Source: Herbiconiux sp. L3-i23
Lineage (GTDB): Bacteria > Actinomycetota > Actinomycetes > Actinomycetales > Microbacteriaceae
Assembly: GCF_023734115.1 (NCBI RefSeq)
Contig: NZ_AP025737.1
Coordinates: 2,914,001 to 2,978,000, forward strand
Length of the DNA stretch: 64,000 nucleotides
Direction of reading: 5' to 3'
Shown here one piece after another: positions 1-64,000 of the stretch; the stretch's first letter is position 1, and the number at the start of each line of letters is the position of its first letter. The translations under genes were made by a program, and so were the position numbers. Below the pieces are notes generated by a model. The model was not told where the DNA came from and made no database searches. It saw only the letters and a program-made list of their open reading frames with translations.

Positions 1-1342
1 TGTCGTTGATGTTGACGCCGACGCCGCCGGCCTCGATGCGTTCGGCGACCGCCCATGCACGGTCGAGGTCGCCGCCGAAGACGTAGGCGGCGAGTCCCGC
101 CTGGGTGTCGTTGGCGAGTGCGGCGATGGTTTCGACGTCGGACGCGGCGTCGTAGCGGTGCACGGCGACGACGGGGCCGAAGGTCTCCTCCGTCATCACC
201 CGCGTGTTGCGGGGGACCTCGTCGAGCACGGTCGGTTCAAAGAAGTAGCCGGCATCGAACGCCCCGCCGGTCACTCGCGATCCGCCCGAGACGAGCCGCG
301 CTCCCTGATCGAGGGCGTCGGCGATGTGCGCCTCGGCGACGCCGATGACGGCGGGCGTCGTGGTCGGGCCGCCCGTGACGCCGTCCTCGACACCGTGACC
401 GAGCGTGATGGCGCGGGCCTGCTCGGAGACCGCGGCGACGAACTCGTCGGCGATGGAGTCGGCGACGAGGATGCGGTTGACCGCGATGCAGATCTGGCCC
501 GCGTTCGAGAACGACCGGCGGGCGGCCGCCGCGGCGGCGTCGCGGATGTCGGCGTCGTCGAGCACCACGAAGGGGCTTTGGCCGCCGAGTTCGAGCGAGA
601 CCCGCTTCATGGTGGCCGCGGCGGAGCGCATGATCGCCTGTCCTGTGCGGGTCGACGCGGTCGCGGTGACCATCCCGATTCCGGGGTGCGACGACAGCGC
701 CTCGCCCGCCTCGAGGCCGCCGGGCAGGTCGGCGAGCACGCCCGCCGGGATGCCGGCGTCGTGCAGGCATTGCACGACGAGACCGACCGCGAGCGGCGAC
801 TCGAGGGGCGGCTTCACGATGATCGCGTTGCCCGCGGCGAGCGCCGGGCCGATCTTCCACGCGTACAGGTCGACCGGATAGTTCCATGGCACGACCGCAC
901 CGACGACGCCGATCGGCGCCCATTCGACGATCGAGCGGATGTCGGGGCGCTGCACCGGGCGGAGGCTGCCGCCGACGCGCTGCCCCTCCTCGGCGTAGTA
1001 GTCGAGGACCTCCGCCGCGAAGGCGATCTCCTTGACGCTGTCGGGGATCGGCTTGCCCTGCTCTCTCGTCAGCAGCTCGGCGATGTCGCCGATCCGCTCG
1101 CGGATGAGGGCGGCACCGCGGTGCATGATCGTGGCGCGGTCACCGGAGGAGAGTGCCGCCCAGGCACGCTGCGCGGGGATCGCGGCCTCGACCGCCCGGT
1201 CGACGTCCTTCGCCGACGCGACAGCCGTGCGGCCGACGAGGTCGCCGGTCGCCGGGTCGGTCACATCGAGCGTCTGGGCGCTCTCGGAGGCGACCCACGC
1301 CCCGCCGAGATAGAGCCCGCGGTCGTAGCCGGTGGTGCTCAC
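1..1342 (-). CDS. NAD(P)-dependent aldehyde dehydrogenase (3' end outside window)
   Basis: Oxidises an aldehyde to its acid with NAD(P); the substrate cannot be read from the sequence. The visible ~447 residues cover most of an aldehyde dehydrogenase: the general-base glutamate motif VSLELGGQSPF, the catalytic cysteine motif SNAGQICIAVNR, and the conserved EETFGPV region. Only the last few dozen residues are missing at the window edge. The start is GTG at 1342, read as GTG AGC ACC ACC GGC, overlapping the stop of the SIS gene by 4 nt (GTGA), which implies translational coupling. It is the last visible gene of the nucleoside-uptake operon. It may oxidise a sugar-derived aldehyde made by the upstream enzymes, which is inference. 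The closest annotation class would be the succinate-semialdehyde/glycolaldehyde dehydrogenase-like group. Confidence 0.9.
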   Translation of the reverse strand, partial: MSTTGYDRGLYLGGAWVASESAQTLDVTDPATGDLVGRTAVASAKDVDRAVEAAIPAQRAWAALSSGDRATIMHRGAALIRERIGDIAELLTREQGKPIPDSVKEIAFAAEVLDYYAEEGQRVGGSLRPVQRPDIRSIVEWAPIGVVGAVVPWNYPVDLYAWKIGPALAAGNAIIVKPPLESPLAVGLVVQCLHDAGIPAGVLADLPGGLEAGEALSSHPGIGMVTATASTRTGQAIMRSAAATMKRVSLELGGQSPFVVLDDADIRDAAAAAARRSFSNAGQICIAVNRILVADSIADEFVAAVSEQARAITLGHGVEDGVTGGPTTTPAVIGVAEAHIADALDQGARLVSGGSRVTGGAFDAGYFFEPTVLDEVPRNTRVMTEETFGPVVAVHRYDAASDVETIAALANDTQAGLAAYVFGGDLDRAWAVAERIEAGGVGVNIND

Positions 1343-2127
1343 TTGACGACCGGGGCCGAGAACTCGCGGCTGCGGAGGCGGCGCCACAATTCCGCGTAGT
1401 TGCGGTCGTTCTGCTGGTGCGCCTGCTTCGTGCGGTTCGAGTTCGTGTTGATCATGATCATCGGCTCGACGCCGCGCGAGACGAGCTCCGCCGCGGTCGA
1501 CGCGTTGATCGCGTGCGAGACGGCGACGGCGATCGAGGTGGACGTGGGGCCGACGGGCTCGTCGAGGCCCTCGATGCGCTGCGACGCGTCCTCGAGCGGG
1601 ATACCGGTGTCGATGGTGACGTCGGCGATCTCGAAGAGGCGCTTGCCGCTCGAGTGCCGGCTCGCGACCTGCGACGAGTGAGGCACGCTCGTGACGCCGA
1701 TGACCTTGAGGCCGCGTTCCTGGAACTCGGTCGCCATGTCGAGGATCACCGGGTTGATGCCCGAGTGGCTGAACAGGATGATCGAGTCGCCGTCCTTCAG
1801 CTGGTGCGAGCGGAGGATGGCCCTGCCGTAGCCCTCCTGCGTGTGCAGGAAGCGGTACTGCGCGGTGCCCTGGTCGCCGAGCACGTGGTGCATGAGCGCG
1901 ATCGAGGACTCGACGATGGGCCGGAATCCGGTGACACCACCGGTGCGCGGGAAGCTCTCGAGGGCCGCGAAGCCGCCGTGGCCGGTGCCGAAGGTGAAGA
2001 CGAGGCCGTCTCCCGCGATCGAGTCGGCGCAGATGGCGGCGGCGGCCGTGATGTTCTCGGCCTGGGTGTCGCGCACCCAGGAGACCTTGGCGATGACGTC
2101 GTCGAGGTAGGTCTGTGCGATGGTCAT
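1339..2127 (-). CDS. SIS-domain (sugar isomerase-type) protein
   Basis: A 262-residue protein of the single-SIS-domain type (UPF0309-like). SIS domains bind phosphosugars and either isomerise them or act as sensors. Phosphate-loop-like motifs are visible at FTFGTGHGG (about residues 44-52) and LFSHSGINP (about 117-125). No helix-turn-helix is fused to it, so it is more likely an enzyme than a regulator. It starts at ATG 2127, 51 nt downstream of the nucleoside phosphorylase stop, with a purine-rich stretch just upstream. Within the operon it could act on the pentose phosphate released by phosphorolysis and phosphorylation. That role is inferred from context only. Confidence 0.85.
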   Translation of the reverse strand: MTIAQTYLDDVIAKVSWVRDTQAENITAAAAICADSIAGDGLVFTFGTGHGGFAALESFPRTGGVTGFRPIVESSIALMHHVLGDQGTAQYRFLHTQEGYGRAILRSHQLKDGDSIILFSHSGINPVILDMATEFQERGLKVIGVTSVPHSSQVASRHSSGKRLFEIADVTIDTGIPLEDASQRIEGLDEPVGPTSTSIAVAVSHAINASTAAELVSRGVEPMIMINTNSNRTKQAHQQNDRNYAELWRRLRSREFSAPVVK

Positions 2128-2178
2128 GGTTCTTCCTTCTTCTTCGTCTTCTCGGTCGGGAGGGCGCCGCGCGATCGC

Positions 2179-2934
2179 TCAGACGCCCGCGGGCATGGCG
2201 GAGGCGGCGAGGGCGGTGAAGCCGGCCTTCAGCAGTTCCGCCTCGGATCGCACGCGGTCGGCGTGCGCCATCTTCTCGTTGGTGGTTCCCGCGACGCTCG
2301 CGAGGCACAGGGATCCGGCTGCGACACCGAGCGCGCGGGCGGCGACGAACAGGGCGCTCGTCTCCATGTCCGCGGCGACGACTCCGACCTTCGCGAGGCG
2401 GGCGTAGCGGTCGGCGACCCGTTCCACTCCGACGCCGGTGTCGAACATCTCGGTGTAGAAGCCGTCGTAGGTGGCATAGATGCCCGACCGGGTGGGCTGA
2501 CCGGCGGCGCGGACGGCGGCCTCCAGCTGGGCGGTGAGGGCGAAGTCGGGCACGGCCGGGTACTCGACCGGCAGGTAGCTCGCCGAGGTCGACTCGCCGC
2601 GGATGGCACCGTGCGCGACCACGAGCTCGCCGAGCTGCGTCTCCCCCACCGTCATGACGGTGCCGAGTCGCACAAAACGCTTCACGCCGAGGTCGGCGAG
2701 CTCATGCATGACGACGGCGGCGATCGGAGCCCCCATGCCGAAGGCGCTCACGGTGATGCGCTCGCCCTCGTAGTAGCCGGTCGCGGTGGTGAGCCCCCGG
2801 TCCTCGTTGAGCAGGACGGAACCCTCCATCAGCTCCGCGGCGAGGTGGACACGGCCGCGATCGCCGACGAGGACGGCCGATGCTCCGACCTCGTCCGCGC
2901 TGCAGCGCAGGTACCAGGCGTTCTTGCTCGACAT
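2179..2934 (-). CDS. Nucleoside phosphorylase (uridine phosphorylase/PNP-I family)
   Basis: Predicted to cleave a nucleoside with phosphate into a free base and (deoxy)ribose 1-phosphate in the cytoplasm. The 251-residue protein has the PNP_UDP_1 layout: an N-terminal region with GMGAPIAAVVMHEL, a phosphate-binding RLGTVM segment, and the substrate-binding ADMETSALF motif near residue 190. Purine versus uridine specificity is not readable. The start chosen is ATG 2934. It overlaps the upstream kinase stop by one base (TGATG), so the two are translationally coupled. A longer in-frame extension exists upstream but would overlap the kinase almost entirely, so it is rejected. It sits with a BmpA-type nucleoside transporter, which supports a salvage or catabolic role. 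Confidence 0.88.
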   Translation of the reverse strand: MSSKNAWYLRCSADEVGASAVLVGDRGRVHLAAELMEGSVLLNEDRGLTTATGYYEGERITVSAFGMGAPIAAVVMHELADLGVKRFVRLGTVMTVGETQLGELVVAHGAIRGESTSASYLPVEYPAVPDFALTAQLEAAVRAAGQPTRSGIYATYDGFYTEMFDTGVGVERVADRYARLAKVGVVAADMETSALFVAARALGVAAGSLCLASVAGTTNEKMAHADRVRSEAELLKAGFTALAASAMPAGV

Positions 2935-3857
2935 CAGAGGGTCTCCTTCAGTGGTGCACCGACCGTCGGGCCGGAGGTTGACCGGCTGCGGAGAAGATCC
3001 CCCGCGGCTCGGGACGATGAGGTGATGAGCGCGGCGACGTCCTCGTCGCTCTGCGAAACGAGGGGCCCGGACTGGGCGGCGAGACCGGCGAGCGTGCCGA
3101 TGAAGGTGTCGCCCGCGCCGGTGGTGTCGTCGGCGGCGACCGGTTCGACCGGGATCGACCCGGCGCGCACGGCGCCGTCCGCCGATGCGAAGGCCCACGC
3201 GACACCGCGGGAGCCCCGTGTCTCGACGACCAGGGTGCCGGGCGTCGCGCGACGCTCGGGCGCGACGCCGTCCTGGCTCACGTAGGAGCGCTCGCCCTCG
3301 CTGAAGCTGATGACGTCGGCGCGATCGAGGAGGCGCGCGATGAGTTCCGCCGTGTAGGCGTCGTCGTCGTGCTTGACGGCCCAGATGAGCGTCGCCGTCT
3401 CGGGCACCGCGTCGAGGACCTGCTCGGTGAGGCGGCGGGGCGAGACGGTGAGGATGACGCAGGTGCTGGCCGCGAGGGCGTCGAGCTGCCCCGGCGTCAG
3501 GGAGTCGGGGTGGCAGTCGGCGGGATCGAACAGGCAGATCGTGCCGCCCGTCCCGATCTCGATGAGGGTCGCGCTCGGCGACCGGCTGCCGGTGACCGAC
3601 ACTCCCGCGGTGCCGCCGCCGGAGGCGATGAGGCCCTCTCGCCACCGCGAGCCGAGCGAGTCGGGGCCGACCCAACTGATCGCCTCGGTGTCCGCTCCGG
3701 TGGCCGTCGCGGCGCGCACGATGTGGGCGATACCGCCGACTCCCGGTTCGACCGAGGCGATGCCGCGATGCAGGATGCTCGTCGCATCGACGCCGCGGAA
3801 GTCGGCGGTCGACGTCGAATAGTCGAGGCTGGCGTAGCCGACGACGGCGAGGGTCAC
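2934..3857 (-). CDS. PfkB-family carbohydrate/nucleoside kinase
   Basis: A 307-residue sugar or nucleoside kinase of the ribokinase fold. The hallmark C-terminal PfkB signature DTTGAGDTF (about residues 244-252) holds the catalytic aspartate and anion hole, and a glycine-rich GVGGIAHIVRAA segment near residue 40 resembles the first PfkB signature. It belongs to the operon with the nucleoside transporter and phosphorylase. It may phosphorylate either the imported nucleoside or a released sugar. Its stop overlaps the phosphorylase start by 1 nt, and its own ATG at 3857 overlaps the stop of the preceding cysteine hydrolase (ATGA), so the whole run is tightly coupled. Confidence 0.88.
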   Translation of the reverse strand: MTLAVVGYASLDYSTSTADFRGVDATSILHRGIASVEPGVGGIAHIVRAATATGADTEAISWVGPDSLGSRWREGLIASGGGTAGVSVTGSRSPSATLIEIGTGGTICLFDPADCHPDSLTPGQLDALAASTCVILTVSPRRLTEQVLDAVPETATLIWAVKHDDDAYTAELIARLLDRADVISFSEGERSYVSQDGVAPERRATPGTLVVETRGSRGVAWAFASADGAVRAGSIPVEPVAADDTTGAGDTFIGTLAGLAAQSGPLVSQSDEDVAALITSSSRAAGDLLRSRSTSGPTVGAPLKETL

Positions 3858-4498
3858 AGGCTCGCCTTCGCTTCGGCGAACGTCGGAACGCGGCCGATGT
3901 AACGCTCGATGTCCTCGAGGCTCGCCTCGGCGAGATGCGGTCGGTTCGAGTTGGTCGTCTCGCGCGGCACCCAGACCTCGAACCCGCCGGCGAAGGCGTC
4001 CTGCGCGCTGGCGCGGATGCAGACGTTGGTCTTCACGCCGACGAGGATCACGCGGCGGATGCCCTGCTCGCGCAGCAGCAGGTCGAGGTCCGTCGCGTAG
4101 AAGGCGGAGAAGCGGCGCTTGCCGACCTCGACCTCGCGTCCCGATGCGATCGGCTCGAAGCCGGGCACGTAGGCGGCGTCGCTCGCGCCGATCTGGTGGT
4201 GGCGGGGCAGCTTGCCGAACTCGAAGTCCTCGAGCCCCGGGTAGTGGCGCTCCACCGCGTGGATGACGAGGGTGCCCTTCTCGCGGGCGGTCTCGAGCAG
4301 CTCTCGGATCGGATCGAGCACGTCGAGGGCGGCCGGGTAGAAGTTGGCCTCCTTCGGGTCGAAGAACGACGCGATGACGTCGACGAGGACGAGCGCGGTG
4401 GGGACCGCCGGGTCGGGTGTCGTCTCCGGCGTGTGCTCGTCGGTGAGGGAGTCGGTGTTCATGGTGGAGTCGGTGTCGATGGCGCGGTCGGTGATCAT
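3854..4498 (-). CDS. Isochorismatase-like cysteine hydrolase
   Basis: A 214-residue hydrolase of the isochorismatase/nicotinamidase superfamily, which cleaves C-N or C-O bonds using an Asp-Lys-Cys triad. Visible triad candidates are D40 in ALVLVDV, the lysine of GKRRFSAF, and the cysteine of VGVKTNVCIRAS at about residue 160. The first 33 residues are Asp/Thr-rich, look disordered and are probably dispensable. The start is ATG 4498, only 2 nt after the stop of the permease gene; a much longer upstream extension would overlap that permease and is rejected. In an operon that imports and splits nucleosides, it could hydrolyse the released base or its ring-opened product (nicotinamide-like or ureido compound). 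This is inference. Confidence 0.82.
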   Translation of the reverse strand: MITDRAIDTDSTMNTDSLTDEHTPETTPDPAVPTALVLVDVIASFFDPKEANFYPAALDVLDPIRELLETAREKGTLVIHAVERHYPGLEDFEFGKLPRHHQIGASDAAYVPGFEPIASGREVEVGKRRFSAFYATDLDLLLREQGIRRVILVGVKTNVCIRASAQDAFAGGFEVWVPRETTNSNRPHLAEASLEDIERYIGRVPTFAEAKASL

Positions 4499-4500
4499 GC

Positions 4501-5403
4501 TCAGCTCAGGGTGCGGGCGCCGCGGTAGTGCTGGCGGATGCCCGTGAGGGCCAGCACCACCACGACGGCGATGTACGGGAGGGTCGAGATGATGTCGGCG
4601 TTGAATCCGCCGGTCGTCTGCAGACGGATCTGCAGCGCGTCGAAGAAGCCGAAGAGCACGCACGCGAGGGCTGTGGGGAGCGGCTTCGACCGACCGAAGT
4701 AGAACGCGGCGAGCGCCACGTACCCGCGGCCGGCGGTCATGTTCTCGTTGAACAGTCCGACGGTGCCGAGACTCAAGGCCACACCGCCGAGAGCGGCGAG
4801 GGCGCCCGCGACGATGCCGGCGCCGTCGCGGATCGCGAGCGTGCGCAGTCCGAGCGAGGCGCTCGCGCTCTCGGAGGCGCCGGTGGCGCGGAGTCGCACA
4901 CCCCAGCGGGTGGAGCGGAGCATCCAGGCGAGGACGGGGATGAGCACGATGCAGAGCCAGAACAGCGGGTCCTTGCCCGAGATCAGCGCGCCGAGGATCG
5001 GCACGTCGGCGACGCCCGGGATGACGAGCTTCGGCATCCGCTCGAGGCCCGGCACCTGCAGCGTGCCCGAGACGCCGAGGGTGGCGCGGAGCACGTAACC
5101 GATGACGCCGAACATCACGATGTTGTAGCCGAGGCCGACGATGATCTCGTTGCCTTTGAGACGCGTGATGATGACGTTCATCAGCAGGCCCGAGATGCCG
5201 CCCGCGACGAGGCCGGCGAGCGCGCCAACCGCCCAGTTGCCGGTCAGGCCGCTGAACACGGCACCCATCAGGGCGCCGAGGATCATGTGCGCCTCGAGGC
5301 CGATGTTGACGATGCCCGCGCGGCGGTGGATCGCACCGCCCAGCGCCGCGAGGACGAGCGGGACCGACAGGGTGATCGCCGAGGCGAGTAGGAGATCGAT
5401 CAC
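4501..5403 (-). CDS. ABC transporter permease, BmpA-type nucleoside importer (second permease)
   Basis: A 300-residue membrane permease of the BPD_transp_2 (LivH/RbsC) class used by BmpA-type nucleoside importers. Several hydrophobic segments are separated by the conserved GIVNIGLEAHMILGA motif near residue 32 and a cytoplasmic loop AIRDGAGIVAGALAALGGV. The start is GTG 5403, overlapping the stop of the first permease by 4 nt (GTGA). A longer reading frame upstream would lie inside the first permease gene and has no membrane-protein character. It pairs with the 375-residue permease to form the channel. Confidence 0.9.
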   Translation of the reverse strand: MIDLLLASAITLSVPLVLAALGGAIHRRAGIVNIGLEAHMILGALMGAVFSGLTGNWAVGALAGLVAGGISGLLMNVIITRLKGNEIIVGLGYNIVMFGVIGYVLRATLGVSGTLQVPGLERMPKLVIPGVADVPILGALISGKDPLFWLCIVLIPVLAWMLRSTRWGVRLRATGASESASASLGLRTLAIRDGAGIVAGALAALGGVALSLGTVGLFNENMTAGRGYVALAAFYFGRSKPLPTALACVLFGFFDALQIRLQTTGGFNADIISTLPYIAVVVVLALTGIRQHYRGARTLS

Positions 5404-6527
5404 GAGCGCTTCCTCTCGACGCGGGCGGCCCGGAGTCGGCGGAGCCGCGGGAAGGCGAAGACGGCGACCGCGAAGATCATGACCGTGCCCTGCAGCACGT
5501 CGATGATCTGCACGGGCAGGTCGATGAACAGCTGAACGGTGGCGCCGGCGGCGTTGAGGGCACCGAACAGGATCGCGCCGACGAGGATGCCGATGGGGTT
5601 GAACCGGGCGAGCAACGCGATCGCGATGCCGGTGAAGCCGAAGTCGGCCGAGAAGCCTTCGGAGTACCGGTGCACGAGGCCGAGGGTGTGGGCGGAGCCG
5701 CCGACGCCGCCGATGAGACCGGCCCCGATCAGGGCGGTCAGCAGGACGGTACGGACGCGGAGGCCCTGCGCGACGGAGAACCGGGGTGCACTGCCGACCG
5801 CGCGGAACTCGAAACCGAGGGTCGAGTACCGCATCCACAGGGCGTAGGCGACCAGCAGGACGAGCGCGATAACGAGGCCGACGCTGGTCTGCCCGGGTGG
5901 GGCGAGCGCCGGGAGTTCGGCGTTCTCCGCCACGTACTCGGTGCTGGAGTTGGCCTGGCCCTTCGCGAGGAAGAAGGACTGCACCGCCCAGCCCGCCAGG
6001 CCGGCGACGATGAAGTTGAACATCAGCGTGGTGACGACCTCGTCGACCCGCCAGAACGCGCGGAGCACCGCGGGAACCAGGGCGACGAGGCCGCCGGCGA
6101 CGGTGCCGCCGAGCAGCGGCAGCAGCACCGACAGGACCGGCGGCATGTCCGCCATGCCCGAGCCGATGACCGCGGCGACCAGGCCGCCGAGCACGAAGCT
6201 GCCTTCGACGCCGACGGTGAAGACGCCCGCCCGATACGCGAACGCGGCCGCGATGCCGGTGAAAAGGATGGGGGTGGTGGCGGCGAGAGTCGCGTTGATG
6301 CGGCTCGGGGTGCCGAAGGCCTCTTCGACGAGGCGCCCATACACGTCGACGGGGTCGTTGCCGGTGACGAGCAGCACGATCGCGCCGACGACCAGTGCGA
6401 TGAGGACCGGCAGCCCCGCGGTCTTGAGCACGCGGAGGGCCGCGTCGATCACGCGTCGGCCGAGCGGGGTGCCCGACTCGGTCTGCGCCGGCGCGACCGG
6501 CGCCTCGTGGGTGGGGGTGGTCGTCAT
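5400..6527 (-). CDS. ABC transporter permease, BmpA-type nucleoside importer (first permease)
   Basis: A 375-residue permease of the same class as its neighbour, with a ~30-residue hydrophilic N-terminus and about ten hydrophobic segments. The conserved GVFTVGVEGSFVLGGLVAA segment aligns in position with GIVNIGLEAHMILGA of the second permease, as expected for the heteromeric pair (NupP/NupQ-like). Start ATG 6527 overlaps the ATPase stop by 4 nt (ATGA). It acts in the cytoplasmic membrane with the upstream lipoprotein and ATPase to import a nucleoside or related molecule. The exact ligand is unknown. Confidence 0.9.
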   Translation of the reverse strand: MTTTPTHEAPVAPAQTESGTPLGRRVIDAALRVLKTAGLPVLIALVVGAIVLLVTGNDPVDVYGRLVEEAFGTPSRINATLAATTPILFTGIAAAFAYRAGVFTVGVEGSFVLGGLVAAVIGSGMADMPPVLSVLLPLLGGTVAGGLVALVPAVLRAFWRVDEVVTTLMFNFIVAGLAGWAVQSFFLAKGQANSSTEYVAENAELPALAPPGQTSVGLVIALVLLVAYALWMRYSTLGFEFRAVGSAPRFSVAQGLRVRTVLLTALIGAGLIGGVGGSAHTLGLVHRYSEGFSADFGFTGIAIALLARFNPIGILVGAILFGALNAAGATVQLFIDLPVQIIDVLQGTVMIFAVAVFAFPRLRRLRAARVERKRS

Positions 6528-8110
6528 GCGGAGGGTGCCTCCCCTGTCCGATCGGTGGAGCGGTCGGTGTGGCCGAGCATGAGCTCGCCGATCTCGGCGC
6601 GGCTGCTCTCGCCCGGCAGGACCCCCGCTACGCGTCCGCGGTGAAGGACGACGATGCGGTCGGACAGCTCGCGCAGCTCGTCGAGCTCCTCGCTGAACAG
6701 GACGATCGATGCGCCTTCGTCGCGGGCCTGGCGGAGCAGTTCGTGGATGTAGCCGATGCCGCGGATGTCGACGCCGCGGGTCGGCTGGCTTGCGATGAGC
6801 ACCCGCGGCTTGCCGATCGTCTCGCGGCCGAGGACGACCCGCTGCTGGTTGCCGCCGGACAGCGACGACGCCGGGTCCGACGCCGATCCGAAGCGGACGG
6901 CGGCGCGGCCGAGGACGGAGGTGACGAAGGCTCCGACGGTGCGGGGGCGCAGCCACCCGGCTCGCGCGAGCACGGAGAGCTTCGGGGTCGCGATCGAGTT
7001 GTCGGCGAGTGAGAGGCCGAGGGCGAGGCCCTCGACCTTGCGGTCGGCGGAGACGTAGCCGACGCCCGCGCGACGCCGCGCCCGCACCGACTTCCGCGTG
7101 ATGGACATGCCGTCGAGGGTGAGCTCGCCCGACGAGACGCCGCGGATGCCGATCAGCACCTCCGCGAGCTCCTCCTGCCCGTTGCCGGCGACTGCCGCGA
7201 CGCCGAGGATCTCGCCGGATCGGGCTTCGAAGCCGACACCGTCGAGTCGGGTGATACCCCTGTCGTCCTTGGCGGAGAGCGCGTCGGCGACGAGGACCAC
7301 GTCGCCCGGGATGCCGCGCGTGACGGTGGTCGCCGCCCGCTCGCCGTCGCCGACGATGAGGGCCGCGAGGCCGGGACGGTCGATCTGCCCGCGCTCGACC
7401 TCGGTGATGGTGCGGCCGGAGCGCAGCACCGAGATGCGGTCGGCGACGCCGAGCACCTCGTCGAGCTTGTGCGAGATGAAGAGGACGGTGCGCCCCGCGT
7501 CGCGGAGCGACTTCAGCAGGCGGAGGAGTTCGTCGGCCTGCGCCGGAGCGAGCACGGCGGTCGGTTCGTCGAGGATCAGCACGTCGGCGCCCCGGTAGAC
7601 CAGCCGAAGGATTTCGACCTGCTGTTGGATCGCGATCGACGTGCGCGCGGCGCTCGCGTTCCAGTCGATGTCGACGCCGACGGAGGAGCTCAGCTCGCGG
7701 GCCCGTTCGAGGGCCTTCTTCCAGTCGATGCGGCCGAGGGTCGCGGGCTCGTCGCCGAGCACCAGGTTCTCGAGGAGGGTGAGCTCGGGGATGATCGCCA
7801 GCTCCTGCTGCACCAGACCGATGCGACGTTCGATCGCGGCGCGCGGGCTGCTGAGGACGATCTCCTCGTCATCGATGACGACGGATCCCGAGTCGGGCTG
7901 ATCGAGCCCGTAGAGCATCCGCATCAGGGTGCTCTTGCCTGCGCCGTTCTCGCCGACGATGGCGTGCACCGTGCCGGGACGCACCGACAGGGTCACGTCG
8001 ACGTTGGCACGCACCGGGCCGAAGGAGCGGCTGATGCCCCGTGCCCCGATGCGGCAGCTCACGGCCGCCGGGTCGGGCCCCGGAACCCGCTCGGCACTCG
8101 CTGTAGTCAT
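6524..8110 (-). CDS. ABC transporter ATPase with two nucleotide-binding domains (nucleoside/sugar type)
   Basis: A 528-residue double ATPase of the RbsA/NupO class that powers the BmpA-type importer. The first domain has Walker A GENGAGKST (about residue 53) and Walker B LILDEPTAVL. Its signature is degenerate (TSIAIQQQVEILR), which is usual for this class. The second domain lacks a normal Walker A but keeps the signature LSGGNQQRVVLGRE (about residue 418). This asymmetry is typical of the family rather than damage. The start is ATG 8110. A perfect 14-bp stem-loop lies in the 80-nt gap to the upstream lipoprotein gene, whereas all downstream junctions overlap. Confidence 0.93.
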   Translation of the reverse strand: MTTASAERVPGPDPAAVSCRIGARGISRSFGPVRANVDVTLSVRPGTVHAIVGENGAGKSTLMRMLYGLDQPDSGSVVIDDEEIVLSSPRAAIERRIGLVQQELAIIPELTLLENLVLGDEPATLGRIDWKKALERARELSSSVGVDIDWNASAARTSIAIQQQVEILRLVYRGADVLILDEPTAVLAPAQADELLRLLKSLRDAGRTVLFISHKLDEVLGVADRISVLRSGRTITEVERGQIDRPGLAALIVGDGERAATTVTRGIPGDVVLVADALSAKDDRGITRLDGVGFEARSGEILGVAAVAGNGQEELAEVLIGIRGVSSGELTLDGMSITRKSVRARRRAGVGYVSADRKVEGLALGLSLADNSIATPKLSVLARAGWLRPRTVGAFVTSVLGRAAVRFGSASDPASSLSGGNQQRVVLGRETIGKPRVLIASQPTRGVDIRGIGYIHELLRQARDEGASIVLFSEELDELRELSDRIVVLHRGRVAGVLPGESSRAEIGELMLGHTDRSTDRTGEAPSA

Positions 8111-8146
8111 GCGTGGATCTCTTCCTCGGTCCGCTTCGAGAGGGGT

Positions 8147-8179
8147 CCCGGCGCCTCGCCTCGAGGGCGAGGCGCCGGG
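8147..8179 (-). terminator. Perfect 14-bp stem-loop between binding-protein and ATPase genes
   Basis: Arms at 8147-8160 and 8166-8179 are perfectly complementary (CCCGGCGCCTCGCC against GGCGAGGCGCCGGG) around a 5-nt TCGAG loop. No T-run follows on either strand. It sits right after the BmpA stop codon. Such elements act as partial terminators or 3' stabilisers, so that the binding protein is made in excess over the membrane subunits. Role inferred from position. Confidence 0.7.
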
Positions 8180-8190
8180 TGGGATGGTGC

Positions 8191-9267
8191 TCAGCTACCG
8201 GAGTAGTAGTCCGGGTAGCCGTCGGCGACCACGTTCCAGACCGTGATGTCGCCGTCGATGATCTGCTGCTTCAGCTCCTCGATGCGGTCGAGGGTCTCCT
8301 GGCCGATCGCGTCCTTCGTGTTCGCGAAGTCCGAGAGGCCGACGCCGTCTTCGGCGAGACCGAGGTTCAGGGTCTCGCCGCCCGGGAAGTCGCCGTCCTT
8401 GTACGCCTTGAGGAGGGTGTCCATGGCGACGTCGGTGCGCTTCAGCATCGTGGTGAGCACGAAGCCGGGGGCCACGTCGTCCTGGTTGGCGTCGACGCCG
8501 ATCGCGTAGTGGTTGTTGTCCTCCGCCGCCTGGATGACGCCGGCGCCGGTGCCGCCGGCGACCGCGTAGACGATGTCCGCACCCTGGTCGAACATCGACT
8601 GCGCGAGCTGCTGACCCTTGGTCGGGTCCGCGAAGTCGTTCGAGTAGGCGGTGAGCACCGTGACCTCGGGGTCGGTGTCGCGAGCGCCCTGGATGTAGCC
8701 GACCAGGAACTTGTCGATGCCGGCGCTCTGCGCACCGCCGATGACGCCGATCACCTTGTCGGAGTTGATCTTCGGGTCACTGGTGTTGCTCGTCTGGATC
8801 GCGGCGAGCGCACCGGCGAGGTACGAGCCCTCCTGCTCCTGGAAGAGCACCGAGGCGACGTTGTCGCCCGCGGCCTCCGCGTTGACGAGCGCCCAGAAGG
8901 TGTCGGGGTAGTCCGCGGCGACCTGCGGAAGGATCTCGGCGTGCGAGTACTCGAGGTCGATCACGAGACCGAGCCCCTCGTCACCGGCGCGGCGCAGCAC
9001 CTGCTCGCCCTGACCGACGATGTCGTCCGACTCGATCGGGGTTCCCTCGAGACCGTTGTCGGCGAGGCCCTTCTCGAAGCCCGTGTAGGCGTAGTCGTTG
9101 TAGGACTCGTCGCCGAGGCCTCCCTGCGCGACGACGAGAGCCGTCGACGCGAGCGAGTCGCCGTCGCCGCCGCTGGCGGAGCCGTCGCTACTCGCGCCCG
9201 AGCAGGCGGTCAGCAGCAGCAGCGAGGCCGCCACCGGAGCGAAGACCAGCGCGTGTCGTTTCTTCAT
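8191..9267 (-). CDS. BmpA-family substrate-binding lipoprotein (nucleoside ABC importer)
   Basis: A 358-residue extracytoplasmic binding lipoprotein that captures the ligand for the downstream ABC importer. The N-terminus is a classic lipoprotein signal: MKKR, a hydrophobic core, and lipobox LTAC with the lipidated cysteine at residue 22, followed by a Ser/Gly-rich linker. BMP-family features include DESYNDYAYTGFEKG, the FWALVNAEAAGDNVASVLFQEQEGSYLAG region and AVAGGTGAGVIQAA. The start is ATG 9267, preceded by GGAGGA at a 4-nt spacing; an in-frame ATG 12 nt upstream would put the Shine-Dalgarno sequence inside the gene. The first 80 nt overlap the end of the gntR gene in another frame, an unusually long overlap. 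Confidence 0.93.
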   Translation of the reverse strand: MKKRHALVFAPVAASLLLLTACSGASSDGSASGGDGDSLASTALVVAQGGLGDESYNDYAYTGFEKGLADNGLEGTPIESDDIVGQGEQVLRRAGDEGLGLVIDLEYSHAEILPQVAADYPDTFWALVNAEAAGDNVASVLFQEQEGSYLAGALAAIQTSNTSDPKINSDKVIGVIGGAQSAGIDKFLVGYIQGARDTDPEVTVLTAYSNDFADPTKGQQLAQSMFDQGADIVYAVAGGTGAGVIQAAEDNNHYAIGVDANQDDVAPGFVLTTMLKRTDVAMDTLLKAYKDGDFPGGETLNLGLAEDGVGLSDFANTKDAIGQETLDRIEELKQQIIDGDITVWNVVADGYPDYYSGS

Positions 9268-10042
9268 GGTTTCCTCCATGGGGTTGGGGGGCGAATGTGA
9301 TGTGGTACAGGTACTGCGTCCCGAGGTACCGGGCTCGGACGACCTCGACGAGGCGTCCGGTTGCGTCCCGCGAAGAGCGGACGATTTCGATGAGCGCGGT
9401 GCCCTCCTCGACTCCGAGGAGTTCGGCTTCGCGCTCGTCGGCGTTGATGGCGCGCAGCGTCTCCTCGCCGGAGGTGAGGTAGACGCCGCCCTGTCGGAGC
9501 GCCTCGTAGAGCGACCAGCCGCTGTCGGCGGCGACCGGCTCGGTGAGACCGATCCGGTCGGCCACGTCGGCGGCGATGAGGGCGCGCTGAATGCCGACGT
9601 GCTCCTTGCCGACGGTGCGCAGTCGCTCGAGGCGGACGAGGTCCTGCTCGTCGCCGGGCTCTCCGTCGAAGGCGGAGGCGGGACGGGCGGGGTCGCCCGC
9701 CGCCAGCATCTCGAAGGACAGCAGCGTGCTTCCGGGGGCGAGGCCGAGTCCGTGGACATGCTCGGAGAAGCTCGACAGGTCGGGGAGCTGGCGCTCCATC
9801 GGGCGCGCACTGACGAAGGTGCCGCGCCCCTGACGGCGGGTGACGACGCCCCGGTCGACGAGTGTGTCGAAGGCCTTGATGACGGTGGCGCGGCTCAGAC
9901 GGTTCTCCGCCGCGAGCACCGTCTCGCTCGGAAGCAGGTCACCGGGCTTCAGCTCTTCGAGAGCGATGAAGTCTTCGATCGCGCGAGCGAGCTGCACATA
10001 CAACGGCTGTCCGCCGCGTGCGTGGTCGAGTTCAACTCGCAT
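9188..10042 (-). CDS. GntR/HutC-family regulator of the nucleoside operon
   Basis: A 284-residue regulator with an N-terminal winged helix-turn-helix (GDLLPSETVLAAENRLSRATVIKAFDTLVDRGVVTRRQGRGTFV region, residues ~35-78, quoted as a span) and a C-terminal UTRA ligand-binding domain ending near RARYLGTQYLYHITF. It heads the nucleoside operon and is probably its ligand-responsive repressor. ATG 10042 is chosen, with GGAG 10 nt upstream; a TTG at 10048 is an alternative. After the normal UTRA end the frame continues about 30 residues and overlaps the signal-peptide region of the binding-protein gene by 80 nt. That tail has no recognisable structure. A quasi-palindromic operator candidate lies 31 nt upstream. 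Confidence 0.9.
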   Translation of the reverse strand: MRVELDHARGGQPLYVQLARAIEDFIALEELKPGDLLPSETVLAAENRLSRATVIKAFDTLVDRGVVTRRQGRGTFVSARPMERQLPDLSSFSEHVHGLGLAPGSTLLSFEMLAAGDPARPASAFDGEPGDEQDLVRLERLRTVGKEHVGIQRALIAADVADRIGLTEPVAADSGWSLYEALRQGGVYLTSGEETLRAINADEREAELLGVEEGTALIEIVRSSRDATGRLVEVVRARYLGTQYLYHITFAPQPHGGNHEETTRAGLRSGGGLAAAADRLLGRE

Positions 10043-10072
10043 GGTCAAAGATCTCCGTCGTTCGAATGACCG

Positions 10073-10086
10073 CTTGTCCGGTCAAG
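10073..10086. promoter_or_regulatory. Candidate GntR operator
   Basis: CTTGTCCGGTCAAG is a 14-base quasi-palindrome (12 of 14 positions symmetric, CTTG-CCGG-CAAG) lying about 30 nt upstream of the gntR start in the divergent spacer. HutC-type GntR proteins commonly bind such TTG-N-CAA sites. On the minus strand it contains TTGACC, which could serve as a -35 element. The assignment is by position and symmetry only. Confidence 0.5.
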
Positions 10087-10271
10087 TGAACGCTAGGGGA
10101 CGGCGTGGAGTCAAGGCCCTCTTTTCACAGGACCGTTACGCGCGGAAACGAGACGTTTACAAAAGCCCACCAAGCCGGGCCCGGCGGTGGTATCACCGCC
10201 TCACACCGATGCGTCGGGCGGATGGGTGGGCGCTCGGGTGAGTCCATGGGCGGCGGGCTTACGGTTGGGGC

Positions 10272-11507
10272 ATGTCGACGGTCGCGCCCGCAGTGTCAAC
10301 GACGCGGGTCTTCGCCATCGACCTCGGCCGGTTCGCGGCGCTCGCCGGGATGATGGCGGCGCACACCTGGAACCGCACGGCCGACGGCGAGCAGACCCTG
10401 ATCGGCGAACTCGTCGCAGGTCGGGCCGCCGCGCTCTTCGCGGTGCTCGCGGGCGTCGGAGTCGTCTTCGTCACCCGCCGCGCGCTCGCTGAGGGGAGGC
10501 GCGGAATCGCCGCGCGACTTCTCCTCGGCAGAGCGCTCGCGATCTTCGTGATCGGCATGACCCTCGGCCTGCTCGGCACCAACGTGTACGTGATCATCGC
10601 CTATTACGGCCTGCTCTTCCTCGCGATGGCGCCCATCGCCGGGCTGCGCTCCCGGTGGCTGATCGGCATCGCCGTGGTCCTCGCCGTGGCGGGGCCGTTC
10701 GTCAACGTGTTCGTGCGCGCATCGCTCGGCGTCACCGAAGAGCTCGGCAGCCCGACGTGGGTCGATCTGCTCGACCCCATCGCCCTCGTGCGCGGACTGC
10801 TGATCACCGGCATCTACCCGGTCATCACCTGGCTGGTCTACGCGATCGTCGGAATGCTCATCGGTCGCGCGCTCATCCGCGCGGACACCGTCGACCGGGT
10901 CCGCCGGCTCGGACTCGTCACCGCCCTCGGAGGCCTGGTCTCCGTGGTGGTCGGATACCTCGTCAGCGCGCTCGTGCTCGACGTGGTCGGCGGACGCGCG
11001 GCCCTTGCGGAGCTCTACGGCGCTGACGGCCGCCGCATCGTCGACGAGTTGCTCGTCGACGGCGGAACCGGGTCGCCGCCGCTGCGCAGCCCGTACTGGC
11101 TCGCGACCGCCGCACCGCACACGGGCAGCACGCCCGACCTTCTCATCACCGCCGGTATCGCCGCCATCACGATCGGCGTGCTGCTCGCGCTGCTGCCCGC
11201 TCCGGGACGGACGCTGCGGAACGTCCTCCTGCCGATCGCCGGAGCGGGGGCGGCGCCGCTGACCGTCTACTCCGTGCACGTCGCGCTGACCGCCCTCGTG
11301 CCGCAGACGGCCACCCTGCTGAGCCCCGACGGGTTCGCCCCGTTCGAGTTCCGCTCGAGCCTGCCCCTGTATCTCGCCAACCTGGCCGTCGCGCTCGGCA
11401 TCGGCACGGTGCTCGGGCTCTTGCGCATCCGCGGCCCGCTCGAGACCGCCGTCACCGCCGCCGGCAGCGCCACGGCTGGCATCCGGCGCTCAGGAAACCG
11501 CTCGTAG
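10272..11507 (+). CDS. Polytopic membrane protein, heparan-alpha-glucosaminide N-acetyltransferase-like (DUF1624/DUF418)
   Basis: A 411-residue integral membrane protein with about ten hydrophobic helices. The N-terminal pattern VFAIDLGRFAALAGMMAAHTW, with its aspartate-leucine-arginine entry and a membrane histidine, is typical of the DUF1624/DUF418 acyltransferase-like group. C-terminal features include APLTVYSVHVALTAL. Members are thought to transfer acyl groups across the membrane onto sugars, but the substrate here is unknown. The start is ATG 10272, at the far end of a 229-nt spacer shared with the divergent gntR operon. It is followed 33 nt later by a glycosidase gene. The pairing hints at cell-surface or storage glycan work but is weak evidence. 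Confidence 0.75.
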   Translation: MSTVAPAVSTTRVFAIDLGRFAALAGMMAAHTWNRTADGEQTLIGELVAGRAAALFAVLAGVGVVFVTRRALAEGRRGIAARLLLGRALAIFVIGMTLGLLGTNVYVIIAYYGLLFLAMAPIAGLRSRWLIGIAVVLAVAGPFVNVFVRASLGVTEELGSPTWVDLLDPIALVRGLLITGIYPVITWLVYAIVGMLIGRALIRADTVDRVRRLGLVTALGGLVSVVVGYLVSALVLDVVGGRAALAELYGADGRRIVDELLVDGGTGSPPLRSPYWLATAAPHTGSTPDLLITAGIAAITIGVLLALLPAPGRTLRNVLLPIAGAGAAPLTVYSVHVALTALVPQTATLLSPDGFAPFEFRSSLPLYLANLAVALGIGTVLGLLRIRGPLETAVTAAGSATAGIRRSGNRS

Positions 11508-11540
11508 GCTCGGATTCCGCTGCGAATCGAAGGAGGGCCC

Positions 11541-13382
11541 TTGACCGCCGACCCCGCACCCTCCTCCCCGTTCGCCGGCGCCCCGTCCACGCGCGTCGAC
11601 GGTTACGTCCCCCTGCGCGACTACGCCGCGATCGGAGACGGGCGCACCGTCGCGTTGATCGCGAGCGACGGCAGCATCGACTGGCTCCCCATGCCGGCGC
11701 TGCACACGCCCCCTGTCTTCGCCGCGCTGGTCGACGCAGCGAAGGGCGGCCGATTCGAACTTCGACCGACCGCCCCCTTCCGTACCGAACGCGCGTATGT
11801 CGACGGCACCAACGTCCTCCGCACCCGGTTCACGACGGCGGACGGCGTCGCCGACGTGACCGACGCCCTCGTCACGGGCGTCGCCGGGCGACTGCCCTGG
11901 GCGGAGCTCGCCCGACGGATCGACGGAATCTCCGGTGCCGTCGAGTTCGAGTGGAGGGTCGCCCCCGGCGCCGTCTTCGGCGGCGGTGAGGTGGACCGGC
12001 TGAACACCGTGCACGGCCCGATCCTGCGCGACGACGACATCAACTTCGCCCTCGTCGGCTTCGAGCACGGCCGCCTCGACGGCGACTCGACGACGGAGCC
12101 CGAGTTCTCGGGCCGATTCAGCACCACCGCCGGATCCCGTTCCCTGCTGTGCCTGTGCGGCACCGACGACGAACCCATCCACCTGCCCGATCCGCACATC
12201 GTCGACGAGGGCGTCGATCGCAGCATCGAGAGCTGGGCGACCTGGTCGCGCGAGTTCACCTGGGAAGGCCCCTGGCAGGAGTCGGTGCACCGCAGCGCCC
12301 TGGCCCTCAAGCTGCTGATCTTCTCGCCCACCGGTGCGATCGCCGCGGCGGCCACCTCGTCGCTGCCGGAGTCGCTCGACGGCGGCAAGAACTGGGACTA
12401 CCGATTCGCGTGGGTGCGCGACCTCGCCTACACGACCCGGGCGCTCATCCGATTCGGTCTGCGCGAAGAGACGCATGCCGCCGTGTCCTGGATCCTCAAA
12501 GCGCTGAAGGACAACGGGCGCGAGATGCACATCTTCTTCGAGCTCGACGGCTCCCTCGCCGACGGCGTGCACGAGGCGAAGGCCGAAGGGTGGCGCGGCA
12601 TCGGCCCCGTCGTCACGGGCAACCCCGCCGCCGATCAGCTGCAACTCGGCAACTTCGCCGACATCCTCGCCATCATGGCGGGCTACGTGGAGGGCGGGAA
12701 CATCCTCGACTCCTCGACAAGCGAACTGCTCTGCGGCTTCGCGGACGAGGCCTGCGTGCGCTGGCAGAAGAAGGATGCCGGCATGTGGGAGCTGCCGAAG
12801 CAGCAGCACTACACGAGCTCCAAGATGGGTGTCTGGCAGGCGCTGACCGCAGCCATCCGGCTGTCGGAGCTGGGCGAGGTGCACCCGTCGCCGAAGCAGC
12901 TCGACCGGTGGAAGAAGAACCGCGACCTCATCGTGCAGTGGATCGATGAGAACGCGTGGGATGAGAAGCGCGGGGCTTACCTGATGTACCCGGGCGCCGA
13001 CGCGCTCGACACGTCGGTGCTGCTGCACGCGCCGAGCGGGTTCGACCGCGGCGAGCGGATGTCGCGCACCATCGACGCCCTCCGCGCGGAGCTCGGCGTC
13101 GGGCCGCTCGTCTACCGGTACACAGGGATGGCCGAGGAGGAGGGAACGTTCGTCTCGAGCGCCTTCTGGGTGGTCTCCGCGCTCACCTGCGTCGGTCGGC
13201 GCGACGAGGCGATCGCCCTGATGGACGAACTGGTCGCACAGTCGAACGACGTCGGCATTTACGCGGAGATGATCGCCGAGAACGGCGAGTTCCTCGGCAA
13301 CCTGCCGCAGGGGCTCAGCCACCTCGCCCTCGTCAACGCCGCCGCCGACATCGTTGCAACCGACCCCGCGCGCGAGGACTAG
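11541..13382 (+). CDS. Glycoside hydrolase family 15 (glucoamylase/trehalase-like)
   Basis: A 613-residue cytoplasmic enzyme of the GH15 family, which hydrolyses terminal alpha-glucosidic bonds (glucoamylase, trehalase or isomaltose-type). It has an N-terminal beta-sandwich beginning DYAAIGDGRTVALIASDGSIDWL. The (alpha/alpha)6 barrel follows, with the family motif NWDYRFAWVRDLAYTTRAL (about residue 283) and the C-terminal EEGTFVSSAFWVVSAL and NLPQGLSHLALVNAA motifs. The start is TTG at 11541, supported by the strong Shine-Dalgarno sequence AAGGAGGG 3-5 nt upstream; no better ATG or GTG is nearby. There is no signal peptide. Trehalose or maltodextrin breakdown is likely; the exact substrate is not readable. 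Confidence 0.9.
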   Translation: MTADPAPSSPFAGAPSTRVDGYVPLRDYAAIGDGRTVALIASDGSIDWLPMPALHTPPVFAALVDAAKGGRFELRPTAPFRTERAYVDGTNVLRTRFTTADGVADVTDALVTGVAGRLPWAELARRIDGISGAVEFEWRVAPGAVFGGGEVDRLNTVHGPILRDDDINFALVGFEHGRLDGDSTTEPEFSGRFSTTAGSRSLLCLCGTDDEPIHLPDPHIVDEGVDRSIESWATWSREFTWEGPWQESVHRSALALKLLIFSPTGAIAAAATSSLPESLDGGKNWDYRFAWVRDLAYTTRALIRFGLREETHAAVSWILKALKDNGREMHIFFELDGSLADGVHEAKAEGWRGIGPVVTGNPAADQLQLGNFADILAIMAGYVEGGNILDSSTSELLCGFADEACVRWQKKDAGMWELPKQQHYTSSKMGVWQALTAAIRLSELGEVHPSPKQLDRWKKNRDLIVQWIDENAWDEKRGAYLMYPGADALDTSVLLHAPSGFDRGERMSRTIDALRAELGVGPLVYRYTGMAEEEGTFVSSAFWVVSALTCVGRRDEAIALMDELVAQSNDVGIYAEMIAENGEFLGNLPQGLSHLALVNAAADIVATDPARED

Positions 13383-13405
13383 CCGTCGTCAGAGCGGCGG
13401 CCGGG

Positions 13406-14275
13406 TCACGGAGTCGCGACCGCGAAGGTGTCGCAGGCGGCGGGTCCGCCGTTCAGCCCCTGCGTGAACCACTTCTGGCGCTGGTCGCTCGAGCCGTGAG
13501 TCCAGCTCTCCGAGTTCGCCGTCGTGCCCTGGATGCGGTCGTCGCCGACCGCGGCCGCGGCGCTCAACGCGTCGGCGATCTGCGCGTCCGTGACCTCGTC
13601 GAGCAGCGGCTCACCATAGGTCCCGGCCGCTTCGGAGGCGGCGGCGACCCAGGCTCCGGCGTAGCAGTCGGCCTGCAGCTCGACCCGGACGCCGTTGGAG
13701 TCGGGACCGGTGTCGCCGTCCTGCGCGCGGGCGAGGACGCCGGTGAGATTCTGGATGTGGTGACCCCACTCGTGCGCGGCGACGTACATCTCGGCGAGCG
13801 GGCCGCCGCTCGCGCCGTACCGGCCGCGGAGATCGTCGTAGAAGGCGGTGTCGACGTAGATCGAGGTGTCCGGCGGGCAGTAGAACGGGCCGACGGCGCT
13901 CGTCGCCTGACCGCATCCGGTGCTCGTCGCGTCGTCGAAGAGGAAGAACTGCGGGTCGACGTAGTCGGTGATGCCGAGGGTCTGCGCCTCGGTCGACCAG
14001 TATCCCGACAGCGAGTCGGCGGCGCCCGCCAGGCGGCAGTCGATCGACGCATTGGCGTCGGCGCCCGTCTCGCAGTTCTGCAGCGAGTCGGCCTCCTCGG
14101 CTCCGCCGCCGCCGGTCTGCGGTGCGAGCCCGGTGAGGTCGACGCCCAGCACCTGCGAGAGGACGAACAGCCCGATGACCAGGAGGCCACCGCCGCCCGC
14201 GGCTCCGACGCCGATGGTGCGGCGGCGCCGCTTCACCTTGCTCGAATCGATCCGCGCGTCGTCGTCGAACGTCAT
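13406..14275 (-). CDS. Membrane-anchored neutral zinc metallopeptidase (YpfJ family)
   Basis: A 289-residue protein of the YpfJ/KPN_02809 neutral zinc metallopeptidase family. It has a basic cytoplasmic N-terminus, one transmembrane helix at about residues 22-42 and a large external domain. The zinc site is visible as AAHEWGHHIQN (HEXXH-type HEWGH), with the downstream glutamate in VRVELQADCYAGAWV as probable third ligand. Cysteines in LQNCET, IDCRLA, STGCGQ and FYCPP suggest disulfides outside the cell. The start is ATG 14275; a longer frame upstream carries no conserved sequence. It is convergent with the GH15 gene and stands alone. Physiological substrate unknown. Confidence 0.88.
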   Translation of the reverse strand: MTFDDDARIDSSKVKRRRRTIGVGAAGGGGLLVIGLFVLSQVLGVDLTGLAPQTGGGGAEEADSLQNCETGADANASIDCRLAGAADSLSGYWSTEAQTLGITDYVDPQFFLFDDATSTGCGQATSAVGPFYCPPDTSIYVDTAFYDDLRGRYGASGGPLAEMYVAAHEWGHHIQNLTGVLARAQDGDTGPDSNGVRVELQADCYAGAWVAAASEAAGTYGEPLLDEVTDAQIADALSAAAAVGDDRIQGTTANSESWTHGSSDQRQKWFTQGLNGGPAACDTFAVATP

Positions 14276-14352
14276 GACGCGACCGTACAGAAATCGACCT
14301 GAGAGTGGGGCGAGTCGATGGAAGGATGAACGGGAACCGAGAGAGGGAGGCG

Positions 14353-14460
14353 ATGGGCGGGCTCTACGGTGACGCCATGCTGGTCGTCGGCATGCTCGTG
14401 GCCGCATCGACCGTCGTCGCCGCGCTCATCGTGCTGATCCGTCAGCGCCGCGACCGGTGA
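14353..14460 (+). CDS. Small single-span membrane protein (35 aa)
   Basis: A short frame encodes 35 residues: a polar start MGGLYGDA, one hydrophobic helix of about 20 residues (LVVGMLVAASTVVAALIVLI) and a basic tail RQRRDR. That topology matches a single-pass small membrane protein with its C-terminus inside. A purine-rich GAGAGGGAGG sits just before the ATG as a possible ribosome site, though the spacing is short. It lies alone between the divergent metallopeptidase gene and recQ. No family is recognised, and it could be a chance frame, but hydrophobicity and ribosome site support it. Confidence 0.45.
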   Translation: MGGLYGDAMLVVGMLVAASTVVAALIVLIRQRRDR

Positions 14461-14476
14461 TGCCCGCCGGTGAGGC

Positions 14477-16318
<1,842 letters not shown>

Positions 16319-16424
16319 ACGCGAAATGGTAACCGCGACCGCGGACAGTGGGGCTGCGTCGGCGAGTCCGGGGACGCGCGCGGGCGATCCGTGAATCGGG
16401 AGGAACTGTCGCCGTGCCTCGGCG

Positions 16425-16943
16425 TCAGGAGGAGGACTTGCGGCGCCGTGGTGCCGCCGACCGGGGTGGGGACGCCCGAAGATGCGTGCGTACCCGGCCG
16501 AGCACTCCGGCGAGCGCCTCGACGTCGCCGCCCGACAGCGGCTCGAACAGCAGCTCTTTCAGCACGGCGATGTGGCCGGGGAACACCGCGGCGAGCACGT
16601 CTCTGCCCGCGTCGGTGAGGGTGACCGTTGTGCTGCGCTCGTCCTCCCGTGACGGCGCGCGGGTGACGAGGCCGCGCTGCTCGAGGAGCTGCGCTTGGTA
16701 GGTGAGCCCGCTGCGGCTGTAGACGACGCCATCGGCCAGGTCGGTCATGCGCGAGCTGCCCGCCGGCGAATCCCCGAGCGTGGCCAACAGCTGGAACTGC
16801 ACGTAGCTGAGGTCGCCCGCCTCCCGCAGCTGCTGCTCGACCGCGTGCCGCACGAGGCTGCTCACCTCGATGAGCGCGAAATACGCATCGAGCTCGACGG
16901 GCGAGAGCTGAGCGGAGTCCTTCGAGGGGGCGTCGGATGTCAT
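16425..16943 (-). CDS. MarR-family transcriptional regulator
   Basis: A 172-residue dimeric winged-helix regulator. The DNA-binding region includes SSRMTDLADGVVYSRSGLTYQ and the wing PSREDERSTTVTLTDAGRDVL. The tail after about residue 150 is Ser/Arg-rich and probably disordered. It is divergently transcribed from the oxidoreductase at 17032. The 88-nt spacer contains two near-identical palindromes, so this protein very probably represses both itself and the oxidoreductase in response to a quinone, oxidant or similar ligand. The start is ATG 16943. Confidence 0.92.
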   Translation of the reverse strand: MTSDAPSKDSAQLSPVELDAYFALIEVSSLVRHAVEQQLREAGDLSYVQFQLLATLGDSPAGSSRMTDLADGVVYSRSGLTYQAQLLEQRGLVTRAPSREDERSTTVTLTDAGRDVLAAVFPGHIAVLKELLFEPLSGGDVEALAGVLGRVRTHLRASPPRSAAPRRRKSSS

Positions 16944-16957
16944 GCACCGATCCTACT

Positions 16958-17012
16958 TGCTTCGAACTCGAAGCAGTGTTACGTTCTCTGCAGATGCTTC
17001 AAGTTCGAAGCA
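16958..17012. promoter_or_regulatory. Paired MarR operators in divergent promoter
   Basis: Two 18-base palindromes: TGCTTCGAACTCGAAGCA at 16958-16975 (perfect 8-bp arms, 2-bp centre) and TGCTTCAAGTTCGAAGCA at 16995-17012 (one mismatch). Their centres are 37 bp apart, and they bracket the region where the two divergent promoters must lie. Sites like these, one on each side, let one MarR protein control both directions. Confidence 0.85.
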
Positions 17013-17031
17013 AAACAAGAAGGAGACAACG

Positions 17032-17970
17032 ATGAAGGCAGTACGGTTCCACGAGCAGGGCGGCCCCGAGGTCCTTCGCTATGAAGACGTCGAACGACCC
17101 GAGCCGGGCGCCGGGCAGGTGCGGATCCGGGTCGCCGGATCGGCGTTCAACGCCGCCGACAACGGGATGCGGGCGGGCACGTTGCCGATCCCGATCGCTC
17201 TCCCCCACATCCCCGGGTATGACGTGTCGGGCACGATCGATGCGCTCGGCGAGGGCGTCGACGACATCGCAATCGGAGACCCGGTCGTCGGCTTTCTGCC
17301 GATGACCGCCGATGGCGCCGCCGCCGAGTTCGTGGTCGCGCCGCGCGAGGTCGTGGTCGCCGCACCGTCCCGCATCGACCTGTCCGACGCGGCGGCGCTG
17401 CCATCGGTGGGCCTCACCGCGTGGCAGGCACTCTTCGAGCACGGCCAGCTCACGGCGGGCCAGCGGGTGCTGATCGTCGGTGCCGGCGGCGCGGTGGGCG
17501 GCCACGCCGTCCGTCTCGCCAAGCGGGCCGGCGCCACGGTGATCGCGACGGCGAGCCCGGCGAGCATCGCCGCGGTCACCGCGGGCGGAGCCGATCAGGT
17601 CATCGACCACACGAGCGAGCCGGTTCTCGACGCCGTCTCGGAGCAGATCGACGTGCTGCTCAACCTCGCCCCGATCGACCCGGCGGAGTTCACCGCCCTC
17701 GTCGCCCTCGTGCGGTCGGGCGGGGTGGTCGTCAGCACCACCGCATGGATGCCCGCCCCCGGCGACGAGGAGCGCGGCGTGCGCGGCGTGGTGGTCTACG
17801 TGCACAGCGACGCCGCCCAGCTGGCGGAGCTGGTATCACTCGTCGACTCGGGCGAGCTCGTCGTCGACGTGACCTCCCGCATCCCCCTCCGCGACCTGAT
17901 CGGGGTCCACGAGCAGGCCGCGCAGGGCCGCATCCGCGGAAAGGTCGTCGTCATCCCGAGCGCCGCGTGA
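17032..17970 (+). CDS. NADP-dependent quinone oxidoreductase-like protein (zinc-free MDR family)
   Basis: A 312-residue medium-chain dehydrogenase/reductase of the quinone-oxidoreductase type, which reduces quinones or enones with NADPH. An N-terminal GroES-like fold begins MKAVRFHEQGGPEVLRY. The Rossmann motif VLIVGAGGAVGGHAVRLA lies at about residues 146-163. Structural zinc cysteines are absent, as expected for the zinc-free branch. The start is ATG 17032 with AAGGAGA 8 nt upstream; an upstream in-frame extension would run through both operators and is rejected. Control by the divergent MarR suggests induction by electrophiles or oxidants. Confidence 0.9.
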   Translation: MKAVRFHEQGGPEVLRYEDVERPEPGAGQVRIRVAGSAFNAADNGMRAGTLPIPIALPHIPGYDVSGTIDALGEGVDDIAIGDPVVGFLPMTADGAAAEFVVAPREVVVAAPSRIDLSDAAALPSVGLTAWQALFEHGQLTAGQRVLIVGAGGAVGGHAVRLAKRAGATVIATASPASIAAVTAGGADQVIDHTSEPVLDAVSEQIDVLLNLAPIDPAEFTALVALVRSGGVVVSTTAWMPAPGDEERGVRGVVVYVHSDAAQLAELVSLVDSGELVVDVTSRIPLRDLIGVHEQAAQGRIRGKVVVIPSAA

Positions 17971-17978
17971 GGACGACC

Positions 17979-18010
17979 GGTCACCTGGTCGGATCGGCGA
18001 CCAGGTGACC
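17979..18010 (+). terminator. Rho-independent-like hairpin after the oxidoreductase
   Basis: GGTCACCTGGTCG and CGACCAGGTGACC form a perfect 13-bp stem with a 6-nt loop (GATCGG), starting 8 nt after the oxidoreductase stop. No T-run follows, which is common for actinobacterial terminators. It separates the oxidoreductase from the transporter cluster that follows. Confidence 0.75.
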
Positions 18011-18051
18011 ATGGACCCTGCCGTTCATCCGCCCACCAATAGGCTTGCGGG

Positions 18052-18624
18052 ATGCGACGCTCCACGACTCGGCTGCTGCTGACGTGCGCCGCCATCGGAG
18101 TCGCGGGCGGCATCGTGTTCATCCTCGAAGGGCTCGTCAGCGGCACCATCGCCGCGGTCGCGCCCTTCCTCTACGGCGCCACCCTCGGCGTCTACTTCCT
18201 GCCCGGCGCGATCGCCATCGCGCTCCTCCGACTGCCGGGGGTCGGTCTGCTCACGGCGACGCTCGCGGGTGTCGTCGTCAGTCCGTTCACCTCCATCTCG
18301 TTCCGCGCCATCGGGGCCGCCGCGCTCATCGGGCTGCTGCAGGAACTGCCCTTCGCCGCGACCCTCTACCGCCGCCGCCCCGTCTGGCTCCTCTACGTCG
18401 GAGCGGTGCTGGCCGGAGTCGTGCTCGGCTTCGTCGTCTACTTCGCGTTCGCCGTCGCAGCGCTCGCGACGTGGGCGCAGGTCCTCGCGTGGGTCGCCTC
18501 GATCGGCTCCCCCGTCATCTTCACCGCCATCGGGCACGCGGTCGCCGACGGGGTGCGGCGCACCGGGGTGGCGCGCGGACTGTCCGCCGCCCCAGAGGCG
18601 GTCCGGCCTGGTGGCACGAGGTAG
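18052..18624 (+). CDS. ECF transporter S component (YkoE-like), first copy
   Basis: A 190-residue membrane protein with about six hydrophobic segments that would bind the substrate for an energy-coupling-factor importer. It is clearly paralogous to the protein at 21252: shared patterns include LLLTCAAIGVAGG, LPGVGLLTATLAG and the LQELPFAATLYRR motif, with a conserved Glu-Leu-Pro-Phe. That arrangement resembles YkoE, the S component of the thiamine-precursor system. No TPP riboswitch is visible upstream, and the neighbours point to iron rather than thiamine. The ATPase gene begins 85 nt downstream, after a possible iron box. The start is ATG 18052. Confidence 0.8.
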   Translation: MRRSTTRLLLTCAAIGVAGGIVFILEGLVSGTIAAVAPFLYGATLGVYFLPGAIAIALLRLPGVGLLTATLAGVVVSPFTSISFRAIGAAALIGLLQELPFAATLYRRRPVWLLYVGAVLAGVVLGFVVYFAFAVAALATWAQVLAWVASIGSPVIFTAIGHAVADGVRRTGVARGLSAAPEAVRPGGTR

Positions 18625-18625
18625 G

Positions 18626-18640
18626 TAAGGCTAGGCTAAG
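18626..18640. promoter_or_regulatory. Candidate iron box (DtxR/IdeR-type operator)
   Basis: TAAGGCTAGGCTAAG, directly after the first S-component stop and about 70-85 nt before the ATPase start. Against the DtxR/IdeR consensus TWAGGTWAGSCTWACCTWA it matches about 14 of 19 positions: the left half AGGCTAG differs from AGGTWAG at one base, and the right half is weaker. The cluster ends in a siderophore-interacting protein, which makes iron regulation plausible. Not proven. Confidence 0.55.
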
Positions 18641-18709
18641 CGGCGCTTCCTCCGGCTCCACGAAAGGCCCGCCCTGTCCAGCGCACGAGTCCCCCTCTCG
18701 CGCTCGGAC

Positions 18710-20425
18710 GTGCAGTCTCCGCCGACATCGGGATCGCCCCTCATCGAGGCCCGCGGAGTCGCGATCCGGCATGACGGCGCCGACCGGAGCACACCGCACT
18801 CCCTCGACCTGAGCGTCCGTCCCGGCGAGGTGCTGCTCGTTCTCGGACCGTCGGGATCCGGCAAGTCGACCCTCGCGCTCGCGCTCAACGGGCTCATCCC
18901 TCACGCCGTGCCCGCCGAGCTCGACGGCGACGTCTTCGTCGCCGGCCGGTCAACCGCCGACATCACGGTCGCCGAAGCGAGCCGCACCGTCGGCATGGTC
19001 TTCCAGGACCCCGACGCGCAGATCGTCACCGGCACCCTCCTCGACGAGGTCTGCTTCGGCCCCGAGAACCTGCTCGTCCCCCGCGACGAGGTGCTTGCCC
19101 GCGCCGAAGAAGCCCTGCGGGCGGTCGGCCTGTGGGAACGGCGCGCCGAGAATCCCGACCGACTCTCCGGCGGCGGTCGGCAGCGGCTCGCCATCGCGTG
19201 CGCGCTCGCGCTCGGCTCGCCCGTGCTCGTGCTCGACGAACCGACCGCGAATCTCGACCCGACCGGCATCGACGAGGTCTACGCCGTGCTCGCCACCCTC
19301 GTGCGCGACTCGTCGCTCTCCGTCGTGCTCATCGAACACAACCTCGACACGGCGGTCGGCCTCGTCGATCGGGTCCTCGTGCTCGATGCGGACGGCGCGC
19401 TCGCGATGGACGGCCCTCGGGACATCATCCTCCGCGACCGCGCGGTGGAGGTCCGCGACCTCGGAGTCTGGCTGCCCACCGTGACCCTCGCCGCCCTCGC
19501 CCTGCGCGAGCGCGGCATCCCGATCGACGCGCTCCCCCTCAGCGGGCGGGAACTCGCGGCGGCGCTCGACGCCCTCCCCGAACTCCCCGGTCTCGACGAC
19601 TCCTCGACGCACCAGCGCGACAGTCCGGTGACCGTCGAGGTCTGCGGGCTCACCGTCGCACGGCACGGCCGAACACTGCTCGATCAGGTCGACCTCACCC
19701 TGCACGCCGGCGAACTCACGGCGATCATCGGTGTGAACGGGGCCGGCAAGACCACCCTCCTGCAGGCGATCGCCGGTGTCGTCCCGCCGCCACGCGGCAC
19801 CGTCTTCCTCGATGGGCTCGACCCCGCCCGCGCCGACGTGCGCGCCCTCGCCGCGCGGGTCGGCTTCGTGTTCCAGAACCCCGAGCACCAGTTCCTCGAA
19901 CCGACCGTCGCAGACGAGCTCGCGCACGGCCTTCGCATTCGCGGACTCGACGCCGCCGAGATCGACGACCGGGTCGACGTGATGCTGCGCCGGTTCGGTC
20001 TCGCGGATCTTCGCGACCGGCACCCCTTCCTGCTCTCCGGCGGTCAGAAGCGCCGCCTCTCCGTCGGCACCGCGCTGATCGCCGGAGCCCCGATCCTCGC
20101 GCTCGACGAACCCACATTCGGGCAGGACCGGGCGCACGCCGGTGAGCTACTCGACATCCTTGCCGGGCTCCGCGACGACGGCACGACGGTCGTCATCGTG
20201 ACCCACGACCTGCAGCTCGTCGCCGACTACGCGGACCGCGTCGCCGTCATGGGCGGCGGACGGCTACTCGGCGAGGGTCCGGCGTCGAGCATCCTCGGCT
20301 CCGATCTCATGGAGACGGCGGGCCTCCTGCGCCCGCCGCTCGCCCGAGCGATGCAGCGGCTCGAGAACCACCCCGACTGGCGCTCGGTGTCCCGGCTCGC
20401 CGACCTCCCCGGCGGCCGGCCATGA
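18710..20425 (+). CDS. ECF transporter ATPase, two fused nucleotide-binding domains (EcfA-EcfA', YkoD-like)
   Basis: A 571-residue fusion of two cobalt/ECF-type ATPases that energises the membrane complex. Domain 1 has Walker A GPSGSGKST (about residue 47), signature LSGGGRQRLAIA and Walker B LVLDEPTANLDP. Domain 2 has Walker A GVNGAGKTT (about 341), a QNPEHQFLEPTVADEL segment typical of ECF ATPases, and signature LSGGQKRRLSVG. The start is uncertain. GTG 18710 has no Shine-Dalgarno sequence, whereas an in-frame CTG at 18674 has AAGG 6 nt upstream and would add 12 residues. It overlaps the T-component gene by 4 nt (ATGA). Confidence 0.92.
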   Translation: MQSPPTSGSPLIEARGVAIRHDGADRSTPHSLDLSVRPGEVLLVLGPSGSGKSTLALALNGLIPHAVPAELDGDVFVAGRSTADITVAEASRTVGMVFQDPDAQIVTGTLLDEVCFGPENLLVPRDEVLARAEEALRAVGLWERRAENPDRLSGGGRQRLAIACALALGSPVLVLDEPTANLDPTGIDEVYAVLATLVRDSSLSVVLIEHNLDTAVGLVDRVLVLDADGALAMDGPRDIILRDRAVEVRDLGVWLPTVTLAALALRERGIPIDALPLSGRELAAALDALPELPGLDDSSTHQRDSPVTVEVCGLTVARHGRTLLDQVDLTLHAGELTAIIGVNGAGKTTLLQAIAGVVPPPRGTVFLDGLDPARADVRALAARVGFVFQNPEHQFLEPTVADELAHGLRIRGLDAAEIDDRVDVMLRRFGLADLRDRHPFLLSGGQKRRLSVGTALIAGAPILALDEPTFGQDRAHAGELLDILAGLRDDGTTVVIVTHDLQLVADYADRVAVMGGGRLLGEGPASSILGSDLMETAGLLRPPLARAMQRLENHPDWRSVSRLADLPGGRP

Positions 20426-21255
20426 GCGCGACCACGATCGACCCGTTCGCCGACCGCTACGACGCGGCCCCCATCCGGTTCCTCTACCGCCTGAACCCGC
20501 TCGCGAAGATCGCGGCCCCGCTGCCCGCCATGGTCGCCCTGCTGTTCTCCCGCGACCCCGTCACTCCGGCCGCCTTCATCGCGCTGGCCTGGATCCTGCT
20601 GCTCGTCGGCGCCTCCCTGTCGCGCCGCGCGGCTCTCGCGATCTTCCTGCTGCTGCCCCTCGGCATCGCCGTGCTGAGCGGTAGCTTCGCGCTGTGGACC
20701 GACCCCGCCGCCGTCGCCGAGACACCGGTGCTGTGGAGCGTCGGCGACTACCGCTTCCACCTCGGCGCGCTCTACATCGGGGCCTCGACCGCGCTGCGGC
20801 TCGCGGCGCTGGCGACGCTCGCACTGCTCGGCGGACTCACGACCACCGGCCCCGACCTGGTGCGCGCGATGATCCAGCAACTGCGCGTGCCCTACCGGAT
20901 CGGCTACACCACCCTCGCCGCGTATCGCTTCGTGCCCCGCTTCGCCCACGAGCTCGACGTCATCCGAGCCGCGCACCGCGTGCGCGGGATGGCGGGAGGA
21001 CGCGGCCCCGTCCCGGCGCTGCGCCGATGGGTCGGATACGTGGTTCCCCTTCTCGCGAGCGCCATCCGGCACGCCGAACGCGTCGCACTGTCGATGGACT
21101 CGCGCGCGTTCGGGGCGCACCCCACGCGCACCGAACGCCACCTCGTGCCCTTCCGCACCCGCGACTACCTCTTCGTGATCGCCTTCTGGGCCGTCACCGC
21201 CACCCTCTTCCTCGCCGCCTCGAGCGCGGAGATCCCACCGATCGGAGTCCGATGA
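20422..21255 (+). CDS. ECF transporter transmembrane T component (EcfT, YkoC-like)
   Basis: A 277-residue scaffold membrane protein that links the S component to the ATPases. It has several hydrophobic helices and the two coupling-helix motifs of EcfT proteins: FAHELDVIRAAHRVRGMAGG (Ala-Arg-Gly-like) and ALSMDSRAFGAHPTRT. Both border genes overlap by ATGA, so ATPase, T and second S component form one translational unit. Such fused-ATPase systems with a nearby S component are usually dedicated importers rather than shared group-II modules, though here two S components flank the same A-T core. Confidence 0.9.
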   Translation: MSATTIDPFADRYDAAPIRFLYRLNPLAKIAAPLPAMVALLFSRDPVTPAAFIALAWILLLVGASLSRRAALAIFLLLPLGIAVLSGSFALWTDPAAVAETPVLWSVGDYRFHLGALYIGASTALRLAALATLALLGGLTTTGPDLVRAMIQQLRVPYRIGYTTLAAYRFVPRFAHELDVIRAAHRVRGMAGGRGPVPALRRWVGYVVPLLASAIRHAERVALSMDSRAFGAHPTRTERHLVPFRTRDYLFVIAFWAVTATLFLAASSAEIPPIGVR

Positions 21256-21839
21256 CCACGCGACAACGCGCCAGCACCCGCTACCTGCTCACCTGCGCCG
21301 TGCTCGGCGTCGCCGGCGGGCTGCTCACCGTCGGCATGAACTGGGCGAGCATCGGTCTCGCCGCCGTCGCCCCCGCCTTCATCTCGGTCACCATCGGCGC
21401 GTGGATCCTGCCGTCGATGACCGGCATGGCGCTGCTGCAGCGCCCCGGCGCCGGGCTGCTCATCGCGGTGCTCGCCGGCCTCGTCAACGCGCCGCTCACC
21501 CCGTTCGGCTTCGCCCAGCTGCCCACCGTGATCATGGCCGGGGTGCTCTCGGAGCTGCCGTTCGCCGTGAGCCTCTACCGGGTGTGGAAGAAGTGGGTGT
21601 TCTACTTCGGCTACGTCGTCCTCATCACCGCGTTCTCGACGCTGTGGGTCGTCGCCGTCGATGCGGCGATGAGCTCGACCGCCGTGCTCATCGGCCTCTA
21701 CGCCGCCACCGCGGTCGCCTCGTTCGCCTTCGTCTGGCTCGCGCTGTTCGTCGCCGCCCGCCTGCGCAAGGCGGGAGTCGGTCTCGCCGTGTCCGGATCC
21801 CGACGCCCTCGCGTGCAGCCGAAGTCCGCCGATGTCTAA
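21252..21839 (+). CDS. ECF transporter S component (YkoE-like), second copy
   Basis: A 195-residue membrane protein, paralogous to the S component at 18052 (shared YLLTCAVLGVAGG, RPGAGLLIAVLAG, LSELPFAVSLYR). It overlaps the T-component gene at its start (ATGA at 21252) and the siderophore-interacting protein gene at its end (8 nt). That makes it the copy most tightly coupled to the iron-linked reductase. An apparent longer frame upstream lies inside the T-component gene and is rejected. Ligand unknown. Context suggests a siderophore, haem-like compound or another iron-related small molecule, while family history suggests a thiamine precursor. Confidence 0.82.
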   Translation: MTTRQRASTRYLLTCAVLGVAGGLLTVGMNWASIGLAAVAPAFISVTIGAWILPSMTGMALLQRPGAGLLIAVLAGLVNAPLTPFGFAQLPTVIMAGVLSELPFAVSLYRVWKKWVFYFGYVVLITAFSTLWVVAVDAAMSSTAVLIGLYAATAVASFAFVWLALFVAARLRKAGVGLAVSGSRRPRVQPKSADV

Positions 21840-22650
21840 GGGAGTCGAGCGGCGCATCCAGCCGCAGGAGAAGACGATGATCTTCACCGAGGTCATCCGC
21901 AACGAGTCGATCAGCCCGTCGTTCCGCCGCATCACCTTCGCGGGCGAGTCGCTGCGCAACTTCACCCCGCTCGGATTCGACCAGTGGTTCCGGCTCTTCC
22001 TGCCGTTGCCAGGGCACGAGGAGATGCGGCTGCCGAAGGACCTCAGCCTGCTCTCGTACGCCCGGTTCCTCACCATCCCGAAGCGGGAACGGCCGATGCT
22101 GCGCAACTACACGGTCCGCGCGTACCGCGCCGGCACAGCCGACTCACCGCCCGAACTCGATGTCGACTTCGTCGTGCACGGTGACGAGGGATTCGCGTCG
22201 GCGTGGGCGCAGACCGCCGGGCCGGGCGCCCGCGTGGCGATCCTCGACGAGGGCATCCTGTTCGCGCCCCCCGAGGACACCCGCTCGGTGCTCATCGTCA
22301 GCGACGAGACCGGTCTGCCCGCCATTGCCGGCATCATCGACTCGCTCGGGCCCGCCGCGGTCGGCGACGTCGTGGTCGAAGTGCCCGACGCGGGCGACCT
22401 CGCGCTGCTCGAGTCGCCGCCGATGCTGCGCCTGCACGGACTCGTCCGAGGGCACGACGAGAAGGTCGGGGCGCTCGCCGCGGCCCGCGTGCGGGAACTC
22501 GCCATCGCGCCGACCGGCCTGTACGCGTTCGCGATCGGTGAATCCGGCATTGCGACCGGGACGCGCCGGTTCCTCGTGTCGGAACGGGAGGTCCCGAAGA
22601 CGCACGTCACCTTCTGCGGCTTCTGGCGCGAGGGCCACGCGGGGCGCTGA
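21832..22650 (+). CDS. Siderophore-interacting protein (FAD-dependent ferric reductase)
   Basis: A 272-residue flavoprotein of the SIP family, which reduces ferric siderophores in the cytoplasm to release iron. The FAD-binding domain contains SISPSFRRITFAG and the flavin motif RNYTVRAYR (about residue 90). The NAD(P)H/SIP domain follows, with VLIVSDETGLPAIAGII and the diagnostic C-terminal VTFCGFWREGHAG. The start is ATG 21832, inside the last codons of the S component. Being translationally joined to an ECF transporter is unusual for this family, which more often sits near siderophore ABC importers. Confidence 0.92.
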   Translation: MSKGVERRIQPQEKTMIFTEVIRNESISPSFRRITFAGESLRNFTPLGFDQWFRLFLPLPGHEEMRLPKDLSLLSYARFLTIPKRERPMLRNYTVRAYRAGTADSPPELDVDFVVHGDEGFASAWAQTAGPGARVAILDEGILFAPPEDTRSVLIVSDETGLPAIAGIIDSLGPAAVGDVVVEVPDAGDLALLESPPMLRLHGLVRGHDEKVGALAAARVRELAIAPTGLYAFAIGESGIATGTRRFLVSEREVPKTHVTFCGFWREGHAGR

Positions 22651-22674
22651 ACAAGCCCTGGCACACTCGTACCG

Positions 22675-23262
22675 GTGGACGCTTTCGGACGGTTGCGCGA
22701 CGAGGTCGCCGCGCATCCCTCCAACGCCTGGGCGACGGCGTTGGGCTGGCGGCCGCTGTTCGTCGCCGACCCCGCCGCGCGGGTGCTCATCATCAGCCAG
22801 GCGCCCGGTCGCCTCGCGCAGGAGTCCGGCATCCCGTGGAACGACCCGAGCGGTCGGCTGCTGCGGTCGTGGATGGGCGTCACCGACGACGAGTTCTACG
22901 ACCCCCGCAACGTCGCCGTCCTGCCGATGGATTTCTACTTCCCCGGCAAGGGCACCAGCGGCGACCTTCCGCCGAGGCGCGACTTCGCGCAGCTCTGGCA
23001 TCCACCGCTGCTCGAGCTGTTGACCGAGGTGCGGCTGACGATCCTCATCGGCTCGTATGCGCAGCGCCGCTACCTCGCCGGGCGTGCGGGGCCGACCCTC
23101 ACCGACAACGTCCGGGCCGCGCCGAGCCTGCTGCCGCTGTTCCCGATCGTGCACCCGTCGCCGCTCGCCCGCGGCTGGCGCACCCGCAATCCGTGGTTCG
23201 CCGACGAGACCGTCCCACTGCTCCGGGCGCAGGTGCGGGAGGCGCTCGACGGCTGGCCGTGA
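22675..23262 (+). CDS. Uracil-DNA glycosylase family protein
   Basis: A 195-residue member of the uracil-DNA glycosylase superfamily (SMUG/family-4-like branch annotated as UDG family protein). Motif 1 is seen as IISQAPGRLAQESGIPWND and the C-terminal substrate-loop motif as FPIVHPSPLARGW. The SGRLLRSWMGV stretch is characteristic of this branch. It probably removes uracil or a damaged base, but some members lack glycosylase activity. The start is GTG 22675, 24 nt after the siderophore-interacting protein gene, so it may be read through from that operon. Confidence 0.82.
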   Translation: MDAFGRLRDEVAAHPSNAWATALGWRPLFVADPAARVLIISQAPGRLAQESGIPWNDPSGRLLRSWMGVTDDEFYDPRNVAVLPMDFYFPGKGTSGDLPPRRDFAQLWHPPLLELLTEVRLTILIGSYAQRRYLAGRAGPTLTDNVRAAPSLLPLFPIVHPSPLARGWRTRNPWFADETVPLLRAQVREALDGWP

Positions 23263-23280
23263 ACCGAGACTCGCGTCGCA

Positions 23281-23474
23281 TCGCGACGGGCCTGGCGAAT
23301 CCCCGGTCGCTGAGCCGCCGCGCAGCGGCCCAGCGATGCGACGAGTCGGCAGAGTGCGCTGAGGCTTCGACCCCGGTGCAAAGTCCCGTCATTTCGCGAC
23401 GGGCCTGGCGGCCCTCCTCAATGACCAGGCATTCCCGGTCGCTGAGCCGCCGCGCAGCGGCCCTGCGATGCGAC
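23281..23474. repeat. 132-bp tandem repeat, upstream block (about 1.5 units)
   Basis: Two copies of a 39-base element A (23304-23342 and 23436-23474, starting CGGTCGCTGAGCCGCC) lie exactly 132 bp apart. A 45-base element B (23385-23429, starting CCCGTCATTTCGCGACGGG) sits between them, and a partial B lies at 23281-23297. Both elements contain internal stem-forming pairs, for example CCCGTC/GACGGG and GGGCC/GGCCC in B. The block occupies the 279 nt between the UDG gene and the DUF222-HNH gene. No coding function is assigned. Confidence 0.9.
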
Positions 23475-23541
23475 TAGTGGGCAGATTGCGGCCGGGTCCT
23501 GATGCCGGGGCAATGTCGGTGGTCACTGCTTCACTGTGGGT

Positions 23542-24903
23542 ATGTCGAAGTCGCCCGCACCGCCACTGATGGCTGGTCCTTGGCCTGACTTGGAAGAGTT
23601 CGACGACCTCGACACGACCCCCGAGGACGAGTCCCGGCAGCACCTGAACCGACTCGCCGACCGGCTCCTCGACACCAAACGCGCCGAGGCCGCCGCGGCC
23701 GCCGACCGGTACAAGGTCGTGGATCAGTTCCGCCGCGAATGGGAGTCCTCCTCCGCGTCGAAAGCGTCCCTCGCGGGCATGCGGGTGAGGGCGATGCGCG
23801 CCGAACTCGCCGCCGCCCTCGGACTGTCCGAGCGCACCATCGAATCATTGATCGGCCGCGCCAAAGCGTTGACCACCGACCTTCCCTCGACCCTGATCGC
23901 GCTGCAGCGCGGGCAGGTGTCGGATCGGCAGGTGCAGGTCATCGTCGACGAAGCCGCCGGCCTCACCCCCGACGAAACAGCCGTGTTCGAGGCGGCGATC
24001 CTCCCCGAAGCCACAGCCTTGTCGGGTCCGAAGTTCGCCCGGAAGGCCCGCACCCTCCGCGAGCACCTCCGCGCAGTGGACCTCACCCAACGACACGCCA
24101 CCGCGGCCGAGTTCCGCGACCTCGGCCTAGCCGGGCAACGGGACGGCATGGCCGATCTGCTCCTGCACGGCCCGGCTCAGCACTCGGTCGCGATCTACAG
24201 CCGGGTCGATCAGATCGCCCGCACCCTTACCGACCCGGAGGACAACCGCACCCTGGCGCAGAAACGCGCCGATGTGTTCATCGCCCTGCTCCTCGACCCC
24301 GGTGCCGTGTTCCCGTCCACCGACACCGACGCGGAAAAGGGGCCGCGGCAGCCGGTCTTGCACCGGGGTGTCCGGCCCAACGTGAACGTCACCGTCCCCG
24401 CACTGTCCATCCTCGGCAAGTCCGACGAACCCGCGAACCTCGAAGGCTACGGGCCGATCTCGGTCGACACCGCCCGGGAACTCGCCGGGGCGGCGACCGG
24501 GTTCCACCGCATCCTCACCCACCCGGAGACCGGCGTGATCCTCTCCTTCGGGCGCGACAAGTACGAAGTTCCCGCCGAGCTGAAGCGTTTCCTGCGGGCG
24601 CGGGATGAGACCTGCCGGTTCGTCGGCTGCAACCGGCCCGCCGTCGCGTCGGACCTCGACCACACCGTCGCCTGGGAAGACGGCGGCGGCACCAACGTCT
24701 GGAACCTCGGCTGCCTCTGCAAGGGCCACCACCGACTCAAACACAACACCGCCTGGGTGGTAACGCAGGCAAGGGATGGCACGGGCGATTACACCTGGAC
24801 CTCACCCCTCGGCCGCGACTACACCACCAAACCCGCCATCAGAATCGGCGCCGGCGTCATCACCCAAACCGCCTGGCTCGACAACGACCCACCACCCTTC
24901 TGA
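23542..24903 (+). CDS. DUF222 domain-containing HNH endonuclease
   Basis: A 453-residue protein typical of actinobacterial DUF222-HNH genes. A long helical DUF222 region (about residues 30-310) is followed by the HNH nuclease motif around FVGCNRPAVASDLDHTVAWEDGG and NLGCLCKGHHRLKH (about 355-400). The zinc-ligand cysteines and the catalytic His of DLDH are visible. The start is probably ATG 23542; GTG 23536 is in frame but neither has a clear ribosome site. These genes occur in many copies per genome, and their role (mobile, defensive or DNA-metabolic) is unsettled. It is bracketed on both sides by the same 132-bp repeat family. Confidence 0.9.
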   Translation: MSKSPAPPLMAGPWPDLEEFDDLDTTPEDESRQHLNRLADRLLDTKRAEAAAAADRYKVVDQFRREWESSSASKASLAGMRVRAMRAELAAALGLSERTIESLIGRAKALTTDLPSTLIALQRGQVSDRQVQVIVDEAAGLTPDETAVFEAAILPEATALSGPKFARKARTLREHLRAVDLTQRHATAAEFRDLGLAGQRDGMADLLLHGPAQHSVAIYSRVDQIARTLTDPEDNRTLAQKRADVFIALLLDPGAVFPSTDTDAEKGPRQPVLHRGVRPNVNVTVPALSILGKSDEPANLEGYGPISVDTARELAGAATGFHRILTHPETGVILSFGRDKYEVPAELKRFLRARDETCRFVGCNRPAVASDLDHTVAWEDGGGTNVWNLGCLCKGHHRLKHNTAWVVTQARDGTGDYTWTSPLGRDYTTKPAIRIGAGVITQTAWLDNDPPPF

Positions 24904-24933
24904 CGTCGCTCCGACAGGCGACCCTGCACACCT

Positions 24934-25323
24934 GGTCGCTGAGCCGCCGCGCAGCGGCCCTGGCGATGCGACGGGTCGACGGATCACGCTGAGGCTCCGA
25001 GCCCAAGCTCCGTTCCCGTCATTTCGCGACGGGCCTGGCGGCCCTCCGGGGTGACCAGGAAACCCCGGTCGCTGAGCCGCCGCGCAGCGGCCCTGCGATG
25101 CGACGGGTCGACGAATCGCGCTGAGGCTCCGAGCCCAAGCTCCGTTCCCGTCATTTCGCGACGGGCCTGGCGGCCCTCCGGGGTGACCAGGAAACCCCGG
25201 TCGCTGAGCCGCCGCGCAGCGGCCCTGCGATGCGACGGGTCGACGAATCACGCTAAGGCTCCTACCCCAAGCGCAACTCCCGTCATTTCGCGACGGGCCT
25301 GGCGGCCCTCCTCAATGACCAGG
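24934..25323. repeat. 132-bp tandem repeat, downstream block (three units)
   Basis: Element A begins at 24934, 25066 and 25198 and element B at 25015, 25147 and 25279, giving an exact 132-bp period and three almost identical A-B units. Copies 2 and 3 are nearly base-identical, and copy 3 ends with the CTCAATGACC variant also seen upstream at 23416. It starts 31 nt after the DUF222-HNH stop. Because 132 is a multiple of three, frames stay open through the block on both strands, but no ribosome site or domain supports a protein. Confidence 0.93.
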
Positions 25324-25410
25324 CGACCGCCGGATGCGGCAGTACGACCGCGCCGCGGTGTCGCGGTATCGCTTCGCTCAACGGGCGGATGCATCGGCCG
25401 AAATGTCGAA

Positions 25411-25447
25411 GTGGGCACCGCACCGAAGCTCCGATGCGAATGCCCAC
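25411..25447 (-). terminator. Stem-loop downstream of the RNA helicase gene
   Basis: GTGGGCA at 25411-25417 pairs with TGCCCAC at 25441-25447, with an inner partial match, placed 20-56 nt beyond the helicase stop (minus strand). A likely terminator. The rest of 25324-25466 contains the 15-base sequence GTATCGCTTCGCTCA (25366-25380), which recurs at 27856-27870 beyond the other end of the helicase gene. Confidence 0.5.
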
Positions 25448-25466
25448 CCGTCTGGTTACTCCGGCT

Positions 25467-27620
25467 CTAGCGGTCGAGGAGTTCCGAGATGGTCGCGTCG
25501 CCCGGGGTCACCGGGGTGGCGGTCGCCGTGATCTCGGCGCGGCCGAGCAGCTCCTCCATCTTGCGGCGGCGGTTCTTGCCGATGAGGGTCACGACGATGC
25601 CCTTCTTGCCGGCGCGCCCCGTGCGGCCCGCGCGGTGAAGGTACGTCTTGTACTCCTCCGGCATGTCCGCCTGGATGACGAGGCCGATGTCGTCGACGTG
25701 GATTCCACGCGCCGCGACGTCGGTGGCGACGAGGACGTTGACCTTGCCGCTCGTCAGACGCTCGAGGCTGCGGGTGCGCTTCGCCTGGTTGAGGTCGCCG
25801 TGAAGGCTCGTCGCCGGCACACCCGCGTCGTCGAGCTCCTCCGCCAGCTGCTCGGCGAAGGCGCGGGTTCGTGCGAACACCAGGGTCTTGCCCGGGCCGC
25901 TGGCGAGTTCGGCGACGAGCGCCACCTTGTCGCGCTGCTCGATGAGCAGCAGACGGTGGTCGATGTCGGAGGTCTCCTGATTCTCACCGGCGACCTCGTG
26001 CACCGACGGCTCGGGCAGGAACTCGTCGACCAGCGTCGCGACACCCGTGTCGAGCGTCGCGGAGAAGAGCAGGCGCTGACCGTCGGGGCGGGTGAAGCGG
26101 AGGATGCGCTGCACCGGCTCGAGGAAGCCGAGGTCGCACATGTGGTCGGCTTCGTCGAGCACGACGATCTCGACGTCCGAGAGGTCGAGGTGCCCCTGCT
26201 GCTCGAGGTCTTCGATGCGACCGGGCGTACCGATCACGATGTCGACGCCGCGCTTCAGCGCACCGACCTGCCGGGCCTGCGGGACGCCGCCGTAGATCTG
26301 GGTGGTGAAGAGGCCGACGCTGCGGGCGATCGGCTGCACTGTGCGGTCGATCTGCAGGGCCAGCTCACGCGTCGGCGCCAGGATCAGCGCGCGCGGGGCA
26401 CGACCGACGGCACGCTTGGTGCCACCCGAGTTCTCCATCAGGCGCTCGACGAGAGGCGCTCCGAACGCGATGGTCTTGCCCGAACCGGTGCGGCCGCGGC
26501 CGAGCACGTTGCGGTGGGCGAGCACATCGGGGATCGTGGCGGCCTGAATCGGGAACGGCGTCTCGGCGCCCAGCTCTGCGAGGGTGCGCACGATGTTGGT
26601 GCCGAGCCCGAGCGAGCCGAAGGTCGTGCCGACGACCTCGTCGGCGGTGATCGCCGACGCCTCGAGACGGTCGAGGACGACGTCCTCGATCTGGCTCATG
26701 TCGCGGTCGGGGCGACCGTAGAAGTCGGAGTGCATCGGCGTCGCATCGGTGTCGCGGTGCGGGGCGCGGTCGAAGCGCGGCGCGCGGTCATCGCGGCCGT
26801 ACCGGGGAGCCCGTTCGTCGCGGTCCCGACGCGGCGCGCGGTCGTCGCGCGAGAACCGATCCTGACGGGGCGCACGGTCGTCGCGGCCGAAGCGCGAGCC
26901 GCGGTCGTCACGGTCCTGGCGCGGAGCGCGATCGTCGCGGCCATATCGGGGCGCACGGTCGTCACGGCCGAAGCGCGAACCACGATCGTCACGGTCCTGC
27001 CGCGAAGCGCGATCGTCGCGACCGTATCGGGGCGCACGGTCGTCACGGCCGAAGCGCGAACCACGATCGTCACGGTCCTGCCGCGAAGCGCGGTCATCGC
27101 GGCCGTACCGAGGAGCGCGGTCATCCCGATCCTGACGCGGAGCACGGTCGTCACGACCGTACCGGGGCGCACGGTCCTCGCGGCCGTAACGGGAACCACG
27201 GTCGTCGCGGTCCTGACGGGGCGCACGGTCATCGCGGCCGTAGCGCGAACCGCGGTCATCGCGGTCCTGGCGCGGCGCGCGGTCGTCGCGGTTGTAGCGG
27301 TCGCCGCCACGAGGGGCGTCGCCGCGGAAGCGGGAGTTCTGCTCGGCGCGGGCGCGGCGCTGCTGCGACGCGGCGGCTCCGGCGCGCTTCGGGCGGGCCT
27401 CCGGCGGAGTCCAGTCAGGACGACCGTCGCTGCGCTCGGACGCCGAGTCGGCTCCACGACGAGGGGCGGACCCGCGAGCCGCGCGCTCGTCGTTGTTCCA
27501 CCGGTCCTTGCCGCGGGTCTCGGGCTCGGGTCGGTAACCGCGGTGCTTCGGGCTGACACTGCCGGCCTTGCGGCCCGCGGAGGCGCCGGGGCGGCGCGGA
27601 TTCGAGTTGGAAGAAGGCAT
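25467..27620 (-). CDS. DEAD-box RNA helicase with long Arg/Asp-rich repeat N-terminus
   Basis: A 717-residue ATP-dependent RNA helicase. The C-terminal ~400 residues hold the DEAD core: Q motif near FGSLGLG and [12 protein letters not shown], motif I GRTGSGKT, Ia [26 protein letters not shown], and [12 protein letters not shown]. The N-terminal ~300 residues are unusual: basic and low-complexity, with about 19 copies of a 9-residue unit of pattern xxRxxRDDR (residues ~108-290). Such tails are disordered, bind RNA and can drive condensate formation. The start is ATG 27620 with CCAGGAG 9 nt upstream. A ~177-nt structured leader precedes it, as often seen for cold-inducible helicases. Confidence 0.93.
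26760..27300 (-). repeat. In-gene 27-bp tandem repeat coding the RDDR tail
   Basis: The helicase N-terminus is coded by tandem 27-bp units (9 residues, for example [27 protein letters not shown]). They are also arranged as a higher-order 81-bp period: the same stretch recurs at 26957 and 27038, 81 bp apart, almost without change. Such near-identity suggests recent unit duplication and possible length variation between strains. Confidence 0.9.
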
Positions 27621-27832
27621 GAAGAAGTACTCCTGGAGAAGCCGTACGACGACGGCGGAAAACCCCGGACACCACTCTGGCCGGGCCGATTCGATGGATG
27701 ATTTCCAGCGATCCGCTGGCGGAACCGGCCCTGCGTGATCACATCCTGAGAACCTCAGGCAGCACCGGCATCACCGGAGCCCTCGTCACGAGCCGACCGG
27801 GAAACGTTACCCGATCAGGGCGTATCTGTCAC
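27621..27832 (-). promoter_or_regulatory. Promoter and structured ~177-nt leader of the RNA helicase
   Basis: On the minus strand a -35 GTGACA (27827-27832) and -10 TAACGT (27804-27809) are separated by 17 bp. The -10 lies within a 16-base quasi-palindrome CGGGAAACGTTACCCG (27798-27813), which could be an operator. Transcription would start near 27797, leaving about 177 untranslated nt. The leader holds two short perfect hairpins: CCTGAG/CTCAGG at 27745-27759 and CCAGCG/CGCTGG at 27705-27719. A leader of this kind fits post-transcriptional (cold or self-) control. Confidence 0.55.
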
Positions 27833-27867
27833 GCGGCCCTGCGGAGGCGTCCTTCGTATCGCTTCGC

Positions 27868-30800
27868 TCAGGCGGCGGGGGTGGGTGCGGGTTCCTCGGC
27901 GGCGGCGCGGGCCGCGCGACGGTCGCGTCGGCGCTCCCGCCCTCCTTCGACCAGCAGGTACAGCACCGGCAGCACGATGAGGGTCAGCGCCGTCGACGAC
28001 ACCAGACCGCCGATCACCACGAGGGCGAGCGGCTGCGAGATGAAGCCGCCACCGCCGGTGAGCCCGACCGCCATCGGCAACAGCGCGAAGATCGTCGCGA
28101 GCGCCGTCATGAGGATCGGCCGGAGTCTGCGGCTCGCTCCCTCGACGATCGCCTCCCGCACCTTCAGGCCACGGTCGCGGTACTGGTTGATGAGGTCGAC
28201 GAGCACGATCGCGTTCGTCACCACGATGCCGATCAGCATGAGCACGCCGATGAGCGAGGCGACACCGAGCGGGATGCCGGTCGCCACCTGCAGCAGGATC
28301 GCTCCGGTCGCCGCGAACGGCACCGACACGAGCAGAAGCAGCGGCTGCAGCAGGCTGCGGAAGGTCGCGACCATGACGACGTAGACGATGAGGATCGCGG
28401 CGAGCATCGCAAGTCCGAGCTGCGAGAACGCTTCGTTCTGGTCCGCGGTCACACCGCCGAGCTGGGTGCCGACACCGGCCGGCAGATCGAGGTCGTCGAG
28501 CGCTCCCTGCACGGCGGCGTTCGCCTCGGCGAGGTTGTCGGAGGCCGGCGTCACCGAGACCGTCGCGTTGCGGGTGCCGTTGTTGGTGGTGACCGTCGCG
28601 GGCCCCTCGGTGATATCGACGCTCGCGAGCGTGTCGAGCGGCACGAGTCCGCGGGTCGTCGGCACCGGCAGGGCGGCGAGCTCGTCGCGGGTCGCGGGGC
28701 TCGTCTCGGGCTGGATGTAGATCGACAGCTGCTGCTCGTCGATCGTGATGGCCCCGATCGTCGACGGCTGCATCGCCTGCGAGACGAATCCGGCGAGCGC
28801 CGCCTCGGTGAATCCGGCCTGCGCTGCCGCTTCACGGTCGACGGCGATCTCGATGAACGGCTGCGCCGCGGCGAGGCTGCTCGTCGCCTCGGCGACGGCG
28901 TCGAGGTCGCGCATGGCCGCGAGGACGGTGTCGGTCGCGTCCTGCAGGTCGGACTGAGTGGTCGCGTCGATCTCGACGTCGATCGTGCTCGAGGCACCGA
29001 GACCGGCCGACTCGGAGATCGAGAAGTCGCCCGCGCCGTCGAGGCCGTCGAGCCGCTCGCGCACCTCGTCCTGCAGCGCCGCGGTGTCGGCGCCGTCCGC
29101 GGTGGTGATCGAGTAGCTCGCCGTGTTCGAGCCGCCGCCGAAACCGAAGCCCGCAGCGAGGCCGCCGCCGCCGATGGTGACCTGGACCGTCTCGATGCCC
29201 TCGATCGACTCGAGCTCGGCTTCGGCGCGCTGTGCGGCCTCGTCCTTCACGTCGAGGCTGGTGCCGGGCTCGAACTCCTCGGTCACCGACAGAGTGTTCT
29301 GTCCGCTGTCGCCCAGGAAGTTCGTCTTCATGAAGAACGAGAGACAACCGGAGGCGACGAGGATCATGCCCGCGACGATGATCGTGACGACGGGGCGGCC
29401 GAGAGTCGCCTTGAGCAGCGGCAGATAGCCGACCTGCAGACGCGACGGACGCTCCTCGCCGTCGGCCTCGGACGCGTGCCGATGCGGTTTCGGTGCCCGC
29501 AGGAACCAGTAGGCGAGAACGGGCACGATCGTGAGCGAGACGAGCAGCGACGCGACGAGCGCGATGGTGACCGTGAGGCCGAACGGACGGAACAGCTCAC
29601 CGACCGACCCGCCGACGAACGAGATGGGCAGGAACACCGCGACGGTCGTGATGGTCGACGCGGTGACCGCGCCCGCGACCTCGCGCACCGCGTTCGCCAC
29701 CGTCGCCGCCTTGCTCTCGTGGTCGATCGCGAGGTGCCGCTTGATGTTCTCGATGACGACGATGGAGTCGTCGACGACGCGACCGATCGCGATCGTCAGA
29801 CCGCCGAGGGTCAGGATGTTCAGCGAGTAGCCGGCGAACTGCATCCCCACGAAGGTGATGAGAACCGATGCCGGGATGGAGATCGCCGTGACGAGCGTCG
29901 CCCGCACCGAGAGCAGGAAGACCAGGATCACGATGACCGCGAACACCAGGCCGAGCAGCCCCTCGGTCGCGAGCGACTCGATCGACTCCTCGATGTAGGG
30001 CGCCTGGTCGAAGACGGTGGTGAAGGTCGCATCGCCCAGTTCCGCCTGGATCTCGGGGAGCGCGTCGTTCACGAGGTGCGACACCTCGACCGTGTTCGCG
30101 TCGGGCAGCTTCGTCACCGCAAGGGTGAGCGCGGGCTCGCCGTTGACGCGCGAGATCGAGGTCGCCGGGTTGTCCGTCACCGCGACCGAGGCGACGGCAC
30201 CGATGGTGGTCTCGCCCGATCCGCCGACGAGCGGCAGCGCGGCGATCTCATCGACCGACGTGAGGCGCGTGCCGCTCTGCACGGACAGGGTCTGGCCGTC
30301 TTGGGTGATCTGTCCGGCGGGGATCAGCACCCCGCTGCTGCTGATGGCGTCGCGGATGGCCGAGCTGGTCACTCCCGCCGCCGCGAGCTGCGCCTGGTCG
30401 GCGGCGATGGTGACCCGCTGACCAGGCGCACCGGAGACCGTGACACCGCGGACCCCGTCGAGCTCCTCGAGGGGCTGCACGGCGATCTGGTCGAGCCGGT
30501 CGGCGAGCGCGGAGGCGTCGTCACCCGACACGGCGAGCTGGATGATCGGGAAGTCGTCGATGCTGCCGCTCAGCACCTGGGGGTCGAGATCGGCGGGGAG
30601 GACCGACGCAATGCGGCCGAGGGCGGCGGAGACCTTGTTCTCGGCGGCGGCCAGGTCGGTGCCGTACTCGAAGGTCGCGCTGACGACCGACTGCCCGCTG
30701 CTCGAGGTGGCAGAGGTGCTCTCGACGTCGGCGATGCCGCGGATCGCCTGCTCGATCGGAGCGCTGACGCTCTGGTTCACGACCTCGGGCGATGCACCCT

Positions 30801-30957
30801 GGTAGGGAGTGATCACCGCGATCTGCGGGAACTGGATCGACGGGATCAGCTCCTGCTTCAGCGATGTGAGGGCGATGCCTCCGAACACGGCCGCGACGAT
30901 CGTCACGAGCGCGATCAGGGCACGGTTCTTGAGGCTTGCGATCGCCAGTACGTGCAC
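27868..30957 (-). CDS. RND-family efflux transporter (AcrB/SwrC-like)
   Basis: A 1029-residue resistance-nodulation-division pump that exports amphipathic compounds using proton flow. It has the tandem-duplicated RND layout: TM1 near ALIALVTIVAAVFGGIAL, a first large external loop, and a TM2-TM6 block containing IAIGRVVDDSIVVIENIKRH (the charged motif of TM4). A second external loop and the matching C-terminal block GVLMLIGIVVTNAIVLVDLINQ follow. No membrane-fusion adaptor or outer-membrane gene is nearby, as for SwrC-type pumps of Gram-positives. GTG 30957 is chosen because a -10 box lies 7 nt upstream, implying a leaderless message. A frame extending further upstream shows no family sequence. 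Confidence 0.93.
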   Translation of the reverse strand: MHVLAIASLKNRALIALVTIVAAVFGGIALTSLKQELIPSIQFPQIAVITPYQGASPEVVNQSVSAPIEQAIRGIADVESTSATSSSGQSVVSATFEYGTDLAAAENKVSAALGRIASVLPADLDPQVLSGSIDDFPIIQLAVSGDDASALADRLDQIAVQPLEELDGVRGVTVSGAPGQRVTIAADQAQLAAAGVTSSAIRDAISSSGVLIPAGQITQDGQTLSVQSGTRLTSVDEIAALPLVGGSGETTIGAVASVAVTDNPATSISRVNGEPALTLAVTKLPDANTVEVSHLVNDALPEIQAELGDATFTTVFDQAPYIEESIESLATEGLLGLVFAVIVILVFLLSVRATLVTAISIPASVLITFVGMQFAGYSLNILTLGGLTIAIGRVVDDSIVVIENIKRHLAIDHESKAATVANAVREVAGAVTASTITTVAVFLPISFVGGSVGELFRPFGLTVTIALVASLLVSLTIVPVLAYWFLRAPKPHRHASEADGEERPSRLQVGYLPLLKATLGRPVVTIIVAGMILVASGCLSFFMKTNFLGDSGQNTLSVTEEFEPGTSLDVKDEAAQRAEAELESIEGIETVQVTIGGGGLAAGFGFGGGSNTASYSITTADGADTAALQDEVRERLDGLDGAGDFSISESAGLGASSTIDVEIDATTQSDLQDATDTVLAAMRDLDAVAEATSSLAAAQPFIEIAVDREAAAQAGFTEAALAGFVSQAMQPSTIGAITIDEQQLSIYIQPETSPATRDELAALPVPTTRGLVPLDTLASVDITEGPATVTTNNGTRNATVSVTPASDNLAEANAAVQGALDDLDLPAGVGTQLGGVTADQNEAFSQLGLAMLAAILIVYVVMVATFRSLLQPLLLLVSVPFAATGAILLQVATGIPLGVASLIGVLMLIGIVVTNAIVLVDLINQYRDRGLKVREAIVEGASRRLRPILMTALATIFALLPMAVGLTGGGGFISQPLALVVIGGLVSSTALTLIVLPVLYLLVEGGRERRRDRRAARAAAEEPAPTPAA

Positions 30958-30964
30958 AGTGTGG

Positions 30965-30983
30965 ATTATCGCGGACCGCGATA
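30965..30983 (-). promoter_or_regulatory. RND pump promoter with overlapping palindromic operator
   Basis: On the minus strand GATAAT (30965-30970) is a strong -10 box whose start point would fall at or next to the GTG start, giving a leaderless mRNA. It overlaps a perfect palindrome TATCGCGGACCGCGATA (30967-30983, 7-bp arms, 3-bp centre), a good repressor site. Its half-site CGCGATA recurs in the PadR-associated operator at 33198-33238. Confidence 0.6.
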
Positions 30984-31043
30984 TCGGTTCGGTTACGGAA
31001 CCCTGAGCACTCCGTTTCCCTCCACCGCCGTTCCGACCGCCCT

Positions 31044-32471
31044 TCAGACCACCGCGGCCAGGGGCTGCTCGAGGCTGCGCGGCGCGTCGGCGACATCCGC
31101 CCACACGTCCGCGAGGATGCCGACGGCCTCGACCGCGGCATCCGCGCCGGGGCCGAACGGGATGCGGATGAACCGTTCGAAGGCGCCGTCGAGCCCGAAC
31201 CACGGCCCCGCCGCGATGCGAAGCCCGCGGGCGCGGGCGCCGATCGCGAGCTGCGAACTCACCGGCGAATCGAAGCGCACCCATGCCGCGAGACCGCCGT
31301 CGATCGACGGCACCCGCCAGTCGGGGAGCCGCTCGGCGACCGCGGCGACGATGGCGTCGCGCGCCGCCCCGCTCTCGCGCCGCCGATGCGCGAGCACCGC
31401 ATCGATGTCGTCGAACAGCTCGGCCGTCACGACCTGGTCGAGCACCGCGGTTCCGAGGTCGCCGATGGGGCGCGTCGCGGCGAGCGCGGCGATCACGTCT
31501 TCGGAGGCGCGGATCCATCCGACACGCAAGCCGCCCCACATGGTCTTGCTCGCCGACCCGACCGTGATCACCCGCGATCTGGTCGAGCCGAAACTCGCGA
31601 GCGGCGGGAATGATCCGACCCGGTCGATGTCGAGCTCGGCGGTCGTCTCGTCGACGATCACGGTGGCGCCGACATCGTGGGCGGCGCCGATGAACCGTTC
31701 ACGGCCCTCGACCGACAGCGAGCGTCCCGTCGGGTTGTGGAAGTCGGGCATGAAGTAGGCCAGCGCCGGCGCCGCGCGGCGCAGGAGCTGCTCGCCCTCG
31801 CCGATGTCCCAACCGGTGTCCGCGTCGACGGGCAGCGGCAGCAGTCGCGCACCCGCCGCGCGGAGGGCTTCGTGGGCGTGCGGGTAGCCGGGCGTCTCGA
31901 CGAGGGCGCGGTCGCCGCGGCTCACGAGCGTGCGGGCGAGCAGGGCGAGAGCGGGCTGCGCCCCCGAGGTGACCAGGATCTGCGACGGCCGCGTAGGGAG
32001 GCCTCGTCGCACGAAGTGGGCGGCGATCGCCTCGCGCAGCCGCGGCAACCCGATCAGCTCGTACCCCGAGCTCGTCAGCGCGGGGGCGAGCCCGGACAGC
32101 GCCCGCGCGGCGGCGGCTTCGAACGCCGGGGTAGCGGGCGACGACGCGGTGGCGAAGTCGAGCGCCGCGCCCTGCGGGGCGAGCTCGGAGCGGCGACCGT
32201 CGGGGACTCGGATCGCACTGCCGGAGCCCCGCCGGGTGACGATGTGGCCGGTGGCGCGAAGGTCGTCGAGGGCGGCCGCCAAGGTGGTGCGACTGACGCC
32301 GAGAGCGCTTGAGAGCTCGCGTTCCGCCGGAAGCCGCGTTCCGACCGCGATGCGGCCGTCGATCGCCAGCAGTCTGATGCGGTCGGCGAGGGCGCGATAG
32401 CCGACACCGTCGGTCGGCCGCCAATCGGACAGAAGCGTTCGCATCTGGTCCGCACTGATCGCCCTCGCCAT
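31044..32471 (-). CDS. MocR-type regulator (GntR helix-turn-helix fused to aminotransferase)
   Basis: A 475-residue MocR protein. The GntR winged helix at residues ~20-90 (GTRLPAERELSSALGVSRTTL) is fused to a fold-type-I aminotransferase-like domain. The PLP-binding lysine is seen in SASKTMWGGLRVGW (about residue 304), and DFHNPTGRSLS and VIVDETTAELD supply other cofactor contacts. MocR proteins sense PLP or amino compounds and activate neighbouring genes. It is divergent from a YczE membrane protein, a well-known pairing. The start is ATG 32471, close to a likely -10 on its own strand, so it may be leaderless. Confidence 0.93.
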   Translation of the reverse strand: MARAISADQMRTLLSDWRPTDGVGYRALADRIRLLAIDGRIAVGTRLPAERELSSALGVSRTTLAAALDDLRATGHIVTRRGSGSAIRVPDGRRSELAPQGAALDFATASSPATPAFEAAAARALSGLAPALTSSGYELIGLPRLREAIAAHFVRRGLPTRPSQILVTSGAQPALALLARTLVSRGDRALVETPGYPHAHEALRAAGARLLPLPVDADTGWDIGEGEQLLRRAAPALAYFMPDFHNPTGRSLSVEGRERFIGAAHDVGATVIVDETTAELDIDRVGSFPPLASFGSTRSRVITVGSASKTMWGGLRVGWIRASEDVIAALAATRPIGDLGTAVLDQVVTAELFDDIDAVLAHRRRESGAARDAIVAAVAERLPDWRVPSIDGGLAAWVRFDSPVSSQLAIGARARGLRIAAGPWFGLDGAFERFIRIPFGPGADAAVEAVGILADVWADVADAPRSLEQPLAAVV

Positions 32472-32506
32472 CAGGCCACCTTATCGAGAGTGGCCCTGGT
32501 GGCCTG
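32472..32506. promoter_or_regulatory. Inverted repeat between mocR and yczE (candidate MocR site)
   Basis: CAGGCCACC (32472-32480) and GGTGGCCTG (32498-32506) are perfect 9-bp inverted arms with a 17-bp spacer. A direct-repeat partner AGTGGCCCT overlaps the spacer. MocR regulators typically use combinations of direct and inverted repeats in the divergent spacer. The site covers the whole short intergenic promoter region. Confidence 0.6.
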
Positions 32507-32531
32507 TACTCGAAGCCGATTGGCTTGCAGG

Positions 32532-33161
32532 ATGCTCCGCTGGACCCACGCCACTCGCCTTCCCGTGCTGATGTTCGGCCTCGCCCTGTACGGCGTCGCC
32601 GACGGCATGATCGTGCAGGCAGCCATCGGCATCGGCCCCTGGGACGTCCTCGCGCAGGGCATCTCCCGGTCGACCGGCCTGCTGTACGGCGTGGTGACCA
32701 TCCTCGTCGGGGCCGTGGTCCTCCTCTTCTGGATCCCTCTGCGCCAGCGGCCCGGCATCGGCACCGCGCTCAACGTCCTGCTCGTGGGCACCTTCGCGCA
32801 GTTCGTGCTGTGGCTCGTCCCCACGCCGACCCTCCTCATCGGGCAGATTGCGCTCTTCGCCGGCGGAACCGTCCTCCTGGCGGCGGCCACCGGCATCTAC
32901 GTCGGCGCCTCCTACGGCGCAGGTCCCCGCGATGGCCTCATGACGGGACTCACCGCCCGGCTCGGCTGGCCCATCTGGCTGTCGCGCGGCCTCGTCGAGG
33001 TGACGGTCCTCCTCGCCGGATGGGCCCTGGGAGGGGACGTCGGCGTCGGAACGGTCGCCTTCGCGCTGCTGATCGGCCCGCTCTGCCACGTGACGATCCC
33101 GCTCTTCTCGCTCCGTCGTATCGCGCGGGTCGAACCCGAGACAGCGGAGGTCGTCCGGTGA
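32532..33161 (+). CDS. YczE-family membrane protein
   Basis: A 209-residue membrane protein with about five hydrophobic segments, of the YczE/YitT-like group. Recognisable are LPVLMFGLALYGVADGMIVQA, IGPWDVLAQGISRSTGL and GASYGAGPRDGLMTGL. YczE proteins are the most common partners of MocR regulators; they are suspected transporters or transport regulators, possibly linked to vitamin B6 or amino compounds, without proof. The start is ATG 32532, right after an AGG. An upstream GTG at 32490 would run the protein through the operator repeat and is less likely. Confidence 0.85.
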   Translation: MLRWTHATRLPVLMFGLALYGVADGMIVQAAIGIGPWDVLAQGISRSTGLLYGVVTILVGAVVLLFWIPLRQRPGIGTALNVLLVGTFAQFVLWLVPTPTLLIGQIALFAGGTVLLAAATGIYVGASYGAGPRDGLMTGLTARLGWPIWLSRGLVEVTVLLAGWALGGDVGVGTVAFALLIGPLCHVTIPLFSLRRIARVEPETAEVVR

Positions 33162-33182
33162 TCGCCCTGCTCGACTAAGGGC

Positions 33183-33238
33183 TTGCGCGTCATCCCGAAC
33201 GCGATATATCGTGTCTAGCATTCGAGATATATCGCGTT
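33183..33238 (+). promoter_or_regulatory. Promoter and double operator of the DUF4097-PadR operon
   Basis: A perfect 13-bp inverted repeat, AACGCGATATATC (33198-33210) and GATATATCGCGTT (33226-33238), surrounds a 15-bp spacer. Each arm also contains an 8-base palindrome GATATATC; the two copies are 23 bp apart. The likely -35 TTGCGC (33183-33188) and -10 TATATC (33205-33210), 16 bp apart, overlap the left arm. Binding of the downstream PadR protein would block transcription. This A/T-rich site stands out sharply in a GC-rich background. Confidence 0.8.
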
Positions 33239-33249
33239 AGGAGACGGTG

Positions 33250-34050
33250 ATGGCTCAGGAGAAATGGCTCGTCGACGGGCCTCGCACGATCGACATCGAA
33301 TGGGCGACTTCGATCAAGGTCGGCCTCTACGGCGGTCAGATCTCGGTCATCGCACAGGATGAGCCGGGGATCCGCGTTGACATCCACTCGGTGAGCGGCA
33401 AGCCGCTCCTCGTCTCGGTCGAGGGCGACGTACTCGAGATCGACCACCCGCAGATCGGCTGGGACAACTTCCTCGACGTCTTCACCTCGGTCCGCGGAAC
33501 CGCTAAGGCCGACATCACCCTCACCGTCCCGCGCGACGTCGCACTCAAGCTCGGTGTCGTCAGCGCCGAGGCACTCGTGTCCGGGCTCGCGGCGACCGCG
33601 TCGCTCAGCACCGTCAGTGGTGACCTGGTGCTCGACTCGCACTCCGGCCCGGTCCAGGTCAATGCGGTGAGCGCCGAGGTGTCGATCCGCGACCATACGG
33701 GCGACATCGCAGTGCGCACCGTCAGCGGCGACGTGACCGCCTCCGGCGCCATCGAGAAGCTCAGCCTCGACGGGGTGAGCGGCGACGTGTTCCTCGACCT
33801 CGCCGGAGTGCCCGACTCGGTGAGGATCAACACCGTCAGCGGTGGTATCACGGCACGACTCGAGCCCGACGTGCCGATCCGCTATCGCATCAACACCGCG
33901 TCCGGGCGTCTGCAGCTCGACGGCGAGCACCTCTCGCGCGTCTACGGCTCCTACGACTCGAGCTTCGGCGCGCTCGACCAGCGGTTCGTCGACTTCCGCG
34001 CCAACACCGTGTCGGGCGGCATCTCGGTGCTGCACCAGGTGACGGCATGA
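33250..34050 (+). CDS. DUF4097-family beta-strand repeat protein
   Basis: A 266-residue cytoplasmic protein built of repeating beta strands. The phrase V-S-G-D recurs with regular spacing (STVSGDLVLDS, RTVSGDVTASG, DGVSGDVFLDL, NTVSGGITARL, NTVSGGISVL), as in the DUF4097/adhesin-like right-handed beta-helix family. These proteins commonly accompany PadR regulators, and their molecular role is unknown; a stress- or envelope-sensing part is often supposed. The start is ATG 33250 with TTAGGAGA 6 nt upstream. The stop overlaps the padR start (ATGA). Confidence 0.88.
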   Translation: MAQEKWLVDGPRTIDIEWATSIKVGLYGGQISVIAQDEPGIRVDIHSVSGKPLLVSVEGDVLEIDHPQIGWDNFLDVFTSVRGTAKADITLTVPRDVALKLGVVSAEALVSGLAATASLSTVSGDLVLDSHSGPVQVNAVSAEVSIRDHTGDIAVRTVSGDVTASGAIEKLSLDGVSGDVFLDLAGVPDSVRINTVSGGITARLEPDVPIRYRINTASGRLQLDGEHLSRVYGSYDSSFGALDQRFVDFRANTVSGGISVLHQVTA

Positions 34051-34667
34051 CCCCCGCCGTCTTCGGCCGCGGCCACCTGCGCCTCTACCTGCTCGCCCTG
34101 CTCGACGAGCAGCCGCGGCACGGCTACGAACTGATCCAGGCGCTGACCGATCGATTCGGCGGCACGTACGTGCCGAGCGCCGGCACCATCTACCCGCGGC
34201 TCGCGAAGCTCGAGGACGACGGACTCGTCACCCGGACCTCCGACGGGCGCAAGAGCGTCTACGAGATCACCGACGCCGGCCGCGAGGAGCTGCACCGCCG
34301 CGCGGGCGAGCTCGAGGGCATCGAAGGGCTCGTGACGGACTCGGTGAGGCACCTCGCCGACGAGGTCCGCCGCTCCGTCGACGACGCTATGAAGTCGCTG
34401 CGCGCCGAGCTCGCCGCCTCGACCCGTGAGGCGCGAGCCACCGCCAACGCCGACGCTCGCTCGGTGAAGCGCGACGAGGACGAAGCCCGTGTGGCCAGCC
34501 GGGTGCAGCTCCAGCTCGCCGAGGCGGCGCTCGCACGCTTCCGCGCCGAGCTGCGCACCGAGCTCCGGCAGGCCGTCGTGCATGACCGGGTCACCGCCGC
34601 GACCGTCGACGTGCTGCGATCCGGGCTCGACCAGGTGATGCGGAGTGTGCGCGAAACCCTGAAATGA
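34047..34667 (+). CDS. PadR-family transcriptional regulator
   Basis: A 206-residue regulator. The N-terminal PadR winged helix (residues ~10-85) shows RLYLLALLDEQPRHGYELIQAL, PSAGTIYPRLAKLEDDGLV and the wing GRKSVYEITDAGREEL. The C-terminal ~100 residues form a charged, helical, probably coiled-coil region used for dimerisation. Coupled by ATGA to the DUF4097 gene, it probably represses its own operon through the paired GATATATC boxes upstream. A related half-site lies in the RND-pump promoter 2.2 kb away. Confidence 0.92.
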   Translation: MTPAVFGRGHLRLYLLALLDEQPRHGYELIQALTDRFGGTYVPSAGTIYPRLAKLEDDGLVTRTSDGRKSVYEITDAGREELHRRAGELEGIEGLVTDSVRHLADEVRRSVDDAMKSLRAELAASTREARATANADARSVKRDEDEARVASRVQLQLAEAALARFRAELRTELRQAVVHDRVTAATVDVLRSGLDQVMRSVRETLK

Positions 34668-34695
34668 CGCCGCGAAGACCCCCGATGCGGGGTTC

Positions 34696-34724
34696 TTGAC
34701 AGGCAACCGGCGCGGAGTAGTGTT
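34696..34724 (+). promoter_or_regulatory. Promoter of the KimA-like permease (leaderless)
   Basis: A perfect -35 TTGACA (34696-34701), 16-bp spacer and -10 TAGTGT (34718-34723) place the transcription start at or within a base or two of the GTG at 34732, implying a leaderless mRNA. A short hairpin with CCCC/GGGG arms (34678-34693) just upstream could terminate the padR operon. Confidence 0.75.
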
Positions 34725-34731
34725 CTCGCTC

Positions 34732-36876
34732 GTGACTCAGACCCCCGAGGTCGGCGAAGCCGCTGGCGGAAGCACGATCAAGCGCTGGCTGATCGGCGAG
34801 AAGCTGCCGAGCGATCAGCTCGAAGGCCAGCTGCTGTCGAAGCGATTCGCGCTTCCGATCTTCGCCAGCGACCCGCTCTCGTCGGTCGCCTACGCGCCCC
34901 AGGAACTGCTGATGCTGCTCCTCCTCGGCGGGCTCGCCTTCCTGAGCTTCGCGCCGTGGGTCGCGGCCGCGGTCGTCATCCTGCTCATCGTCGTCGTCGC
35001 CTCGTACCGGCAGCTCATCAAGGCCTATCCATCGGGCGGCGGCGACTACGAGGTGGCGAGTAAGAACCTCGGCGAGAAGGCCGGCCTGGTGGTCGCGTCG
35101 GCGCTGCTCGTCGACTACGTGATGACCGTCGCCGTGTCGGTGGCATCGGGCGTCGACAACATCATCTCCGCGCTGCCGTTCCTCGCCCCGGCACGCGTCG
35201 AGCTGGCCATCTTCTTCGTCATCGTGCTCGCCGCCGTGAATCTCCGCGGGGTGCGGGAGTCGAGCAAGGCGTTCGCGGTGCCGACCTACCTCTTCGTCGG
35301 CAGCGTCCTCGTCATGATCGTGACGGCGCTGGTGCGCACCGCTCTCGGCGACGCACCCGTCGCCGAGAGCGCCGACTACACCGTCCAGGCCGAGCAGCTC
35401 AGCCAAGCAGGGTTCGTCCTGCTCCTGCTCCGCGCGTTCTCGAGCGGCTGTTCCGCGCTCACCGGCGTGGAGGCGATCTCGAACGGCGTGCCCGCCTTCC
35501 GCACCCCCAAGATCCGCAATGCGCAGCTGACTCTCGTCGCGATGGGCGCCATCGCCATCACGCTCTTCGCGGGCCTCACCGCTGTCGCCCTCATCTCCGA
35601 CGTGCACTACTCCGAGCACACCTGCGACCTCATCGGCTACGCGAACTGCGAGAGCGTGCCGCAACGCAGCCTCATCGCCCAGATCGCGGCGGCGACGTTC
35701 GGGGACTTCTCCGTCTTCTTCTTCATCATCCAGGCGACCACCGCGGCGGTGCTGCTGCTCGCCGCCAACACCGCGTTCAACGGATTCCCGCTGCTCGGCT
35801 CGATCATCGCCCGCGACGGCTACGCCCCCAAGGCGCTGTCCACCCGCGGCGACCGCCTCATCTTCAGCAACGGAGTGCTGATCCTCGCCCTCGCCGCCGG
35901 CGCCATCCTCATCGTCTTCCAGGCGAGCGTCACCGGCCTGATCCAGCTCTACATCATCGGCGTCTTCGTCTCGTTCACCCTCGGCCAGATCGGTATGGTG
36001 AAGCACTGGCTGCGCGAGCTACGCAAGCCGGGCGGCAGGGCTGGCTCCATCTGGGGCGGGCTCGCCATCAACGCCATCGGCGCCGCCATGACCGGCGGCG
36101 TGCTGCTCGTCGTTACCTACACGAAGTTCATCCACGGCGCGTGGATCGTCTTCGTCATCATGCCCATCCTGTTCCTGCTCATGCTCGGGGTGAACCGCTA
36201 TTACCGCGACGTCGAACGCGAGGTCGAGGTCGATTCGCACACCACGTTCGGGTCGGCCCACGATCACGCAATCGTGCTCGTCGGGCGCATGCAGAAGCCG
36301 ACCCTCAAGGCGCTCGACTACGCCATCGCCGCCCGGCACGAGAGCCTCGAGGCGGTGCACGTGTCGATCGACGACGACGCCACCGAACGGCTCGAGCTCG
36401 AATGGCAGCAGATGAACATCAAGGTGCCGCTGTGCGTGCTGCGCTCGCCCTACCGCGACATCGGCTGGCCGCTCGTGAAGTACATCCGGAAGCATCAGGA
36501 GCACGCCGGCGGCGAGGTCGTCACCGTCTATATGCCGTCGTACATCGTCGGACACTGGTGGGAGCGCCTGCTGCACAACCACAAGGCACGACGCATTCAG
36601 CAGAAGCTGGCGCTGCAGCACGGCGTCGCGATCGCGATCGTCCCCTGGTTGCTCGACTCGTCCGACCTCATCTACGGGCGCCGGTCGCGTCCGATCCCCG
36701 GTCAGGAGCGCCGCGGTGAGCCCGTGCGCCCGATGCCGCGCCGCCCGTTGCAGCCCGCCAACGACGAGGCCACCCGCTCGGCGGTGGCCACGGCCAACGC
36801 CCTCCGGCCGAAGGATCCCGACGTCGAACTGGTGAAGCAGCCCCCGCGCAACAAGCGCCAACCCCGCAAGAAGTAG
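34732..36876 (+). CDS. APC-superfamily permease, KimA (YdaO)-like potassium/amino acid transporter
   Basis: A 714-residue membrane transporter with about 12 hydrophobic helices in the first ~460 residues and a ~250-residue cytoplasmic C-terminal domain. The opening LPIFASDPLSSVAYAPQELLM matches the APC/KUP-like KimA group, which imports potassium with protons. The C-terminal part (HAIVLVGRMQKPTLKALDYAIAARHESLEAVHVSID) resembles a universal-stress/USP-like fold, as in KimA. The last ~60 residues are basic and disordered. No c-di-AMP riboswitch fits in the 64-nt upstream gap. The start is GTG 34732, at the predicted transcription start. Amino acid transport remains an alternative. Confidence 0.75.
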   Translation: MTQTPEVGEAAGGSTIKRWLIGEKLPSDQLEGQLLSKRFALPIFASDPLSSVAYAPQELLMLLLLGGLAFLSFAPWVAAAVVILLIVVVASYRQLIKAYPSGGGDYEVASKNLGEKAGLVVASALLVDYVMTVAVSVASGVDNIISALPFLAPARVELAIFFVIVLAAVNLRGVRESSKAFAVPTYLFVGSVLVMIVTALVRTALGDAPVAESADYTVQAEQLSQAGFVLLLLRAFSSGCSALTGVEAISNGVPAFRTPKIRNAQLTLVAMGAIAITLFAGLTAVALISDVHYSEHTCDLIGYANCESVPQRSLIAQIAAATFGDFSVFFFIIQATTAAVLLLAANTAFNGFPLLGSIIARDGYAPKALSTRGDRLIFSNGVLILALAAGAILIVFQASVTGLIQLYIIGVFVSFTLGQIGMVKHWLRELRKPGGRAGSIWGGLAINAIGAAMTGGVLLVVTYTKFIHGAWIVFVIMPILFLLMLGVNRYYRDVEREVEVDSHTTFGSAHDHAIVLVGRMQKPTLKALDYAIAARHESLEAVHVSIDDDATERLELEWQQMNIKVPLCVLRSPYRDIGWPLVKYIRKHQEHAGGEVVTVYMPSYIVGHWWERLLHNHKARRIQQKLALQHGVAIAIVPWLLDSSDLIYGRRSRPIPGQERRGEPVRPMPRRPLQPANDEATRSAVATANALRPKDPDVELVKQPPRNKRQPRKK

Positions 36877-36880
36877 CCGT

Positions 36881-36964
36881 TACCCCAGCGAGCGCGGTGT
36901 GTTGCTGCGAGCGCGCCTGTTCAGACACCCGCGGTCGGCGCAACACACCGCGCTCGCGAGGGTA
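36881..36964. repeat. 84-bp palindromic element, copy 1
   Basis: Arms GCGAGCGCGGTGTGTTGC (36888-36905) and GCAACACACCGCGCTCGC (36940-36957) match over all 18 bases around a 34-nt loop; imperfect outer matches extend to 36881-36964. It starts 4 nt after the permease stop. The same arms and the same loop length recur at 37948-38031 on the other side of the next gene. Confidence 0.9.
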
Positions 36965-36976
36965 TAAGGGTTTCGA

Positions 36977-36995
36977 CTCCCAGGCAGTCTGGGAG
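36977..36995. promoter_or_regulatory. Inverted repeat upstream of the SDR gene
   Basis: CTCCCAG (36977-36983) and CTGGGAG (36989-36995) are perfect 7-bp arms with a 5-bp centre, 44 nt before the SDR start. Its position, between the palindromic repeat and the gene, suits an operator. No regulator gene lies beside it. Confidence 0.4.
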
Positions 36996-37038
36996 AATCT
37001 CGGGGGTTCGTTGAGAAGCGGTGCCTAGCGTTGGGTGC

Positions 37039-37929
37039 ATGACCGATCTCTACGAGCCCACCGACGTCACCACCAAGTACCCGCAGCCGCCGTTCAAGGC
37101 ACAGCAGCAGCCGGTGCCCGGCAGCATCTTCGACATGGAGCCGCGCCCCGACCACGGCGAGGACAGCTACACGGGCTCGGGCCGACTGAAGGGCCGCAAG
37201 GCGCTCATCACCGGCGGCGACTCGGGCATCGGCCGCGCCGTCGCGATCGCGTTCGGCCGCGAGGGCGCCGACGTCGCCCTCAACTACCTCGACGAGGAGG
37301 CCCCCGACGCCGAGGACACCGCGAAGTACGCCGGCGACACCGGCAGCAAGGTCGTCCTCATCCCCGGCGACCTCACCGACGAGGCGTTCAACTCCGAACT
37401 GGTGGAGAAGACGGTCGCCGAGCTCGGCGGGCTCGACATCCTCGTGATGATCGGCGGCAAGATGCCGACCGTCTCCGGCATCGACGACTTCGACACCGCG
37501 GTGTTCGACGACCTGCTGAAGCTCAACATCCACTCGCTGTTCTGGCTGACGAAGGCCGCGAAGCCGCACCTGAAGCCGGGCGCCGCAATCATCACGACCT
37601 CGTCGATCCAGGGCTTCCAGCCCTCGCCGACGCTCGTCGAGTACGCCGTGACGAAGGCGGGCATCGCGAACTGGACCCGCGCCATGGCCGGACAGCTGGC
37701 CGAGGACGGCATCCGTGTGAACGGCGTCGCGCCGGGCCCGTTCTGGACTCCGCTGCAGCCGTCGAGCGTGCCGAACGAGAAGATCGAGAGCTTCGGCGAG
37801 GAGTCGACCTACGGACGTCCCGGTCAGCCCGTCGAGCTCTCGTCGACCTACGTGTACCTCGCCGAGCAGGCGTCGAGCTACACCAGCGGCGAGACCATCG
37901 CCGTCACGGGCGGCACCCCCGTCCACTGA
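37039..37929 (+). CDS. Short-chain dehydrogenase/reductase, YghA family
   Basis: A 296-residue NAD(P)-dependent oxidoreductase. An N-terminal extension of about 50 residues (PPFKAQQQPVPGSIFDMEPRPDHGEDSYTGSGRL region) is characteristic of the YghA branch. It is followed by the Rossmann motif ALITGGDSGIGRAVAIAF and active-site residues in TTSSIQ and YAVTKAG (Tyr-x3-Lys). The usual NNAG is replaced by MIGGK, also normal for this branch (VAGK in YghA). The start is ATG 37039; an upstream TTG or GTG is possible. These enzymes are often stress-induced, and the substrate is unknown. The gene is bracketed by two copies of an 84-bp palindrome. Confidence 0.9.
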   Translation: MTDLYEPTDVTTKYPQPPFKAQQQPVPGSIFDMEPRPDHGEDSYTGSGRLKGRKALITGGDSGIGRAVAIAFGREGADVALNYLDEEAPDAEDTAKYAGDTGSKVVLIPGDLTDEAFNSELVEKTVAELGGLDILVMIGGKMPTVSGIDDFDTAVFDDLLKLNIHSLFWLTKAAKPHLKPGAAIITTSSIQGFQPSPTLVEYAVTKAGIANWTRAMAGQLAEDGIRVNGVAPGPFWTPLQPSSVPNEKIESFGEESTYGRPGQPVELSSTYVYLAEQASSYTSGETIAVTGGTPVH

Positions 37930-37947
37930 CCCACAGTCTCACCGCCA

Positions 37948-38031
37948 TACCCCTGCGAGCGCGGTGTGTTGCATCGAGCGCTGGTGTTTGAACATCCGCG
38001 CTCGGAGCAACACACCGCGCTCGCGGGGGTC
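37948..38031. repeat. 84-bp palindromic element, copy 2
   Basis: The same 18-base arms as copy 1 (37955-37972 and 38007-38024) with a loop of the same length, 34 nt. The loop sequence has diverged but is still related. It lies between the convergent SDR and Lon-lipoprotein genes and touches the latter's stop codon, so it can serve as a bidirectional terminator. Confidence 0.9.
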
Positions 38032-39965
38032 TATTGCTGTCGGGTGTAGCCGCGTTCCGGGAAGCCGCCGGCGAAGGCGAGGATGCGGGCGCTGACGAAC
38101 GAACCCGCGTACTGCGAGATCGCCTGGAACTTGTCGGCAACGGCTCCCTCGCGCGCGACGCCCGCCTGCTCATACGCGCCCGTGGCCAGCACGGTGTCAG
38201 TCCCCTCCGCCGCCAGCACGCCGATGCCCTTGCCGAGCTGATCGCGACCGAGGTCGAGCGCGCGAGTGAGGATCGTGTCGGATCGGACGCCGACCAGGGC
38301 CAGGTTCTCGTCGAGGACGCCGTTGTTGTAGTACTTCTCGATCAGCACCGCATTGCGCGCGTAGTTGACGTAGCCGTAGCCGAGCGCCGCGTAGCTCGCG
38401 TTCGGGCTGTCGCCGATGTAGTCCTGGATCGCGGGCAACGACTGCTGTGCCGTGAAGGCGAGGGCGACCTCCAGGTCGACCGACCCGAGCAGGCCTCGGT
38501 AGACGTCGTTCGACTCTCCCCGTGACTGCGCCGCGGGCTGGATGACGCCCGTCTCGAACGCCGCCCAGTTGGCGTCGGCGGCGCGGCGGAAGAAGGACGA
38601 GATCGCCTCGAGGTCGGCGTCCTCAGCGATCGGCGCGCCGCCGTTGTCACGGCCCACCTCGAAGACGGCCTTCGAGAACTCCAGCTGACCACGCGCGAAG
38701 TCGTAGTAGATGAGCGGCATCAACGCGTCGGTGAGGACCTGCTCGGGCGTCGTGTACGCGGCGGACGAAATGCGATCGGCGATGGTCTGCAGCGACGCCG
38801 TCGCGTACTGCAGCAGGGCGAAGGCGTCGAACGCGTTGCCGTACGCGGCGATGAGGCCCTCGGCGTCGTTCAGGGTCTCGGGCGAGTAGGTGCCGAGCTG
38901 GTCGATGAACGCGTTGAACTCCGCCTCGGCCGTGGCCGACGCGTTGAGACGGCTGCCGATCACGTCGCCACCCTGGGTGAGGAGCTGCTGCAGCGTCGTG
39001 AAGGTCTCCGCGACCGCCTGCATGTAGAGCGCGGCGCTCGACGCCTCGAAGAACGCGCCACCCTGCAATCCCTGCGTCTGCAGATCGCGGGCACGATCCG
39101 CGTATCCCTGCGCCTCGGCGGGCAGGGTGCCCGCGCCCGCCTGGATGAGCGGATCGAGACCGGCGAAGTCGGCCATCGACCGGTCGAACCGGGCGAGCGC
39201 GGCATCGGTCGCGCTGCGGAACTTGTCGTAGCCGACGCCCGCCACCTTCGGCGTCACGCCCGCCTGAGGCGACGGCAGTTCCGCCCCGGTCAGCTGCCGG
39301 TACGCCTCGTAGATGTCGGCCACCTCGATGACCTCGACGTCGTTCTGGGCGCCGAGCGCGACGACGTCGACGAGCTCGCCCGCGGCGTTCGGCGAGTTGC
39401 GCTGCCCCGCGGGGATCAGGACGCGGGTCAGCTCCCCGGCGTCGATGACGCCCTGCAGCTTCTCCGGGATGCCGCCGACCGTGCCGACCGTACCCGTCGG
39501 GTTGATCGTGCCCGTCATCGTCGCCTCGGGGTCGATCTCGTCGCCGTAGAACATCGACAGCACGCCGACCGTGGTGAGCGCACCCGCACTCGGTCCGTCG
39601 ATGCGACCGTCGAACGCGAAACGGTAGGCGACGTCGATCGGCGCTCCGGTGAGCAGGGTCGCGACCGACACGGCGTTCCACGACGCGGCGCGGGTCATGT
39701 CGCCGATGCCGGCGACCTCGTCCTCGGAGATGTCGATCGCGAGTTCGCCGTCGTCGGACTCGCCGACCGAGATGCGCTGGGTCGCCACTCCCCCGGTGTC
39801 CCCCGCGGCGTAGAGCACCTTGAGTTCGACCGACTCGCTGCGGTAGCCGCCGTCGCCGCCGCTTCCGCCGAGCAGTTGCGGGATGTTCACGCAACCGGTG
39901 AGCGAGACGACGAGGACGGAGGCCAGGACTACGGCGAGGGAACCCCGCTTCGACGTTCGCTTCAC
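38031..39965 (-). CDS. Lipoprotein with Lon-type (S16) serine protease domain
   Basis: A 644-residue predicted lipoprotein: basic MKRTSKRG, hydrophobic core and lipobox LTGC with the cysteine at residue 25. Residues ~45-200 match the proteolytic domain of Lon. The nucleophile is S126 in DGPSAGALTTVGVLS and the partner lysine is K169 in GGIPEKLQGVIDAGE, exactly 43 residues apart as in E. coli Lon (S679/K722). There is no AAA+ ATPase domain. The remaining ~420 residues are helix-rich, Ala/Gln-rich and unrecognised. The start is GTG 39965. It would act outside the membrane without ATP, which is unusual for an S16 protease. Genes on either side do not suggest a substrate. Confidence 0.85.
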   Translation of the reverse strand: MKRTSKRGSLAVVLASVLVVSLTGCVNIPQLLGGSGGDGGYRSESVELKVLYAAGDTGGVATQRISVGESDDGELAIDISEDEVAGIGDMTRAASWNAVSVATLLTGAPIDVAYRFAFDGRIDGPSAGALTTVGVLSMFYGDEIDPEATMTGTINPTGTVGTVGGIPEKLQGVIDAGELTRVLIPAGQRNSPNAAGELVDVVALGAQNDVEVIEVADIYEAYRQLTGAELPSPQAGVTPKVAGVGYDKFRSATDAALARFDRSMADFAGLDPLIQAGAGTLPAEAQGYADRARDLQTQGLQGGAFFEASSAALYMQAVAETFTTLQQLLTQGGDVIGSRLNASATAEAEFNAFIDQLGTYSPETLNDAEGLIAAYGNAFDAFALLQYATASLQTIADRISSAAYTTPEQVLTDALMPLIYYDFARGQLEFSKAVFEVGRDNGGAPIAEDADLEAISSFFRRAADANWAAFETGVIQPAAQSRGESNDVYRGLLGSVDLEVALAFTAQQSLPAIQDYIGDSPNASYAALGYGYVNYARNAVLIEKYYNNGVLDENLALVGVRSDTILTRALDLGRDQLGKGIGVLAAEGTDTVLATGAYEQAGVAREGAVADKFQAISQYAGSFVSARILAFAGGFPERGYTRQQ

Positions 39966-40103
39966 TGAGGTGGATCCTCTCGCCGCGCATGCACTGGTGG
40001 GTTCGCAGGGCGCGCCAGCGGCTCGCCTGCGACCTCCATCAACCTAAACGGCGATCGGTCGACCGTCCAGCAAATGTCACATGAATGATGCGGGCTATGT
40101 GGG

Positions 40104-41024
40104 CTAGCCCTTCTCGGCGCCGCCGGTGGTGTTCATGATGCGGCGCTGGAAGATGAAGAACAGCACCGCGACCGGGATCGACATCAGGACCGCCGCCGCG
40201 AGTTGCAGGGGGTACTGGTTGCCGCTGCCCAGCTGACCCGAGACCAGGGAGGCGACACCCGTCGTCAGGGTGTTGAGGTCGGAGTCCTGGCGCGAGATCA
40301 CGAAGTGCGCGAACTCGTTCCACGATCCTTGGAAGCTCAGGATGAAGAGCGTGATGATCGCGGGGCGCGCCATCGGCAGCACGATTGTCCAGAACGTCCG
40401 GAAGATGCCGGCGCCGTCGATGCGGGCCGCCTCCTCGACGCTCTCGGGGATCGACTCGAAGAACTGCTTCATGATGAAGATCCCGGCCACGTCGATGACG
40501 AGCGGCACGATCATGCCCGCGTACGAGTTGTACATGCCGAGCTCTTTGAGGATCAGGAACCGTGGGATCAGCAGCACGACGTTCGGCACCGCCATGATTG
40601 CGATGAACGCGGCGAAGATGACGCCGCGGCCGCGGAAGTGCAGGCGCGACAGCGCGTAACCGGCGAGGGAGTCGAAGAAGACACGGCCGAGGGTGACGAT
40701 GACGGTGATCAGCGCCGAGTTGCCCGTCCACTGCAGCAGCGGGACCTCGGTGAAGAGCCGCTCGTACGCGGCGAACGACCACACCTCCGGCAGGAGGGAC
40801 AGCGGGTTCTGCGTCGCGTCCGCGTCGGTCTTGACGCTGCTCGCGATGGAGATGAGGAACGGGTAGATGTAGATCAGCGCGAGCGCGATCAGCATCAGAT
40901 AGCTGAGCAGGGCGGTCGCCCGCAGCTTCGCGGAGATGCCCTTCCGTCGGGGCGACGGGGTCACCGCGTTCTCGCCGATCGCCGCCGTGGTGAGGTTGCT
41001 CCCGCCGATCGCCGCGCCGCTCAT
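40104..41024 (-). CDS. Carbohydrate ABC transporter permease (MalG type), first sugar operon
   Basis: A 306-residue inner-membrane permease with six hydrophobic segments and the EAA coupling motif (ESVEEAARIDGAGIFRTFWTIVLPM, spans about residues 200-222). It forms the channel with the MalF-type protein encoded just upstream (ATGA overlap at 41021-41024). It is the last gene of the lacI-binding protein-permease operon. No ATPase gene is in the operon, so a shared MsmK/UgpC-type ATPase encoded elsewhere must drive it, which is usual in actinomycetes. Confidence 0.93.
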   Translation of the reverse strand: MSGAAIGGSNLTTAAIGENAVTPSPRRKGISAKLRATALLSYLMLIALALIYIYPFLISIASSVKTDADATQNPLSLLPEVWSFAAYERLFTEVPLLQWTGNSALITVIVTLGRVFFDSLAGYALSRLHFRGRGVIFAAFIAIMAVPNVVLLIPRFLILKELGMYNSYAGMIVPLVIDVAGIFIMKQFFESIPESVEEAARIDGAGIFRTFWTIVLPMARPAIITLFILSFQGSWNEFAHFVISRQDSDLNTLTTGVASLVSGQLGSGNQYPLQLAAAVLMSIPVAVLFFIFQRRIMNTTGGAEKG

Positions 41025-42115
41025 CGTGCACTCCCCTTACCCGCGGCCGCCAGCTTTCGGAACCTCTCATCCGCGCGCGCGGCCCGCCGGGCACCGGACC
41101 GTCCGAGATCCCGGTCGCGCAGCACCCAGCGCTGGAAGAGGGTGAGGGTCACGATGATGCCGAACAGGATGAACGAGATCGCGGCGCCCTGCCCCCACCG
41201 GAGATCGCTGAACGAGCGGTCGTAGGCGAGGAACGCGGGCGTCAGCAGTGTCTTGCCGGGAGCGCCGGCGCCGGTCAGGTAGATCTGGTCGAACACCTGC
41301 CACGTGCCGATGAGCCCCAACGTCAGCACGGTGAACAGGGTGGGCTTCAGCATGGGCAGCGTCACCGAGAAGAAGCGGCGGAAGGATCCGGCGCCATCGA
41401 CCATCGCGGCCTCATCGATCTCGGCGCCCACGTTCTGCAGCGCGGCGAGGAACAGCAGCATGAAGGTGCCGGAGGTGGTGAAGATCGCGAGGATGATGAG
41501 CACGCACATCGCGACCGACGGGCCGCTCAGCCAGTCCCACCAGGTGAGGCCCAGCAGGTTGCCGGAGTCGAGGAACGCGGGCGCCGACGTCACGCCGAAG
41601 GACTTCAGCAGGTTGTGCAGCACTCCGCTCGGGTCGGCGAACCAGTTGGGCCCGGAGACCCCGATCCAGGACAGCACCGCGTTGACCGCGCCGGAGCCGG
41701 TGAAGAGGAAGAGGAAGATCGTCGTGATCGCGATCGAGCTCGTCACCGACGGGAAGTAGAAGGCGGTGCGGAAGAATCCGCGGCCGCGGAGGATGCGCCG
41801 GTTGACCTGCACCGCGAGGAAGAGCGCGAGCGCGGTCTGCAGCGGCACCACGAGGATCACGTAGTAGAAGTTGTTGCGCAGCGAGACGCCGAAGTCGGTG
41901 CGTCCGAGGCCCTCGTCGAGCAGCACCTTCGAATAGTTCTCGCCGCCGACGAACGAGGAGTTCCCGAGCGGCGAGCCGAGCCCGTTCCAGTTCGAGACGC
42001 TCACGTAGAGGGCGAGCAGGATCGGGATCGCGAGGAACAAGCCCACGATGATGATGGCCGGCGAGACGAAGAGCCAGCCGTAGAGGCCCTCTTTGCCGCG
42101 GATGCCTTTGCTCAC
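41021..42115 (-). CDS. Carbohydrate ABC transporter permease (MalF type), first sugar operon
   Basis: A 364-residue permease with six predicted transmembrane segments, a long periplasmic-side loop (around NWFADPSGVLHNLLKSFG) and the EAA motif ALQNVGAEIDEAAMVDGAG. It is longer than most homologues (about 300 residues) because of that loop and a basic C-terminal tail. The start is GTG 42115. The 84-nt gap before it contains a perfect 14-bp stem-loop after the binding-protein gene. Confidence 0.92.
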   Translation of the reverse strand: MSKGIRGKEGLYGWLFVSPAIIIVGLFLAIPILLALYVSVSNWNGLGSPLGNSSFVGGENYSKVLLDEGLGRTDFGVSLRNNFYYVILVVPLQTALALFLAVQVNRRILRGRGFFRTAFYFPSVTSSIAITTIFLFLFTGSGAVNAVLSWIGVSGPNWFADPSGVLHNLLKSFGVTSAPAFLDSGNLLGLTWWDWLSGPSVAMCVLIILAIFTTSGTFMLLFLAALQNVGAEIDEAAMVDGAGSFRRFFSVTLPMLKPTLFTVLTLGLIGTWQVFDQIYLTGAGAPGKTLLTPAFLAYDRSFSDLRWGQGAAISFILFGIIVTLTLFQRWVLRDRDLGRSGARRAARADERFRKLAAAGKGSAR

Positions 42116-42158
42116 TCTCGCTTCGCTCCTTCTCGTGTCCAGGACGGATGGGGTGGGG

Positions 42159-42195
42159 TTCCGGGCCGGGGCGACGTGTCAGCCCCGGCCCGGAA
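42159..42195 (-). terminator. Perfect 14-bp stem-loop between binding-protein and permease genes
   Basis: TTCCGGGCCGGGGC (42159-42172) and GCCCCGGCCCGGAA (42182-42195) form a perfect stem with a 9-nt loop directly after the binding-protein stop. There is no T-run. Position and form match the element at 8147-8179 in the unrelated nucleoside operon, suggesting a common way of lowering permease expression relative to the binding protein. Confidence 0.7.
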
Positions 42196-42199
42196 GTGA

Positions 42200-43438
42200 T
42201 CAGCCGTTCGCTTCGTCGAGCGCGGCCTGCAGCGACTCCTGCAGCGACGCGAGGATCGACTGGGCGTCGCCGCCCACGAGTCCTTCGAGCTGCGAGTTGA
42301 AGTCGGCGATGACGGTCGCGGAGCCGGCGAAGTTCACCGGGCTCACCGCGTAGTCGTTACCGGTCACGAACGAGGCGTTCTCCGGGTAGTTCTCGGCGTA
42401 GGTCGCCGCCGCCGACTCGGTCGACGGGATGACGCCGAACGCGTCCGCGAACTCGAGCTGCTGGTCATCGCCGGTCAGGTACTCGACGAGCGAGGTGGCC
42501 TGGTCGGCGGTGTCCGAGTTCGCCGGGATTCCCCAGCAGTTCGTGAAGGTGAAGGTCGACTTGCCCGAGGGCCCCGCCGGCAGCTCGTAGGCCGCGTAGT
42601 TGGTGTCGGGGAAGTCGCCCGCGATGCCCTTGATCCACGGACCCTCGATCACCATGGCGGCCTTGCCGGCGCCGAGCGCCTCTCCGGCCCAGCCCGCGTC
42701 GAGCTCGGTCGGGAAGCGGAGCGCGCCGCTGTCGTGCAGAGCCTGCACGTACTCGAGGCCTTCGACGTTCTCGGCACTGTCGGCGGTGACGGTGGTGCCG
42801 TCCTCGTCGACGAGCGTGCCGCCCGCCTGGTTCATGAACACACCGAGGCGCGCGTACTCGAGACCGAACGACAGGCCGACCGTGTCACCGGTGGTCAGTC
42901 GCTGCGCGGTGCTCTGCAGAGTCGCCCAGTCGGTCGGGACATCCGCATCGGTGAGGCCCGCTTCGGCCCACTTGTCGGTGTTGATAATGAGGCCGAGGGT
43001 CGAGAAGTCCTTCGGCGCACAGGTGAAGGTGCCGTCGTAGGTGAAGGTGTCCTTCAGCGTCGGGTAGAACGCGTCGGCGTTCGAAAGGTCGTCGCCGTAG
43101 GCGTCGAGGTAGCCGTTGCTGGCGTACGTCGAGAACTGGTCCCAGCTCATGTAGAACACGTCAGGGGCGTCGTCGCCCGCGAAGCCCTGGCTGAGCTGCT
43201 GCGTGAGGTCGCTGGCCGCGATCACCTCGACGCTCGTGTCGTTGTCCGCCGCCCACGCGTCGGCCGCGGCCTGAACGGCCTGGGTCTCGGCGTCGCCCGA
43301 CGAACCGATGAGCATCGTGAGGCCGTCGCTCGACGATTCGTCGCCCGATCCTCCTGCGCACCCGGTGAGCGCGACGGCGACGCCGGCGACGAGCGCCAGG
43401 CCTCCGAAGCGCAGGGCACGGCGATTGTGCTGCTTCAT
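42200..43438 (-). CDS. Extracellular solute-binding lipoprotein, first sugar operon
   Basis: A 412-residue binding lipoprotein of the family-1 carbohydrate class. Its signal peptide is MKQHNRRALRFGG plus a hydrophobic core and lipobox LTGC at about residue 27, followed by a Gly/Ser linker. Typical mid-protein patterns include DVFYMSWDQFSTYASNG and KAAMVIEGPWIKGIAGDFP. The start is ATG 43438. It lies 59 nt behind the lacI stop, without an operator of its own, so it is probably transcribed from the lacI promoter. The sugar bound is unknown; the divergent debranching-type glycosidase suggests an alpha-glucan oligosaccharide. Confidence 0.92.
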   Translation of the reverse strand: MKQHNRRALRFGGLALVAGVAVALTGCAGGSGDESSSDGLTMLIGSSGDAETQAVQAAADAWAADNDTSVEVIAASDLTQQLSQGFAGDDAPDVFYMSWDQFSTYASNGYLDAYGDDLSNADAFYPTLKDTFTYDGTFTCAPKDFSTLGLIINTDKWAEAGLTDADVPTDWATLQSTAQRLTTGDTVGLSFGLEYARLGVFMNQAGGTLVDEDGTTVTADSAENVEGLEYVQALHDSGALRFPTELDAGWAGEALGAGKAAMVIEGPWIKGIAGDFPDTNYAAYELPAGPSGKSTFTFTNCWGIPANSDTADQATSLVEYLTGDDQQLEFADAFGVIPSTESAAATYAENYPENASFVTGNDYAVSPVNFAGSATVIADFNSQLEGLVGGDAQSILASLQESLQAALDEANG

Positions 43439-43497
43439 TGCGGTTTCCTCTCTGGTGTGCTGTGCCGACCGGAGTCGGCGGGTGGTGCGCGCCGGTG

Positions 43498-44562
43498 TCA
43501 TCCGGCGGGTGCGTCGTCTCCGACGAGCCCGAGGGACCGACGGACGACGAGTTCGGGGGTGACGAGGCGATGCGCCTCGCCGGGGATGGGTGCGCCGAGG
43601 GCGATGTCGCTGCCGGTCGCGCCGAGCAGGAGGTCGAGCACGCCTTCCGCGACGAGGCCGAGCCGCTGCTCGACGCTGGTGAGCCCCACCGCGCGGGCGA
43701 CGGGGGTGTTGTCGAAGCCGGTCACGGGGATCTCGTCGCGGCCGGCCGCCGAGGCGGCCATGATGGCCCCGAGCGCCAGCGAGTCGCTCGCGCAGACGAT
43801 GCCGTCGACGTCGTCGTGGGCGTCGAGGTAGGAGGCGACGGCCGCACGCGCGGCGCTGACGTCCTCGGCGGCGAGGATGACGAGGTCGTCGAGCTCGACG
43901 TCGGAGATGCCGGCCTCGCGCATCGCGTCGCCCCAGCCGGATCGGCGGTCGTCGCCGGTCGAGGACGGACTCGGCCAGCCCAGATAGGAGATGCGGCGGC
44001 GTCCGCCTGCGGTCAGATGCTCGGCGGCCGCGCGAACCCCCGCGCGACCATCGACGTCGACCCAGTGATGCTGGGGGTCGTTCATGTCGTCGTCGCCCCA
44101 GGGCCGCCCGAAGGTGACGAAGGGGATCTTCTCGTCGAGCAGGGTGCGGGTTCGCGCGTCGCCGTGCCATGTCGAGGTCAGGACGAACGCGTCGCAGTCG
44201 CGGTCGTCGCGGAGCCGCTTGATCTGCTCGAGCTCGGCCGCGTCGTCGTCGGCCGTGAAAAGGAGGACGCGGATGCCGCGGGTGTGCGCGCCTTCGGTGA
44301 GCGCGTGCAGGAACTGGTCGAGCACCGAGCCCGAGATGCCGTCGCTCATGGGAGAAAGGCGGATGCCGATCGTCGAGGACTTCTGGCTGCGCAGCCGCCT
44401 CGCCGACGCGTTCGGCCGGTATCCGAGCTGCGCGATCGCGTCCTCGACGCGGGCGCGGGTCTCGGGCCGCACCACCTCGGGCGAGTTGATGACGTTCGAC
44501 ACGGTCTGGCGGGAGACGAGTGCGACGCGGGCGACGTCGTCGACCGTCGGCATGTGGGACAT
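43498..44562 (-). CDS. LacI-family repressor of both sugar operons
   Basis: A 354-residue repressor with a LacI helix-turn-helix (TVDDVARVALVSRQTVSNVIN, residues ~5-25), hinge helix (ASARRLRS) and a periplasmic-binding-protein-like sensor domain. The start is ATG 44562 with GAGGAGG 4 nt upstream; ATG 44553 is also possible. Its promoter has a perfect -35, and an operator sits just after the start site. A near-identical operator fronts the divergent glycosidase, and an exact copy of that second site fronts the second transporter operon at 52112. It is therefore the likely common regulator of 40104-52130. Confidence 0.93.
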   Translation of the reverse strand: MSHMPTVDDVARVALVSRQTVSNVINSPEVVRPETRARVEDAIAQLGYRPNASARRLRSQKSSTIGIRLSPMSDGISGSVLDQFLHALTEGAHTRGIRVLLFTADDDAAELEQIKRLRDDRDCDAFVLTSTWHGDARTRTLLDEKIPFVTFGRPWGDDDMNDPQHHWVDVDGRAGVRAAAEHLTAGGRRRISYLGWPSPSSTGDDRRSGWGDAMREAGISDVELDDLVILAAEDVSAARAAVASYLDAHDDVDGIVCASDSLALGAIMAASAAGRDEIPVTGFDNTPVARAVGLTSVEQRLGLVAEGVLDLLLGATGSDIALGAPIPGEAHRLVTPELVVRRSLGLVGDDAPAG

Positions 44563-44590
44563 CCGGCCTCCTCGCCTCGCTCGCACCGCA

Positions 44591-44641
44591 TTTGATCGTT
44601 CAAACGCGGGTCTACGATAACTCCCGATCGACTCGTGTCAA
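44591..44641 (-). promoter_or_regulatory. lacI promoter and operator 1
   Basis: On the minus strand a perfect -35 TTGACA (44636-44641) and -10 TATCGT (44614-44619) lie 16 bp apart. The operator TTTGATCGTTCAAA (44591-44604, quasi-palindrome centred on CG) lies immediately after the expected start point. This gives negative autoregulation and controls the binding-protein and permease genes behind lacI. Confidence 0.8.
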
Positions 44642-44701
44642 CTCGGCTCGATGTGCGATTCGCGGGCGATTCGCAGATTGCCCTTTCATCACACATTTGG
44701 G

Positions 44702-44732
44702 TTTGGATCGTTCAAATGGGGCTGGGTAGAGT
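44702..44732 (+). promoter_or_regulatory. Operator 2 and promoter of the debranching glycosidase
   Basis: TTGGATCGTTCAAA (44703-44716) is the LacI-type operator. Its first six bases form a -35-like TTGGAT with a -10 TAGAGT at 44727-44732, 18 bp downstream, so repressor binding would cover the -35. The start codon of the glycosidase is 64 nt further on. Confidence 0.75.
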
Positions 44733-44796
44733 GGTGCGCGGATCGGGCGCACCGGTTTCACACCCCTTTGACGGACGTATCGACGAGGAGCCCGCC

Positions 44797-46827
44797 GTGA
44801 CCGGTCTTCAACCGCTGCTCGACCAGGCCACGGTCGCCCTCTCCGCTCCTGCGCAGGCGTGGTCGACGGACTCCGGCGCGTTCAGCGGGCGCGGCATCCA
44901 CGGCTTCTACGTCGGCGATCGTCGGATCATCTCGGTGCTCGACGTGAGCGTCGACGGGGCGGATCCCGAGACGATCTCGACCGCGACGTCCGGCGCCGAT
45001 CGCGCCGAATTCGTCTCGTTGCTGCGCGGAGTCGACGACAGCTCGGCCGACCCTCGGGTGCGCCTTCGCCACTCCCGGCTCGTCGCGCCGTCGTCGTTGC
45101 GCGACACCTACCTGCTCGAGTCGACCCTGTCCTCCGCCGTCACCGCGACGCTCACGGTTCGACTCGGCGTGGACTTCGCCGAGATGGACGCGGTCAAGGC
45201 GGGCCTCGCCGAGCACGGCGCCGCCATCGAGGCGGTCGTCGACGGCGACGGGTCCGCGACCTGGACAGGAGACGGCATCGAGGCGCGTCTCACCGCGGCC
45301 GGAGCGTCGCTCTCCTCGGATGCGGGGCTTCTCGTCCTGTCGTGGCCCGTCGAGATCCCGGCGAAGGGGAGCACGAGCGTCACCCTCGAGGTCTCCGCCC
45401 TCGTCGCCGACGCCGTCGTCGGGCCGCCGGTGTCGCCGTCGCCGTGGAGCGAGGTGACGCTCGAGGCCGAGGACGTCCGACTGCGCCGGTGGGTGGAGCG
45501 GGCCCTCGACGACCTCGCCGCCCTGAGGATGAGCGTCGCGTCGGTCGACGACGCCGTCTTCCTCGCCGCCGGGGCGCCGTGGTTCTTCACCCTCTTCGGC
45601 CGCGACTCGATCTGGGCGGCGCGCATGCTGCTGCCGCTCGGCACCGGTCTCGCCGCGGACACGCTCCGTGTGCTCGCGACCATGCAGGGGACGAAGCGCG
45701 ACCCCGAGACGGCCGAACAGCCGGGCAAGATCATGCACGAGCTGCGCGCCGCCGCGCTCGAGATCCCCGCGGAAGGCGTCGTACTGCCGCCGCTCTACTA
45801 CGGCACGGTCGATGCGACGGCGCTCTGGGTGAACCTGCTGCACGACGCGTGGCGGTGGGGTCTCGCCGACGAGGAGATCGAGCCGCTGCTCTCGCACCTC
45901 GAAGCGGCGCTCGCGTGGCTTCGCGACTACGGCGACTCCGACGGAGACGGCTTCCTCGAGTACATCGACGAGAGCGGCCGCGGCCTCGCGAACCAGGGGT
46001 GGAAGGACTCCGGCGACTCGGTCCAGTGGAACGACGGCCGCCTCGCCGACGGTCCCATCGCTCTCTGCGAGGTCCAGGCCTACGCGTACGAGGCCGCGAT
46101 GGGCGGCGCCGCCCTGCTCGACCACTTCGACCGCCCCGGCGCTGCCGAGTGGCGGTCGTGGGCGGCGGAGCTCAAGCGCAAGTTCTCGGAGCAGTTCTGG
46201 GTCGACGGGCCCGACGGCGCCTATCCCGCGATCGCGCTCGACGCGGCCAAGAAGCCCGTCGACTCGTTGACGAGCAACATCGGCCACCTCCTCGGCACGG
46301 GCATCCTCGGCCGCGAGCAGGCCAACCTCGTGGCCTCGCACCTGGTGTCGTCGAAGCTCAGCTCGGGCTACGGACTGCGCACCATGTCGACCGACGCGGC
46401 CGGATACTGGCCGCTCAGCTACCACGGCGGGTCGGTGTGGGCGCATGACACCGCCATCGCGGTGCTGGGCCTTCAGCGCGAGGGGTTCGCCATCGAGGCG
46501 GCGACCCTCAGCGAAGGGCTGCTCGCCGCGGCGGAGGGCTTCGGCTATCGCATGCCGGAGCTGCACTCGGGCGACTCGGCCGCCGACACGTCCCGGCCAA
46601 TCCCCTATCCCGCCGCCTGCCGCCCGCAGGCGTGGTCGGCCGCCGCCGCCATCGCGGTCCTGACCGCCTCGCTCGGGCTCGCCCCCGAGGACCGCGAGTC
46701 GCTCGCCGTCGATGCATCGGGCTCGACCATCGCCCGCGGCGTGCGCTTCTCGGGCGCGCGCGTCGGTGAGGCGGAGTACACGGTCGAGGTCACCGCTGAC
46801 GGACGGGTTTCCGCTCGCAGCAACTGA
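44797..46827 (+). CDS. Glycogen-debranching-type amylo-alpha-1,6-glucosidase
   Basis: A 676-residue glycosidase. The first ~240 residues resemble the GDE_N_bis domain (GFYVGDRRIISVLDVSVDG and the DTYLLESTLS beta-sandwich). The rest is an (alpha/alpha)6 barrel of the amylo-alpha-1,6-glucosidase clan (FFTLFGRDSIWAARMLLPLG, NQGWKDSGDSVQWNDGRLADG, YRMPELHSGD, PYPAACRPQAWSAAA). It has no signal peptide. The start is GTG 44797 with GAGGAG 6 nt upstream; an upstream frame through the operator is rejected. The LacI operator in its promoter links it to sugar import. It likely trims imported branched gluco-oligosaccharides rather than storage glycogen, which is inference. Confidence 0.88.
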   Translation: MTGLQPLLDQATVALSAPAQAWSTDSGAFSGRGIHGFYVGDRRIISVLDVSVDGADPETISTATSGADRAEFVSLLRGVDDSSADPRVRLRHSRLVAPSSLRDTYLLESTLSSAVTATLTVRLGVDFAEMDAVKAGLAEHGAAIEAVVDGDGSATWTGDGIEARLTAAGASLSSDAGLLVLSWPVEIPAKGSTSVTLEVSALVADAVVGPPVSPSPWSEVTLEAEDVRLRRWVERALDDLAALRMSVASVDDAVFLAAGAPWFFTLFGRDSIWAARMLLPLGTGLAADTLRVLATMQGTKRDPETAEQPGKIMHELRAAALEIPAEGVVLPPLYYGTVDATALWVNLLHDAWRWGLADEEIEPLLSHLEAALAWLRDYGDSDGDGFLEYIDESGRGLANQGWKDSGDSVQWNDGRLADGPIALCEVQAYAYEAAMGGAALLDHFDRPGAAEWRSWAAELKRKFSEQFWVDGPDGAYPAIALDAAKKPVDSLTSNIGHLLGTGILGREQANLVASHLVSSKLSSGYGLRTMSTDAAGYWPLSYHGGSVWAHDTAIAVLGLQREGFAIEAATLSEGLLAAAEGFGYRMPELHSGDSAADTSRPIPYPAACRPQAWSAAAAIAVLTASLGLAPEDRESLAVDASGSTIARGVRFSGARVGEAEYTVEVTADGRVSARSN

Positions 46828-46847
46828 CCGACCTCGCGGTCCAGGCC

Positions 46848-46955
46848 TGTGCACGGATCAGGATGAACGCCCCGGACTGTCGGCGTGTCGGGGCCATCCG
46901 GTCCTGATCCGTACGCGAACTCCTGATCCGCGGACAATCTCCTGATCCGTGCACA
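46848..46955. repeat. Long inverted repeat with extra direct copies between convergent genes
   Basis: TGTGCACGGATCAGGA (46848-46863) and TCCTGATCCGTGCACA (46940-46955) are perfect 16-bp arms. Inside lie two more copies of TCCTGATCCG (46902-46911 and 46921-46930) in the orientation of the right arm. It lies in the 167-nt gap between the convergent debranching and GH36 genes, so it may be a bidirectional terminator with alternative pairings. Confidence 0.8.
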
Positions 46956-46994
46956 CCCGAGTGTCAGCGGCCGAGTGTCGGGGTGCGCCGGGGT

Positions 46995-48905
46995 TCAGGC
47001 GGGCGGGGTGACGCGGGAGGCGAGGAGCAGCCACGACGAGGCGCCGCGGTCGACCGTGATACCACCGGCCAGCTCAGCACCGGTCACCGTCGTCGGCGCG
47101 ATCGCTCCCGTCAGATCCTCGACGATGAAGGAGTCGTCGTCGCCGAGTCCGGTCCAGCACAGGGTGGGCGCTTCGTCGTTCGAGTCGAGCGCGAACGCGG
47201 CGACGAGGTGACGGTCGCCCGCGTCGAGCTGGAAGACCGGCACCCTCTCGCCCGATCCGCCGCGCTGCGGCGCCGCGGACAGCCGCCGCAGCACGCCGGT
47301 CCGGATCAGCGGAGCGAGACGTTCGCGGTAGAGGCTCACGTGCTCGGCGACCCGGGCCAGCAGATGCGGGGGCAGCTGCGTCAGCTTCATCGAGATCCCG
47401 AATCGGTGCAGCATCGCCGCCCGCAGCATGGTGTCGAACCGCTCGGACGACAGGGGGCCGAAGTCGACCGCCTGGTCGGGGTTGTCGCCCCGCCACTCGG
47501 ACCAGCTCCAGTGCAGCATCGCGGCGGGAGGAAGCATGAGGCTCGCTCCCCACAGCACCTGCAGGTGGTGTTCGCTCCAGTCCGGGTCGGAGAGGAAGCT
47601 GCAGTGCACGTGCCGGGCGAGCCCGAGGTCGAGGCGCAGCCCGCCCGACGAGCAGGCCTCGAGCACGACCTCGGGGTGGCGCTCGCGGAACCGATCGAGA
47701 GTGTCGTACAGGCCCTGATAGTGACGGAAGAGCCCGTCACCGGCGCCGTGTCCGTGGTCGGTGCGGTCGCAGCCGGCTCCGGGATCGATGTTGAAGTCGA
47801 GCTTCAGCCAGCGCGCACCCGTCGATCCGACCGCGGAGTCGAGGGCGTCCGACACGAATTCGCGCGCCGCCGGCGAACCGAGGCAGAGGTAGCCGAGGAA
47901 GGTCGGATCATCCGGGTCGAGCGACACGGTGATGTTCGGGAACGACGGGACGGGACTCGATCGCAGGGCGAGCAGCTCCGGTCGCTCGCGGCGCAGACGG
48001 GAGGACGCCCCGACGGCCTCCGCTTCGAGCCAGATGCCGAACTCCGGTCCCTTCTCCCGTACACGGTCGGCGAGGGCGGGCAACCCCGACGGGAAGCGTG
48101 CGGTGTTGACCTCGGCCCAATCGCCGCGCTCCGCCTGCCAGTCGCTCGACGCCTCGGGTCGGCCGAACCAGCCGGCGTCGAGGGTCGCCACCTCGAGCCC
48201 CACCGACGCGGCGGCCTCCGCCTCGGCGACGACGATCGCCTCGTCGATGTCGGTGTCCTCATAGGGCCACCAGTGGTTCCACTCGGTGGGCAGGGAGTCG
48301 GACCATTCCGTGCGCGGCAGAAGCGCCTCGCCGACCGCTGCGGCGAGCCGGCGCCCCGCGTCGTCGATGTCGGCACCCACCGCGACCACGACGCTCGGGA
48401 GCTCGACGCTCTCACCCGGCGCGAGCGTCACCGAGAAGTGCTCCGCCGAGAGGCCCGCGCCGATGCGTCGCGACCCGTCCACGTCGATGTGCCAGTTGCC
48501 GCTCCAGGCGACAGTCACGATCAGGGCCGCTCCGTCGCGGTCGAGCGCGAGGAAGGGGTGCAGGCCGTGCGACGAGCGACCCGCGGTGCCGACCAGCGAG
48601 AGGGGCGAGGGGAGCGGTCCGTCCACGGGCTCGAACTCGGCTCCCCACCTCGAACGGAAGTGCAGGCTCGACCACCGCGCGTCGGCGAGCACTCCCGAGA
48701 ACGCGTCACCGGACCCCACCTCGACCGGTCCCGATGAGGTGTTCGTGAGGGTGAGGCAGAACTCCCACACGCCGCCGCCGGTGCCGAGCGCGACCGCTCG
48801 CCGGTCGACGTTCACACCCGCGGCGATGGGAGGTGCGGGGGCCACGGTGACGACGGGGAGCGCACCGAAGCGCAGCTCCCCGTCGTCGATCGTCGGAAGA
48901 GTCAT
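46995..48905 (-). CDS. GH36-family alpha-galactosidase-like glycosidase
   Basis: A 636-residue cytoplasmic glycosidase of clan GH-D. An N-terminal beta-sandwich precedes the TIM barrel. The catalytic nucleophile is the aspartate in WLKLDFN (about residue 370), and the acid/base is expected in FLSDPDWSEHH (about 440). LEACSSGGLRLDLGL is the family's CxxGxxR-like substrate motif. The start is ATG 48905, overlapping the permease stop (ATGA). As the last gene of the second sugar operon it probably splits the imported alpha-galactoside (melibiose/raffinose type), though some GH36 members act on other alpha-linkages. Confidence 0.9.
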   Translation of the reverse strand: MTLPTIDDGELRFGALPVVTVAPAPPIAAGVNVDRRAVALGTGGGVWEFCLTLTNTSSGPVEVGSGDAFSGVLADARWSSLHFRSRWGAEFEPVDGPLPSPLSLVGTAGRSSHGLHPFLALDRDGAALIVTVAWSGNWHIDVDGSRRIGAGLSAEHFSVTLAPGESVELPSVVVAVGADIDDAGRRLAAAVGEALLPRTEWSDSLPTEWNHWWPYEDTDIDEAIVVAEAEAAASVGLEVATLDAGWFGRPEASSDWQAERGDWAEVNTARFPSGLPALADRVREKGPEFGIWLEAEAVGASSRLRRERPELLALRSSPVPSFPNITVSLDPDDPTFLGYLCLGSPAAREFVSDALDSAVGSTGARWLKLDFNIDPGAGCDRTDHGHGAGDGLFRHYQGLYDTLDRFRERHPEVVLEACSSGGLRLDLGLARHVHCSFLSDPDWSEHHLQVLWGASLMLPPAAMLHWSWSEWRGDNPDQAVDFGPLSSERFDTMLRAAMLHRFGISMKLTQLPPHLLARVAEHVSLYRERLAPLIRTGVLRRLSAAPQRGGSGERVPVFQLDAGDRHLVAAFALDSNDEAPTLCWTGLGDDDSFIVEDLTGAIAPTTVTGAELAGGITVDRGASSWLLLASRVTPPA

Positions 48906-49741
48906 CGACCGAAGCTCGCTCCGAGTCCGCTCATCACGTACTTCGCAGCGAACGACAGCAGCAGCAGTGGCGGCAGCGCGGTGAGGATCAGTCCGACGGC
49001 GACGAACGGCTGATCGTTGGTGAACCGGCCGCCGATCTGCGCGAGCGCGGGGGTGATGAGCCGCAGCTGGTCGTTCGGCAACAGGATGTAGGCGAACAGC
49101 AGCTCGTTCCACATCGAGATGAACTGCAGCACCAGCAGGGTCGCGATCCCAGGTACCGCCATCGGGCTCGCGACGCTGAAGAAGGTGCGCCAGAAGCCCG
49201 CCCCGTCGACCCGGGCCGCTTCGAGCACCGCGGTGTCGAGCGAGCGGTAGGTGACCGTCATGAAGAACACCGCGAACGGCAGCCCCGTGGCGACGTAGAC
49301 GAGTATCAGGCCGGGCAGCGACCCCACCAGTCCGATGCGCGAGAGCAGCAGGTAGATCGGGATGATCAGCACCTGCGCCGGGATGAGCATCACCGAGACC
49401 AGGGTGCCCGAGATGTACTTCGCCCCCGGCACCGGGTACTTCGCCAGGCCGAAGCCGGCGAGCCCCGCGATGAGCAGCTGGATCGCGAGTCCGAACGCCA
49501 CCACGATCACGGTGTTCAGCAGTGCGCGGCCGATGCCGTAGTTGTTCCAGACGGCGACGAAGTTCTGCAGCGTCAGCTCGCTCGGCAGACCGAACGGGTT
49601 GGCCAGGTAGTCGGCCCTCGTCCGGAACGCCGTGAAGGCGAGGTAGAGGATCGGGTACGCGATCGAGATCCCGACGAGGACGAGCACCACGAAGATCGGC
49701 ACGCGTGCCTTGCGCGGCAGAGTCGCGCTCACATTCGACAT
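48902..49741 (-). CDS. Carbohydrate ABC transporter permease (MalG type), second sugar operon
   Basis: A 279-residue permease with six hydrophobic helices and the EAA-type coupling loop SLDTAVLEAARVDGAGFWRTFF. It overlaps both neighbours (ATGA with the GH36 gene, 1-nt TGATG with the MalF-type gene), so the operon is tightly coupled. As in the first sugar operon, no ATPase is encoded, so it must borrow a shared one. Confidence 0.93.
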   Translation of the reverse strand: MSNVSATLPRKARVPIFVVLVLVGISIAYPILYLAFTAFRTRADYLANPFGLPSELTLQNFVAVWNNYGIGRALLNTVIVVAFGLAIQLLIAGLAGFGLAKYPVPGAKYISGTLVSVMLIPAQVLIIPIYLLLSRIGLVGSLPGLILVYVATGLPFAVFFMTVTYRSLDTAVLEAARVDGAGFWRTFFSVASPMAVPGIATLLVLQFISMWNELLFAYILLPNDQLRLITPALAQIGGRFTNDQPFVAVGLILTALPPLLLLSFAAKYVMSGLGASFGR

Positions 49742-50685
49742 CAGTCATCCTCCGATGCTCTGAAGAAGCGGAGCTGCACAGCGGTGAGGGTGCCGATCAG
49801 CAGGAACACCATGACGGCCAGCGCCGAGCCCTCGCCCAGTCGAGTCGACGAGAAGGCGAGCGTGTAGATCAGGTAGTCGAGCGTCGTGGTGTCGTAGCCG
49901 GGTCCACCGGCGGTCATCACGAAGATGAAGCCGAAGAGCGCCGTGAACGTGTAGAGCACGTTGAGGATCGAGACGAGCGCGAGGACACCGCGGATGTTGG
50001 GCAGCGTGATGTACCAGAGGCGCTTCCACCAGCCGGCACCGTCGACCGTGGCGGCCTCGAAGATCTCGGGGTTGATGGAGCTGAGGCCGCTCAACAGGAT
50101 GATCGTCTGATAGCCGAAGCCCGACCAGACGAGCGCGATGATGATGACGAAGATCGCGGATCCCGCACCGGAGAAGAAGTCGACCGGCGGGATGCCGAAC
50201 TGCTGCAGCACCGCGTTGATGGGGCCGCGGTACGAGAACAGCGACTTGAACATGAGGCCGATGACGGCGGTCGAGAGCACGTTCGGAACGAAGAAGAGCA
50301 CCCGGAACAGACGCCAACCGCGGATGCGCTCGTAGAGCAGCACCGAGCAGACGAGGGCCGCGAGGATGACGAGCGGCACCGAGATGAGGAAGATCAGGTT
50401 TGTCAGGAAGACCTTGTGCAGCAGCGGGTCGGCGAGCAGCTTGGTGTAGTTGTCGAGGCCGACGAAGTCGAAGCGCACGCCGTTGGTCTTGTTGAACGAG
50501 ATCCAGACGGCGTACGCGACCGGGTACACCATGAACCCGAGGACGAGCACGATCGCCGGGGCGACGGCCGCGAGCCCGATGAGCTTCTCGCGGCGCCGCC
50601 ACGGTGCGGAGCGAGGGGGCCGCCCCCCGGTCGTCGACGCGTCAGCGGCGACGACCGGGGCGGCGGCGACGACCGGAGTCGTCAT
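49741..50685 (-). CDS. Carbohydrate ABC transporter permease (MalF type), second sugar operon
   Basis: A 314-residue permease with an Ala/Pro-rich cytoplasmic N-terminus of about 35 residues, six predicted helices and the coupling motif SSINPEIFEAATVDGAGWWKRL. GGPGYDTTTLDYLIYTLAF near the end is typical of MalF-type sugar permeases. Start ATG 50685 overlaps the binding-protein stop by 4 nt (ATGA), so unlike the first operon there is no stem-loop at this junction. Confidence 0.93.
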   Translation of the reverse strand: MTTPVVAAAPVVAADASTTGGRPPRSAPWRRREKLIGLAAVAPAIVLVLGFMVYPVAYAVWISFNKTNGVRFDFVGLDNYTKLLADPLLHKVFLTNLIFLISVPLVILAALVCSVLLYERIRGWRLFRVLFFVPNVLSTAVIGLMFKSLFSYRGPINAVLQQFGIPPVDFFSGAGSAIFVIIIALVWSGFGYQTIILLSGLSSINPEIFEAATVDGAGWWKRLWYITLPNIRGVLALVSILNVLYTFTALFGFIFVMTAGGPGYDTTTLDYLIYTLAFSSTRLGEGSALAVMVFLLIGTLTAVQLRFFRASEDD

Positions 50686-51995
50686 CCGCGCTCGCTGTCA
50701 TAGGCGTCCTGCAGCTGCTGCACCGCGTCCTCGGGGTTGGTCTGCCCCGTGTACACGGTGTTGTTCAGCCGGTAGAACAGGTCGATGACCGACTGCGGCA
50801 TCACGTTGTCGAACGGGTAGACGACCTCTTCGCCCGCCTCGGCCACGTACGCCGCCTCGCTCTTGAGGTAGTAGTTCGTGATCACCGACTGGTCGGCCTG
50901 CGCGCTGTTCGACGGCTCCGTCTGGAACAGCTCGACGTACTCGTCGATCGTCGACGGCTCGGCCAGCTCGTTGAGGAACTCCTTGGCGAGGTCCTCGTTC
51001 TGCGAGTAGTTCGTGATCGCGACGCTGACGTTGGGGCCGCCCGCGACCGTGTTCGGGTAGGCCGCGCCCTCCATCATCGGGATGGGGAAGACGCCCGCGT
51101 CCTCGCCGAGGGCCTCCGCGAGCGCGCCGTTCTCCCAGGCGCCCGAGATCATGAAGATGCCGTTGCCCTGGATGAAGCCGGGGAGCAGGTCGGCGTTGCC
51201 GATGCTGCCCGCGTCGGGGTTGGTGAGGCCGCGGGAGTACAGCTGCGAGTACGCCTCGTAGGCCTTCACCATGGCCGGGTCGGTGAGGTCGGTGTCGCCG
51301 TTGTACATGTCGGTGAACGCGGTCGGGCCGAGTTCGCCGCCGACGAGGGCCGCGACGGCCCACGCTCCGACGTAGCCCTCCTGGTTCGGGGTCCAGAACG
51401 GCACGGCGTCGGTCTTGCCGAGGGCGTCCTCGCCGAGGGCCACGAGCTCTTCCCAGGTCTCGGGCGGGGTCGACAGGTCGAGACCGGCCTCGTCGGCGAG
51501 AGCCTTGTTGTAGAAGACGTAGAAGTACGAGCCGCCGCCGTAGGGCAGCGCGAGAAGGGCGCCGTCTTCGGAGTAGCCCTCGCGGACGGTGTTCCACCCG
51601 GTGAGGTCGCTCATGGTCTCGTCGCTGAAGGTGCCGTCGAGGTCGAGCAGGAAGTCGGCGTAGTCGACGGTGTTGCCGCCGGTGTAGCCGATGCGGATGT
51701 CGGGGCCGTTGCCCGCGATCGACGCGGCCTGGAACTGGGCGGCGTCGGCGGCGATGTCGCCCGAGGTGCTCACGATGTCGACGGTGACACCCTCGTGGTC
51801 GGCCTCGAACCGCTCGGCGACCTTGTGGAGGAACGAGTTGTCCGCGACCGAGCCGTCGTCGGTCTTGCGGGTCAGCTGGCCTCCGTCCCAGATGGTCAGA
51901 GTCGTGCCGCCGCCACTGCCTCCGTCGGAGCAGGCCGCGAGGCCCGCCACGAGTCCGGCGGCCACCACGATGGCCCCGATACGGGTTGCTTTCAT
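50682..51995 (-). CDS. Extracellular solute-binding lipoprotein, second sugar operon
   Basis: A 437-residue binding lipoprotein with signal MKATRIGAIVVAAG, lipobox LAAC (about residue 22) and a Gly/Ser linker. Family-1 features include PYGGGSYFYVFYNKALADEAG, PETWEELVALGEDALGKTDAVPF and ISGAWENGALAEALG. The start is ATG 51995. A LacI-type operator lies 117 nt upstream, identical in sequence to the one in front of the debranching glycosidase. It delivers the substrate later cut by the GH36 enzyme, probably an alpha-galactoside. Confidence 0.92.
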   Translation of the reverse strand: MKATRIGAIVVAAGLVAGLAACSDGGSGGGTTLTIWDGGQLTRKTDDGSVADNSFLHKVAERFEADHEGVTVDIVSTSGDIAADAAQFQAASIAGNGPDIRIGYTGGNTVDYADFLLDLDGTFSDETMSDLTGWNTVREGYSEDGALLALPYGGGSYFYVFYNKALADEAGLDLSTPPETWEELVALGEDALGKTDAVPFWTPNQEGYVGAWAVAALVGGELGPTAFTDMYNGDTDLTDPAMVKAYEAYSQLYSRGLTNPDAGSIGNADLLPGFIQGNGIFMISGAWENGALAEALGEDAGVFPIPMMEGAAYPNTVAGGPNVSVAITNYSQNEDLAKEFLNELAEPSTIDEYVELFQTEPSNSAQADQSVITNYYLKSEAAYVAEAGEEVVYPFDNVMPQSVIDLFYRLNNTVYTGQTNPEDAVQQLQDAYDSERG

Positions 51996-52111
51996 TGCTG
52001 GTCCTTCCTGTGCTGCGTTGCGATTGCGGTTCGGCTGCCGGTGCGGCAGCCGCTTGGTGCGGCGGTTCCGGGGCGGCGCGTCGACGTCGACGGCCGTCGG
52101 AGCATCCGACG

Positions 52112-52125
52112 TTTGAACGATCCAA
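52112..52125 (-). promoter_or_regulatory. Operator 3 (LacI-type) of the second sugar operon
   Basis: TTTGAACGATCCAA on the plus strand reads TTGGATCGTTCAAA on the minus strand, identical over all 14 bases to operator 2 at 44703-44716. It lies upstream of the binding-protein gene and just after the SDR stop. No other LacI-family gene is visible nearby, so the regulator at 43498-44562 is the likely binder. Confidence 0.78.
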
Positions 52126-52140
52126 GAGCGGGCGCGGCCA

Positions 52141-52887
52141 TCAGAAGGTCGCCGTCAATCCGCCGTCGACCGGGATGATCGCCCCCGTGACATAGGTGTT
52201 GTCCGCGGAGACGAAGAACTCGGCCGCCATCGCCACCTCGTGCGGCGACGCGGGCCGCCGCAGCGGGATGCGGGCGTGCTCGACGTAGACCGACTGGAAC
52301 CACTCGGTCTCGTACTCGGTGCGCCCATCGGCCATCACGGCCATCGGGGTGTCGACGAAGCCCGGCGCCAGCGCGTTGACCAGGATCCTGTCCGACGCCA
52401 GGTCGACGGCCAGCGCACGGGTGAGGCTGTGGACGCCGCCCTTGCTGGCGGAGTAGGCCGCAGCGCCGGCCGCCGAGACGGCGCCCTGCACGGAGCCGAT
52501 GTTGAGCACCCGGGGCGCCGGGGAGCGCCGCAGCAGGGGAAGCGCCGCGGCGGTGACGACGGCCGTGCCGACCAGATTGACCTCGAGCGCGCGCCGGAGG
52601 AGCGGCAGCTCGTCGATCGGCCCTTCGGGTGCGATGCCGGCGCAGTTGACGACCGCATCGAGTGAGGGGAGAGCGCGGATCGCCTCGGATGCGGCGGCCT
52701 CGTCGGTCACGTCGAACTTCAGCGCGATGCCGTCCACCTCGGTGGCGAGCGCCGAGACCGCCGCTCCCGGTCGGTCGGCGGCCACGACGGAGTAGCCGAC
52801 GGCTGCCAGCCTGCGGGCGATGGCTGCGCCGATGCCGCTGGCAGCACCCGTGACGAGCACGGTGCGGGCGGGTCCGGGCATCTGCAT
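52141..52887 (-). CDS. Short-chain dehydrogenase/reductase
   Basis: A 248-residue classical SDR with Rossmann motif VLVTGAASGIGAAIA (residues ~9-23), VNCAGIAP (NNAG-type), catalytic serine in NIGSVQG and YSASKGG (Tyr-x3-Lys). It is probably a sugar or sugar-acid dehydrogenase. It is divergent from the enolase-superfamily gene across a 237-nt promoter region, and together they suggest oxidation and dehydration of a sugar acid. The start is ATG 52887 or 52881. It lies upstream of, and codirectional with, the second sugar operon, but the LacI operator in between suggests a separate promoter for that operon. Confidence 0.9.
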   Translation of the reverse strand: MQMPGPARTVLVTGAASGIGAAIARRLAAVGYSVVAADRPGAAVSALATEVDGIALKFDVTDEAAASEAIRALPSLDAVVNCAGIAPEGPIDELPLLRRALEVNLVGTAVVTAAALPLLRRSPAPRVLNIGSVQGAVSAAGAAAYSASKGGVHSLTRALAVDLASDRILVNALAPGFVDTPMAVMADGRTEYETEWFQSVYVEHARIPLRRPASPHEVAMAAEFFVSADNTYVTGAIIPVDGGLTATF

Positions 52888-52968
52888 CCTGTCGGAACGT
52901 CAGTGGTCTCAGGGGGTGGGCGCCGGCGCCGGCCGTGACCCGCGAGTCACTCTAGCGCCTCGACGGCA

Positions 52969-52996
52969 AAGATAATACCTTTCGTGGACAGGTCAA
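52969..52996 (-). promoter_or_regulatory. Promoter of the SDR gene
   Basis: On the minus strand -35 TTGACC (52991-52996) and -10 TATCTT (52969-52974) are separated by 16 bp, about 80 nt before the SDR start. The whole 52888-53124 gap is visibly more A/T-rich than the surroundings and holds the promoters in both directions. Confidence 0.6.
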
Positions 52997-53081
52997 CCCG
53001 TTTCGCGCTGTGTCTTTGATATGACGTAACGGCCGCGTGCTCACGACGCTAGGCCGGCGCAACTGGGGAGATCGTCCTTAA

Positions 53082-53095
53082 CGTATGATCTAACG
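53082..53095 (+). promoter_or_regulatory. Candidate FCD-regulator operator over the enolase-gene promoter
   Basis: CGTATGATCTAACG is a quasi-palindrome of form CGTNNGATCNNACG. It overlaps a -10-like TATGAT (53084-53089), about 30-40 nt before the GTG start at 53125, which has AGAGGA 6 nt upstream. The FCD-type GntR regulator encoded two genes on is the likely binder. Inference. Confidence 0.45.
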
Positions 53096-53124
53096 ACTTC
53101 CGTCGCCGTAAGAGAGGACCGCCC

Positions 53125-54321
53125 GTGCGCATCGACTCCGTCGACTTCTTCTACGCGAGCATGCCCGACGTCACACTCGAGGCCGACGGAAGTCAGGACG
53201 CGCTCCTGGTCCGCGTCACCACCGACGACGGCCATGTCGGATGGGGCGAGTGCGAGGCGTCACCACTGGTCTCGGTCGCCGCGTTCGTCACTCCGCGATC
53301 GCACGGGGTGTGCCAGCCCGTGTCCGCTTCGGTGCTCGGCGAGCGTCTCGACGGTCCCACGGACATCGCTCGCATCGCCTCCCTCGTCGAGCGCAACAGC
53401 ATGGATCTGCTGCAGGCGCCGCACACGTTCTCGGGAATCGAGATCGCGCTGTGGGACCTTCTCGGCAGGGCCCGCGAGGTGCCGGTCTGGTCGCTTCTCG
53501 GCTACGAGAGGAGCGAGCCGAAGCTCCCCTACGCCTCGATGCTGTTCGGCGCGACCCCGGCTGAGACGTTCGAGCGGGGAACGGCGGTCGTCGCCCGCGG
53601 ATTCCGCGCGGTGAAGTTCGGGTGGGGTCCCTTCGGCACGGCCGGTGCAGGGATCGACGCGGAGCATCTCGACGCCGCCCGCGCGGCCCTGGGGCCCGAC
53701 CGTCACCTGCTCGTCGACGCCGGCCAGATCTGGAACCGCGACGTCGACGCCGCCGCCGAACGTCTCGACGCGTTGGAGCGCAACGGCGTGACCTGGCTCG
53801 AGGAGCCGTTCGGCGCCTCCGAGTACGACGCCTACGCCGACCTCGCCGCTCGGGCCGCGACGGTGCGCATCGCCGGTGGGGAGGGCGCCCACGAGGAGGC
53901 CATGGCGCGCAACCTCATCCGCTTCGGCGGGGTGGGCTTCCTTCAGATCGACACCGGGCGCATCGGCGGCATCGGCCCGGCCAAACGAGTGGCGGATGTC
54001 GCGGTGGCCTCCGGCGTCACCTACGTCAACCACACCTTCACGTCGCATCTCGCGCTGTCGGCCTCGCTCCAGCCGTACGCGGGCCTCGCGGAGCACCGCA
54101 TCTGCGAGTACCCCGCCGATCCGAAGCAGTTGGCCGTCGACATCACCCGCAACCATCTGCTGCCCGACGCGAACGGCGAGATCGCCGCGCCCGACTCCCC
54201 CGGTCTCGGCATGGAGGTCGATCTGGCGGCGATCGAGCCGTACCTCCGCACGGTCGAGCTCACCGTCGACGGCGAGACGCTGTACTCTAGCCCGCAGCCA
54301 GGGCCTGTTCTGCTGGCCTGA
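53125..54321 (+). CDS. Enolase-superfamily dehydratase/racemase (mandelate racemase/MLE type)
   Basis: A 398-residue enzyme that abstracts a proton next to a carboxylate, typically a sugar-acid dehydratase. The capping domain is followed by the barrel, with K164 in KFGWG, metal ligands D198 (VDAGQ), E227 (EEPF) and E253 (GGEG), and the base H303 in NHTF. All key residues are present. The substrate cannot be read; the pairing with an FCD regulator and a divergent SDR suggests an aldonic or uronic acid. The start is GTG 53125 with AGAGGA upstream. A potential leader protein upstream is not seen. Confidence 0.9.
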   Translation: MRIDSVDFFYASMPDVTLEADGSQDALLVRVTTDDGHVGWGECEASPLVSVAAFVTPRSHGVCQPVSASVLGERLDGPTDIARIASLVERNSMDLLQAPHTFSGIEIALWDLLGRAREVPVWSLLGYERSEPKLPYASMLFGATPAETFERGTAVVARGFRAVKFGWGPFGTAGAGIDAEHLDAARAALGPDRHLLVDAGQIWNRDVDAAAERLDALERNGVTWLEEPFGASEYDAYADLAARAATVRIAGGEGAHEEAMARNLIRFGGVGFLQIDTGRIGGIGPAKRVADVAVASGVTYVNHTFTSHLALSASLQPYAGLAEHRICEYPADPKQLAVDITRNHLLPDANGEIAAPDSPGLGMEVDLAAIEPYLRTVELTVDGETLYSSPQPGPVLLA

Positions 54322-54341
54322 AAAGTACCGTCGGAGGCACC

Positions 54342-55109
54342 GTGAGCAGTCCTGCCGTTCCGCCGGACATCCAGTCCGGGTACTCGATGCGGGGCCGCCA
54401 GGGCCACGTCATCGAGGCGATCGGCCGGGCCATCGTCGGCGGCGTCTACCGCCCAGGCGATCTGCTGCCGCGCGAGGCGGAGTTGACCGCGGAGTACGCC
54501 GTCAGCCGCACCTCGGTGCGCGAGGCGATGAAGGTGCTGGCGGCGAAGGGCCTCGTCGACATCCGCCCGAAGATCGGCACCCGGGTCCGGTCGCAGGAGC
54601 TGTGGAACACCTTCGACTCCGACCTGCTCTCGTGGACCCACAGCGAGGGGCGCGGCACCGAGCTGATGCAGGATCTGGTGGAGCTGAGACAGATCGTCGA
54701 ACCGAACGCGGCACGCCTCGCCGCCGGCCGCGCCTCGATGAGCGACCTCGGCGCACTCGAACGGATCGCGCAGGCGATGGCGGCGAGCGCCACCGACCAT
54801 GTGGCGTACGCCGAGTGGGACGTCGCCTTCCATCTCGCCGTCTACTCCGCATCGCACAACGCGCTCCTCGCCCGTTTCGGGATGCTCGTCGCCGACTTCA
54901 TGAAGCTCGCCTTCGACATGCAGCAGGCGGCCGCGAGCGAGTCGCTCGACTTCGCCGATGACGCGGCCCGTCACCTCGCGGTGTTCGAGGCCATCAACAG
55001 AGGGGACGCCGAGGGCGCATCGGCGGCGATGCTGGCGGTGGTCCTCGACGGTAAGAGCGCGCTGATCGCGGCCCTCGCAGACCCGGCCCGCGGGGTGACC
55101 GCCGAGTGA
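54342..55109 (+). CDS. GntR/FadR-type regulator with FCD domain
   Basis: A 255-residue regulator. The GntR winged helix at residues ~20-88 shows RPGDLLPREAELTAEYAVSRTSVREAMKVL and a wing near IGTRV. The helical FCD ligand domain follows, with metal-site candidates in EWDVAFHLAVYSAS (Asp/His) and AARHLAVFEAI. This subfamily commonly controls sugar-acid use (DgoR, UxuR-like). It lies 20 nt after the enolase-superfamily gene and probably represses it. The start is GTG 54342 with GGAGG upstream (TCGGAGGCACC). Confidence 0.9.
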   Translation: MSSPAVPPDIQSGYSMRGRQGHVIEAIGRAIVGGVYRPGDLLPREAELTAEYAVSRTSVREAMKVLAAKGLVDIRPKIGTRVRSQELWNTFDSDLLSWTHSEGRGTELMQDLVELRQIVEPNAARLAAGRASMSDLGALERIAQAMAASATDHVAYAEWDVAFHLAVYSASHNALLARFGMLVADFMKLAFDMQQAAASESLDFADDAARHLAVFEAINRGDAEGASAAMLAVVLDGKSALIAALADPARGVTAE

Positions 55110-55792
55110 CGGCGGAGCTGTCTGGGCCGGCGCAGTCGGCGGCCGACTGGTTCGTCTGCCCGATCTGCGGCCGCGACCTCGCCGCGATCGCCCCGTCGAC
55201 CCTGGGCTGCCCCACCGGCCACTCCTTCGAGGTGAGCCGACGCGGCTACTTCGCGTTGGCGAGCGGATCATCGGGCCTGATGCGCAGCGAACCCGCCGAC
55301 GCCCTCGACGCCATCGACCGACGGTGGAGCGCCGACCGCGCGCCGGTGCTCGAGGCCCTCGACGCGGCGACCCCGACGGCGACGGGCCGACGAGTCCTCG
55401 ACGTCGGTTCCGATCTCGGCCACGCGCTGTCGCGGGTGCTGGGCGGTCGTCCGGGATGGCGCGCCCTCCACGCCGGACCGTCGCCCGCGGGCGTGGCACG
55501 CACGATCGCGAACGCCGGCTGCGACGGCCTTCTTCTCGATCCGATCCGGCCCTGGCCGATCCGCGACGGTGCCGCCGACGTGGCGCTCGCCGTGGGCGGG
55601 GTCCCGTCACCGGTGGAACTGCATCGGATCCTCGCGCCTGGTGGAGTGCTCGTCACCGCGATCGATGGCGGCGACGTCGACCCGGCGCAGGTGATCGACG
55701 ATCTCTTCCCCTGGTTCGAGCACGATCAGACGCGATCGGTCTCCGGCGGGGTGGTGCTCCGCCTGCGCCGCCGACGTCGGGTCTGGCATTGA
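55106..55792 (+). CDS. RlmA-like methyltransferase with zinc-binding N-terminus
   Basis: A 228-residue protein like 23S rRNA (guanine-N1)-methyltransferase RlmA. The N-terminal zinc module is visible as C18-P-I-C21, C35 and H39 in GCPTGHSFEVSRRGYFAL. The SAM-binding motif I (VLDVGSDLGHAL) departs from the usual D-x-G-C-G-x-G. At 228 residues it is shorter than typical RlmA (about 270), so activity may be altered or lost. The start GTG 55106 overlaps the regulator stop by 4 nt (GTGA). It has no obvious link to sugar-acid metabolism. Confidence 0.75.
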   Translation: MTAELSGPAQSAADWFVCPICGRDLAAIAPSTLGCPTGHSFEVSRRGYFALASGSSGLMRSEPADALDAIDRRWSADRAPVLEALDAATPTATGRRVLDVGSDLGHALSRVLGGRPGWRALHAGPSPAGVARTIANAGCDGLLLDPIRPWPIRDGAADVALAVGGVPSPVELHRILAPGGVLVTAIDGGDVDPAQVIDDLFPWFEHDQTRSVSGGVVLRLRRRRRVWH

Positions 55793-55818
55793 CGCCGCCG
55801 CTGTCGCGAAGGCCTCGG

Positions 55819-56640
55819 TCAGACGGCTTCGCGGACCCGGACCCAGCCATCGCCGTGCCGCTCGATCGCCCCCGCAGCGGCGAAGCGCGAGATCCAGCCC
55901 TCCATCGGCCAGACCTCCCACCGATCGGCGAAGAGCCGGCCGTTGCGGAGGATGTCGTCGAGGTGCTGCCACGGGGGCGATGACGTCGGATGATGCTGGT
56001 GGTAAGCGTGGGCCCCGCCCACCCACACCAACGGGACGCCGCGTTCGTGCGCGGTGAATGCGTAATCGGTGTCCTCGCCGCCGTAGCCCTCGAACCGGTC
56101 GTCGAAGCCGCCGAGGTCGCGCCAGGTGGTCGCCGTCACTGCGAACGACAGTGACCAGAACAGCGGGTACTCGTCCGAACCCGCGACGACGGTCGTGCCG
56201 GACGGCGGAGCGGGCCTCGCCGGATGCGGGGCGGTGGCCGCGCGGAGATCCGTCTCGTCGCTCGGAACCGACCCCTCCGGGAGGTACGTGACGGGCCCGC
56301 AGAGGAGTGCGGGGGAATGGATCGCCGCGGCGGCGGAGTACAGCCCGATCATGTCTGGTCCGGGGATGCAGTCGGCGTCGAGGAAGACCAGCAGATCGGC
56401 CCCGGTGTCGAGCGCGGCGTCGGCGCCGGCGTTGCGCCCGGCGGCGAGCCGCAGACCGTCCGCCCCGGGCGGCAGATGCAGGATGGTCGCACCGTCGAGC
56501 CCGTCGATGTGCGGTGGCGCGTCGGCATCGAGCCACACGAGGATCCGCAGACCGACCTCGGGACGGTCGCGGAGCTGCGACTGCTGCCGCAGCACGTGGG
56601 CGATGCGAGTCGCCGAGAAGAGCGTGACGGTCGCGATCAC
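55819..56640 (-). CDS. Family 2-like glycosyltransferase (GT-A fold)
   Basis: A 273-residue glycosyltransferase with no membrane helix. The nucleotide-sugar site is seen in RLAAGRNAGADAAL and the DxD motif FLDADCIPGPD (about residue 90). The galactosyltransferase-like C-terminal motif GGFDDRFEGYGGEDTDYAF (about 195) binds the acceptor. It resembles chondroitin polymerase-type N-acetylgalactosamine/galactose transferases. Start GTG 56640 overlaps the upstream gene stop (GTGA). It is the last gene of a four-glycosyltransferase operon. Longer frames upstream overlap neighbouring genes and are rejected. Confidence 0.88.
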   Translation of the reverse strand: MIATVTLFSATRIAHVLRQQSQLRDRPEVGLRILVWLDADAPPHIDGLDGATILHLPPGADGLRLAAGRNAGADAALDTGADLLVFLDADCIPGPDMIGLYSAAAAIHSPALLCGPVTYLPEGSVPSDETDLRAATAPHPARPAPPSGTTVVAGSDEYPLFWSLSFAVTATTWRDLGGFDDRFEGYGGEDTDYAFTAHERGVPLVWVGGAHAYHQHHPTSSPPWQHLDDILRNGRLFADRWEVWPMEGWISRFAAAGAIERHGDGWVRVREAV

Positions 56641-57659
56641 CGCCGCGCCGCCACAGCCGTGATCACCGCGGCCGCTCGGGCCGCCGCACCGCGCACCTGC
56701 CATTGCGACCATCGCGGGGTGAGCGCGCGGGCCCGGTCGAGGAGACCGCCCCACAGCGCGTCGGACGGCCAGGTGTCGTGCACGACCGCGAGTCCCTTCG
56801 CGGCGAGATGGCGACCGGTGGCGTACTGCTCGTCGAACGGTCGTCGCTGCGGGATGACGACCGCTCGCGCGTCCGCCGCCGCCAGGTCGGCCACGCTGTT
56901 CTGCCCCGCCGCCGACACGACGACCTCGGCGCTGTGCAGCACCTCCCACGGGTCGTCGACCCAGGAACCGTTCGAGACTCCGACACCGTGCCAGAGCGAG
57001 CCCGGTGTCGCCGCCGCGGCGCGGGACAGCAGCTCTGACGCGCCCGACCGGTCTTCCGGCGCGCCGAGCACCAGCACCGAGCCGGGCTCGGGCTCGTGCG
57101 CTCTGCGGCGCGAATCGAATCGGGAGATGCCGCCCACCTCGATGACCCGCTCGGCCACGCGGTCGAGCGCAGCGGACCGGTGGGCGCCCGCCGGCCAGGG
57201 GGCGATGATGCGTTCGGCGACGTCGTAGGCGAGACGGTGAGCCGCGTCGGTGCGCTCGCCCGGCTGCGTCATCACGATCGGAGGCACGCCGAGCAGACGG
57301 ACGAAGAGGGCCACCTCGACCGAGACGTCGACGACGAACGCCGCGAACGTCCGGGCGGCGAGGTGCGACGCGATGGCCGCCAGGCGGCCGGTGTGCCCGG
57401 GGTGTCCCAGCGGCGCCCAGTGCAGCATGCCGCGCACGGTCGGCTCGGCGTCCTGCGGGGAACGCATCGTCCCGTCGGCGTCCCGCGTCGGGTCGTCGTC
57501 GCGGGCGAGCTGCACCCAGGTGGTCGCTGCGGGAAGGGCGGCCGGAGCCGCCAGCGAGCTGAAGACGACCACCTCGTGGTCGAGGTGGGGGCGGATGGCG
57601 AGGAACCGGGTGAGGTGGCCGTGTCCGTGATGGTGCACGTACCAGCCGACGACGCTCAT
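56637..57659 (-). CDS. GT-B glycosyltransferase (GT28/MurG-like)
   Basis: A 340-residue GT-B enzyme. The N-terminus begins VGWYVHHHGHGHLTRFLAI, the His-Gly-His loop of glycosyltransferases that resemble MurG and UDP-glucuronosyltransferases. The C-terminal half holds VVVSAAGQNSVADLAAADARAVVIPQRRPFDEQ, the usual nucleotide-sugar binding region. It probably adds one sugar to a glycan or lipid acceptor in the cytoplasm. The start is ATG 57659, overlapping the upstream stop (ATGA). Donor and acceptor are unknown. Confidence 0.85.
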   Translation of the reverse strand: MSVVGWYVHHHGHGHLTRFLAIRPHLDHEVVVFSSLAAPAALPAATTWVQLARDDDPTRDADGTMRSPQDAEPTVRGMLHWAPLGHPGHTGRLAAIASHLAARTFAAFVVDVSVEVALFVRLLGVPPIVMTQPGERTDAAHRLAYDVAERIIAPWPAGAHRSAALDRVAERVIEVGGISRFDSRRRAHEPEPGSVLVLGAPEDRSGASELLSRAAAATPGSLWHGVGVSNGSWVDDPWEVLHSAEVVVSAAGQNSVADLAAADARAVVIPQRRPFDEQYATGRHLAAKGLAVVHDTWPSDALWGGLLDRARALTPRWSQWQVRGAAARAAAVITAVAARR

Positions 57660-58783
57660 GCTCCCACCGCCGCGCGCACCGCCGGCGACGAGGCGACCGA
57701 CCGCAGCAGGCTCTCGAGTTCGTCGGAGCGGCGCTCGATGGAGAATCGGGCCAGCGCATCCCGCCTCGTCCGGCGTCGCGTCGACGCCCGGATCCCCGCG
57801 GTGTCCGCAAGCGCCGTCACGGCCTCGGCGAGCGCATCCACGTCGCGGACCGGGACCAGCCGGCACGCGCCCGAGTCGCCCGTCACCTCGGCGACGCCGC
57901 CGATGTCGAACGCGGCGACGGGCGTGCCCGTGGCCAGCGCTTCGGCGATGACCATGCCGAACGGCTCCTCCCAGACGGGTGTGACGAGCGCCGCAGCGCT
58001 GCCGCCGACGAGCTCGGCGAGAGCGGGTTGCCGCAGCGCCCCGACGTAGCGGATGTCCGCGTCGAGCTGCGGCGCGATCAGCTGCTCGAAGTAGTCTGCG
58101 TCGCCTACCCGTCCCGCGATGTTGAGACGGCGTCCTGCCGCCCTCGCTGCAGCGATCGCGAGATGCGTGCCCTTCTCGGGCACGATCCGCCCGAACCAGA
58201 CGAGGTCGATGCCGCCGGACCCGAGAGTCCAGCGCGCGGGATCCACCGAGTTCGGCAGCACCGGCGCCGAGACACCGGCGGCGGCCCACTCGGATGCCGT
58301 GTGCGCGCTGACCGCCGAGAAGAGGCTCCCGCCGCCGCTCGCGTGCGCGCCGAGCATGTCGTCGAGTGGCGGCGTGTGCAGCGTCGTCAGCATCGGCACT
58401 CCGAGCCGACCCGCGCGGGCGAGCGGCGGTGCGTGCAGGCAGTGGTTGTCGATCACGTCGAACGAGGCGGCGTTGTCGGCGATGAAGTCGAGCGCTCCCT
58501 CCAGCGCGGCGAGGGCACGCTCGAGGTGGCCGGGCGGATAGGTGGTGTCGGTCGCGAGCTCGGCAATCGGCCACACGGCGGCGGGGAGCACGAACTCGTC
58601 GGGTCCGCCGTCGAGGAAGTCCGACCCTTCGACCGCGCAGAGCACGACGCGGTGCCCGCGAGCGCGCAGCGACCGCACCCGATCCCACACCGCCGCCTCG
58701 AGACCACCCGCGTGCGGTTCGCGGATCGGGTGCCGCAGCGGCGCGAGCACCGCGATCGTGAGCGGGGCGGAATCGCGCGTCAC
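57656..58783 (-). CDS. Family 4 glycosyltransferase
   Basis: A 375-residue GT4 retaining glycosyltransferase. GGLEAAVWDRVRSLRARGHRV near the start is the typical acceptor-side loop. VWFGRIVPEKGTHLAIAAA (about residue 190) and the E-x7-E motif EEPFGMVIAEALATGTPV (about 275) bind the nucleotide sugar. The start GTG 58783 overlaps the previous stop (GTGA). Part of a tightly coupled four-gene operon for an extracellular or cell-wall glycan. Confidence 0.92.
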   Translation of the reverse strand: MTRDSAPLTIAVLAPLRHPIREPHAGGLEAAVWDRVRSLRARGHRVVLCAVEGSDFLDGGPDEFVLPAAVWPIAELATDTTYPPGHLERALAALEGALDFIADNAASFDVIDNHCLHAPPLARAGRLGVPMLTTLHTPPLDDMLGAHASGGGSLFSAVSAHTASEWAAAGVSAPVLPNSVDPARWTLGSGGIDLVWFGRIVPEKGTHLAIAAARAAGRRLNIAGRVGDADYFEQLIAPQLDADIRYVGALRQPALAELVGGSAAALVTPVWEEPFGMVIAEALATGTPVAAFDIGGVAEVTGDSGACRLVPVRDVDALAEAVTALADTAGIRASTRRRTRRDALARFSIERRSDELESLLRSVASSPAVRAAVGA

Positions 58784-59883
58784 GCGCGCACCCCCGCCGA
58801 CAGCGCACGGGCGTAGGCGTCGGCGTGCTGGCGGGCCACGCGTTCGCGTTCGACGACCCGGGCCGCACGACGCTCGCGCACCAGAGTCGCGCGCCGCTCA
58901 CCGCCCGGGCGGCTGCCCTGCCGCGAGCGCAGTTCGAGAGCGGCAGCGGCCAACGAATCGCCGTCGTCGAGGTCGAAGGAGGCGAGATCCTCGGGATGCT
59001 GCTCCGCGATGAATCCCACCCGAGGAGCGGCGACCGGAACGCCGAGGTCGAAGCACAGTTCGACCCACCCGGAGTGGGTGCCGAAACGGTAGGGCAGCAC
59101 CGAGACGTCCAGTTCCGCAAGCGACAGCGCGAGCTCCTCGTCGCTGAATCGCGGGGACCGCACCAGGGTCACGTCGGATCCCGCGGCATCGACGATCAGG
59201 GCGATGCGCCGGGCGGCCTCCTCGTCGCGAACGGCTTCTCGCAGATGCACACGCGCTTCGGCCGGGACGCCCGCCCGTTGCAGGGCGGCGACCGCGTCGA
59301 CCAGCGCGAGGGTGGTCGCCACCCCGTCGATGTTCGGGCGCAGGTCGCGCAGGTGAGCACCCAGCACGAGCTGCTCGCGCGGCCCTGCGACCGGCGCTTC
59401 GAGCTCGAGCGGCCACAGATGGGGATGCGAGACGACGGCGGGCCGCCGCCCCCAGCCCCTCTCGACGGCATCCGCGGCACCCGGGGTGAGCGTGAGCAGC
59501 TCGTCGGCGGCCGGGATGAGGAGATCGAGGTGAGCGCGATGCGGTTCCTGGTCGACGAGCTGCGGGTTCGTCAGATCGTGCACCGTATAGACGAGCCCTT
59601 TGCCGTTGGCCTTCACGGCACTGACGACCTCGGCGAGCCGCTCCGCGGAGAAGGACTCGGCGCCGAAGTGCAGGTGCAGCACGTCGAAGTCGTTCGCGTT
59701 GGCATCGATCCACGCCGGGTCCAGCATGACGGGCGGCCACCACTGACCCGCGGGAGCGCCGGGCGGGGTCGGGTCCGGCAGCAGCACCAGCTCGGCGTCC
59801 GCACGGGACACCGTCGAGTTGACGACGTACAAGTGGCCCGACGGGACCGATGCCACACGGATGGCGGGGTGCAGGGCGTTCAC
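58780..59883 (-). CDS. GT-B glycosyltransferase, first gene of the minus-strand glycan operon
   Basis: A 367-residue protein with the two-domain GT-B look: FDVLHLHFGAESFSAERLAEVV and GLVYTVHDLTNPQL in the first half, and LVLGAHLRDLRPNIDGV plus LAELDVSVLPYRFGTHSGWVELCFDLGVPV in the second. That last segment is equivalent to the GT4 E-x7-E region but with changed acidic residues, so activity needs checking. The start is GTG 59883 (GTGAACGCC); a longer frame upstream lacks family features. The C-terminus is Arg-rich. It heads the operon transcribed from the 211-nt divergent spacer. Confidence 0.8.
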   Translation of the reverse strand: MNALHPAIRVASVPSGHLYVVNSTVSRADAELVLLPDPTPPGAPAGQWWPPVMLDPAWIDANANDFDVLHLHFGAESFSAERLAEVVSAVKANGKGLVYTVHDLTNPQLVDQEPHRAHLDLLIPAADELLTLTPGAADAVERGWGRRPAVVSHPHLWPLELEAPVAGPREQLVLGAHLRDLRPNIDGVATTLALVDAVAALQRAGVPAEARVHLREAVRDEEAARRIALIVDAAGSDVTLVRSPRFSDEELALSLAELDVSVLPYRFGTHSGWVELCFDLGVPVAAPRVGFIAEQHPEDLASFDLDDGDSLAAAALELRSRQGSRPGGERRATLVRERRAARVVERERVARQHADAYARALSAGVRA

Positions 59884-60094
59884 GGGCAAGGGCCTCCACG
59901 GCGTGGGGAAAGACAGGACAGGTGCCGGGCGGGGGCCGATGCGGAGCCTGACGGCGACGTCGGTCGGCGAGATGCGGGCGATGGGAGCGCCCGTTGGTGA
60001 GAATATCGCCCTTCTCGCTTCGAAATCGCCGTGAACGCAGCGCCGCCACTTGCCCCGATTCGCGAGGAGCCGGTCGACCCTGCACAGTTGACCC
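59884..60094. other. Divergent spacer between the two glycan operons
   Basis: A 211-nt non-coding stretch that must hold both operon promoters. An A/T-rich patch near 59999-60007 (GAATATCG) is the best -10 candidate on either strand, but no convincing -35 partner is seen. No inverted repeat or riboswitch was recognised. Confidence 0.5.
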
Positions 60095-61027
60095 GTGCCG
60101 CCCGTCCCCTCACCCGACCCGTCGGACCCCCGCACCCGCCACTTCGGCACGTTCTACGGTCTCGACGACGTCGCGACCGACGCAGATGACGACCGCCCTG
60201 TCGCACTCGTCATCGGCAACTGTCAGGCCGAATCGCTGCGCATCATGCTCGATGCCGGTGACCTCGTCACCGTGCGCGTTCCTGCGGTGCACGAGTTGAC
60301 GGAGCACGACCTCCCCCATCTCGACCGCTGGCTCGCTCGCACCGACCTGCTCATCTCGCAGCCGATCCGCGACGACTACCACTCGCTGCCGCTCGGCACC
60401 CGCCAGCTCGCCGCCCGTCTCCCCACAGGGGGCCGCCTGCTGCGCGTGCCCGTCGTGCGCTTCGCCGGGCTGTACCCGTGGCACGTGATCGTGCGGCCTC
60501 CGTCCGACCCGGGTCTCACGCCGCCGGTAGTCGAGTATCACGACGTCCGACTGCTCCTCGAAGCGGCGGGCGAAGCCGCGCTTCCGCCCCTCGACCGGCG
60601 CCGCGTGCTCGGGATCGCGGAGGCGTCCCTCGAACACCTGGCCCGCCGCGAGCAGGCGCACGGCACGATCGTGCTGTCGGACCTGTTCGCTCGCCCCCGC
60701 TTCGAGCAGATGCGCACCCTCAACCATCCGGGCAACTCCGTCTGGACGGCCGCCGCAGCGCGTGTTCGCGACGTGGCGGGACTTCCCGAGAACGACGTCG
60801 ACCCGGGCCGGCCACTACTCGACTCGGTGCATGCTCCCCGTGACCCCGCCGTGGTCGACGCCTTCGCTCTCGGGGACGAGCCGACGCGGCACTGGCTCGT
60901 CGGAGGCACTCGCATCGACCTCGCCGACGTGCGGGAGGCTCACCTCGAGTGGTACGCCCGAAATCCGGAGGCCGTCCGCGCGGGACTCGATCGCCACGTC
61001 GACACCCTTCGGGTCCTCGCCGCATGA
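60095..61027 (+). CDS. WcbI-family putative polysaccharide acetyltransferase
   Basis: A 310-residue protein whose VALVIGNCQAESLRIML start (about residues 36-52) is the hallmark of the WcbI family, first known from capsule clusters and proposed to bind CoA and transfer an acetyl group to polysaccharide. Further family-like segments are DLLISQPIRDDYHSLPLGTRQL and LNHPGNSVWTAAAARV. The start is GTG 60095. It opens the plus-strand glycan operon and overlaps the next glycosyltransferase gene (ATGA). Likely function is O-acetylation or a related modification of the glycan built by the neighbouring enzymes. Confidence 0.82.
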   Translation: MPPVPSPDPSDPRTRHFGTFYGLDDVATDADDDRPVALVIGNCQAESLRIMLDAGDLVTVRVPAVHELTEHDLPHLDRWLARTDLLISQPIRDDYHSLPLGTRQLAARLPTGGRLLRVPVVRFAGLYPWHVIVRPPSDPGLTPPVVEYHDVRLLLEAAGEAALPPLDRRRVLGIAEASLEHLARREQAHGTIVLSDLFARPRFEQMRTLNHPGNSVWTAAAARVRDVAGLPENDVDPGRPLLDSVHAPRDPAVVDAFALGDEPTRHWLVGGTRIDLADVREAHLEWYARNPEAVRAGLDRHVDTLRVLAA

Positions 61028-62022
61028 GCGCGTCTCGACTCCCCGCTCTCGCCCTGCTGGGCGACCCCCGCCACGGGGTCGCCATCGCCGCCCGCTCGAT
61101 CGCGGACGCCGTGGTTCGGATCGACCCCGAGGTGGCGATCGTCGACCTGGGCCCCCGCGACGAAGCCCCCGCTTCTCGGGTGCATGTGCATTTCACCGAC
61201 CGGCTTTGGGCCTCCTCACCCGAGGCCGCCGCCGAGCGATTCGAGACCTTCGCCGCCCGGTCGGCGGTCACGGTCACCCTGCACGATGTTCCGCAGCCGA
61301 GCGACGGGCCGCGCAACCTCCCCCGCCGCACCGAGGCCTACCGTCGCGTCGTCGCCGCCGCACGCGGAGTGGTCGTCAATTCCGAGCACGAAGCCGCCCT
61401 GCTCGACGAGGCGGGCATCGTCGCCGGCTCCTCGGCCGTCATCCCTCTCGCGGTCGACATGGTGCCCGGAACCGTGGACATCGACGGACTCGATGGCACG
61501 GTCGGTGTGCTCGGCTTCTTCTACCCCGGCAAGGGGCACGCCGAGGTGGTGGAGGCCCTGGCCGGCATGGAACGCGGCCCTGCGCCGCGCTCCATGGTGT
61601 CGATCGGCGGTGTGTCGCCGGGACACGAAGAAGAGCTCGCCGACCTGATCGAGACGGCGTCGTCACGCTCCGTCAGCGTGGAGGTCACGGGCTTCCTCCC
61701 TGACGCGGAGCTGCATCGGCGCTGTCGCGCCGTCTCGGTGCCGGTCGTCGCTCACCGTCACTTCTCGGCGTCGGCGTCGCTCGCCACCTGGATCGCGACG
61801 GGCCGCCGCCCGATCGTCGTCTCATCCCGGTATGCCCGGGAGATGGACCGGCTGCGCCCGGGCACGATGACCCTCGTCGGCTCGGTCGGACTCGCCGACG
61901 CGATCGCCCGCGCGATCGCGGAGCCGGCCTCGACCGTCCTGGCGGAAGACGCCGTCCTCGCCCCGGCGCCGGAGGACACCGCTGCGGCGTATCTCGGCTG
62001 GTGGAGAGGTGACACCCCGTGA
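61024..62022 (+). CDS. GT-B glycosyltransferase
   Basis: A 332-residue GT-B type protein. Segments such as SAVTVTLHDVPQPSDGPRNL, GVVVNSEHEAALLDEAG and VGVLGFFYPGKGHAEVVEAL follow the GT4 pattern (acceptor side, linker, donor-binding start). The C-terminal SASASLATWIATGRRPIVVSS replaces the normal E-x7-E motif by Ser/Ala-rich sequence, so the donor site is atypical. Start ATG 61024 overlaps the WcbI stop (ATGA). It could be a divergent transferase or a non-catalytic partner. Confidence 0.78.
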   Translation: MSASRLPALALLGDPRHGVAIAARSIADAVVRIDPEVAIVDLGPRDEAPASRVHVHFTDRLWASSPEAAAERFETFAARSAVTVTLHDVPQPSDGPRNLPRRTEAYRRVVAAARGVVVNSEHEAALLDEAGIVAGSSAVIPLAVDMVPGTVDIDGLDGTVGVLGFFYPGKGHAEVVEALAGMERGPAPRSMVSIGGVSPGHEEELADLIETASSRSVSVEVTGFLPDAELHRRCRAVSVPVVAHRHFSASASLATWIATGRRPIVVSSRYAREMDRLRPGTMTLVGSVGLADAIARAIAEPASTVLAEDAVLAPAPEDTAAAYLGWWRGDTP

Positions 62023-63320
62023 TGCCCGGCCGCTCGGTGCCCGGGAACCGCTTCGACCTGCTCGACGGTGTCGCTCCCGAGCGCGCCCCGTCGGTCTCGG
62101 TGGTCGTCGTGCATTACCGGCAGCAGCGGGAGCTCGATCGCACCCTCGCCGCGCTCGTGCGCCAGACCCACCCGGCCGACCGACTCGAGATCGTGGTCGT
62201 CGACGACGGATCGCCCGAACCTCCGAAAGTGCCCGACGGGGTACGACTCGTGCGGCAGGAGGACGACGGGTTCCGGCTCGCGGCCGCGCGCAATCTCGGG
62301 GTCCGCGAGTCGACCGGCGACGTACTCTGCTTCCTCGACGCGGACACCGTGCCCGAGCCCTCCTACGTCGAGCGGATCACCCGCCTGCCGGCGCTCCTCC
62401 CCGAGGCGGTGACCGTGGGGCGGCGACGTCACGCCGCGCTCGACGGCCATCCCACCGAGGCTCCGATCGAGCAGATAGGGCCACTCTCGGAGCTGCCCGA
62501 ACCGGGGTGGCTGATCGACGAGTACCGGCGTTCGAGGAATCTGCTCGATGCCGATCATCGGTCGTACCGCTTCATGATCGGCGCGGTGATCGCCTGCAGC
62601 CGCTGGCTGTTCGAGCGCACCGGCGGGTTCGACGAGTCGTTCCGCGCCTACGGCGGCGAGGACTGGGAGTGGGCGCACCGCGCCTGGCTCGAGGCGGCGA
62701 TCTTCGCTCACGAGCCGGAGGCCGTCGCCTGGCACGACGGCGCCGAGTGGTCGAGCCGCGACGTCGCGAGCGACAGGGCCCGCAAGAACGACGAGACACT
62801 GCGGCTCGCAGGGCGGATCCCGGTGACGGGCTCCCGCGGGTGGGCTGTGCGCAGCGGCGTGGCCGACGTGCTGGTGCGTCTGCTTTCGGCTCCGTCCGAC
62901 GCTGCCGCCTACGTCTGCGTCGACTCGGTGCTGGCTGCGCTCCCCTCGGCCCAGGTCGTCGTTCCCGACGACGTGCTGCGGGTGTTCGCCGACGACGACC
63001 GCGTGCTCGGCGCCGATGACCCGAAGCTCACCCCGCGACCGCGCGTGGTGATCGACCTGCCAACCCCAATGCGAGTGCGGCGCGGGTCGACGGAGCTCGT
63101 CGCAGCGACCGATGAGGTCGGCTGCGGAGATCTCGGGAGGGTGGAGTTGTCGACCGAGGCGGGAGTCGCGGCCGTTGTCCGATCGCGGCGCGGCGATCTC
63201 CGGAGCGACAGGTGGGGCGACGGACTGTTCCGCACGGAACGTCGCGGTGCCCCCTGGCTCCGCGAGGTCCCGGAGGATCCAGGGCTCGCCGCGTACCTCG
63301 GCGGCTGGGACGGCGACTGA
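62019..63320 (+). CDS. Family 2 glycosyltransferase with C-terminal extension
   Basis: A 433-residue protein. The GT2 domain spans residues ~20-290: SVSVVVVHYRQQRELDRTLAAL, VVVDDGSPEPPK, DGFRLAAARNLGVRESTGDV, DxD in FLDADTVPEPSY, and the acceptor motif GGFDESFRAYGGEDWEWAHRAW. The remaining ~140 residues are not recognised. It resembles the GT2-like protein at 55819 in motif order. The start is GTG 62019 (GTGA overlap, GGAGAGG 10 nt upstream) or ATG 62022. It is the last gene of the plus-strand glycan operon. Confidence 0.88.
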   Translation: MMPGRSVPGNRFDLLDGVAPERAPSVSVVVVHYRQQRELDRTLAALVRQTHPADRLEIVVVDDGSPEPPKVPDGVRLVRQEDDGFRLAAARNLGVRESTGDVLCFLDADTVPEPSYVERITRLPALLPEAVTVGRRRHAALDGHPTEAPIEQIGPLSELPEPGWLIDEYRRSRNLLDADHRSYRFMIGAVIACSRWLFERTGGFDESFRAYGGEDWEWAHRAWLEAAIFAHEPEAVAWHDGAEWSSRDVASDRARKNDETLRLAGRIPVTGSRGWAVRSGVADVLVRLLSAPSDAAAYVCVDSVLAALPSAQVVVPDDVLRVFADDDRVLGADDPKLTPRPRVVIDLPTPMRVRRGSTELVAATDEVGCGDLGRVELSTEAGVAAVVRSRRGDLRSDRWGDGLFRTERRGAPWLREVPEDPGLAAYLGGWDGD

Positions 63321-63375
63321 CCGCCGGCGTCCGGGTTGCGCTCCTACGATGTGCGTCGAGGCGAGGAGGCTGCGG

Positions 63376-63735
63376 ATGAGCGAGCGGTTGTCGATCGGAT
63401 CGATCGTGTGGGGCGTCAAGGACGTGCCCCGCGCGATGCGGTTCTGGATGTCCGCGCTCGACTACGTCCCCCGCGACGAGCCGGACGACGACTGGGTCGT
63501 CCTGATCCCGCGCGAGGGCGTCGGCGCGCAGATGGCTCTCATGCAGGTGAAGGCGGACGCCGGCGAGCGGCGGCGCCACCACCTCGACCTGTACACGTTC
63601 CATCAGGCCGTCGAGGTCGAGCGTCTACTCGGGCTCGGGGCCGCCGAGGTTCCCGACTGGGTCTACGAGCCCGACGCCGATTACGTCGTGCTCGCAGACC
63701 CGGACGGCAACTACTTCTGCGTCGCTCAGCGCTGA
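63376..63735 (+). CDS. VOC-superfamily (glyoxalase/bleomycin-resistance-like) protein
   Basis: A 119-residue single VOC domain: GSIVWGVKDVPRAMRFWMSALDY at the start, a HHLDLYTFHQ metal-ligand region, and VLADPDGNYFCVAQ at the end (final glutamate of many VOC enzymes replaced by Cys-Val). Function unknown; members isomerise, degrade or sequester small molecules. The start is ATG 63376, with AGGAGG 6 nt upstream. A longer frame that overlaps the preceding glycosyltransferase is rejected. Confidence 0.88.
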   Translation: MSERLSIGSIVWGVKDVPRAMRFWMSALDYVPRDEPDDDWVVLIPREGVGAQMALMQVKADAGERRRHHLDLYTFHQAVEVERLLGLGAAEVPDWVYEPDADYVVLADPDGNYFCVAQR

Positions 63736-63754
63736 CGCGCCGTTCGCCTCGAGG

Positions 63755-64000
63755 TCAGGCGAATTTGACGGCCGTGCCGTAGGCGACGACCTCCTGGAAG
63801 TTCTGGGCGACCTCGCTGGCGTCGAAGCGCATCGCGATGACCGCGTCGGCACCCATCGCGGTGGCGGCTTCGACGAGGCGCTGCTTCGCCTCGTCACGGC
63901 TCTCGGTGAGCTGCTTGGTGAGGCCGGCGAGTTCGCCGCCGACGATCGCCTTGAGGCCGGCGCCGAACTGGGCGCCGATGTTGCGGGAGCGGACGGTGAG
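63755..64000 (-). CDS. YbjQ/UPF0145 family protein (5' end outside window)
   Basis: The last ~81 residues of a YbjQ-type protein: RNIGAQFGAGLKAIVGGELAG, LTESRDEAKQRLVEAATAMGADAVIAMRFD, ending VVAYGTAVKFA. These small proteins form ring-like pentamers and have been called heavy-metal-binding, but their function is unproven. The N-terminal ~25 residues and the start lie beyond the window. It is convergent with the VOC gene, with only 19 nt between stops. Confidence 0.88.
   Translation of the reverse strand, partial: LTVRSRNIGAQFGAGLKAIVGGELAGLTKQLTESRDEAKQRLVEAATAMGADAVIAMRFDASEVAQNFQEVVAYGTAVKFA

Follow-up and report, generated by a model that had tools for sequence, protein, structure and literature searches.

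A conserved, covarying leader RNA upstream of a DEAD-box helicase gene in Microbacteriaceae is a candidate two-state translational switch

Bacterial helicase genes are already known to be regulated after transcription. The DEAD-box helicase gene crhR of Synechocystis is controlled partly at this level, and according to the abstract its control depends on its own product and on temperature (PMC3485376). The 5′ UTR of E. coli cspA, a thermosensor (PMC9947658, PMC6386945), is the long leader of an RNA-remodelling gene; the accessible text describes two alternative folds with different structures around the ribosome-binding site, and folding intermediates have been studied (PMC9947658). In the available parts of the respective reports, feedback through the own 5′ UTR is described for two genes of RNA metabolism, rne (PMC10989929) and H. 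pylori rnj (PMC5874925), and the uORFC-6-1 motif appears as a covarying leader before hflX, a gene described as an RNA helicase (PMC8632094). Here we analysed the leader of a helicase gene in a 64,000-nt stretch of DNA (the window, to which all coordinates refer unless a locus is named). We conclude, with a probability of roughly 60%, that this leader acts as a two-state translational switch of the helicase gene and that this switch is conserved in Microbacteriaceae.

The gene (25467..27620, minus strand) had been predicted from the window alone to encode an RNA helicase, and this was borne out. Its 717-aa product contains the Pfam domains DEAD (best stretch aa 357-526, 146.2 bits, cut-off 26) and Helicase_C (aa 567-671, 94.9 bits, cut-off 23.5). 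DEAD-box proteins carry the motifs GxGKT, PTREL, DEAD, SAT and HRxGRxGR, and all of them were recognised by eye. The helicase core covers approximately aa 319-717 and is preceded by an N-terminal extension. CshA is the best NCBIfam match and is found among the best PDB matches, and the protein has an ordinary DEAD-box core but stays below the NCBIfam equivalog cut-offs for CshA (310 of 646) and RhlE (289 of 743). The closest named match is from A. flavum (86% over the core), and the source genome groups in Microbacteriaceae near Amnibacterium and Naasia. In a helicase tree of 54 rows, the 19 orthologs formed one clade with a support of 100/100. This clade holds none of the rows from the 15 genomes of other families that were searched; 10 of the 20 rows from these genomes group with a second Microbacteriaceae helicase instead. 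Because the orthologs form a Microbacteriaceae clade of their own without rows from other families, the helicase type itself looks family-specific within the sample that was treed.

The N-terminal extension carries a repeat tract (aa 111-284; 26769..27290, minus strand) of 19 units, namely 17 RDDR, one RDER and one REDR, nearly all of them 9 aa apart. The original prediction had counted about 19 RDDR nonapeptides, which is correct, and had described them as a tail of the helicase, which is wrong, since the tract sits before the core. Arg and Asp make up 33% and 26% of aa 101-292, a composition relevant to the suggestion of a disordered, RNA-binding tail that could form condensates. At the DNA level the tract has a higher-order period of 81 bp (26866-27122; 3.2 copies, 91% match), while its 27-bp rows match at 67-70%. 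Codons for the same residue agreed more often than in a codon-shuffle null at a lag of 81 bp (0.622 vs. 0.505 ± 0.041, p 0.002), and agreement was not above the null at lags of 27, 54, 108, 162 or 243 bp. Recent copying has therefore acted on the 81-bp unit, and the claim that the copies are nearly identical in DNA holds for this unit, but not for the 27-bp units. An Arg-rich N-terminal extension was present in every ortholog read, and among those read, which were part of the orthologs, the repeat unit varies among genera. Across 77 orthologs, with the window left out, the extension is 179-447 aa long, three of these (L030, L039, L083) having a broken frame between start and core. Its length was unequal in all 12 ortholog pairs whose cores are at least 95% identical in DNA. 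One pair has a broken frame; the other 11, six of which come from four Clavibacter records and are not independent, differ by 5-38 aa. This fits length turnover between species, by slippage or recombination. The predicted change in repeat length is thus supported between species, and a constant repeat number, which would speak against slippage, is contradicted by the same comparison.

Two features of the flanking DNA are recorded here. Between an ORF at 23536-24903 (plus strand) and the 3′ end of the helicase gene, a 132-bp unit is present in 2.9 tandem copies (24934-25311, 95%); full or partial relatives lie at 72 places in the source genome, and the unit therefore belongs to a dispersed repeat family. 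Upstream of the helicase gene and on the same strand lies a long ORF (27868-31539, minus strand), presumably encoding an RND transporter, and a similar frame is found upstream in locus L113.

Alignment of the DNA 5′ of the ortholog start codons revealed strong conservation, and comparison of relatives identified the first 138 nt of the leader (27661..27798, minus strand) as a conserved structured RNA. A covariance model (R1) built from 52 cores found it as the sole match with E ≤ 0.01 in the source genome (E 5.3e-8). Of 80 named orthologs of this helicase, 75 have an R1 match in front of the gene, and the five misses arise because a contig end cuts the locus inside the gene. In total, 144 of 199 Microbacteriaceae genomes from 67 of 85 genera gave a match, with one leader copy in 140 genomes, the source genome having one, and two copies in four. 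Three genomes, all in one genus (g8), carry a second, mostly partial copy directly after the first (G015 C1:3687390-3687602, G097 C27:12345-12556, G159 C94:26065-26297). The gene context is almost uniform: 46 of 47 family loci have the helicase downstream of the element, 44 by core match and two by the repeat-bearing N-terminal frame, and the remaining locus ends 23 nt past the element. Among the 55 family genomes that gave no R1 match, 22 were examined; 21 of them encode a close helicase, about 19 of these being apparent orthologs, and six of the 19 ortholog loci show an R1 match at E up to 1 (three below 0.01). Loss and divergence may both occur. Searching 297 genomes of the order with R1 returned no convincing leader copy outside Microbacteriaceae: 19 of the 20 matching genomes lie inside the family, and the weak match outside it (L153, E 0.006) was rejected as chance at a locus without helicase match. 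Rfam 15 (4227 families) gave no match in the window at the gathering score, and none over the leader at E ≤ 1 in the seven named loci searched out of 80; mir-278-type matches in L024 (4283-4356) were discarded, as they lie outside the leader. A published description of the leader was not recognised in the literature searched, which consisted mostly of open papers. We file the leader as a new cis-regulatory element in the known class of structured bacterial leaders, outside any named family.

The likely 5′ end of this RNA is indicated by a -10 hexamer, TAACGT (27804..27809, minus strand). Although the sigma-70 scan called no promoter here, the -10 is conserved: in 75 of 78 leaders a TAnnnT starts 11 nt upstream of the element, and in the remaining three the distance is 10 nt. 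These 78 leaders derive from 79 model matches, L055 having been dropped when its start codon was lost in filtering. For the window, GTGACA (27827..27832, minus strand) is a possible -35 hexamer; a -35 with at least four of six matches was seen in only 22 of the 78 leaders. Given the fixed distance of the -10, transcription is predicted to start at the first bases of the element, which yields leaders of 158-298 nt. The window's predicted leader, counted from this start through the last base ahead of the start codon, measures 178 nt (27621..27798, minus strand). The leader of about 177 nt claimed for the window is therefore supported if transcription starts behind TAACGT, and the conserved -10 makes a start close to the start codon unlikely. 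A palindrome over the -10 had been claimed as well (27788-27823, 76%). It exists and is unusual in the window, as 0.7% of the background placements made across the compared loci reached its score, but it is not conserved, as no relative out of 77 reached that score. Terminator-like sites, defined as a stem followed by a T run, were absent from 27500-28100 of the window.

To describe the fold, we used alignment A1 (MAFFT), which contains 52 rows, namely the window and 51 of 63 plus-strand cores from 67 extracted cores. Left out were 12 cores longer than 141 nt or nearly identical to others, L091, L095 and L096 because of their strand, and L089, which is the window's own gene. RNAalifold on A1 gave two helices, P1 (UCGGCUC and nnGAC with GUCnn and GGGCCGG) and P4 (CCCGG with CCGGG), and the hairpin P2a was added by hand. 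In this structure 95.4% of cells are paired (86.9 shuffled), nine pairs changed on both sides (5.9 ± 1.1 shuffled; four of 500 shuffles as high) and 75 cells show two-sided change (22.5 ± 3.5 shuffled). The covariation score was 0.236 against 0.089 in shuffled alignments, was reached in none of 500 shuffles and was at most 0.060 for slid structures, where kinship among the sequences inflates this and all other shuffle and permutation tests reported here. The 46 genome loci, aligned by the model and hence biased toward its structure, gave 65 two-sided-change cells (14.5 ± 3.7 shuffled) and a score of 0.271 (0.132 shuffled), and the 79 matches of the first set, also model-aligned, gave 147 such cells (40.6 ± 4.8 shuffled). 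The two variable inner pairs of P1 went through at least seven and at least ten state changes on a helicase tree, while the outer P1 arms give no covariation of their own because they are almost invariant. At the level of sequence, covariation in the inner P1 pairs, P2a and P4 demonstrates a conserved structured domain.

The invariant part of P1 has a second potential partner. GGGCCG can also pair downstream with CGGCCC to form a helix, P3, that excludes P1 and overlaps P4. Throughout A1, GGGCCG is invariant and its P3 partner changes from C to U only, so that G-U pairs are kept (24 cells); 10 cells in five rows are unpaired as aligned, and CGGCCC occurs one column further along in each of these rows. 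P3 shows no two-sided change, a shuffle control is without power here, and a partner slid by +1 still pairs in 80.5% of cells; the case for P3 therefore depends on invariance and wobble. The P3a region is expanded in L035, L044, L045, L048, L055, L070, L082 and L088 (Subtercola, Frigoribacterium), apparently by inserted extra hairpins, with cores of 162-233 nt. The 3′ arm of P4 in turn is complementary to the ribosome-binding site, a pairing that we call P5. Native P5 duplexes were more stable than those with permuted partners (-11.93 vs. -11.07 ± 0.25 kcal/mol, p 0.0006; 26 leaders less than 75% alike), and nine shifted controls all gave p above 0.09. For these tests L053 and L063 were left out, as P4 could not be located in them, which gives 76 leaders, 69 of them unique and 26 taken as representatives. 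In some lineages P5 is poor, for example in L025, L010, L058, L067, L074 and L075. A GCCATGCA-like stretch recurs in many of L012-L088 approximately 15-35 nt 5′ of the start codon, before the ribosome-binding site. A further candidate pairing, between GGGUUUGU in the P1 loop and ACAACCC upstream of the ribosome-binding site, gave a weak signal (p 0.054 with 26 leaders, 0.031 with 72) and was rejected.

Predicted ensembles place the two folds at different stages. Folding was evaluated for 75 leaders, L013 being left out too. In prefixes ending before the P3 3′ arm, the probability of P1 exceeded 0.5 in 62 of 75, and in full leaders that of P3 did so in 64 and that of P5 in 58. When P1 and P4 were enforced together (72 leaders, as three have no 5-bp P4), the mean predicted openness of the ribosome-binding site was 0.55 instead of 0.41, with 47 leaders more open and nine less open, at a median cost of 11.5 kcal/mol, although energies computed for RNAs of this size (190-330 nt) are approximate. 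P1 enforced alone raised openness to just 0.44 from 0.41; the gain comes with P4. By these predictions, the best-covarying fold has the lower stability of the two in the full-length RNA, as expected of a switch that folds during transcription. The modelling thus suggests two exclusive folds that would form in this order.

We propose the following mechanism. In the on state, P1 (UCGGCUC and the covarying inner stem with GGGCCGG) and P4 (CCCGG with CCGGG) would be formed and the ribosome-binding site would be freer. In the off state, GGGCCG would pair downstream with CGGCCC (P3), which would break P1 and compete with P4, so that the released CCGGGUU-type arm could pair with the ribosome-binding site (P5). 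P1 would form first during transcription, and P3 together with P5 would be the stable end state. Sequence comparison supports such a switch by the conservation of the leader, the covariation described above, the species-matched P5 duplexes, the fixed -10 and the helicase context, and from these we infer an effect on translation. Layered control through the leader, as the original prediction had put it, gains support from a leader that is a conserved, covarying RNA. A simpler function would be that the structure only adjusts how stable the mRNA is or protects its 5′ end, while translation is not switched. Stems that protect 5′ ends start at the very end of the RNA, and P1 does begin at the predicted 5′ end; this reading, however, accounts neither for P4 and P5 nor for the two rival pairings of GGGCCGG, and we regard it as highly improbable.

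The copy in the window is a divergent member (48 bits) of the leader family that keeps the outer P1 arms and GUGA/UCAC. All of its parts lie on the minus strand. The 5′ arm of P1 (UCGGCUC and GUGA) is found at 27786..27796 and the 3′ arm (UCAC, 3 nt and GGGCCGG) at 27725..27738, with a CCGG/CCGG hairpin in place of P2a (27765..27777). The 5′ arm of P3, GGGCCGGUUC (27722..27731), has GGGCCGG in common with P1, and its 3′ arm is GAAUCGGCCC (27683..27692). The 5′ arm of P4, CCCGG (27681..27685), overlaps the latter, and the 3′ arm of P4, GUCCGGGGUUU (27660..27670), is at the same time the P5 arm directed against the ribosome-binding site CUCCAGGAG (27630..27638). The two perfect hairpins described for this leader are present, both with 6-bp stems and 3-nt loops; one lies in the P1 loop, within a lineage insertion in A1 (27745..27759), and the other is P3a (27705..27719). 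Taken alone, two short hairpins carry little weight, since 23 inverted pairs of at least 6 nt are found in 341 bp and shuffled sequences folded no worse than the leader in 17 of 200 cases. Folded by itself, the leader is no better than chance (z -1.24), and a leader that looks random in this way can still carry a clear signal after comparison with relatives. In the window's full leader P3 (1.00) and P5 (0.98) are predicted with near certainty. Its own P1 appears weak, with a predicted probability of only 0.01 in the prefix, and enforcing it costs just 1.2 kcal/mol.

In 55 of 110 distinct cores the P1 loop contains AUGGGUUUGUAA; the loop is replaced in the window's genus (window ~27739-27785). 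This loop sequence could be read as a 3-codon upstream ORF or as a candidate protein or ligand site. With start and stop variants allowed, the ORF (start, GGU, UUG, stop) is readable in 68 of the 110 distinct cores; some variants lose the stop, the pattern searched is absent from 23 cores, and the upstream ORF was rejected. If the conserved loop were instead bound by a protein, such as the helicase, a cold-shock protein or an RNase, the binder could repress or stabilise its own mRNA without any two-state switch, and the complementarities of P3 and P5 would be by-products of G+C-rich arms. The loop's recurrence in half of the distinct cores and the presence of a single copy in 140 of 144 matching genomes, before one gene that encodes an RNA-binding enzyme, speak for such a binder, and the available parts of two papers state 5′ UTR feedback for RNase E (PMC10989929) and propose it for H. 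pylori rnj (PMC5874925). Binding of this kind, however, predicts neither species-matched P5 duplexes nor wobble-only variation in P3, and we consider it unlikely. The loop could also be the pocket of a small-molecule riboswitch with the same P1/P3 expression platform, given an aptamer-like P1, a GGGCCGG that changes partners and a ribosome-binding site that can be paired. Known riboswitches are found mostly ahead of genes for metabolism or transport, and a genome often has several of them, whereas here one helicase gene only is concerned, and in the window's genus the loop is largely replaced while the gene stays; a ligand of this type thus seems quite improbable to us.

For the two-state switch, we prefer cold and feedback by the helicase as triggers. 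Both would fit the gene, and related control has been published for cspA, crhR and rne/rnj. The predicted openness of the ribosome-binding site varies little over the range of 10-37 °C (mean 0.39 to 0.43). Since openness at equilibrium hardly depends on temperature, cold, if it acts, should act on the speed of refolding. As a tentative extension, which we consider possible but doubtful, the leader may be a refolding timer that senses the RNA-unwinding capacity of the cell without a ligand or dedicated regulator. Each new transcript would start in the metastable, covarying state with P1 and P4 and would be translatable. Refolding to P3 and P5 would shut translation, and cold would slow this step and prolong synthesis. 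The helicase would resolve P1 of its own mRNA and thereby close the loop. If the timer exists, the helicase level would be set by how well RNA is unwound. More generally, if the switch holds, the leader represents a well-supported and apparently undescribed family of cis-regulatory RNAs that is tied to one RNA helicase and, within the genomes searched, confined to a single large family of bacteria from soil, plants and water. Two competing folds in the conserved leader of a helicase gene would make the measuring and setting of RNA-unwinding capacity by the cell directly testable.

The known systems differ from the present one in several respects. The uORFC-6-1 motif is, in the available text, found mostly in Bacillales, is a candidate upstream ORF and precedes another gene (PMC8632094), whereas the 3-codon reading of the Microbacteriaceae P1 loop is possible but often broken. 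In rne and rnj a ribonuclease gene is regulated and feedback depends on the RNA degradosome, and the accessible parts of these reports describe no such switch (PMC10989929, PMC5874925). crhR is a cyanobacterial helicase gene, and the abstract names no conserved leader structure (PMC3485376). Unlike cspA, as far as it is described in the text available (PMC9947658, PMC6386945), the Microbacteriaceae leader, which has no relevant Rfam match in the loci searched, exchanges an invariant GGGCCGG and an arm directed against the ribosome-binding site. Finally, the helicase shares its core domains with CshA- and RhlE-type helicases, but it scores under half of their cut-offs, carries N-terminal Arg/Asp repeats and falls, in the sample treed, into a Microbacteriaceae clade of its own.
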